Of a stretch of DNA of 30,819 nt, positions 1 to 30,819 are shown piece after piece. Origin of the DNA: a virus. The notes below the pieces were generated by a model that made no database searches, was not told the DNA's origin, and saw only the letters and a program-made list of their open reading frames with translations. Location of the stretch: positions 1 through 30,819 of the IMG/VR virus record IMGVR_UViG_3300038696_000294; one strand, written 5' to 3'. A program made the translations under genes and the position numbers. The stretch's first letter is position 1. Every line of letters begins with the position of its first letter.

Positions 1-662
1 GCAGCCAATGGGGCGTGTCACTCAGCTACATGATCCAGCCCAGTCCCGACGGGCTGGCGCAGGCCTTCATCTTGGGCGAGACGTTCCTTGATGGCGCACC
101 CTCCGCCATGGTGCTGGGCGACAATATTTTCTTTGGTCATGGACTGCCTGACCTGTTGGGAGAAGCTGACAAAACCACAACAGGTGCAACGGTCTTTGGC
201 TATCGCGTCGCCGACCCGGAGCGATATGGTGTGGTGGATTTCGACGACGACGGTACTGTGCGGGCAATCATCGAAAAACCCACTGTGCCGCCCTCGAACT
301 ATGCCGTAACGGGACTTTACTTCATGGATAGCACGGCACCTGAACGAGCCAAGGCTGTACGCCCTTCGGCCCGCGGCGAGCTCGAGATCACGAGCCTATT
401 GGAAAGCTACCTTCACGACGGCGCGCTAAGCGTGCAGAAAATGGGGCGTGGCTTTGCCTGGCTGGACACCGGCACCCATGCCAGCCTTCTGGATGCGGGT
501 AATTTTGTGCGCACCTTGACCGAACGGCAGGGTCAGCAAGTCGGTTCGCCCGACGAGGTCGCCTTCGAGATGGGCTGGATTGATACAACCCAACTTAAAG
601 CCCGCGCAGAGCAGTTCGGCAAGAATGGCTATGGGGAATATCTCAGCGGACTTCGACGGTAA
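1..662 (+). CDS. rmlA: Glucose-1-phosphate thymidylyltransferase, 5' end outside window
   Basis: The enzyme joins dTTP and glucose-1-phosphate to give dTDP-glucose, the first step to dTDP-L-rhamnose for surface polysaccharide. The reading frame is already open at the left edge (codons from base 3), so the first 70 or so residues of this roughly 290-aa family are missing only because the window starts here. Visible family motifs include QPSPDGLAQAF, VLGDNIFFGHGL, the IIEKP loop, PSNYAVTGLYF, SARGELEIT and the C-terminal WLDTGTH. The match to E. coli RmlA is close along the whole visible part, and the gene looks intact to its TAA stop. It is the only + strand gene I support and the only clear host gene. 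It runs convergently into the phage late genes. Other rml genes, if present, would lie left of the window. Confidence 0.95.
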   Translation, partial: SQWGVSLSYMIQPSPDGLAQAFILGETFLDGAPSAMVLGDNIFFGHGLPDLLGEADKTTTGATVFGYRVADPERYGVVDFDDDGTVRAIIEKPTVPPSNYAVTGLYFMDSTAPERAKAVRPSARGELEITSLLESYLHDGALSVQKMGRGFAWLDTGTHASLLDAGNFVRTLTERQGQQVGSPDEVAFEMGWIDTTQLKARAEQFGKNGYGEYLSGLRR

Positions 663-824
663 AAGAAGTGCATTCAGCGTAGACGGCACATAAGAACAAA
701 GAGAGAACTATTGTCTAAAAGCATGAGCTGCCAGCATTGGCGCCACGTCTTCTGTTTTGCTGGTTTAGGTGACACAGTTAATGGGTTGCCCGCAACGAGC
801 CTCTGTCCGTCTTGAAACAGGCAA
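663..824. other. Convergent intergenic region, probable prophage/host border
   Basis: These 162 bases separate the stop codons of rmlA (+) and the last phage fibre gene (-). They are visibly AT-richer than the flanks. I see no ORF with a good start and no tRNA. There is no strong terminator: the best inverted repeat is CCAGCA (731-736) with TGCTGG (758-763), only 6 bp and without a T run. The attachment site should lie here or inside the end of rmlA, but it cannot be recognised without the other prophage end. Confidence 0.45.
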
Positions 825-1547
825 TCACATTAAAATCGCAACATAATCCGGCGTGTAACTGAACGTATACCGCCAGCCTGCCGGAATGAGGACAGTTGCA
901 CTGACACCGTATCGGGCGGCAGCGATCATGGTCCAACCCGCGCCCGGGGCGGCTCCAGACAACCGACACTGGGAAGAAGATGTGTCGTAATAGGAGATCA
1001 GGATCGGACGGCCAGTTTCGTTGAGGTATTCGGCACCACCCTGTCGGTTGACCTGTGACCAAGTTTGGCCCCAGCCAATTGCATTGGCCAGCATATGCTG
1101 CTCGACGGAGGCGGCGCTCATGAGTTTTTCGACTGCAACACCAGCGCGCGCCTCGGCCAAACTCGCGATATCTGCAGCGATGGTGCGATTGGCACCGAGG
1201 TCGCCGCCGCCCGTGAGGCCAATGCCAGTTTCAACACGGCGGCTGTCACTGACCATGGCCTCCAGCGCCGTCTGCATGGCGCTGGAGACAGGCTTGTCCC
1301 GATCGGCCGTGTTGTTCACCTGCCCAAGGCCAACATCTGCGGCGGTCAGCATGACCTCCCCGGTCTTGCCCGCCACGGAACGGACAGTTCCCAGCTCCAC
1401 GATTGTGAAAGTGCCGTTGCCATTGTCGCGTTTGAGATAGAGTTTGCCATCGCGGGTGTTGATGGCCAATTCCCCGAGATCGATCTGTGCCGTTGTTGGC
1501 ACCTTTCCGGGCACGGCGGAGCGTTTGCTGAGCAGCTTTGACGTCAT
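825..1547 (-). CDS. Short tail-fibre-like protein, last gene of phage late region
   Basis: This 240-aa protein is likely a receptor-contacting fibre or fibre tip. Residues 8-54 resemble fibre N-terminal modules of the type GELAINTRDGKLYLK. Next comes a collar-like segment, VAGKTGEVMLTAADVGLGQV followed by NNTADRDKPVS, a pattern common in phage fibres. Residues 100-140 are glycine- and alanine-rich (GIGLTGGGDLGANRTIAADI). The C-terminal 70 residues hold a beta-rich tip with YLNETGRPILISYYD and IPAGWRYTFSY. The start codon overlaps the previous stop (ATGA at 1544-1547), so translation is probably coupled. The closest internal relative is the 268-aa protein at 17676-18482, which carries a similar VNGQAGEVAL motif. 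Fibre is well supported; the receptor is unknown. Confidence 0.75.
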   Translation of the reverse strand: MTSKLLSKRSAVPGKVPTTAQIDLGELAINTRDGKLYLKRDNGNGTFTIVELGTVRSVAGKTGEVMLTAADVGLGQVNNTADRDKPVSSAMQTALEAMVSDSRRVETGIGLTGGGDLGANRTIAADIASLAEARAGVAVEKLMSAASVEQHMLANAIGWGQTWSQVNRQGGAEYLNETGRPILISYYDTSSSQCRLSGAAPGAGWTMIAAARYGVSATVLIPAGWRYTFSYTPDYVAILM

Positions 1548-2170
1548 GGTCCCACGGCCTCCTGGGCTTTGGCAAATGCGATGACCGCCGTTGGAGCGCC
1601 ATCGATGACGGCCCGCGCCGCGGCGCGTTCGGCATCGTCACGGACGACCTCCGGGTTTGGCACCATTATCGTCCCGGTCTGTTCGCCTGTCGTCTCGTCG
1701 TAAACCGTTTGCTCGGTCTCAGCAGGAAGCGGATCGATCGCGACCTGCACAACGACGGCCTCCATCACCGGCTCGCCGGTCGTCTCGTCGAACACGGGCT
1801 GCCCCTGCTCGTCGAGCGCCTGCTGCTCCTCGGTGACCTCGGCCCGCCCGTCGGCCAGCCGGTAACGCACCAGTCGCGCCTGCGCCGCCCGGCAGGCCAC
1901 GAGCTGGTGGTTGAATAGGTTGTTTTCGCCGTTGACGAAGTTGTCGGCTTCCCAGCCCAGAGCGAAAGCCTCGTAGGAGACGTGCCCCAGCGCCTGCACC
2001 ACGTCCAAGAGCCTGGCGGGCAAATTGTCGTGCGGGATGACGCGCAACAATTCCTCATCACCCCTGCGCGCACCCGCCAGGGCAAGATCGGACACTACAT
2101 AGGACATGCCACGTTTGGGGGCCTGCCGTACGCTCAGGGGCGCATCGCCCTTCTGAATGAATACTGTCAT
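1544..2170 (-). CDS. Hypothetical fibre-cluster protein with acidic DETTGE repeats
   Basis: This 208-aa protein is not confidently assigned to a family. The N-terminal half is compact and mixed, with aromatic residues in SYEAFALGWEADNFVNGENN. The second half has two DETTGE motifs in an acidic, proline-containing stretch that looks flexible, followed by an alanine-rich helix (DDAERAAARAVIDGAPTAVI). It sits between two fibre-cluster genes, starts 3 bases after the upstream stop and is translationally coupled to the downstream fibre (ATGA overlap). The position would suit a fibre-assembly chaperone or fibre-bound accessory protein, but no sequence motif proves that. The helix-rich C-terminus would also fit an attachment segment. 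Confidence 0.6.
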   Translation of the reverse strand: MTVFIQKGDAPLSVRQAPKRGMSYVVSDLALAGARRGDEELLRVIPHDNLPARLLDVVQALGHVSYEAFALGWEADNFVNGENNLFNHQLVACRAAQARLVRYRLADGRAEVTEEQQALDEQGQPVFDETTGEPVMEAVVVQVAIDPLPAETEQTVYDETTGEQTGTIMVPNPEVVRDDAERAAARAVIDGAPTAVIAFAKAQEAVGP

Positions 2171-2173
2171 GGA

Positions 2174-2473
2174 TCAGACCTCCCGCACGCAGATTGCGCC
2201 CACGTCCACCGTGGCCGGAGCCACCGCAAAAACCAGCGAATAGATGAACCCGTCATAGCTGACGGCATAGTCCTCGCCCGTGCCGGGGCGTTTTAGCGCG
2301 CCGTCCACGTAGACGAACTTCGGCTTCCACCCCCGCGGCAGCGCGAAAGCAGTCAGTGCGCCGGTGCCGGAGAACCAGAAGGCTTCCTGCGCGACGCCAG
2401 CGGCGACCTTCGCCCGGAGCGAAGCAAGCTCCTCACGAAGGTTCAGAGCGGGTTTCTCGATGTTCACAGTCAT
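2174..2473 (-). CDS. Small beta-sandwich-like fibre accessory protein
   Basis: This 99-aa protein starts with a short helix (residues 8-28, LNLREELASLRAKV). It continues with a beta-rich module containing FVYVDGALKRPGTGEDYAVS and YDGFIYSLVFAVAPA. That pattern (a YVDG-type strand, a DY-V pair, then FAVAP near the end) resembles small beta-sandwich modules found in phage fibres and tail decorations; this is a family-style inference, not a firm assignment. The ATG lies 4 bases after the stop of the large spike at 2478, so it is co-transcribed and probably coupled. It may cap or decorate the spike made just upstream. Confidence 0.6.
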   Translation of the reverse strand: MTVNIEKPALNLREELASLRAKVAAGVAQEAFWFSGTGALTAFALPRGWKPKFVYVDGALKRPGTGEDYAVSYDGFIYSLVFAVAPATVDVGAICVREV

Positions 2474-2477
2474 GGAT

Positions 2478-4985
2478 TTACTGCTCCGCGATCATGCCGC
2501 CCACCGCCGAGATCGCGGTCGTGACGGGGTTTTCGGTATTTGCCACGCGGACGAGGCCGTCGAATACGCTGCGGCCTTGGCTGGTGCCCACATGCAACAG
2601 GTTGGTCTTGGGATCGCGGGCCAGCGCTGTGACCGCATCGCTCGTGCCGTAAAGTGTGCACTGAGCACCCGGCATGAACAGCTTGCGCTCTTCCTCGTAG
2701 ATTTTGGCAATCTGGTCCGGGACGGGTGCAGTGTCGGAGATACGCCAGAGAGCATAGCGCATCGCCTCGTTGCCACCACCGATATCAGCTGACACCCCGA
2801 AATACATCGGCTGGTCGCTGATGACGTCATAGGCGTTTGCAATTCCACCTGCTGATAGTTTCCCATCAAGATAGACGCTCAGCTCGCTATTGCGGCGCAT
2901 CATGGTAACATGTGTCCAAACCCCAATCGGGGTGGCTTGCGCGGCCGAAATTCCATTGTTTCCAACGGTCAGGACGAGGGCTCGCGACGAAGTTGAGGTA
3001 AAACGCCAGATGTATAGGCCGGTGTCCGCACCGCCCATGCCTTTGCGTTGCAAGACTGCGGTGGTTGAATGGCCGCCCGGATCAAACACCCAAAACATGA
3101 CGGAGAAGTCACCAGTTCCAAAATTCAGCCCAGAGTTATACGGCTGAACTAGATATTTTTCGGACCCCGATACAGATCGGAACCCGCTATATGCGACCAG
3201 CTCCGCACCGGCGGCCACCGGGATGCGCGTGATTGTGCCATTGACGATAAGTCCGCCTGGTCCGCCCCCAGACGCCAGTGGGTTTTGATGTCGGTCAAAA
3301 TCGACCTCTTTGACCGACATCCTCAAAATGGTTGTTGTTGCGTTTGTCTGACTGAGCAAGATACCAATATTTTGGAAGCCCGGCATCGCTTTTGCGTAAA
3401 ACACTTGGGTTGTTGGCTCTGAAACTGCGCCCAGAACGTAGTATACGCGGCCAGCAAACTGGATGCGGTTTCCAGAAGCAGATGTGGTCGAGTTGTTGTA
3501 TTGGATCTCTACGCGGTAATACTTGTTGTCCTTGATCCCAGGCAGATTTCGGTTGAGCGATCGGTCGCTGCCGTTTTGTTCGGTAATTGTCACTTGTCCC
3601 AGGATAGACCAGTCAACGCCATCGGCAGAGTATGACCACAAAGAGCTGTCGATCATATCCGCGTCGTCATTCAGCTCAGCAGAAGTAACTAGGTCAGTCT
3701 TATCAGTTTCAGCTAAAAATACTGCCTTTGTGTTGCGAGGTGCGAAGTATGGAGCGTGATCCCACCCATGAAATGATGCCAAACCATCATTGTCGCTGTC
3801 AGTGTAATAGAGAGTCGCTAGGCCGGTTGTGTAGCTCCCACAAGCCAATGTTCCGTCGTTCGCAAGCAAGGTACTAAAGCCGTGAACGTTGCTATCGTTG
3901 GTCCGCGGCAAGTTCCAACCATTAATCCCGACATCGTATAGCGCATCACCTGCTGCATGGTTGTTTAAAAGCGCAGAGGCATTCTCATCCGGCAGCGCGT
4001 TGAATTGGACGACAGCACCGTAGCCGTTAACAGAATAGTGAGCGTCGTGGATGAACAACCTTCCGTCAGCATCGAAGGCAACACGCATCGTGCGATTGCT
4101 GCCCCAATTTAAAATATCAATCACTGCTCCGTTATCCCTGATAACCGAGGTTCCGCCGCTAGTCGCCGCCGCGATCGTCGGTATAGGTAGGCCTGTTGCC
4201 GGATCGACTGGCGCGTCGGGGAGGACGGTTATGGCGACGTCGTTGACGCGGTTGTTTAAGATCGGTCCGTAGTAGGCGTCTTGGACGATGTTCTTGTTGT
4301 CGTTTCTTTCAGATATCGTTCCCTTGTAGAGATGAGACCCAAGGCTACTGGTGTTAAGATAGCGGCCCGTTTCAGCCAAAAACGATACAACGTTCAAGGC
4401 ATAAGGGCTTGCACCAATCACCAAAACTGCGTTGTGCATAACGATGGACGTAAGCGTCGAAGTTGCACCGCCATAGATCATGTCGGTGTCAAAATCGTTA
4501 TCAAACACCATCCACATCGGCAGCGCAGGGTCATCACCATCGTAGATCGTCAGGCGGTTTTCCTCCGCCACGATCACCGCGACCGCCGGAAACTCCCGGC
4601 GCGCCCCGCGCGTGGCCGTGTTGAGCGGCTCGTTATACCAGCTTGTGTGCTGGCACCGCTTGCGCCATGCCCCGCCGTCGCTGTCAAGACTCGTGTCGTA
4701 GACGAATATGTCCACGGCGGTCACGGCCTTCTCCGCGAGGATCGCCCCGATGCCCTCGTAGGTCACGTTGGCTTTCACGGTTGCGAGATGGGTGGCGGCG
4801 TCGGCCGCGTGCGCCGCCGACTCGTCCCGGACCGCCTCGGTCGCGGTCTGTTCGGCCTGCGCGGAGATCACCTCGGCCTCGGCCTGCGCGACCTGCGCGT
4901 CGAGCTGCACCTTTGTGACATTCGCTTCGGCGGCCAGCTGATCAACCGATCCGGTCAGCTTCGAGATGGAGCTCATCAGGGTCAT
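2478..4985 (-). CDS. Large tail spike A: coiled coil, jelly-roll and LamG-like modules
   Basis: This 835-aa protein is a probable receptor-binding spike. I chose the ATG at 4985 because AGGA sits 8 bases upstream; the longer frame to 5027 has no such site. Residues 10-72 are an Ala/Glu-rich coiled coil. Residues 83-161 form a module shared with spike B (SDGGAWR, NEPLNTATRGARREFP, LPMWMVF). Residues 161-430 have blade-like repeats (DADGRLFIHDAHY, LANDGTLACGSY) suggesting a beta-propeller. Residues 440-565 look like a jelly-roll. Residues 615-745 look like a LamG/concanavalin A fold (GTGDFSVMFWVFD, WTHVTMMRR, LSVYLDGKL). Residues 750-835 form a C-terminal cap shared with spike B (CTLYGTSDAVTAL, LLHVGTSQGRSVF). 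The middle is AT-richer than both ends. Domain names are inferred by eye. Confidence 0.8.
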   Translation of the reverse strand: MTLMSSISKLTGSVDQLAAEANVTKVQLDAQVAQAEAEVISAQAEQTATEAVRDESAAHAADAATHLATVKANVTYEGIGAILAEKAVTAVDIFVYDTSLDSDGGAWRKRCQHTSWYNEPLNTATRGARREFPAVAVIVAEENRLTIYDGDDPALPMWMVFDNDFDTDMIYGGATSTLTSIVMHNAVLVIGASPYALNVVSFLAETGRYLNTSSLGSHLYKGTISERNDNKNIVQDAYYGPILNNRVNDVAITVLPDAPVDPATGLPIPTIAAATSGGTSVIRDNGAVIDILNWGSNRTMRVAFDADGRLFIHDAHYSVNGYGAVVQFNALPDENASALLNNHAAGDALYDVGINGWNLPRTNDSNVHGFSTLLANDGTLACGSYTTGLATLYYTDSDNDGLASFHGWDHAPYFAPRNTKAVFLAETDKTDLVTSAELNDDADMIDSSLWSYSADGVDWSILGQVTITEQNGSDRSLNRNLPGIKDNKYYRVEIQYNNSTTSASGNRIQFAGRVYYVLGAVSEPTTQVFYAKAMPGFQNIGILLSQTNATTTILRMSVKEVDFDRHQNPLASGGGPGGLIVNGTITRIPVAAGAELVAYSGFRSVSGSEKYLVQPYNSGLNFGTGDFSVMFWVFDPGGHSTTAVLQRKGMGGADTGLYIWRFTSTSSRALVLTVGNNGISAAQATPIGVWTHVTMMRRNSELSVYLDGKLSAGGIANAYDVISDQPMYFGVSADIGGGNEAMRYALWRISDTAPVPDQIAKIYEEERKLFMPGAQCTLYGTSDAVTALARDPKTNLLHVGTSQGRSVFDGLVRVANTENPVTTAISAVGGMIAEQ

Positions 4986-5017
4986 ATGTTCGGTCCTCGA
5001 AGGGGGGAGATGGGTTG

Positions 5018-5047
5018 GGGGCGGCACAGCACGGTCAGCGCCGCCCC
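5018..5047 (-). other. GC-rich hairpin between the two spike genes
   Basis: The 69-bp spacer between spike B (stop at 5055) and spike A (start 4985) contains a perfect 8-bp inverted repeat. GGGGCGGC at 5018-5025 pairs with GCCGCCCC at 5040-5047, around a 14-base loop. No T run follows in either direction, so a classical intrinsic terminator is not supported. It could be an RNA stability or attenuation element that sets the ratio of the two spikes, or simply GC-rich chance. The spacer is longer than most gene junctions nearby. Confidence 0.45.
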
Positions 5048-5054
5048 GCCCGGA

Positions 5055-7229
5055 TTATTCTTCGACGACCATGCCGCCAGCGGCCGCGATGGCCTTGGTG
5101 ACGGGAACTGTCGTTTTGGCAACCCGGCGCAGGCCCTTGAACACCGACCGGCCTGCCGAGGTGCCGACGTGCAGAAGCCCTGTGTCCGGATCGTGCGCAA
5201 GGGCAGTTACCGCGTCCGACGCGCCGTAGAGCGTGCAGGCGGCGTCTGCTTGGAACAGGAACCGCTCGTCGGCCTGGATCTTGGCAAGCTGGGCGGCCGT
5301 CGGTGTGGTCGCGGTGACGCGCACCAGCGCCTTCGGCTTCGTCCCGGCGATCTTGAGGGTCGCCCCCGTGATCGACAGGCCGTCGATAGACGCGGCGCTG
5401 ACGACCCCGTGCTTGAACTCCCAAACGCCCGCGGTTTGCTCCCAGCCAAGCGCATAGAGCGTGTCGGCGTAGGTCGCGTCGGTGCCTTCGAGATAGTTGG
5501 TCTCGGAGAAGCCGCTGTAGGCGATCAGCTCTGCGCCAGAGGCGACGGGCGCCCGGGTGATTGTGCCGTTGACCACGAGGCCACGGGCGTTCACCGAGCG
5601 GTCGGCGTCGACGGCGCGAACAGACACATTGTCGTAAAGCGTGGTGGTGGGGCCAGAGGCGTAATTCAGAATAGTCAGATAAGTGGTGGTCGATTGGGCT
5701 GTGAACTCAAGAACCACTGATCCGGAACTCGCCCCAGCGAGAAATTGACTAAGGTTATTATTTCCGTAAGCAAAAGAGCTTACCCAAAACCATGTCCCAG
5801 CATTTTGGCTAAAAGAAACCGTCCAGCGATACCTTTGCCCGACAACAGTTGCTATTGTTTGGCGCGCAGACACATCGGAAGTCGTTACAGTTGAGACAGC
5901 TATTGCGCCCGATGCGTCCCACTCCACCAAAGACGGGTCTGATGCGTCCCACCCAGAAATGTCGGTATCGAACGTCCCATTCGTCACCAACTCAGACCCA
6001 ACCATATCGGCGTCGTCGGTATCCGCGAGGAACGCGCCGCGAATGTTTCCGGGCATCCAGCCTGTGGCGTAAGTAGAGGTGCGGCCGAGAATTAAACTGG
6101 CAGCAAAATTCTGCCAGTTGATGACGCCAAGTCCCTGACCGCCCCGAAAATAGCGCCCGATATAATCAGCATCGCGACCAGCAAACAGAACCCTTTCATT
6201 AGCTGAGTTTGCTCCCAAGCCAATACTGGGTGTTTGAGAGCCCATCAAAAAACGCTGGTCGGTCTCATAGTCCCATACGTTTTGCCCCCAAAACGCAGTT
6301 GAAGATATGCCGGACAAAGCAACCTTTGTTCCAAGTATATCCAGTCTCGAAACACGACCGCCTTGCGTGGGGTGCATCTGCGCGCTGATGACAGTCCCAT
6401 CGTTCTTAATCACCGAGGCGCCACCTTCAGTCGCCACCGCAATCGTCGGCACCGGAAGCCCCGTCGCAGGATCAATCGGGGTGTCGGAAAGGACGGTCAT
6501 GGCTACGTCGTTGATAAACGCGTTGATGAGAGAGCCGGAGAGAATTTGGGCCGAAAGGTTCAGGTTCCTTTGAATTATGCTCCCCAAGATAACTGCCCGC
6601 GGCGGATTGTATCGTTCTGCTTTTTCGGACACGAAATCGACAAGCTGCAGGCCGTTGATTGAAGACCCAACCGCCATTTTACCGTTCAGAAATGAAACGG
6701 ACGTTCCGCCTGATAGCAGCCGGACCATGTTCCCGCCGCCATCGTTAAACACCATCCACATCGGCAGCGCCGGATCAACACCGTCATAGATCGTGACGCG
6801 GTTCACCTCAGCGACGATCAAAGCCACTGCCGGGAACTCGCGCCGTGCGCCACGGGTCGCAGTATTCAATGGCTCATTGAACCACGATGTCCCGGCGCAG
6901 CGATGCCGCCACGCGCCGCCGTCGCTGTCCTTGGAGGTGTCGTAGATGAACACATCGACCGCCGTGATGGCTTTCTCGGCCGCGAGCGCGGTCAGGTCCT
7001 GATATGCCACCGCCGAGGCAGCAGACTGGGCAGCAGTGTAAGCGGCGTCTTTGAACGCCCCGGCCTGATCCCGCGCGGACAGGGTGTTGGTCTTTGCGTT
7101 TTGCGCCTGCGTGGTGGCGGACTGCGCGTCGACAACCGACGCATCGAGGGTGGCCTTTTTTGTGACGACGGCGGCCCTAAGCTCGTCCACCGAGGTCGCG
7201 AGGCTGTCCACTTGCTGTTCGACGGTCAT
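5055..7229 (-). CDS. Large tail spike B, paralogue of spike A with CBM-like module
   Basis: This 724-aa protein is a probable receptor-binding spike and a tandem paralogue of spike A. Residues 1-75 form a heptad-like helix of the same length as in A but with little sequence in common. Residues 82-160 nearly repeat A's shared module at the same positions (VFIYDTSKDSDGGAWR, NEPLNTATRGARREFP, LPMWMVF). Residues 160-400 hold blade-like repeats, including PIDPATGLPVPTIAVAT, also seen in A. Residues 410-545 resemble a family 4/9-type carbohydrate-binding module (ELVTNGTFDTDISGWD). The linker GLVVNGTITRAPVASGAELI and the C-terminal cap (CTLYGASDAVTAL, LLHVGTSAGRSVF) match A, but A's LamG-like module is replaced by about 60 unrelated residues. 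Sugar binding is inferred from fold style only. Confidence 0.8.
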   Translation of the reverse strand: MTVEQQVDSLATSVDELRAAVVTKKATLDASVVDAQSATTQAQNAKTNTLSARDQAGAFKDAAYTAAQSAASAVAYQDLTALAAEKAITAVDVFIYDTSKDSDGGAWRHRCAGTSWFNEPLNTATRGARREFPAVALIVAEVNRVTIYDGVDPALPMWMVFNDGGGNMVRLLSGGTSVSFLNGKMAVGSSINGLQLVDFVSEKAERYNPPRAVILGSIIQRNLNLSAQILSGSLINAFINDVAMTVLSDTPIDPATGLPVPTIAVATEGGASVIKNDGTVISAQMHPTQGGRVSRLDILGTKVALSGISSTAFWGQNVWDYETDQRFLMGSQTPSIGLGANSANERVLFAGRDADYIGRYFRGGQGLGVINWQNFAASLILGRTSTYATGWMPGNIRGAFLADTDDADMVGSELVTNGTFDTDISGWDASDPSLVEWDASGAIAVSTVTTSDVSARQTIATVVGQRYRWTVSFSQNAGTWFWVSSFAYGNNNLSQFLAGASSGSVVLEFTAQSTTTYLTILNYASGPTTTLYDNVSVRAVDADRSVNARGLVVNGTITRAPVASGAELIAYSGFSETNYLEGTDATYADTLYALGWEQTAGVWEFKHGVVSAASIDGLSITGATLKIAGTKPKALVRVTATTPTAAQLAKIQADERFLFQADAACTLYGASDAVTALAHDPDTGLLHVGTSAGRSVFKGLRRVAKTTVPVTKAIAAAGGMVVEE

Positions 7230-7241
7230 TGGCGGGGCTCC

Positions 7242-7946
7242 TTAGGAAAAGGCGACGGCGGCGACGTAACGCGTCTGAGAATTGGTGAAGGCAGTCGCCA
7301 TTTCGAGCATGGCGGTCTGAATTTCGGTGAGCGATCCGGCGGCGTCCTCAACGGTGCCGATGTTGTTGGCCACCACCTGGATTTCCTCAGAGAGCGGGGC
7401 AACCACGGCAGCAGCACCCGATGCGGTCACGGCACTGGCGGCGGCATTGGCCTCGCTTTGGGCCGCCGCCTGCTGGGAGCCGAGGGCCGCAACCTTCGAG
7501 GCGGCGGCAGCCTGTTCCGACGCAGCAGCATTGGCCTCGGAGGTGCCTGCCTGCGTCGCGGATGACGCACCGTCGATCTTGCTTTGCGCGGCCTGCGATG
7601 CGCTGACCTCGGCTGCATCTTCCGAGTCCTTGGCATTGCCAGCCGAAACAAACGCCTCGGACGCCTTGGCCACAGAAGAGGTCGCAGCATTTTGCGCGGC
7701 AGTCAGCTGGGTGCCAAATGTCGCCAGCTGCGCCTGGCCAGCTTCGATTGCCGCTTGCGCCGCGATCATCTGATCATAGGTCGCGTAGGCTGGCAGGTCC
7801 ACATAGGCGGTCAGGCCATCGCCGACCTTGTTGATCCCGGTGTCGATTTCAAAGCCGAGCTCGCCTTCATCGAGGATCGGGTTTGCCGCGGCCCATTCAG
7901 CCGCCGTTCCCCGGCGCATCTGAATTTTCGCGAATACGGTGCTCAT
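7242..7946 (-). CDS. Fibre/anchor protein with Mtd-like N-terminal domain and Ala-rich coil
   Basis: In this 234-aa protein, residues 5-55 (IQMRRGTAAEWAAANPILDE, GELGFEIDTGINKVGDGLTA) closely fit the small N-terminal domain first known from major tropism determinant proteins, widely used to attach fibres to tails. Residues 60-185 are an alanine/serine-rich coiled coil with many AAAS-type repeats, typical of trimeric fibre shafts. The C-terminus (residues 185-234) is short, with no clear binding head. The gene starts by an ATGA overlap with the 156-aa gene and is followed 12 bases later by spike B. It may be the connector on which the spikes, which lack this domain, are mounted. No variable C-type lectin domain or retroelement accompanies it here. 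Confidence 0.75.
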   Translation of the reverse strand: MSTVFAKIQMRRGTAAEWAAANPILDEGELGFEIDTGINKVGDGLTAYVDLPAYATYDQMIAAQAAIEAGQAQLATFGTQLTAAQNAATSSVAKASEAFVSAGNAKDSEDAAEVSASQAAQSKIDGASSATQAGTSEANAAASEQAAAASKVAALGSQQAAAQSEANAAASAVTASGAAAVVAPLSEEIQVVANNIGTVEDAAGSLTEIQTAMLEMATAFTNSQTRYVAAVAFS

Positions 7947-8413
7947 GGGGTCTCTCCTGCGCTGCGCCCGTCAATCGTGCGCGAGGTCGGGTCTGTGACG
8001 GGGCCACCACAGTCGATCACGGCAAACCCAGTGTAGTCAGTGTCTGGTGTCCCGCCGTCGAGGGTTTGCGGAACATAAGGAACCTCGATCAGCACAGGCC
8101 CCAGCGCGCGCTGTCGGAACGGTGATTTCCCAAAATAGACAACGCCGCTCATGCTGTTCCCCTTGTAAACGGTGACGGTCACCGGCGTGCGCTCAGCCCG
8201 CAGCCAGAGCGCCTCGAACGGCGCAATGCCGCGGACAAGCCGCATGCCCCGAATAGCAAACCCGCCGAAATCGCTGATCGGCGGGGGTGCCTCATAGCCC
8301 GCCAATTGCCCCCACAGGCGCGCGCCCATAGGCGGGACGATCAGGGCGGCCGAGGCGTTGAAGGCCACGAGCGTCCAGGCATCCGGGATCAAGTGATGGT
8401 CTGTCGGCTCCAC
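7943..8413 (-). CDS. Hypothetical protein at head of fibre cluster
   Basis: This 156-aa protein belongs to no family I recognise. It starts at GTG 8413, supported by a GGGAGG motif 7 to 8 bases upstream. The sequence is rich in beta-formers, glycine and proline, with no signal peptide or membrane segment (examples: PPMGARLWGQLAGYEAPPPI, RTPVTVTVYKGNSMSG). It lies just after the spanins and overlaps the Mtd-like fibre gene by ATGA, so it is probably a small tail or fibre structural protein. A role in particle assembly is inferred from position alone. Confidence 0.6.
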   Translation of the reverse strand: MEPTDHHLIPDAWTLVAFNASAALIVPPMGARLWGQLAGYEAPPPISDFGGFAIRGMRLVRGIAPFEALWLRAERTPVTVTVYKGNSMSGVVYFGKSPFRQRALGPVLIEVPYVPQTLDGGTPDTDYTGFAVIDCGGPVTDPTSRTIDGRSAGETP

Positions 8414-8437
8414 AGATCTCCCTCCCGCCGCGTGTGA

Positions 8438-8641
8438 TCAAGGACGCCATCCGCAGAGTCGCTCCCCAATTTCGTTATGCGCAACAATCTGCGCCAAAGT
8501 CCCATCGGTCAGGACATCTGCGCGCGAGGGGCGAATTGGCTCCGCCCAGTCGCAGCTTTCACGATACCGGCTGGGATCAATCGCGCATCCAGCGCTCAGC
8601 ACGGCGGTCAAGATCAGCGCGATCAGCGTTGCGAACTTCAT
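8438..8641 (-). CDS. Outer-membrane spanin lipoprotein, Rz1-like
   Basis: This 67-aa protein starts at ATG 8641. It has a short lipoprotein signal: MKFATLIALILTAVLSAGC, with the lipobox LSAGC, so Cys19 would be lipidated. The mature part is about 49 residues (DPSRYRESCDWAEPIRPS) with some prolines, as in small outer-membrane spanin subunits. The gene begins inside the 3' end of the upstream spanin gene in a different frame (overlap 8577-8641), the hallmark of Rz/Rz1 pairs. The predicted role is to bind the inner-membrane partner across the periplasm and fuse the two membranes at the last step of lysis. A second Cys (residue 29) could crosslink dimers. Confidence 0.75.
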   Translation of the reverse strand: MKFATLIALILTAVLSAGCAIDPSRYRESCDWAEPIRPSRADVLTDGTLAQIVAHNEIGERLCGWRP

Positions 8642-8834
8642 GGCGGGTCTCCTTTGATGTCTGCATCGCACGCACCCGCGCGTCGGCCCGGCGGATCGCC
8701 AGATCGGCCTCGGCTTGATGGCGGCCGTGTCGGATCAGGGACCAGACCGCAAAACCGAGCGCAGCAGCCAACGCACCCCAGAAAGCGGCGCGTCGACCAA
8801 GCCCGGAGAGCGCCATTGTGATGACCGTGCCCAT
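8577..8834 (-). CDS. Inner-membrane spanin, Rz-like
   Basis: This 85-aa protein starts at ATG 8834, which overlaps the endolysin stop as TGATG; a longer upstream frame exists but would overlap the endolysin gene. Residues 16-34 form one membrane segment (AAFWGALAAALGFAVWSLI). They are followed by a highly charged, probably coiled-coil periplasmic tail (EADLAIRRADARVRAMQTS and on to the end). One N-terminal membrane anchor plus a charged helix is the usual inner-spanin layout. It is shorter than lambda Rz (about 150 aa). The Rz1-like gene starts within its last 65 bases. Function is inferred from architecture and gene order; sequence conservation in spanins is low. Confidence 0.7.
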   Translation of the reverse strand: MGTVITMALSGLGRRAAFWGALAAALGFAVWSLIRHGRHQAEADLAIRRADARVRAMQTSKETRHEVRNADRADLDRRAERWMRD

Positions 8835-9766
8835 CACGGCGTTTTCCCTTTGCGATGGTCCTCGATCCGTGCGTTGCGGGCTTTTACGGCATAAATAATC
8901 ACGCCCACGAACACGGCCGCGCCGATCCACGGCAGCGCTGCGGCGAGCCAGCCGTCGAAGCCAATGATAGCGAAGGCGCGCTCGGCCAGTGCCCGGGCGT
9001 TTTCGGCCTCGGCGACAGCGGGGGCGATCTGCGATCCGACAGTGCCGACAGCCCCCACGACCCCAAGCCCGATCTGGGCGTTGGCAGCGGTCACGATCCG
9101 GCTTTCAATCGGAGTCCCGGCGGCGCGCTCCGGCGCAACAGCCCGAGGCCGGGCATTGGGCAGCGCCTCGGTCAGCGCCACATCGATGATCGGCACCAGC
9201 GGCAGGTTGTTATCATCCCGAAACGCCAGGATTGCAGCGCGCGTGCGCGGACCCATGATGCCATCGGCTTTGCCCACTTCGTGATAGCCCAACCCGCGCA
9301 GGCGCGCTTGCACCTCGCGAACGGACAGGGTGACAGCCGGGGCCACATTCCCAGCCCGACGCACGCCCAAGAGCTTCGAGGCCGGATAGCGCTTTACATT
9401 GACCGCATCGGACTGGTTGCCACCGAGCCCCCAGACCCAAGCACCCTCGATGCGGTCGATGAAGAATACATGACCCTGCCAGCTGGAACTGCCGCGTGGG
9501 ATCACGCCAATGTCGCCTGGCTGGGCATCGTGCACCGCTACCGGTACGCCCCAGTCCAGATAGGACCGAGCGGTCAGCTTGCGGGTTGACCGCAGCCCCG
9601 CCTTCTCAAGGCAGTGGCCGACAAAAGCGGCGCACCAGGCCACAGAGTCATGCTCCACCCAGTCATGGCCGACCGAGGCATACATTTCCATCACGACCGG
9701 GTTGTTCTCGGGCCCCGGGCCCTCAACGGTGCCGATATAGGTCTTGGCAATCTCAAAAGGGGTCAT
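8834..9766 (-). CDS. Endolysin: CHAP-like hydrolase, PG-binding domain, C-terminal membrane segments
   Basis: This 310-aa protein starts at ATG 9766 because GGAG lies 7 bases upstream; further in-frame starts upstream lack this. Residues 1-140 fit the TIGR02594-type cysteine hydrolase family, with Cys45 (AWCAAFVGHCLEKAG), His99 (WQGHVFFID) and Asn117 (LGGNQSD) as the likely catalytic set. Residues 145-205 form a peptidoglycan-binding domain (VQARLRGLGYHEVGKADGI, MGPRTRAAILAF). Residues 229-250 are glycine-rich and moderately hydrophobic. Residues 266-294 form a clear membrane segment (WIGAAVFVGVIIYAV) followed by a basic tail. There is no N-terminal signal or SAR sequence. A C-terminally anchored endolysin is unusual compared with soluble lambda- or P2-type enzymes. 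It should cut peptidoglycan at lysis. Confidence 0.82.
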   Translation of the reverse strand: MTPFEIAKTYIGTVEGPGPENNPVVMEMYASVGHDWVEHDSVAWCAAFVGHCLEKAGLRSTRKLTARSYLDWGVPVAVHDAQPGDIGVIPRGSSSWQGHVFFIDRIEGAWVWGLGGNQSDAVNVKRYPASKLLGVRRAGNVAPAVTLSVREVQARLRGLGYHEVGKADGIMGPRTRAAILAFRDDNNLPLVPIIDVALTEALPNARPRAVAPERAAGTPIESRIVTAANAQIGLGVVGAVGTVGSQIAPAVAEAENARALAERAFAIIGFDGWLAAALPWIGAAVFVGVIIYAVKARNARIEDHRKGKTP

Positions 9767-9862
9767 AGCGATCTCCATGCGCAAAGCCGCCCGCGGGCGT
9801 GCGCGGTATGCAAAGTTCAGGGTTTCAGGGGATGTGGTGGATGAGGCGCGATCAACGCCGCG

Positions 9863-10207
9863 TCAGGTCAGCATGAACCAGGAGGCCAGCAGGCCGATGA
9901 TCGACGAGACGGTTCCGGCGATTGCGAAGCCCGCCAGGACGGTCTTTCGCATGGCCTCTGTGGCATCTTGATGGGCCTGGTGCCGGGCCTCCTGCGCGAT
10001 ATTGGAGACCTCGTTCTGATGGACCTGCTTTGGCAAGCCGCTCAGGACCGCGCCGCCGGTTTCCAGACGCACAAGCCGTGTGATGAAGTCCTGCACCAGG
10101 GCCGAGGTCTCCTTGCGATGCTCTTTGGCGTCGATGAGCGCGGCCTCGATATGGCGCAATGTGCTGCGTATCGCTGCGATTTCGGATCGCAGATCATTAT
10201 CTGTCAT
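9863..10207 (-). CDS. XhlA-like small membrane protein, holin or lysis accessory
   Basis: This 114-aa protein starts at ATG 10207, with an AGGCGGAAG site just upstream; an ATG at 10228 is the alternative. Residues 1-85 are a charged amphipathic helical region (LRSEIAAIRSTLRHIEAAL, ITRLVRLETG). Residues 89-113 form a single C-terminal membrane segment (TVLAGFAIAGTVSSIIGLLA) ending at the protein terminus. This layout recalls XhlA-type hemolysin/holin-accessory proteins, though I see no diagnostic motif. It sits between baseplate gene D and the endolysin, where a holin would be expected, and no other holin candidate is present. The two cores of the lysis pathway may therefore be this protein and the membrane-anchored endolysin. 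Confidence 0.6.
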   Translation of the reverse strand: MTDNDLRSEIAAIRSTLRHIEAALIDAKEHRKETSALVQDFITRLVRLETGGAVLSGLPKQVHQNEVSNIAQEARHQAHQDATEAMRKTVLAGFAIAGTVSSIIGLLASWFMLT

Positions 10208-10256
10208 GGGCTTCCGCCTTCTTGTCATGTGTCTGTTCTGCCAGGTGCGCGTGGCG

Positions 10257-11267
10257 CTACCGGTCGTCAGAGCCCGCGCCCTGCTGTGGCTGTTTGAGCT
10301 CCAGCGTCGTCACAAAGCCGCCCGCGCGCGTCAGCGTGTGGGTCACTGCCTCAATCCGGTACGCGCCATCGACGCCGGGCCGCGTGCCCGCGATGATGCA
10401 CAGCCCGTCCGGAATTGCCGCGGGATCGCCTTCGATGGTCACGGTGCCTTCACCTGCGTCCCGCTCGGCGGTGGCGGCATCGCTGTCGGTCTGCTGGGTG
10501 GTCTCAACCGCATCCGGTTTGGCAAAGCGAAACGCATGCAGCGCGCGCACATCGAGACCGGTGGCGCGCTCTGCCAAGTCCCACCGTGCGGCGATCATGT
10601 CATACCACCGCGCGCGGACTGTGCTGAACTGCGGCCGCCCCAACTGCGGGGCGATATCCCAGCTCTGCAGGTTGTCGCCCCACCGGGCCAGAACGACCGC
10701 CTGATAGGTGCCGTTGCGCTTGGACAGGATTGCGGTGTTGCCAACAATCCGGAAGTTGCCGCCCACCTCGCGGGCCAGCCGTTCGCCCATGGCGATGAAG
10801 CTTTCGTCGCGCATCTCGAAATAAGTCCGCCGCAAATCCCGCAGCTCGGGATCCACCTCGACAGTTGCGATCCCCGCATGGCGGGCCGCATCGCGCAGGA
10901 TCGTCTCGATGGTCTGGTTGTCCCAATGGCGCTGCTGACCTTCCTTTGCGGGCCCGGTCGTGTCCATGCCCTTTGCGACGATCATCAACCGACGCCCCCC
11001 ACCCCGGTTGCCAGAAGATTTGACCTCATCGACGGTGCCGCGAAACACCACCCGGAGCCCCCCGCTCTCCCAACCCAGTGCAATCACCACATTGGCCCCC
11101 TTTTGCGGCAGAATGATCCGGGCTTCCGTGTCGTCGATTTCCAGATCGGCACTGTCGGTATGGGTGCCCACTTTGTCCGAGACCCGAAGACCAATCAGCA
11201 CCGGCAGTAGCGCCGTGGTGATATTGCTGCCCGCCACCGTCACATTGAATACAGCGCGTTTGGACAT
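10257..11267 (-). CDS. D: Baseplate hub / late control protein D (P2 gpD-like)
   Basis: This 336-aa protein belongs to the gpD/gp27-like hub family, which connects the tail tube to the gpV spike at the centre of the baseplate. An AAGGAGG site lies 8 bases before the ATG. Typical features are the N-terminal region (VTVAGSNITTALLPVLIGLR, VSDKVGTHTDSADLEIDD), the middle segment (RDAARHAGIATVEVDPEL, ESFIAMGERLAREVGGNFRI) and the C-terminal beta region (AYRIEAVTHTLTRAGGFVTT). The length matches the family's usual 340-390 aa. It follows X by 12 bases and ends the shaft operon T-U-X-D in P2 order. Identity is well supported by both sequence and order. Confidence 0.9.
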   Translation of the reverse strand: MSKRAVFNVTVAGSNITTALLPVLIGLRVSDKVGTHTDSADLEIDDTEARIILPQKGANVVIALGWESGGLRVVFRGTVDEVKSSGNRGGGRRLMIVAKGMDTTGPAKEGQQRHWDNQTIETILRDAARHAGIATVEVDPELRDLRRTYFEMRDESFIAMGERLAREVGGNFRIVGNTAILSKRNGTYQAVVLARWGDNLQSWDIAPQLGRPQFSTVRARWYDMIAARWDLAERATGLDVRALHAFRFAKPDAVETTQQTDSDAATAERDAGEGTVTIEGDPAAIPDGLCIIAGTRPGVDGAYRIEAVTHTLTRAGGFVTTLELKQPQQGAGSDDR

Positions 11268-11279
11268 GGGCAGGCCTCC

Positions 11280-11522
11280 TTACCAAAGCCGGATCGGGTC
11301 CAGCACCTGCTGCGCGCGCGGGATCGGGATCGGCATCTCAAAGCGCGCCCCAACCGGCAGGGTCTGGCCAAGATCGGCCAGCCCGGGGTTCATGTCGTAG
11401 ATTTTCTTCACCAGACTGGGCATGGGCCGGTGGAAACGTCGCCAAACGATCAGCGCGACGGTCAGCCCGTCGCCTTCGATGGTCACGGTTTCGGTGACTG
11501 GTTTGGTCACGGAGGTCCTCAT
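11280..11522 (-). CDS. X: Tail protein X (P2 gpX-like, LysM-like)
   Basis: This 80-aa protein is a small tail protein of the P2 gpX family, thought to act in tail completion or peptidoglycan contact. It matches the P2 pattern of an initial strand (TVTIEGDGLTVALIVWRRF), then NPGLADLGQTLPVGARFEMP, and a short LW ending. I prefer ATG 11522, five bases after the U stop; an in-frame TTG at 11543 would extend it but would overlap U with no clear ribosome site. Its stop (TAA) runs directly into the ribosome-binding site of D. Confidence 0.85.
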   Translation of the reverse strand: MRTSVTKPVTETVTIEGDGLTVALIVWRRFHRPMPSLVKKIYDMNPGLADLGQTLPVGARFEMPIPIPRAQQVLDPIRLW

Positions 11523-11527
11523 GGCAC

Positions 11528-11965
11528 TCACCGCGTGGCCCAAAGGAAGATATCGGCCAGCAGCGAGAAGAAACTGGCTGAGGACGGGCTGTCGCAGCGT
11601 TTAACGCTGATATCCACGTCAATGACTTTGCCGACGCCCTTGGGGTCGAGATAGGTCGAGCGCTCCTGCACATCGAGAATGACCACCCAGCCCATCACCG
11701 CACCATCGCCGCGCATCAGGTATTGTGGCCGCCCCGACGCCCGCGCCTGATAGAGCGTCTGCAACTGACCCAGCCCGCCGAACTTTTCCGGATAAAGTTT
11801 GGCCTTGATGGTCCAGCTTTCCGGGCCTTCGCCCACGAACTCCAGCGGTGGCCGAATGCCAAGAACCGGCTTTTCGGCAAAACCCGCCTCATGGCCGTGG
11901 CCATAGCTGTTCGTGTTGAAGGGGATCACCTCAAACTGCACCGGCCCCAACATCATCAACATCAC
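11528..11965 (-). CDS. U: Tail protein U (P2 gpU-like)
   Basis: This 145-aa protein is a P2 gpU-family tail protein needed for tail completion. Conserved features include the opening MLGPVQFEVIPFNTNSYGHG, followed by KPVLGIRPPLEFVGEGPESW and IKAKLYPEKFGGLGQL, and the RPQYLMRGDGAVMGWVVILD segment. The length fits the family (about 130-160 aa). The start overlaps the tape-measure stop (ATGA at 11962-11965); the start region is a run of near-identical codons, so the exact initiation codon among three close ATGs is uncertain. X follows after five bases. Confidence 0.9.
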   Translation of the reverse strand: MMLMMLGPVQFEVIPFNTNSYGHGHEAGFAEKPVLGIRPPLEFVGEGPESWTIKAKLYPEKFGGLGQLQTLYQARASGRPQYLMRGDGAVMGWVVILDVQERSTYLDPKGVGKVIDVDISVKRCDSPSSASFFSLLADIFLWATR

Positions 11966-14900
11966 GCAAACCTCATGCCTGTATCCGCAAAGACGCCCCG
12001 GAAGGCTTCGCGCAATTCGCTGCGCATCTGCTCACCGATGTCGCGCGAGAGCTGCGCAGGATCGACGCGCTCTGTGGTGTGGATGGTCGGCGCGATGCTG
12101 ATTTGTACGTCGATCTTTGGAAACGACGCGCGCGACGCCCTTTGCGCCGCCGCCGGTGCATCGACCGCATCCGCTGTGCCGACCCGCGGCGCTGGCCCCT
12201 CGACTGCATCTGGCGCAGACACGACGGACAGTGGTGTGACCAGCTGCGGCCCGATTGACTGGACAGCGGCCACGGCCGAGGGCAGTCGCTGGATTGCAGC
12301 AACCACCTCCGCGATGGCCCCAAAGGTATTCACAAAGCCGGAACGGGACGGCGTGACCAGCTCTGGCCCCTCCTCACCCACCAGATAGGTGCCGTCCCGG
12401 CTGACCGGGCCACCACCTGCACGGGCACCGTCAATCTCCGGCACCGACCGCACGGGCGCCACCGCACCGCCCTCCGCGGCAGCCATTTCAGCGCGCAGCG
12501 CCCGCACGCGGGTGAGTGCTCGGTCGATGGAGGCAGTGTCAATCTCTGGCGTGGTCTCCGTTTCCCCGAGTATGCGCAGTGCCTCTGTCACCTCATCCGC
12601 GCGGACACGACCCGCATCGAGATCTGCTTCGACCCCAACCAGCTCTTCCTGCAACCGTCTCAGGTCGGCCCGCAAGGGCGCGGCCAGCGTTTGACCCATC
12701 GGCCCGTTCTGATCAATCTGGTCGATCTGCGCCTGAACCCCGGCCATTTCACCGCGCAGGTGTGCGGCGTAGTCTGACAGGTCTTGCAGATATTGCGGCG
12801 TTGGCAGATCACCAGCCGCGCGCGCCGCCGCCAGCGTCTCAGCCGCAGAGCGCTGCTCCACCGGCAGACTGTCAAATTCCGCCTGACCCGGTGGCGTAGG
12901 GATCTCTGGCGGTGTGACCTCCTCTTCCCCCATCATCCAGCGCAGCCAACGCGGCGGCTCGCCAAAGCTGATCAGGCTGGACAGATCAATGCTGCCAATC
13001 GCGTCGATGATGCGGCCCGGAATGCCAGCAACCCAGTCGATGAACTCTGCAAACCGCTCACGGGCCCCGTCCCAGATCGACTGGATCAGAGCGCGACCGG
13101 CCTCGACCAATGCACCGGCCGCCTCAATGATCCGGGCAGGCAAGCCAGCAAACCAGCCAATGATATTCTCGGTCACCTCTCGCGCCCGTTCGGTGATCCG
13201 GGCGATGTCTTCCTCGGACAGGGTCTCGCGGGTGAACAGCCCCGACAGCAACTCGCCAAGACCCGACAGCTTTTCGCGCACCCAACCCCACGCGTCGCCG
13301 AAGGCGGTGACGAACGGGTTCAGGAACGAGAGCTTTTCGCCGACCCAGTCCAGCCCGGGCTGCAGCGCTGCGCTGATCGCCTGTCCCACGCCGGTGAAGA
13401 TCGCGCTGATCCGGTCCCAATACCGCCAGATGGCAATGCCAGACGCAGCCACAGCGGCGGCAATCACTGCGAACGTGCCCCAGACTGGAGCGGAGATCGT
13501 GGCGACCGCAGCACCTATGGCCGCAATGCCGGAGGACAGCGCCGCAACGCCGGGCACTGCCAATGCGATGCCTTTCAGACCCGCCACCAGGCGTCCGATG
13601 GTGCCAAGAGGCTGGCCAGACATCGCCGCCAGCGCCGTTTGCAGCCCGATCATGGAACTTGCCGCTGCGCGCGCGCCAATCGCGGCGCGCCCGATGCTGT
13701 TGTAGCCCGCCGCAATCAGCGACAAGACACCCCCGCGCCCCAGAAGCCCGGCAAAGCGCAGCGCCGCCATCGCCCCTTTGAAGGCGATCACCGCTGCGGT
13801 CGCCCCCACCACGGCCAGCGTCACCTCCGGATAGGCATTCGCTAGATCGGCCAGACGGGTGATCAGCGGCGTGACGGCTTCGGCAAGCTGCGTGATCGCG
13901 GGCATCAGCGCATTGCCGATATTGATCTGCAACTCGGTCAGAACGTTCTGGAACCGCTGCATATTAGCCTGGAACGTGTTGTTGCGAGCAGCAAACTCTG
14001 CAAAAGCCGAGCCTGCGTAATTGGCGCGATCCCCCACCATGCCGAGCGTGTCCTCGACAAGGCCAAGGTTGGTCAGCAGCGGTCCGAGCGCACGGGCCTC
14101 ATTGCCAAAGAGCTGCGACGAGATCGCCGCGCGCTGCTCGGCTGGCAACTGGCCGATCCGGCGCAGCACGTCGATTGTGGTCTCGACCGCGTTCTCCTGC
14201 ATGGAGCGGGCAGTTTCTTCTGCGTCGAGCCCGAGGGCTGCGAAGGCCCGGCTCTGGCCTGCCGTGGCGGCTTCACCTTTTGTGAGCGCCGCCCCCATGT
14301 TTCGGAAGGACGTCGCAGCGACCTCGCTGGTCGAGCCTGCCGCCAGCATCGCCGAGGCAAAGGCAGCGGTTTCTTCGGCGGTAAAGCCGAACATGGTCGC
14401 CTGCGCCCCCACCCGCTGGACCACGTCCAGAATGTCCGCCGCACTAGAGGCCTGGCTGTTGGACAGATGGTTCATCGCATCGGCCAGCGACACCGTCTCG
14501 TCAATGGTCAGGTTGAGGGCCGTCATCAGGTTGGCCATCGAGCCACCCGCCTGCTCGGCGCTGATATCAAACGCCACGCCAATCCGGGCGGCGGCATCGG
14601 TGAAGCGGATCAGGTCCTGCCCGGCAATCCCGGCCTGACCCGCCGCTGCGGCAATGTCGGCAAGGCCCGTCACCGCGATCGGAATGTCGCGCGACAGCGC
14701 AAACAGGTCCTGCTGGAACTGCGCGAAGGCCTCAGGGCTTGGAAAGTCCACCACCTTGGCCACATCGGCCATGGCGCTTTCAAAATCCGAGGCCGCCTGG
14801 ATCGGCGCGCCAATCGCGCCGCGCAGGGCGTAAAAGCTGGCCACCGCATCCACCAGCCCGCCACGCGCGTCAGCCAAGGCGCGGTTGTTGCGGGTGATGG

Positions 14901-15051
14901 CCGCGTTCAGGCGGTCCCCGAAGGTGATGGGCTGGCCATTGGTCTCGCGGACGGTGTTCGAGATACCCGCCAGCGCATTGGCTGCCCGGCGCGCCGGGCT
15001 GGTCACCCGGTCCAGCAGTTCGATGACCAGTTGGGATGTGAGCTGTGTCAT
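11962..15051 (-). CDS. T: Tail tape measure protein (gpT-like, TP901 family)
   Basis: This 1029-aa protein sets tail length and is ejected ahead of the DNA. The N-terminal 350 residues match the TP901 core (ASDFESAMADVAKVVDFPSP, QAGIAGQDLIRFTDAAARIG, NHLSNSQASSAADILDVVQR, FGNEARALGPLLTNLG). A central region at about residues 405-560 has several hydrophobic stretches (PEVTLAVVGATAAVIAFKGA, WGTFAVIAAAVAASGIAIW), expected for a protein that crosses the inner membrane. A long helical part follows, and near the C-terminus the GGPVSRDGTYLVGEEGPELV motif seen in many tape measures. By the usual 0.15 nm per residue the tail would be about 150 nm; that figure is a rule-of-thumb inference. It sits between E/E' and U as in P2. 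Confidence 0.93.
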   Translation of the reverse strand: MTQLTSQLVIELLDRVTSPARRAANALAGISNTVRETNGQPITFGDRLNAAITRNNRALADARGGLVDAVASFYALRGAIGAPIQAASDFESAMADVAKVVDFPSPEAFAQFQQDLFALSRDIPIAVTGLADIAAAAGQAGIAGQDLIRFTDAAARIGVAFDISAEQAGGSMANLMTALNLTIDETVSLADAMNHLSNSQASSAADILDVVQRVGAQATMFGFTAEETAAFASAMLAAGSTSEVAATSFRNMGAALTKGEAATAGQSRAFAALGLDAEETARSMQENAVETTIDVLRRIGQLPAEQRAAISSQLFGNEARALGPLLTNLGLVEDTLGMVGDRANYAGSAFAEFAARNNTFQANMQRFQNVLTELQINIGNALMPAITQLAEAVTPLITRLADLANAYPEVTLAVVGATAAVIAFKGAMAALRFAGLLGRGGVLSLIAAGYNSIGRAAIGARAAASSMIGLQTALAAMSGQPLGTIGRLVAGLKGIALAVPGVAALSSGIAAIGAAVATISAPVWGTFAVIAAAVAASGIAIWRYWDRISAIFTGVGQAISAALQPGLDWVGEKLSFLNPFVTAFGDAWGWVREKLSGLGELLSGLFTRETLSEEDIARITERAREVTENIIGWFAGLPARIIEAAGALVEAGRALIQSIWDGARERFAEFIDWVAGIPGRIIDAIGSIDLSSLISFGEPPRWLRWMMGEEEVTPPEIPTPPGQAEFDSLPVEQRSAAETLAAARAAGDLPTPQYLQDLSDYAAHLRGEMAGVQAQIDQIDQNGPMGQTLAAPLRADLRRLQEELVGVEADLDAGRVRADEVTEALRILGETETTPEIDTASIDRALTRVRALRAEMAAAEGGAVAPVRSVPEIDGARAGGGPVSRDGTYLVGEEGPELVTPSRSGFVNTFGAIAEVVAAIQRLPSAVAAVQSIGPQLVTPLSVVSAPDAVEGPAPRVGTADAVDAPAAAQRASRASFPKIDVQISIAPTIHTTERVDPAQLSRDIGEQMRSELREAFRGVFADTGMRFA

Positions 15052-15097
15052 GGATCATGCCTTTAAGGTCGCGCGGGACGCCCGACGCGGCGTAGGA

Positions 15098-15513
15098 TCA
15101 CCTCATCTTCGCCGCCCGCGCGAGACGCCGGGCCTCGGCGTGCCACAGCACCACCTCGGACCACTCAATCTCGTCAAAAGCCGTCAGCGGCGTGTTCAGC
15201 CAGTGGGCGGTTTCGGCAACGACCGATCGCCAGGGGGCGAAGCCGTGCCCTTGGGGAAAAAATCCGCAATCACCTCCGACAGCGCGGTGAAGTCGTCAGT
15301 GTCCAGATCCTCGATCATCTCGACCGGATAGCCCGTCAGCGCCGAGGCCATGACAATGCCCTGGTCCAGGCGGTCGGTGATGCCGTCCAGCGCCGCGTTC
15401 ATCCGCTTGAGGTCCTTCACCTTCGGCTTGGCGATGCGGATCTCGGTGATTTCGCGACCCTCGAAGGTCACCGGCACCGAAAGAGAGACTGTTTTCGTCT
15501 TGGGATCAGACAT
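15098..15513 (-). CDS. Tail assembly chaperone E+E' made by -1 ribosomal frameshift
   Basis: The predicted product is 138 aa: 86 residues of E followed by 52 residues read in the -1 frame to a TGA at 15098. The -1 frame is open across the site and encodes a protein-like extension (PQGHGFAPWRSVVAETAHWL, NTPLTAFDEIEWSEVVLWHA, EARRLARAAK). Its Trp-rich, helical character is like other phage chaperone extensions. It has no start codon and ribosome site of its own near its beginning. The heptamer and the gene order E-E'-T match the known P2 case. Without the shift, a gap of about 145 bases would lie between E and the tape measure in this otherwise packed region. The shift itself is inferred, not measured. 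Confidence 0.82.
15196..15513 (-). CDS. E: Tail assembly chaperone E (P2 gpE-like), unshifted form
   Basis: This 105-aa protein is a tail assembly chaperone that binds the tape measure before tube polymerisation. The sequence fits the gpE family (VPVTFEGREITEIRIAKPKV, KDLKRMNAALDGI, TGYPVEMIEDLDTDDFTAL). It starts 8 bases after the tube gene and lies directly upstream of the tape measure, as in P2. Codons 85-86 (Phe-Phe) form a canonical slippery site. The unshifted frame continues only 19 codons further, through a proline-rich tail with little family character, to a TGA at 15196. Confidence 0.88.
   Translation of the reverse strand: MSDPKTKTVSLSVPVTFEGREITEIRIAKPKVKDLKRMNAALDGITDRLDQGIVMASALTGYPVEMIEDLDTDDFTALSEVIADFFPKGTASPPGDRSLPKPPTG
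15256..15262 (-). promoter_or_regulatory. -1 slippery heptamer T TTT TTC in gene E
   Basis: On the - strand the bases read T TTT TTC in phase with codons 85-86 of E, an exact X XXY YYZ slippery site. Both tRNAs can re-pair after a one-base slip back (TTT to TTT, TTC to TTT). P2 uses T TTT TTG at the equivalent place. Five bases downstream GGGC (15250-15247) can pair with GCCC (15238-15235), a weak 4-bp stem. No strong pseudoknot is obvious by eye. Confidence 0.8.
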
Positions 15514-15521
15514 GGATCACC

Positions 15522-16058
15522 TCAAAAGCCATTGGGAAGGCGCAAGATCGCGCGCTCGTCTGCGTTTTGCGACGTGCCGTTGACGCGCCAGTCGGTGGTG
15601 AAGAAGTCCCAGTAGTATTTCTCGGCCCCCTCGAAATAGAGCTCGTAATGCAGAATTTCGTTGATGGCATAGTCAAAGCCCTGCAACTCGCCGCGCTGAA
15701 ACGCCTCCGGGTTAGCCGTGCCCAAACGCCCCTCCAGCACCGCCTTGGCCTCGATGGCCACGCCGTTGCGCTTATCGCGCACCGAACCGTAGGCGGTGAA
15801 CTTCTTGCGCGCCGTGGCACCCAGACCAAACTGCGTCAGCAGATCCGGGTCCCAGCCCGCCAACTTGAAGCTGGCCTCAAGCTTCTGAATGCCGAGGGCG
15901 ACCTCGATCTGCACGCGCGAGCCACCCGGATGGTGGTCTTGGGTAATCTCCTGCAGGTTGGGCAGCTGCAACTCGGTCAGCGTCAGGTGCTTGGAGGCCA
16001 TGGGGTTCTCATCGCCGCAAAACAGGTTTGCGGCCTCCATCACGTAAATATTGCTCAT
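15522..16058 (-). CDS. FII: Major tail tube protein FII (P2-like)
   Basis: This 178-aa protein forms the inner tail tube under the contractile sheath. It fits the P2 FII family in length (about 170 aa) and motifs: an early YVMEAANLFCGDENP, then LTELQLPNLQEITQDHHPGG and GIQKLEASFKLAGWDPDLL, GFDYAINEILHYELYFEG near the end. A GGAG site lies 7 bases before ATG 16058. It follows the sheath gene by 38 bases and precedes E by 8 bases. The FI-FII-E-T order matches P2, and the assignment is secure. Confidence 0.93.
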   Translation of the reverse strand: MSNIYVMEAANLFCGDENPMASKHLTLTELQLPNLQEITQDHHPGGSRVQIEVALGIQKLEASFKLAGWDPDLLTQFGLGATARKKFTAYGSVRDKRNGVAIEAKAVLEGRLGTANPEAFQRGELQGFDYAINEILHYELYFEGAEKYYWDFFTTDWRVNGTSQNADERAILRLPNGF

Positions 16059-16096
16059 GGGAGCGTCTCCTGAATGTCGGACAAGTTTCTGGCCGG

Positions 16097-17344
16097 TCAG
16101 CCGGTGATGGTGCCAACCTGCGCGAGCAGATCATCGAGCAGCGCATCAAGTGCCGGGCGGTAGCGCGCGGACTGGATGCCGAGATAGCGCAGGACCGGTG
16201 CTTCCTCGGCGGCAAAGCTGACCGTGAAGCGGCCCTGCCGCAGTTCCTCGGGCGTGTTCTGATCGCGGATGAACTTGATCTCGAAGCCAAGGATGTCGCC
16301 ATCGGCCTTGAGATTGCGCAGGCCGGTTTCCATCGTGTTGAGGATCGCCTGAATGGTCTGGCCCGTGATGTTGAAGCGCCCGAGATAGAACCGCAGGGTG
16401 CGCAGCAGCATCAGGTGGATGAAGTCACGCCCGCGGGTCACGTTGTAGAACCGCCAGAGGTCGTCCTCGCCAGCATTGTCGGTGCCGACAAAGATGAACC
16501 CGCCCTGGCCGATGGCACTTTCCACGCCCATTTCACCGCGCAGGAGCACGCCGACATTGGCCGACAGCAAGCGCTGGCCTTCGGTCGCGCCATCGGTGAG
16601 CGAGAAGTTGATCGGGCGCGACGGCCCGATGATGCCCTGCACCGGCTGGTTGGCCCAGCTGTGGAACGGGCGGCCCTGCTTTTCGTGGTCTCGGCGCACG
16701 CCGATGCCGATCACCGCGGGCGACAGCGGCTGAACGACACTCACCCCACCGTCAAACACCTTCACTGCAGGGTCGACCGGGATCAGGCGCTGCGAGGCAA
16801 TCGTCTCTCGCCAATCGATGGCGTCCTGCTCGGTGGTGGCCGGGCCATCCACGACCGCATGCGCCAGAAGCTTTTCGCAGATGGCTGGCAGCGCTGCGCA
16901 GACCGGGTTGGCCTCGCCGATGCCGCGCTGACTGGTATAACCAGGGGCACAGATGAGGCGCGGAATGATGCCCAGCTCAGGGCCAGACGTCAGAAAGGCT
17001 TGCAGGCCGGTGGAGACGCCGTCGCCGACGATATTGGCGATGGTCGCGTCCGTATCGGCACCCTCCTCAACGCGCACGACCACGACCTTGGCGGCCACCT
17101 GGAACTCGCCGAGCTGCGCGTTGATCAGCGTGACCGCATCACGCAGCGTACCGGTCGCGCCGAGCGCTGTCAGCTTGGTGGCGTCGTCAGAATAAAGAAA
17201 GACCGGCATGTCCGCCGGGAACACCGATGCATCAGCGTCGGGCGCCGTGCCGATCAGGCCCACGACGGACATATCGCTCCAGACGGGCGGGCGTGGCTCA
17301 GTATCAATCCGCGTGATCGAAATCCCGAAGGTCGGGTCAGACAT
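16097..17344 (-). CDS. FI: Contractile tail sheath protein FI (P2-like)
   Basis: This 415-aa protein polymerises around the tail tube and contracts to drive it through the envelope. I chose ATG 17344, preceded by AAGGAGA, over a longer frame starting at 17368. Family features are the N-terminal FGISITRIDTEPRPPVWSDM and VVGLIGTAPDAD, the central PELGIIPRLICAPGYTSQRG and AICEKLLAHAVVDGP, and the C-terminal domain (LWRFYNVTRGRDFIHLMLLR, FIRDQNTPEELRQGRFTVSF). The length is close to P2 FI (about 396 aa). Its presence shows the phage is a myovirus type. It is preceded by a 92-base gap and followed by the tube gene. Confidence 0.95.
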   Translation of the reverse strand: MSDPTFGISITRIDTEPRPPVWSDMSVVGLIGTAPDADASVFPADMPVFLYSDDATKLTALGATGTLRDAVTLINAQLGEFQVAAKVVVVRVEEGADTDATIANIVGDGVSTGLQAFLTSGPELGIIPRLICAPGYTSQRGIGEANPVCAALPAICEKLLAHAVVDGPATTEQDAIDWRETIASQRLIPVDPAVKVFDGGVSVVQPLSPAVIGIGVRRDHEKQGRPFHSWANQPVQGIIGPSRPINFSLTDGATEGQRLLSANVGVLLRGEMGVESAIGQGGFIFVGTDNAGEDDLWRFYNVTRGRDFIHLMLLRTLRFYLGRFNITGQTIQAILNTMETGLRNLKADGDILGFEIKFIRDQNTPEELRQGRFTVSFAAEEAPVLRYLGIQSARYRPALDALLDDLLAQVGTITG

Positions 17345-17436
17345 GAGAGGGTCTCCTTGTATAGCCAAATCCCCACGCGGCCGTCAGGCGCGCATGAAGG
17401 TATATTGGATGCTTGGGATCGGCGGTTGGCCGAGGT

Positions 17437-17661
17437 TCAGAACGACAGCGTCGGTGTCGTGATATCGAGGTCGGTCTTTGTGTCGGACTGAATCTGGATC
17501 TCAAGGATCAACGCTGGTCCCGGAGATGCTGTGGGTTCCCCAAAGACCCGGATCGCGCGGGCAAAGCCGCCCGCACCGTCATCGACAATCTCACCCACCT
17601 GCACATCGCGCACATCGGTGATGCCCAGCTTGGTGCTGATCTCTGTCAGGGTGGATCGCAT
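17437..17661 (-). CDS. Small hypothetical tail protein before the sheath
   Basis: This 74-aa protein starts at ATG 17661, because GGAGGAGG lies just upstream. An in-frame TTG at 17679 would place that ribosome site inside the gene. The sequence is short and mostly beta (EIVDDGAGGFARAIRVFG, ALILEIQIQSDTKTDLDITT), with no membrane segment. No family is recognised. It follows a fibre-like gene by 14 bases and precedes the sheath. After its TGA the -1 frame keeps a protein-like stretch (NLGQPPIPSIQYTFMRA) to a TGA about 50 bases further on, so the gene may have been longer or may be shifted. Confidence 0.6.
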   Translation of the reverse strand: MRSTLTEISTKLGITDVRDVQVGEIVDDGAGGFARAIRVFGEPTASPGPALILEIQIQSDTKTDLDITTPTLSF

Positions 17662-17675
17662 TTGCACCTCCTCCG

Positions 17676-18482
17676 TCAATACGTCCCGCCATCAACCAGA
17701 TCGATCCGGTCTTGCAGCGCCGTCAGCGTTGATTGCAGGTTGGAGACCTGAGCAATCGTATGGCCATGAGTGCTGGCCGCTTTGCTGGCGAGCTGCGCCG
17801 TGAGGTTGGGAATATCCCCGATCCCAAGCGCCACTTCCCCCGCCTGGCCATTCACGGACGACACCGGGCCATTGGCCAGAACGCTTTCGGCAATATCCGC
17901 CGCCGCCGCCGCATCCTGTGCCGCCTGCTGGGCCAGGGCCAGCGCACTTGAAACTGCGGCGGCCGTTTCAATCACGGAAGCTGCAAGACCCGCGCTGGCA
18001 GAAATTACCCAATCGCCGTGCACCGCCGCCCCGATATCGCCATTAACGGCCACCACTTCGCCCGCCAGCCCGCCATTTGCGCGGGCGTAGCTATCGACCC
18101 GAAACACCGCCCAGTCGTTCAGGCTGCCGCCCCCATCACGCGTCAGCACGACATAGGGCGTGGGCGCAAAGAGCGCCCGCGCGGGCGTGTCGTCGATCTC
18201 GAACGTGGTGTGTTGGCCCACCGACACGGTAAGCGGCGTTGAGGACGTTGCCACCAGAAACCCGTTTTCCGCTGCAGCTTGAGCCGCCGCGAGAGCCGGT
18301 CCAAGAACCTCGTTGACCCGCGACAGCCCCAGCGTCACCAGATTGTCAGTGGCACCGCGGATGCGCGCCAGCTGCGCGTCAAGATCACCGAGGCTTTCGG
18401 CAATCAGGCGGTAGCGGCGATTGAAGAAATCCCGATCAAGGTCCTGATTGTCCCGCACCCTCAGGTCTTCAAACCTCAGCAT
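17676..18482 (-). CDS. Fibre-like appendage protein with collar-type motif
   Basis: In this 268-aa protein, residues 1-75 are helical (FEDLRVRDNQDLDRDFFNRR) and may attach to the baseplate. Residues 76-160 are beta-rich (LTVSVGQHTTFEIDDTPARA, TPYVVLTRDGGGSLNDWAVF). Residues 165-205 are an alanine-rich coil. Residues 210-268 contain VSSVNGQAGEVALGIGDIPN followed by ASKAASTHGHTIAQVSNLQ, a pattern typical of phage fibre shafts and similar to the left-end fibre at 825-1547. AAGGA precedes the ATG. It lies where P2 has fibre genes H and G. Fibre or baseplate appendage is likely; the exact role is unknown. Confidence 0.65.
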   Translation of the reverse strand: MLRFEDLRVRDNQDLDRDFFNRRYRLIAESLGDLDAQLARIRGATDNLVTLGLSRVNEVLGPALAAAQAAAENGFLVATSSTPLTVSVGQHTTFEIDDTPARALFAPTPYVVLTRDGGGSLNDWAVFRVDSYARANGGLAGEVVAVNGDIGAAVHGDWVISASAGLAASVIETAAAVSSALALAQQAAQDAAAAADIAESVLANGPVSSVNGQAGEVALGIGDIPNLTAQLASKAASTHGHTIAQVSNLQSTLTALQDRIDLVDGGTY

Positions 18483-18486
18483 GGCG

Positions 18487-18657
18487 TCATCCTTTCTTCA
18501 GCGGCTCGGATGTGGCGATCGCCTCGGGATGGTCTGCTTGCAGGCTATCGAAGATGGCGGCCGTCACCGTATAGCGCGCGCCTGGCCGGAACCGGGCCCC
18601 GGCAAATTCAAGAGGACGGTTCACCGTCACCCGGTAGTGGGTTGGTTTGGATGCCAT
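18487..18657 (-). CDS. Small 56-aa protein, FluMu-like fold suspected
   Basis: This short gene is easily missed. ATG 18657 is preceded by GAGGAG (9 bases away), and the frame ends in TGA four bases before the next ATG. The protein reads MASKPTHYRVTVNRPLEFAG, then ARFRPGARYTVTAAIFDSLQ and a short lysine-containing end. The pattern of a strand, then an F-x-P-G turn, then 'T-F-L---P-A' resembles small Mu-type phage domains in which a hydrophobic helix ends with a DP-like turn. It sits between two appendage genes and is clearly part of the operon. Function is unknown; it could be a virion or connector protein. Confidence 0.65.
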   Translation of the reverse strand: MASKPTHYRVTVNRPLEFAGARFRPGARYTVTAAIFDSLQADHPEAIATSEPLKKG

Positions 18658-18678
18658 TTAGCTGTCTCCTCAATCAGA

Positions 18679-20985
18679 TCAGGTCTGGGCGTATTCGATC
18701 AGCTCACTGACGAGAAACGGCACCGCCGCGCTCACCGTAGAGCCGATGATCTTGACCGCGTAGGTGCTGACCGAGGCTACATTGAAGATCGAGGTCCGCC
18801 GCACTGTGCCATCGGCCAGCACCACGTCCTCAACCACATCGGCTGCCTCCACGCCGTCCAGCGCAGCACCGGTCATGAGCGTCACGGTGCAATCGTGGTT
18901 CACCTCTTCAAAATGTTGCAGATCCGTGACCACCTTGACGCTGGTTGTGGGCGAGCCGAGCGTGCGTGCGTCGGACACCCAGGTGAACGCCGTCTTTGGC
19001 CGGGTGGCGACCGTCTGTGAGCCCGCAAGCCCGAAGCCCGGCATCAGGTCTGTGGTGCCCGTGAGCGTCATCCGCAGCGGCAAGATGCCCGGCAGACCCG
19101 AGAGGTCCGGACCGCTGGTATCACCATCGAGCGCCACCCAGGCCCCGTTCACCTGCACCTCGATATCAGTGCGGCAGGCAGGTGGTGTCACGCCTTCGTG
19201 CAGCACATCGAGATCGAGAATACCGCCCGCCAGCTGCAGTGCTGTCAGCTCGACCGAGAGCCGCGTGCGCTCGAACCGCGCAAAGTAGAGCCGCATTTTC
19301 ATGTCATCGACAAGGTTGCCCGCAAAAAACGCGCCATCAGTCGAGACAAAGAACGTGCCCTGCACCACCCCGTTGTCGGTATTGGTCATGGCGACATAAT
19401 GATCACCGGTGGTGACCAGCACGATCGCATAGCGCCGTCCGGCCGTCAGGAAGGTTGGCGTGATCGGCAGTTTGCTCTCCACCAGCGATGGCAGGCCCAC
19501 CTCCGTCGAGATCGCCCCCACCTGAATGTCCGCCACCGGCAGCGTCGTGCGCGAGATCACCCGCGACAGGTCCGGCATGCCGAAGGCGGTCTCGGTCACC
19601 AGCAGTGTGACATCCCCCGCGGCGGCCTTTCGCGAGAAGTAAAGCCCAACCTGGCTCAGCCAGCCATCCTGCGAGTTCAGGAAGGTCTGGGCCACTTGCT
19701 GGCCGTTGATCGTGGCCGTGGTCGTGACCCGGTCCCAGTATTGCTCCTCATAGGTGTCGATCCAAAACCGCCGCACCCGGATCCAGTGCACATTGCCATT
19801 GGGCACACGCGCACCATTGGGCATGCGGTCCGGCAGGCCGTTGGTGACCTCCCAGGTCTCGCCATCCCGGCGGAAGATATTGCCTGCCAGATCATAGGTG
19901 CCCTGGCGCCACCAGCGGCTGTTGGTGCAGACCACCATGGAGTTGCCATAGCGCCGCCGCGTGCGGGCGCGTGTGAGCTGGCGAATATCCGTGGTCTCGA
20001 AGGTGTACTGCGCCAGCCGCGTCTCGGAGGCATAGCCCGTCAGATCAAGCCGGATGCCATGGGCGTATTTGGGCAGCACGAACCCGCTGGTATCGGCGAT
20101 ATAGACGTTGTTGGGGTTCAGCAGTGCCAGTTCCGAGGTTTCCGAGCCCGCCCGTGGAAACCGGATGCCTTCCTCGACCACCGCGTCAAAATCGGGGTGG
20201 TCGACATTTGAGCCTTCTGCCGTCAGAAAATGGTTGGTGCCATAGTAGATATAAGCGCCCGGCGCATAGACCTCGGTGCGCAGCTCATCGAGCTGCTCCG
20301 TCAATTCCACAATCTCGGCCTTGGTGGCATAGCCCGCCAGCCGGTCCGCCAGCGCCGACAGATCCGTGCGCAGCGTATCGACCTGGCCGCTGATCTGGCC
20401 GCGCCAGCGCTCCAGCGCAATCGTGCGGTTGGCAACATTGCGCAGGTTTGGCAGCTGTGTCGCCTGCCACTGCTCGATCGCCACAACGCCGGTGGTGTCG
20501 AGCAGCACATAGGCGATCACCGTCACATTGGCATCCGTGGCGGGATAGCTGGGGTCCGGCCCTTCGGTGCCCGCCACGGTTGAGATTTCTGCGCGGCGCA
20601 GGCTTTCCATCGCCACTGATTGCGGCTCGGTGGTACCGGTCTGCGCATCGATCAGGAAGTCGCGGGGCTGGATATCCGTCTCGACCTCCTGGCCGAAGCT
20701 GACGATCGCCACCCGCTTACGGGTCACCAGCGGCAGCACGTTGAAGAGATCAACGATGATGTCCTCGCCGCGTGCATAGACCGCGCCCCCCGCATAAAGC
20801 CTGCCCGCCGACAGCGTGATTTCGGTGGCGGCCGTTTTGGTGGCCGAGAAACCGGAATAGGCCTTGCCGCTTTCAACCGCATCGCGAACGATGTGATCCA
20901 TTGAGGTGCGGGCAAAGTCCTGCATGTTGTTGAGATCGGCGGATTGCAGCTCCTGCCGATCGCGGTAGATGACGGTGCGTTCCAT
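18679..20985 (-). CDS. Large baseplate/tail appendage protein, DUF4815-like
   Basis: This 768-aa protein is a large structural component next to the baseplate wedge. The N-terminus (MERTVIYRDRQELQSADLNN, MQDFARTSMDHI) followed by a beta module (LSAGRLYAGGAVYARGEDII) resembles DUF4815-type phage proteins, but I treat that as tentative. Residues 205-245 contain a coiled coil (GQVDTLRTDLSALADRLAGY, IVELTEQLDELRTEV). The rest is mostly beta with aromatic-rich parts (SRWWRQGTYDLAGNIFRRDG). No catalytic motif is visible. It starts 3 bases after the gpI stop region and takes the place of P2 gene H. It is probably an arm or fibre base rather than an enzyme. Confidence 0.7.
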   Translation of the reverse strand: MERTVIYRDRQELQSADLNNMQDFARTSMDHIVRDAVESGKAYSGFSATKTAATEITLSAGRLYAGGAVYARGEDIIVDLFNVLPLVTRKRVAIVSFGQEVETDIQPRDFLIDAQTGTTEPQSVAMESLRRAEISTVAGTEGPDPSYPATDANVTVIAYVLLDTTGVVAIEQWQATQLPNLRNVANRTIALERWRGQISGQVDTLRTDLSALADRLAGYATKAEIVELTEQLDELRTEVYAPGAYIYYGTNHFLTAEGSNVDHPDFDAVVEEGIRFPRAGSETSELALLNPNNVYIADTSGFVLPKYAHGIRLDLTGYASETRLAQYTFETTDIRQLTRARTRRRYGNSMVVCTNSRWWRQGTYDLAGNIFRRDGETWEVTNGLPDRMPNGARVPNGNVHWIRVRRFWIDTYEEQYWDRVTTTATINGQQVAQTFLNSQDGWLSQVGLYFSRKAAAGDVTLLVTETAFGMPDLSRVISRTTLPVADIQVGAISTEVGLPSLVESKLPITPTFLTAGRRYAIVLVTTGDHYVAMTNTDNGVVQGTFFVSTDGAFFAGNLVDDMKMRLYFARFERTRLSVELTALQLAGGILDLDVLHEGVTPPACRTDIEVQVNGAWVALDGDTSGPDLSGLPGILPLRMTLTGTTDLMPGFGLAGSQTVATRPKTAFTWVSDARTLGSPTTSVKVVTDLQHFEEVNHDCTVTLMTGAALDGVEAADVVEDVVLADGTVRRTSIFNVASVSTYAVKIIGSTVSAAVPFLVSELIEYAQT

Positions 20986-20988
20986 GTC

Positions 20989-22248
20989 TCAAACCTCTGT
21001 CAAAGTGCCGAGCGTGATATCGCCCACTGTGCGGCGGTCGCCGGGGCGCGGGACGCGCCAGGTCTTGGTGTTGATCAGGACCTTGTCCCGCAGCGATTTG
21101 GCGACCATCACCGCCGCGCGCGCATCCGCGACAGGCTTGATGCTGGCGGCCACGACATAGCCATTGACGAAACGGCCCACCGTACGCGGATACCGACGCC
21201 CCGTGATGCGGGTCAGCACCTCGGCGTGGTACGGCGGCATCCCAAGCCGGGTGTAGCCCAGATGGGTGGACCGCTTGCGCTCGTCGAGCACACGGGCCGG
21301 GTCGTGAATGTGCCAGCGATCATAGAGATATTGCCAGGCAATCGTCTCCGGCAAGAAGATCTTGGAGACATGCTGGCACGGCACGCCGGGGAACACCGCC
21401 CCAAACTGGCGTGGATGTGTCTCAGCAACCTGCTGTGGGCGCACATCGATCAGCTCGCCTTTTGGCCATACTGTTGTGTATTGCTCGCGGCCCAGCCGGT
21501 AGCTGTAGGACTTGGCCCGCGGGATGCGGACAATGCGTTGGCGCACCCCCATATCGTCGATCAGGAAGGCGCGGGCTTTGGGCGCGGCGTTCAGGTGGAT
21601 GGCCGCTGTGGGTTTGGGGGCCAGGATCACCTCGTCATAGGCAATCACGTTGGAATCCCCAACGCGTTCTGGCGTTACCGAGCGGAGCGTCAGAGTCGTC
21701 TCGCGGCCGTGATCATGCAGCTTTGCAGTGCGCACATAGCGCGTGCCCTGCACTGAGACCGGGTTGTTGGGTCCGGCAAAGGCAGTGCCCGGGCCGTCTG
21801 GTGCCGAAAGATACCGGGTGTTCCGACCGGAAACACCCCGGGAGATGAACGGATAGACCCGAAGCTGGGCAAAGCGGTCGAGATAGGCGGCGCGTTCCGT
21901 CTCCGTCAGCGCCTTCGACAGATAGGTTTTGGCGGGTGGCACGATGAACCGCCGCGCCTCGGCCCCCATCACGGCGATCGCTTCCGCGATGGCGGTCTGG
22001 GTCCCCTTGATCGCATGGAACGGCAACGCGCGCGCCATGCGCGCCCGCTTGGTTTCCTCCGGCCAGTCCTTGTCCCACAGATCGACAGACAGACCCCAAG
22101 CGAGCCAAGGCAGATGGCTGCTGGGGATCTGATGCGGTTGCACCAGCGGACGCAACCCGATGGGCAAATCGGCACTGCGTGCGCCAGTGAGATCAGCCGC
22201 CTCCTCAAAAGCCGTCCGGTTGTCCGGCAGCAGGGTCTCTCGTGCCAT
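20989..22248 (-). CDS. I: Baseplate wedge protein I (P2 gpI-like) with long C-terminal extension
   Basis: This 419-aa protein has an N-terminal region of about 170 residues that fits the P2 gpI family (LPDNRTAFEEAADLTGARSA, SHLPWLAWGLSVDLWDKDWP, KRARMARALPFHAIKGTQTA). P2 gpI itself is about 176 aa, so roughly 240 residues are extra. The extension is beta-rich with many aromatic and basic residues (YVRTAKLHDHGRETTLTLRS, WQYLYDRWHIHDPARVLDE, GYTRLGMPPYHAEVLTRITG) and no motif I recognise. ATG 22248 has AGGA overlapping the J stop. It follows W and J in P2 order. The extension may form an attachment platform for the appendage protein encoded next. Confidence 0.82.
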   Translation of the reverse strand: MARETLLPDNRTAFEEAADLTGARSADLPIGLRPLVQPHQIPSSHLPWLAWGLSVDLWDKDWPEETKRARMARALPFHAIKGTQTAIAEAIAVMGAEARRFIVPPAKTYLSKALTETERAAYLDRFAQLRVYPFISRGVSGRNTRYLSAPDGPGTAFAGPNNPVSVQGTRYVRTAKLHDHGRETTLTLRSVTPERVGDSNVIAYDEVILAPKPTAAIHLNAAPKARAFLIDDMGVRQRIVRIPRAKSYSYRLGREQYTTVWPKGELIDVRPQQVAETHPRQFGAVFPGVPCQHVSKIFLPETIAWQYLYDRWHIHDPARVLDERKRSTHLGYTRLGMPPYHAEVLTRITGRRYPRTVGRFVNGYVVAASIKPVADARAAVMVAKSLRDKVLINTKTWRVPRPGDRRTVGDITLGTLTEV

Positions 22249-22259
22249 CGGCGGGGTTC

Positions 22260-23147
22260 CTATTCATCGCGGAGCGTGGCGACCGTCACGGTGATGGCGT
22301 CGATCGCGTAAACCTCGGTCGGCCCGAGGACGATATCAGCGGCGGGCGTAACAAGATCCACCGAATGCACGCCTTCGACATGCAGCTTCGAGAAGATTGC
22401 TGAACGGCGCAGGTTCATGCCCAGCATCCGGTTGGTTTCCACCCAGTCAGATAAGGCTGACAGGGCGCGGTCGCGCACCACATTGCCGTCTGGCCCGGGA
22501 TAGAGGGTCAGTTTGGCCGTGATGTCCGCGCGATGCACCCGTGGCGCCAAGACTTCGACCATATCCGTTAGCGGCCGCACGTCATTGTCGATCAGCGACA
22601 TGCGAACAGCCTCATGCTCCCCAAGGCTGGAGACCGGGTCGCTCCCCGCCCGCAGCATAGTGACCCGTACCCGGCCGGGCGTTGTCATGATCGCCGTGGC
22701 ATCGCGCGCCCAAGGCGCGGCGGTGAGCGCGTGATAGACATACGCCCCTTCAGGTCCGGCCACGGAGAACGCCTCCGGGGCCAGCTGCACGCGACGGCGC
22801 AGACGATCATCGTCCTCGGCCACCAGCACGCCGGTGTCGTCCTCGACCTGCATCCGCTGCGTGGCAAACAGTGCAGCAAGATGATCGAGGTTGCTGCCAT
22901 AGGCGGAGGCCAGCAGGACCGAGCGCGCCGCATCATTGATCCGCGCGCGCATGAGCATTTCACGATAGGCGAATGCCTCGATCAGCTTGCGCGCGGGCTC
23001 GCTTTCGAGATCAATGACGCCTGCGATTGCCGGAAACCGCGCGACCAGATCGTCGCGCATTTCGGTGACGATCGCCTCGTAGTCGAAGGTCTCGATCACG
23101 TCCGGCGGCTTCAGACCGGAAAGGTTGATGGCGGTGAAACGGCTCAT
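22260..23147 (-). CDS. J: Baseplate wedge protein J (P2 gpJ-like)
   Basis: This 295-aa protein belongs to the gpJ/gp6-like family that forms the baseplate wedge ring. Motifs include the opening FTAINLSGLKPPDVIETFDY, EPARKLIEAFAYREMLMRAR and INDAARSVLLASAYGSNLDH, and later PEAFSVAGPEGAYVYHALTA. The length matches the family (about 300 aa). The start codon overlaps the stop of W (ATGA at 23144-23147), as is usual for this pair. Its stop codon overlaps the ribosome site of I. The call is secure. Confidence 0.92.
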   Translation of the reverse strand: MSRFTAINLSGLKPPDVIETFDYEAIVTEMRDDLVARFPAIAGVIDLESEPARKLIEAFAYREMLMRARINDAARSVLLASAYGSNLDHLAALFATQRMQVEDDTGVLVAEDDDRLRRRVQLAPEAFSVAGPEGAYVYHALTAAPWARDATAIMTTPGRVRVTMLRAGSDPVSSLGEHEAVRMSLIDNDVRPLTDMVEVLAPRVHRADITAKLTLYPGPDGNVVRDRALSALSDWVETNRMLGMNLRRSAIFSKLHVEGVHSVDLVTPAADIVLGPTEVYAIDAITVTVATLRDE

Positions 23148-23569
23148 GGTTGGGCCTCGCGCTCCTCGATCAGCACCCCGTCCGGGTTGGCATAGGCATT
23201 GATGCGGCGCGCGCCTTCGACCGTGAAGTCGCCATAGGTGGCGCGCGGGCGGTACTCGCCCTCGAGAAAGAAATGCAGCCGTCCGTCACGGGTCACTTCG
23301 ACAATCTGAATACGGGTCACGCGGTAGCGCGGCTCGAATTGCTCGATCGCAGAGGTCACCGCCGCAAACCACGGTGTGACCTCATTAGGCGTGATGGTGC
23401 GCCCCAGCAGGTTCGGGACAAACGATCCATACCATTCGCGCATGATACGGGCGCCAAACCGCGTGGTAAAGATGTCCTGCAGGCTCTGGGCCACATGCGG
23501 CCAGCCCTCAATCACACCGCCCGTTACGGCGTTCAGGCCGACGGACGGGTTTATGCTGCGCGTGGCCAC
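23144..23569 (-). CDS. W: Baseplate wedge protein W (gp25-like)
   Basis: This 141-aa protein is a GPW/gp25-family baseplate protein that links sheath initiation to the wedge. Diagnostic parts are QSLQDIFTTRFGARIMREWY, GSFVPNLLGRTITPNEVTPW and the later RVTRIQIVEVTRDGRLHFFL. It starts at GTG 23569, three bases after the previous stop, with only a weak ribosome site, so coupling is likely. It overlaps J by ATGA. P2 has the same V-W-J-I order, except that a small extra gene stands between V and W here. Confidence 0.92.
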   Translation of the reverse strand: MATRSINPSVGLNAVTGGVIEGWPHVAQSLQDIFTTRFGARIMREWYGSFVPNLLGRTITPNEVTPWFAAVTSAIEQFEPRYRVTRIQIVEVTRDGRLHFFLEGEYRPRATYGDFTVEGARRINAYANPDGVLIEEREAQP

Positions 23570-23572
23570 CGG

Positions 23573-23851
23573 TTAGCCCGCATCATCAGCAGTGGCATGA
23601 TCCGCACCAAGATCAGGTTCGATGCGCGATGGTTTCTTGGGCTTGCTTACCTTGGCCGCAAGCGTTTCTGCTAGCCCTTCATCGGTCTCTGGTTCGGCCT
23701 TCACATGCGGCACATCGAGCGAGCGCAGCGTGCCGAGGCGCAGCTCATGCTCCGCCTGCTTGGCAGTCAAGGTCAGGACTGTCCCGACCCCGGTGTTGTT
23801 CTGCCCGGCGACGAAGCGCCCGGCCTTCTCGGTGATAGCGTAACGCGGCAT
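23573..23851 (-). CDS. Small hypothetical protein between baseplate V and W
   Basis: This 92-aa protein starts at ATG 23851 with GGGAAAG upstream. Residues 1-47 form a compact domain (YAITEKAGRFVAGQNNTG, VLTLTAKQAEHELRLGTL) with the layout of the 56-aa protein at 18487-18657: a strand, a GxxVxG turn, a T-x-T strand and a hydrophobic helix. The C-terminal half is charged and probably flexible (PETDEGLAETLAAKVSKPKK). No family is assigned. P2 lacks a gene at this point. A virion or connector protein is the likely class. Confidence 0.65.
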   Translation of the reverse strand: MPRYAITEKAGRFVAGQNNTGVGTVLTLTAKQAEHELRLGTLRSLDVPHVKAEPETDEGLAETLAAKVSKPKKPSRIEPDLGADHATADDAG

Positions 23852-23868
23852 TAATCTTTCCCTTCGGT

Positions 23869-24456
23869 TCAGTTGGCGGGAACGCCTGTTGTAGATGGGC
23901 CCGAACTCACCCCGCCGTGTATGTGTGTGGCGCCGATGTTCTTCCCGTTGTGCGTAACCGTGCCGCCGGTGATCTCCACGCCAGCGCGAGAGACCCTGAA
24001 GGTCACGTCGCCAACCGTGATCTGCGCCTGTGCGCTGGTGAGCTCAAAGGTCAGCCCGCCGACTTCGCTGCGAACGAGATCGTCTGCCAGCGTCATGATC
24101 ACGTTCCCGTAGGTCATGACGTTCTGATCTGCCGCTTCCGACGGGCTCGGGTTGCTGGCGTGGTGGGTGAGTGGCACCGCCACGGCCTGCTGGAAGTCGC
24201 CGGTGGGCGACATGGCCGTCAGCTGCTGGCCGACGGTCGGCGGCGTGTGAACCTTTAAGGCTCCAGAAAACTGCGCGTAGGGCACCCACGGGGAAAGGAA
24301 CTGCCCGTCCCGGCCATGTGCCGGGCCAAAATCCAGCCGGACCCGTTGCCGGGCAGGATCGACCTCGGCAACGGTGCCGTGGCGCATCATACCGGCCAGA
24401 CGGCGTTCCAGATCGGTGACCCGCGCGACAAGCTCGACGATTTCGCGGATCGCCAT
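23869..24456 (-). CDS. V: Baseplate spike protein V (P2 gpV-like)
   Basis: This 195-aa protein forms the trimeric membrane-piercing spike at the tail tip. It has an N-terminal helix (REIVELVARVTDLERRLAGM), an OB-fold region (VRLDFGPAHGRDGQFLSPW, VPYAQFSGALKVHTPPTVGQ) and a beta-helix part (DDLVRSEVGGLTFELTSAQA). The C-terminus contains HIHGGVSSGPSTTGVP, with His178 and His180 in the HxH arrangement that binds a metal ion at the tip of P2-type spikes. The length is close to P2 gpV (211 aa). It follows the 264-aa gene after only two bases. It begins the P2-type baseplate block. Confidence 0.92.
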   Translation of the reverse strand: MAIREIVELVARVTDLERRLAGMMRHGTVAEVDPARQRVRLDFGPAHGRDGQFLSPWVPYAQFSGALKVHTPPTVGQQLTAMSPTGDFQQAVAVPLTHHASNPSPSEAADQNVMTYGNVIMTLADDLVRSEVGGLTFELTSAQAQITVGDVTFRVSRAGVEITGGTVTHNGKNIGATHIHGGVSSGPSTTGVPAN

Positions 24457-24458
24457 GC

Positions 24459-25253
24459 CTATGACCCTTGCGGCTCAAAGACGACTGTCTGGTCGAAATC
24501 CGGAAACGTGATGTCCGCGAGCGGTTGTGGGTCCGCATCGAGGTCTGCGACCGGCCCGATGCCGATCTGGTTGGCCACCTCCAGCGGGACACCAAGGGTT
24601 TCGGCCGCCCGGCGCCAATCGGCAAGTGGTGTGCCATCCATCTCCGCGCGCAGTAGGCTTGCGATATTTGCCAGTATGGGATCGGCTTCCATCAGGACCA
24701 GCACGTCGCCCCAGGCGCTGTTTGGCGCAATTGTGTCACCGGCCACCGGCGTGTCCACCAGATCGCAGGTCAGCACCAGCTGCCGCGCAGCAAAGCGCAC
24801 GCCGTTTTCGGCCGATGCCCCGCGCCGGGAAAGGCTGCGCGTGATCCGGGGGACCAGTTTCATCCAGGCGCGCGACCAGGCGGTATCATCGCGGGTCAGG
24901 GCGCGGACCACCTGATGCTCCATGATGTCGAGCGTCAGCTCCATCCCTTCGTCCGTGTGCGGAATGGCAATACTGATCTGACCGCCGTTCCCATCAGACG
25001 CTGGCACTTCGACGCGGGATGCGATGGCAATCTCGATCACGAGATCACAGCGATGCGGGCCGCTGTTGAGGTCCCTGCCGGTGACGTCCAGCGCATGTTC
25101 ATCCGTGGTCAGCACCAGAAGCGGCTGGCGGGTTTCGGCAATGGTCTGGTCGATCGGGTCCACCGCGCTGTCGAAGACCCGCGCGCCCGCCAAGGTGCGA
25201 TCCCGCAGCGCGCGGGCAGCAGCAAGTCGCATGACAAGACGGGTCAGGCTCAT
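24459..25253 (-). CDS. Hypothetical protein at head-tail boundary, tail-completion candidate
   Basis: This 264-aa protein fits no family I can name. It has a basic N-terminal helix (MSLTRLVMRLAAARALRDRT) and a strand-rich middle (RQPLLVLTTDEHALDVTGRD, HRCDLVIEIAIASRVEVPAS). A later strand-helix part (FAARQLVLTCDLVDTPVAGD) leads to an acidic C-terminus. There is no signal or membrane segment. It overlaps the FII-like stopper (ATGA at 25250-25253) and is followed by V, so it occupies the place of tail-completion proteins (P2 R/S, lambda Z/U). That role is inferred from position alone. Confidence 0.65.
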   Translation of the reverse strand: MSLTRLVMRLAAARALRDRTLAGARVFDSAVDPIDQTIAETRQPLLVLTTDEHALDVTGRDLNSGPHRCDLVIEIAIASRVEVPASDGNGGQISIAIPHTDEGMELTLDIMEHQVVRALTRDDTAWSRAWMKLVPRITRSLSRRGASAENGVRFAARQLVLTCDLVDTPVAGDTIAPNSAWGDVLVLMEADPILANIASLLRAEMDGTPLADWRRAAETLGVPLEVANQIGIGPVADLDADPQPLADITFPDFDQTVVFEPQGS

Positions 25254-25666
25254 GGGACGTCGTCCTCCCGGACCAGAATGAGGTTGAGATCGCCCATATC
25301 CGTGTGATGGACGGCACTGATTGCATAGACCGGACTCCCCACGCGGCTGATCAGCGTGATTGCATCGCCCTTGGCGGGGAGCGCCGTCAGCGCAGCGACC
25401 TGTGCCTTGGCGATCCAGAATTCGGCAGCGGTTGAGCCAAGCTTGGTTGTGCCCGACATCTGACCACCCCGTCCCTGACCCCGCAGGTCGTCTTGCACAG
25501 GGCCCGCCGAGAAAATACCGTGAACCGGGACCTCGGCGCGGTCCGGGGCCGCTGCGCGCTCAGCGTATTGGACCGAAACGCGCGGCCGGTGGACCGCGAC
25601 CTCCGCGAAGGCACCCTTGATCGCGCCCGAGAGGGCGGCGTCTAGATCGTCAAACATGGAAGCCAC
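25250..25666 (-). CDS. Head-tail stopper, lambda gpFII-like
   Basis: This 138-aa protein starts at GTG 25666, with AAAGGA eight bases upstream; the ATG three codons inside would be too far from it. It resembles lambda FII in layout: an N-terminal FDDLDAALSGAIKGAF, then VPVHGIFSAGPVQDDL around a GQG loop, the PAKGDAITLISRVGSPVYAI strand pair and an LNLILVRED end. Lambda FII (117 aa) seals the neck and receives the tail. It follows the major capsid gene by 18 bases, as FI/FII do in lambda. The sequence match is modest and rests partly on position. Confidence 0.7.
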   Translation of the reverse strand: MASMFDDLDAALSGAIKGAFAEVAVHRPRVSVQYAERAAAPDRAEVPVHGIFSAGPVQDDLRGQGRGGQMSGTTKLGSTAAEFWIAKAQVAALTALPAKGDAITLISRVGSPVYAISAVHHTDMGDLNLILVREDDVP

Positions 25667-25684
25667 GGGCCCGGTCCTTTCGGC

Positions 25685-26716
25685 TCACGTCCGCTTGCCA
25701 GGGATCAGTACGCGCGGGCGGGTGCAGTATTGCAGGGCGTTCATCTGGAACTCAAGGTTCACACCCTTGCCGTTCTGCATTTCCCACTGCTTACCATAGA
25801 GCCGCTGGCCCGGCGTGTTGACCGTCTCGATGTAATCAGCCGGGGCATAGACCGTGCGGAAGAGGCCGGGCACGCCCATGGGCACCAGATGGCACTTGTC
25901 GGTCTCAATACCGACATTCTGACCACCGCGGTAGTTCATCCAGGTGATGCCGCCAAACTCGAACGCGCCGTAGATGCCAGAATTGCCCGAGTTGATGTAG
26001 GCGTTCCGCAGTGAGGCCGCATCGGCATAGCCCTTATAGGTCTCGCGCACTTCCTTGTGGCCGATCAGATCGTCGAAGAACGCGTCGCCACACAGCGCGA
26101 TGACGCTCGTGTAGGGCAGACCGTCGAGAATGCCGGCCATCTGGCGGATGACACCGGCGCATTTCTTGCGCAGAGCCCCGTCAGTGGCACTGGCATTGTC
26201 GAGATCAAAGTCGACCACGGCCTGCTGGTTTTCGCCGAACTCGGTAAAATAATCGAAAAGGACCGAGCCGTCAGCGTCCAGAAGCTGGCCAGTCTTGAGG
26301 ATATTCAGCCGGTGGTATTCCTCGGTCAGTGCGAAGAACTGGCTGGCCTCGGCTGCGCGATCCGCGATCTTCTGCTGCAGCCGCTCGACGGCGACCTCCT
26401 GGCCGAAGGCGCGCACCTGCTGGACTTCATCGGCGTAGATCGCATCATCGACCTGGAAGTGCGGCACCTTAAGCATCCGCATGGCGCGTTTTGATTTGCC
26501 AAAGGTCTGGCCCGGGCCACCGCGGGGGCTGGCCGAGACCAGCATGCGGTTTTGTTCCTTGTCCTTCTCGATCGCGATATCCAGCGTGTCGATGCTGGAG
26601 GTCTGGAACAGCCCCATCTGGCCGATGCGGGAGGGCGTGTATTTGATCTCACGAAGCGCATCCGTGAGGCGCATGACGCTGAACGCGTCCTGACTGAAGA
26701 TGTTGAGGATCGACAT
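25685..26716 (-). CDS. Major capsid protein, lambda gpE-like
   Basis: This 343-aa protein builds the icosahedral shell. I chose ATG 26716, preceded by AAAGGA; a longer frame to 26758 lies in the structured leader. Family signs are the opening NIFSQDAFSVMRLTDALREI and YTPSRIGQMGLFQTSSI, the RTKxQ-like region near SPRGGPGQTFGKSKRAMRML, TGALRKKC-like ATDGALRKKCAGVIRQMAGI, and the C-terminal GMPGLFRTVYAP-like VPMGVPGLFRTVYAPADYIE. The length matches lambda E (341 aa). It follows decoration protein D after a 140-base gap. The call is secure. Confidence 0.94.
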   Translation of the reverse strand: MSILNIFSQDAFSVMRLTDALREIKYTPSRIGQMGLFQTSSIDTLDIAIEKDKEQNRMLVSASPRGGPGQTFGKSKRAMRMLKVPHFQVDDAIYADEVQQVRAFGQEVAVERLQQKIADRAAEASQFFALTEEYHRLNILKTGQLLDADGSVLFDYFTEFGENQQAVVDFDLDNASATDGALRKKCAGVIRQMAGILDGLPYTSVIALCGDAFFDDLIGHKEVRETYKGYADAASLRNAYINSGNSGIYGAFEFGGITWMNYRGGQNVGIETDKCHLVPMGVPGLFRTVYAPADYIETVNTPGQRLYGKQWEMQNGKGVNLEFQMNALQYCTRPRVLIPGKRT

Positions 26717-26856
26717 GGGGGGGTCCTTTATTGCGTCGGCGCGCCAGCAACTGGCCACGCGGGATCGGCCCGTGGCCCGAGGGCGCGCGGGGGATCAAAT
26801 TTGAAATGTGTGAACGTCAGGGCGCGGCGTTAGCGCACCGCGAAAGTCCCACGCAC
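26717..26856 (-). promoter_or_regulatory. Structured leader of the major capsid gene
   Basis: This is the longest untranslated gap in the structural genes, 140 bases between D and the major capsid gene. It holds a 7-bp inverted repeat (GGCCACG at 26753-26759, CGTGGCC at 26771-26777, 11-base loop). This is flanked by GCGCGC-type segments near 26739-26746 and 26783-26788 that could form an outer stem. An AT-rich patch lies at 26796-26812. I see no convincing promoter boxes. A stable 5' structure that raises capsid mRNA expression or lifetime is possible. Confidence 0.4.
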
Positions 26857-27228
26857 TCAGCGCACGATAATGCCGACACCCGCGAGATCAGCTTGGGCCG
26901 CAACCTTTTCGGCGGCCTGATCCCGGTCAGGATGATAGGTCAGGATCTTGCCGTTGACCTCGGCGTCCCGAGTGATGCCGGCAACCGAAACATCACTTGC
27001 CGTGGCATCACAGCCGTAGAGCGCGATAGCCACGGCGGTCTGGCTGCCATCCGTAGCCCCCACGGCACTGGCCAGATATTTGCCGTTGGCGGTGATTTTG
27101 CCGAGCACGGTGCCCGGCGCGATGATGCCCGCGCCACTGGCGATGGTGATATTTTCCCGCGAGCGCTGGCCATTGGCCTCGGTCATCAGGAATTCGCCGG
27201 GATGCCGGCCTTCTGTGAGAACAGTCAT
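26857..27228 (-). CDS. Head decoration protein, lambda gpD-like
   Basis: This 123-aa protein binds the expanded capsid shell as trimers and stabilises it. It matches the family from TEGRHPGEFLMTEANGQRSR through the characteristic ITIASGAGIIAPGTVLGKIT to AIALYGCDATASDVSVAGIT and RDAEVNGKILTYH. The length fits lambda D (110 aa). ATG 27228 has an AGAAGGA site. It lies between the protease/scaffold gene and the capsid gene, exactly the lambda order C-nu3-D-E. Confidence 0.93.
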   Translation of the reverse strand: MTVLTEGRHPGEFLMTEANGQRSRENITIASGAGIIAPGTVLGKITANGKYLASAVGATDGSQTAVAIALYGCDATASDVSVAGITRDAEVNGKILTYHPDRDQAAEKVAAQADLAGVGIIVR

Positions 27229-27244
27229 GGTCCTTCTCCCTTAT

Positions 27245-27682
27245 TCAGCCGAAGCGCGCATTGGCGTGCGTGATAGCCTTTGCCCACCCCGCCACACTGC
27301 GCTCGGCGCGGTTGCGTTGGTCGGCCGGGGTTTCAGCCCCGAGCTCGGTCTCCTGTGCAGCCCTGTCGGCGATCGTAGTGGGGACCGATGCCTTGGGGGA
27401 TGCCGTCATAACTTTCGCGGCATCCACAGCTGTCATCTCGGTCTCAAGCGCCAACACCGACGCTTGCGCCTCGCGCCCTTCGGCCTCGGGCGCTGTCAGG
27501 ATGGACTTGATGCGGGACGTCGCCTCGGCTTTGCCAGCGGTGACACCGGCTAAATGGGCCTCGGTGCGGGCTGCATCGACAGCGGCCTGCAGGTCGGCTG
27601 GGCTGTTGACCGTCGCGCCTATAGCTCCGGACGCGTTTGACGTGTCGCCCTGCGGCGCGTCGCTTTGGTTGGATTTGGTCAT
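27245..27682 (-). CDS. Nested scaffold protein, lambda Nu3-like internal start
   Basis: An internal in-frame ATG at 27682 is preceded by GGGAGGA four bases away, a strong ribosome site inside the protease gene. It would give a 145-aa protein equal to the protease C-terminus (MTKSNQSDAPQGDTSNASGA, VNSPADLQAAVDAARTEAHL, then a helical Ala/Glu-rich part). Lambda nu3 is made in the same way from within gene C and serves as capsid scaffold. The start falls right after the protease domain linker (PPSGANPQRKGGP). Seen: site and frame. Inferred: expression and function. Confidence 0.75.
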   Translation of the reverse strand: MTKSNQSDAPQGDTSNASGAIGATVNSPADLQAAVDAARTEAHLAGVTAGKAEATSRIKSILTAPEAEGREAQASVLALETEMTAVDAAKVMTASPKASVPTTIADRAAQETELGAETPADQRNRAERSVAGWAKAITHANARFG

Positions 27683-28618
27683 GGGTCCTCCCTTTCTCTG
27701 GGGGTTTGCCCCGGAGGGCGGTTGCGAAAGCGCGGCGATAACCTCGTCCAGGCTCGCCATACGATCAGCGAGACCTTGGGCAATGGCATCAGCGCCAAGA
27801 TAGGTCCGGGCTTCTGTGGCGCGGATTGTCTGGTCACTCATTCGACCGGCCCGACCTACCGCAACCAAGCCGACAAATTGGTCATAGATTTTCAGGACCT
27901 CAGCCTGCAGGTCAGCCCGCACCGCGTCCGATAGCGGCCCGAACGGGTTGCCATCGACCTTATGCGCCCCGGCATGAATCAGCGTCGGCTTCACCCCGCG
28001 ATCTTCCAGTTCCCCCGAGCGATCGAGATGCGTCAGCACCACACCGATGGAGCCGACCATCGAGGTGGGTGAGACGATGATTTCCGATGCAGCACTCGCG
28101 ATGCCATAGGCGGCCGAGGCGGCCACATCATTGACGAAGACCAGAACCGGCTTCACCTCGTTCACAGCGCGAACGAGGTTGGCTGTCGCAAACATGCCCG
28201 TGGCCTCGCCGCCAGGGCTGTCGATATCCAAGAGGATCGCTTGAACCTCCGGATCGGCTTGCGCCTCGCGCAGCTGCGCCGCAATGCCCTCATAGGACAC
28301 AAGACCCGAATTGGCCCCGATCCAGGCGCCGCGGTTCACCAGGCTACCGACGATCGGCAGGATGGCGACGCCGTTTGTAATGCGCATTGAGCTGACGCTG
28401 CCATTGTCGCGGCGGTGACTGCCAACAAAGCGGTTCGATTGCGGGTCTGGGGCTACCACAGGATCAATCCCAATCCGGCCCTGCAGCACATGCAGGATCA
28501 GATCAGCCTTGTCGGGATGCAGCAGCAGTGGGCGGTTCAGTACCCGCCCCGCGATCTGCGCCAGCGTCGGACGCGCATTCGCCACTGCAGAGTGTTCAAC
28601 ACCTGGCGGTTCCGTCAT
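27245..28618 (-). CDS. S49-family prohead protease, lambda gpC-like
   Basis: This 457-aa protein is the prohead maturation protease. ATG 28618 overlaps the previous stop (ATGA) and has AGGAGGGG upstream. Residues 80-245 fit the S49/SppA fold: DIDSPGGEATG (131-141) shapes the oxyanion site, Ser168 in VAASAAYGIASAA is the nucleophile, and Lys220 in LIHAGAHKVDGNPFG is the base. The C-terminal third is alanine- and glutamate-rich, helical and scaffold-like, with a linker near residue 312. Lambda C is 439 aa with the same arrangement. It should degrade scaffold after assembly. The call is secure; the catalytic dyad is intact. Confidence 0.92.
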   Translation of the reverse strand: MTEPPGVEHSAVANARPTLAQIAGRVLNRPLLLHPDKADLILHVLQGRIGIDPVVAPDPQSNRFVGSHRRDNGSVSSMRITNGVAILPIVGSLVNRGAWIGANSGLVSYEGIAAQLREAQADPEVQAILLDIDSPGGEATGMFATANLVRAVNEVKPVLVFVNDVAASAAYGIASAASEIIVSPTSMVGSIGVVLTHLDRSGELEDRGVKPTLIHAGAHKVDGNPFGPLSDAVRADLQAEVLKIYDQFVGLVAVGRAGRMSDQTIRATEARTYLGADAIAQGLADRMASLDEVIAALSQPPSGANPQRKGGPMTKSNQSDAPQGDTSNASGAIGATVNSPADLQAAVDAARTEAHLAGVTAGKAEATSRIKSILTAPEAEGREAQASVLALETEMTAVDAAKVMTASPKASVPTTIADRAAQETELGAETPADQRNRAERSVAGWAKAITHANARFG

Positions 28619-28875
28619 CTCACCCCTCCTGTTCCGAGCGCAAAGCGCCGAGGGCCCCGGCCCTGTTGCTGGGCACATTGCTCTTCAAAGCCGCGAATGA
28701 CGGCCAAGAGTCGGTCGGGATAGGCCCGGTGATAGGTCACCGAGCGTTCCACACCGTTCGACCCTGCCCGGAACCGCACCTCCATGGCACCTTCTCCCGC
28801 GACGAGCCGAACATAGACCTGCCGCAGGCTGGCGGCCGCCACGCAGGGATCGGCCTCGTCAATGGTGATGGTCAT
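28615..28875 (-). CDS. Head-tail joining protein, lambda gpW-like
   Basis: This 86-aa protein resembles lambda gpW (68 aa), which closes the portal before the stopper binds. Aligned features are an N-terminal helix (VAAASLRQVYVRLVAGEG), a strand pair (AMEVRFRAGSNGVERSVTYH), a second helix (PDRLLAVIRGFEEQC) and the final RGPRRFALGTGG, close to gpW's RRGPAGFYV end. It is placed after the portal gene, whereas lambda has it before the portal. It starts 20 bases after the portal stop and overlaps the protease gene by ATGA. Similarity is moderate but spans the whole protein. Confidence 0.78.
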   Translation of the reverse strand: MTITIDEADPCVAAASLRQVYVRLVAGEGAMEVRFRAGSNGVERSVTYHRAYPDRLLAVIRGFEEQCAQQQGRGPRRFALGTGGVR

Positions 28876-28895
28876 GTCTCGGCCTCATCGCCAGT

Positions 28896-30497
28896 TTAGT
28901 CCTGTTCATCTGCGTCAGCTGCACTCAGCCCACCGCCCTGCGCCCCCATCATCTGCGGCTCGGGCAGCCCGTATTCGGCCCTGAGCGCCTGTTCCTGCGC
29001 CAGCTGCTGGTAAACGTCGTCCACATCCGCCCCAAGATCGGTGCAGATCATCGCATCCGACATCACGCCAAGGCGTTTCCAGACCTCGTGCGCCTTGGCT
29101 TTTTTCAGATCATCGGCCTGCGGACGCGGGTCGCCCCGCCATTCGGCGCGGCAGGCCGCCGTGCGATTGGCCATAAAACCGGCAATCCCGCCCGGAAACG
29201 GCAGGGTCCCAGCCTCGATCTCTTCCTCGAGCCAGGCCTCAAAGATCGGCTGGCAAAACGGTGCCATGATGTTGCGCCGCCTGGCCTTGGTGATCGCGAA
29301 GATCTCCGTGGTGGCCGCCTGCAGCGAGGAATAGGTGGCCCCCACATTGTCGCCCGTCGCACTTTCATAGGTCAGCCCAAGGCAGCGCGCGAGTTCGCGC
29401 AGCAGATGCATCGCAAAGGCGGCATAATCCGACGATGGATGGTTGCTGGTATGGAACTTCAGCTCCTGCCCCGGAAACAGATGCGCCAGCCGCCCGTTGA
29501 TCCCCACATCCAGCGTGCTGCCGTCATAATAGCCTGCGACCATCTCGATATAGGCCTCCATCGGCGAGATGCCCTGCGCCAGCATCTGCGCCTGCTCCTG
29601 GGGCGTCAGCAGCCCCTGCAGCACCTGTTCCGTCGGCTCATCGGACGTGATCGTCACCGCAAACAGCGTCTGCACAATCGCCGCCATTAGGGTGGCGTCC
29701 GCCAGCTGATCGAACTGGCGGGCGACCTGCAGCGCGGGAACCAGAGGCGAGATGCCTCGATGTGTGCCAGGCGCGCCTTCAAAGATATGAATGACGCGCG
29801 GTCGGCCCGCCGCATCCCGGGCGCGGACATCGTATTCCACATCGTGCTTGAACAGGTCCTTGCGGATCGCCCGGTAGCCCACTGGCATGCCATCTGCATC
29901 GGTATAGACCCCGTTGATCAGCCGCTTCATGCTTTCCGTCTTGCGCGACAGACGCTGCGGCGGCAGCAGTCGCACCTTGGTGCCATAACGGTTCCACGGC
30001 CGCTTGCGCCAGGGCAGCTCCGCGAGAATTTCGCCGGTGACCAGCCAGGATCGAAACGCCGCCGCCTGCATCTGACCAAAGGTGCGCAAACCCTGAATGT
30101 CGCATTCCTGCGCGCTGCGCGCCCAAAGTTCGAACCGGCGCTCCACCGTTTTCGCCCAGTCCGAGGCCTCGGCTGGCGTCATCCCAAAAGTCTCGTTCTC
30201 CGGCAGCGCCTTCAGTTGCAGCCCCGTGCCCACGGTATTGGCGACGCATTGTTCCATGGCCCCGGCCAGCCAGCCGCTGTTGTGCAACAGGTCACCCACC
30301 CGCGCGGCCGCATCGTCCCAGGCCTCACCAATATCATCCTGGCTTTCCCGCAGCGCCGGTTTCCAGCCCGCAAAGGTGACGCCGCGCCCGCCGCGCATGT
30401 ATTTGCCCGAGGGTTTAGGGAGGGTCATCCCCTCAGGCCCTGCCGGTTGAGGCAGCGCCTCGGCCAGCAGAGTCTTCAGCTTTGACATCACGGACAT
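28896..30497 (-). CDS. Portal protein, lambda gpB-like
   Basis: This 533-aa protein forms the dodecameric portal through which DNA is packaged and ejected. It fits the lambda-family portal along its full length: GKYMRGGRGVTFAGWKPALR, RVGDLLHNSGWLAGAMEQCV, NTVGTGLQLKALPENETFG, RLLPPQRLSRKTESMKRLIN, HIFEGAPGTHRGISPLVPAL, and GDNVGATYSSLQAATTEIFA. Lambda gpB has the same length. GAGAGG lies 8 bases before ATG 30497. The upstream gene should be the large terminase subunit. The call is secure. Confidence 0.95.
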   Translation of the reverse strand: MSVMSKLKTLLAEALPQPAGPEGMTLPKPSGKYMRGGRGVTFAGWKPALRESQDDIGEAWDDAAARVGDLLHNSGWLAGAMEQCVANTVGTGLQLKALPENETFGMTPAEASDWAKTVERRFELWARSAQECDIQGLRTFGQMQAAAFRSWLVTGEILAELPWRKRPWNRYGTKVRLLPPQRLSRKTESMKRLINGVYTDADGMPVGYRAIRKDLFKHDVEYDVRARDAAGRPRVIHIFEGAPGTHRGISPLVPALQVARQFDQLADATLMAAIVQTLFAVTITSDEPTEQVLQGLLTPQEQAQMLAQGISPMEAYIEMVAGYYDGSTLDVGINGRLAHLFPGQELKFHTSNHPSSDYAAFAMHLLRELARCLGLTYESATGDNVGATYSSLQAATTEIFAITKARRRNIMAPFCQPIFEAWLEEEIEAGTLPFPGGIAGFMANRTAACRAEWRGDPRPQADDLKKAKAHEVWKRLGVMSDAMICTDLGADVDDVYQQLAQEQALRAEYGLPEPQMMGAQGGGLSAADADEQD

Positions 30498-30534
30498 GTG
30501 ATCTACCTCTCACCTCTGCTGCAACGCGCGAACA

Positions 30535-30639
30535 TCAGCCGTTATTGCAGGGCGCTGCTGCCACCGCAGGGGTTTGGGAGGAGCCCTGCGATGCCGGTGG
30601 CAGCGTCACCTCAGCATTGTATAATTTCCATCGCCTCAT
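30535..30639 (-). CDS. Possible 34-aa ORF between upstream gene and portal
   Basis: ATG 30639 overlaps the stop of the upstream frame (ATGA at 30636-30639) and the frame runs 34 codons to TGA 30535. The peptide begins MRRWKLYNAEVTLPPASQGS and ends in an alanine-rich part. The overlap is typical of real coupled genes in this operon. However, most of the frame coincides with a strong inverted repeat, so the codons may simply follow RNA structure. No function can be proposed; treat as possible. Confidence 0.35.
   Translation of the reverse strand: MRRWKLYNAEVTLPPASQGSSQTPAVAAAPCNNG
30557..30604 (-). repeat. Long bulged hairpin upstream of the portal gene
   Basis: GCTGCCACCG (30557-30566) is perfectly complementary to CGGTGGCAGC (30595-30604). 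Inside it CGCAGGG (30565-30571) pairs with CCCTGCG (30584-30590). In the - strand RNA this gives an outer stem, a bulge of about six bases and a 7-bp inner stem with a 12-base loop. No T run follows, so it is not a standard terminator. It stands about 60 bases before the portal start and could act in mRNA processing or translation control. Confidence 0.55.
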
Positions 30640-30819
30640 CGACCTCGGTTCAGGGCGCTGCCTTGCCGGGCGAACCGCGTGCGAAGCGCAGTACCACTTG
30701 CGCGGTTTTGCGGGGTCTGCGCTGCCGACTCGCTTGCCTCCCTTGCCGCATCCCCAACCCGACTGGCATCATGCCCCTCCGGCACAGCCGCCTCACGCGT
30801 CGGCGCACGCTCAATCCCT
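30636..30819 (-). CDS. C-terminal end of upstream gene, terminase large subunit by position
   Basis: The only long open - strand frame at the right edge (codons from 30818) encodes 60 residues ending in TGA 30636. The sequence is polar and low in hydrophobics (REAAVPEGHDASRVGDAARE, ASESAAQTPQNRASGTALRT), like a disordered protein tail. In lambda-type head modules the gene before the portal is the large terminase subunit, so this is probably its C-terminus. No terminase motif lies in the window, and the call rests on gene order and the open frame. Confidence 0.45.
   Translation of the reverse strand, partial: GIERAPTREAAVPEGHDASRVGDAAREASESAAQTPQNRASGTALRTRFARQGSALNRGR

Follow-up and report, generated by a model that had tools for sequence, protein, structure and literature searches.

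Tandem paralogous spike genes with slot-specific ends and mixed centres in a Rhodobacterales contractile-tail prophage

Introduction

Among described systems, the closest kind to the locus analysed here is the spike cluster of the Ackermannviridae, in which TSP1–TSP4 have conserved, slot-specific N-terminal ends and share modules between slots at a conserved motif, GTTAVSL (PMC8432352). Recombination between spike genes of these phages has also been observed in the laboratory (PMC11414711). The variable part of these proteins is the C-terminal end behind a single joint, and their architecture comprises XD and TD domains and beta-helices. In the T5-like phages DT57C and DT571/2, LtfA and LtfB stand in for a single lateral fibre, and a branched organisation is proposed for them (PMC4728585). 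By that description, the T5-like system and the present locus are alike in having two proteins, although LtfA and LtfB are siphophage fibres. Streptococcus thermophilus phages are known to carry one antireceptor gene per phage. A variable stretch in that gene, VR2, has been used to predict host specificity (PMC5311409), and the likeness to the present locus, again by description, is that the variable stretch lies inside the gene.

The locus described below resembles the Ackermannviridae arrangement in its several clustered spike genes, its slot-specific N-terminal ends and the sharing of modules between slots. It differs in that the C-terminal end is conserved and slot-specific, several joints lie inside the protein, and the centre consists of a propeller-like region, a jelly roll and a LamG module. 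No Gp10-like XD domain was found in the N-terminal parts of the two spikes with Pfam or NCBIfam, and the family profile matched no solved chain there. The locus appears to work like its closest known counterpart, which is a statement about operation and not about membership. The LamG or concanavalin A-like lectin domain (PF13385) is, in these spikes, one module within a larger scaffold. That receptor-binding proteins can be modular, recombining and multiple was already known; what appears to be new is that both ends are fixed by slot, with the modules between them.

Results

Organization of the spike locus

The window, by which we mean the whole 30.8-kb IMG/VR virus record, is a Rhodobacterales contractile-tail prophage whose spike locus consists of two same-strand paralogues, B followed by A. 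A sheath, an FII tube and tail protein I are all present, as expected of a P2-like contractile tail, but the minus-strand head genes are of a different type (lambda-family portal, S49 protease, capsid E). A 768-aa gene that follows tail protein I (18679–20985, minus strand) matches phrog_17470, of unknown function, over its full length (2e-174). Along the direction of transcription, the tape measure and lysis genes are followed by a 156-aa gene, the Mtd_N protein, spike B and spike A; downstream of spike A, on the same strand, three genes follow that encode 99, 208 and 240 aa, the last of them fibre-like, and beyond these lies a nucleotidyl transferase gene on the opposite strand. The principal features are as follows.

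7242–7946, minus strand: Mtd_N protein, upstream of the spikes (PF18454, 1.9e-13), with a coiled-coil-like body
5055–7229, minus strand: spike B, first of the pair, 724 aa, intact ORF
2478–4985, minus strand: spike A, second of the pair, 835 aa from ATG 4985, in a frame open to GTG 5027
2174–2473, minus strand: 99-aa partner gene, which comes after the spikes in relatives
1544–2170, minus strand: 208-aa partner gene, which comes after the 99-aa gene in relatives
3–662, plus strand: nucleotidyl transferase gene (PF00483, rmlA-like), at the prophage end

Relatives of the Mtd_N-type protein also precede more distant spikes, and relatives of the 99-aa and 208-aa genes trail the spikes of differently anchored phages too. 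In single-spike relatives (L057, for example), relatives of all three proteins are present as well. The Mtd_N protein is a possible adaptor for the spikes. The 99-aa and 208-aa genes, neither of which matched a family in Pfam, PHROGs or NCBIfam, perhaps encode an assembly helper or tip protein. The end of the Shimia haliotis prophage (L039 15629–16279) adjoins a nucleotidyl transferase gene 83% identical to that of the window, which suggests a shared insertion place, possibly one beside a surface-sugar gene.

The initial annotation had described the two genes as tandem paralogous spikes with conserved ends and linker and with differing coiled-coil starts and centres. This description is borne out by two intact minus-strand ORFs in that place, by similarity well beyond chance (tblastn E 1e-78 for the N-terminal part and 4e-30 for the C-terminal part) and by 64% identity over the last ~92 residues. 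Spike A is read from ATG 4985 rather than GTG 5027, since the shared blocks fall at identical positions only with that start; the MTLMSS start is also kept in relatives. Common to both proteins, besides the last ~92 residues, are D1 (residues 81–162), one PIDPATGLPVPTI-type motif each and the linkers, one of which has the shared pattern GL.VNGTITR.PVA.GAEL.AYSGF. Outside the N-terminal part, the blade motif, the linkers and the C block, comparison of A with B is near the limit of alignment.

Details of the earlier description had to be revised. The block it placed at residues 83–161 does occupy identical positions, as 81–162 counted from the ATG, but it is not uniform, residues 81–120 being slot-specific and residues 121–162 carrying no slot signal. 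In place of the blade repeats it listed, each protein contains one clear PIDPATGLPVPTI motif and no repeat series. The parts of the two proteins, all on the minus strand, are listed here from N- to C-terminus.

Spike B
6990–7229, minus strand: coiled-coil N-terminal end, residues 1–80, slot-specific (84% identical within the slot, 30% between slots; B clade 100%)
6744–6989, minus strand: D1, residues 81–162, slot-specific in its first half and, from about residue 121 on, a recombination joint
6063–6743, minus strand: variable propeller-like region, residues 163–389, with one conserved blade motif at 6390–6515
5994–6062, minus strand: linker 1, residues 390–412, with a nearby joint in L008_B/L015_B at codon 378
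5595–5993, minus strand: variable jelly-roll (CBM-like) module, residues 413–545
5508–5594, minus strand: linker 2, residues 546–574
5328–5507, minus strand: short module replacing LamG, residues 575–634, 94% identical in sequence to single spikes L010–L012
5058–5327, minus strand: C block, residues 635–724, slot-specific from about residue 646

Spike A
4746–4985, minus strand: coiled-coil N-terminal end, residues 1–80, slot-specific (76% within the slot, 30% between)
4500–4745, minus strand: D1, residues 81–162
3750–4499, minus strand: variable propeller-like region, residues 163–412, blade motif at 4122–4247
3681–3749, minus strand: linker 1, a divergent copy
3288–3680, minus strand: variable jelly-roll (CBM-like) module
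3180–3287, minus strand: linker 2 (GGLIVNGTITRIPVAAGAELVAYSGF)
2778–3128, minus strand: LamG module (PF13385, E 1.4e-9; 38.7 bits against a Pfam cut-off of 27.6)
2481–2750, minus strand: C block, slot-specific (84% within the slot, 63% between; A clade 99%)

Spike B had no Pfam match, LamG included, and D1, the blade and the C block of both spikes matched no family in Pfam, PHROGs or NCBIfam.

The ends of the spikes sort by slot, and their centres are mixed

Slots were compared across ten tandem pairs (20 spikes). In this sample the coiled coils are 76–84% identical within a slot and 30% between slots, and the C blocks 84% and 73% within the slots and 63% between them, whereas the variable parts of the centre are only ~20–33% identical whether spikes of the same or of different slots are compared (A–A, B–B and A–B alike). 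The blade and the linkers are well conserved, yet without a consistent slot difference. With a sliding measure, the slot signal is lost at residue ~120, stays at about zero between residues ~121 and ~640, and returns near residue 646.

Phylogenies agree with this partition. A and B form perfectly separated clades, with 99–100% support, both for the N-terminal end (as far as residue ~120) and for the final ~85 residues, whereas they are mixed in trees of the centre, for which a single A clade is rejected (p-AU 1.3e-6); the linkers alone, which are too short, do not reject one A clade (p-AU 0.55). The nearest relative of both the N-terminal and the C-terminal end belongs to the same slot in all 20 spikes. 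In the CBM and LamG modules, most nearest relatives are differently anchored spikes, and the propeller-like region shows an even split. Same-slot neighbours in the centre include the close pairs L008/L015 and L040/L055. Sharing of putative binding modules between slots at conserved joints (D1b and the linkers) is therefore found here as well; this cross-slot, A-to-B transfer is seen through tree mixing and moderate identities, with no near-identical DNA. Between the window and L008, the flanking genes are 84–96% identical and the spike centres ~30%. No close donor of the window's own centres was found in the scans, which returned distant CBM relatives only.

Joints and exchanged blocks

When related phages are compared, DNA identity changes sharply within the latter half of D1, at each of the two linkers and ahead of the C block. 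L038_B and L040_B are 90–100% identical to codon ~130, where the alignment is lost. The single spikes L006 and L010 agree at 90–100% up to and including the D1 motif and, for the most part, once more beyond the start of linker 2; their centres differ, and L010 has no CBM. In L040_A/L055_A identity is 74% over the first 60 codons and 93% over the remainder, a 30-nt profile climbing to 90–100% from codon ~131; in L008_B/L015_B identity rises from 88.4 to 99.2% at codon 378, adjoining linker 1. Neither of the latter two steps was reached in 500 codon permutations. In addition, L005_A has a stretch of 520 nt in common, at 94% identity, with the single spike L010, whose anchor is different. The A spike is common to L040 and L055 and the B centre is not, which implies that the slots change independently.

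Together, the tree conflict, the lost slot signal, the identity steps and the modules held in common with other phages uphold the earlier proposal that centres are exchanged by recombination at shared flanks. Two side observations concern the same family. The otherwise nearly identical L010 and L012 differ over ~50 codons within the C block (codons ~590–640), and their last ~30 codons are again nearly identical; this difference inside the C block is a putative fresh small exchange. A Thalassovita litoralis contig (L041) carries a jelly-roll module with 98% identity to that in the A spike of Shimia haliotis (L039).

Relatives and distribution

Relatives were collected by scans of IMG/VR and of GTDB genomes. 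The same pair occurs in loci L005, L007, L008, L015 and L055. Rhodobacterales hosts that carry it are Shimia haliotis, two Pseudooceanicola MAGs and one Paracoccaceae MAG. The order is B then A in all tandem pairs found, and the surrounding gene order is conserved. In a Loktanella MAG the pair has decayed (L042 484–4222), B being cut to 598 aa and A split into two ORFs. Scanning with the sequences of A anchors picked out eight viral contigs with an A anchor, and in each of them B lies upstream; L078 and L114 break off within B and are uninformative on the pairing of the A anchor. The initial annotation had taken constant presence of both genes with uniform divergence along their length as the pattern that would speak against exchange; the lineage does carry both genes throughout, but their divergence is far from uniform.

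A single spike is found in more distant relatives. In a draw of genomes from the Shimia family, four of 395 match, three with two matches each (the pair) and one with a single, more distant match. Spike relatives are encoded in 444 viral loci; in the 80 that were kept, D1 and the following scaffold stand behind many different N-terminal ends, mostly in single spikes. L085, L165 and L092 resemble additional tandem pairs, differently anchored, which may have arisen by independent duplication. The scaffold is common in marine viral contigs and has weak relatives on Azospirillum plasmids. It had no significant match in 50,697 phage records, and searches of phage isolates yielded weak central matches only.

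Modules, fold and base composition

LamG is present in 49 of the 58 members scanned, in both slots, and CBM_4_9 in seven. The description of LamG as confined to A is thus correct within the window, where B has no Pfam match, but not for the family, and LamG was rejected as a marker of the A slot. A short allele takes its place in spike B of the window, in both spikes of L005, in L007_B and in the single spikes L006, L010, L012, L014 and L026. Matches of the family profile at the LamG stretch include pentraxins, an S-layer protein and an arabinanase. The blade weakly resembles the C block (hhalign E 7e-4 at 27% probability, against E 0.09 or worse for permuted controls), and WD40 matches weakly in three of the 58 members (best E 0.26). 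The propeller assignment is founded on this weak blade–C block likeness, which also hints that both ends perhaps form one propeller closed around the inserted modules.

As first noted, the centres are AT-richer than the ends. GC content is 62–68% in the end segments and 47–53% in the propeller-like and jelly-roll parts, and the difference is also visible at third codon positions. The argument that this marks swapped-in modules is weak, however. Across 100 spikes, the centre is AT-richer than the ends by ~4 to 6.5 points on average in every backbone GC class, so that the composition of the centre is no sign of recent acquisition here; centre GC3 also tracks the phage's own GC (r 0.87). AT-richness was accordingly rejected as a mark of recent foreign origin, and it is a lasting property of the module or its supply.

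Discussion

As read from sequence, paralogy of the two genes, fixed ends, mixed centres, joints and independent change of the slots are established. A and B are predicted to be virion spikes, the centre probably being the part that touches the host surface. Based on these data, we consider it probable that the tandem spikes derive from one ancestor and combine slot-fixed ends with interchangeable centres, which are replaced by homologous recombination between phages. In such a model, the coiled coil would give each spike a docking site of its own, possibly on the Mtd_N protein, and D1 and the C block would frame the variable part, in which the propeller-like region, the optional CBM-like jelly roll and the LamG or short module would contact surface sugars. 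Co-infecting or resident phages would recombine at D1b, linker 1, linker 2 or before the C block, swapping whole centres or single modules and leaving docking intact. The slots would vary independently, drawing on modules also present in the single spikes of many other phages, and one slot could change while the other keeps working.

Low identity between centres could also be the product of point mutation under arms-race selection, with no exchange and with ends that are merely constrained. Fast divergence alone could attain the ~20–27% identity seen between centres in nearly all pairs, but it does not predict sharp identity steps within pairs, a 94% identical block held in common with a differently anchored spike, or the presence and absence of whole CBM and LamG modules, and a single A clade for the centre is rejected; we regard this account as highly unlikely. 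A different question is whether the slot signal at the ends reflects a slot-specific job at all, or arises passively where exchange tracts stop short of the gene ends. Double crossovers within genes do leave the outer parts in place, and the short linkers carry no slot signal. The divergence of the coiled coils between slots (30% against 76–84% within), together with the consistent finding of B upstream of A-type anchors, is more in keeping with different docking roles, and passive ends seem to us unlikely, if worth keeping in mind.

The pair might, alternatively, include a spare duplicate that serves as a sequence store outside the virion. The decayed Loktanella pair would suit this idea, but neither frame is broken in any of ten pairs, whose starts and ends are conserved, which makes it very unlikely. 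Programmed switching within one genome, by a diversity-generating retroelement, an invertase or silent cassettes, is brought to mind by the upstream gene, whose Mtd_N domain is named after a Bordetella phage tropism protein. The variable part of Mtd is its C-terminus, the very part that is conserved here. A Pfam scan of the 16 proteins of the window found no reverse transcriptase, as an Mtd-type retroelement would have, and no recombinase; no family of short near-identical repeats in the 30.8-kb record, of the template/variable kind, ends in the spikes; and only imperfect, scattered inverted repeats lie close to the genes. Across the 18-kb tandem loci, no spike part occurs outside the two spike ORFs, so that no silent cassettes are seen. 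Programmed switching was rejected on these grounds and is scarcely credible.

Recombination between phages thus remains our preferred explanation for the mixed centres, and the fixed ends suggest that each slot fits its own attachment point, in which case the two slots would represent two host-binding specificities, renewable singly. The dual receptor, heteromeric tip and host switching put forward in the initial annotation stay at the level of inference. Beyond the pair itself, we tentatively propose, at somewhat less than even confidence, that the spikes represent an undescribed closed-frame scaffold (the N-terminal part and the C block, perhaps one propeller) that takes up lectin-like modules as inserts, and of which the two-slot version renews one specificity and keeps the other.

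More generally, slot-fixed ends on two sides and several inner joints make these genes a clear natural record of phages trading host-binding parts. The scaffold marker DSDGGAW...TSWYNE allows hundreds of such spikes to be gathered from viral contigs and their modules to be read against host surface types. With 444 viral relatives and none in the isolate records searched, this is an unworked group that could be opened by expressing a few centres and testing their binding. If the proposed explanation is true, a temperate phage with two slots could renew one host specificity while retaining the other.
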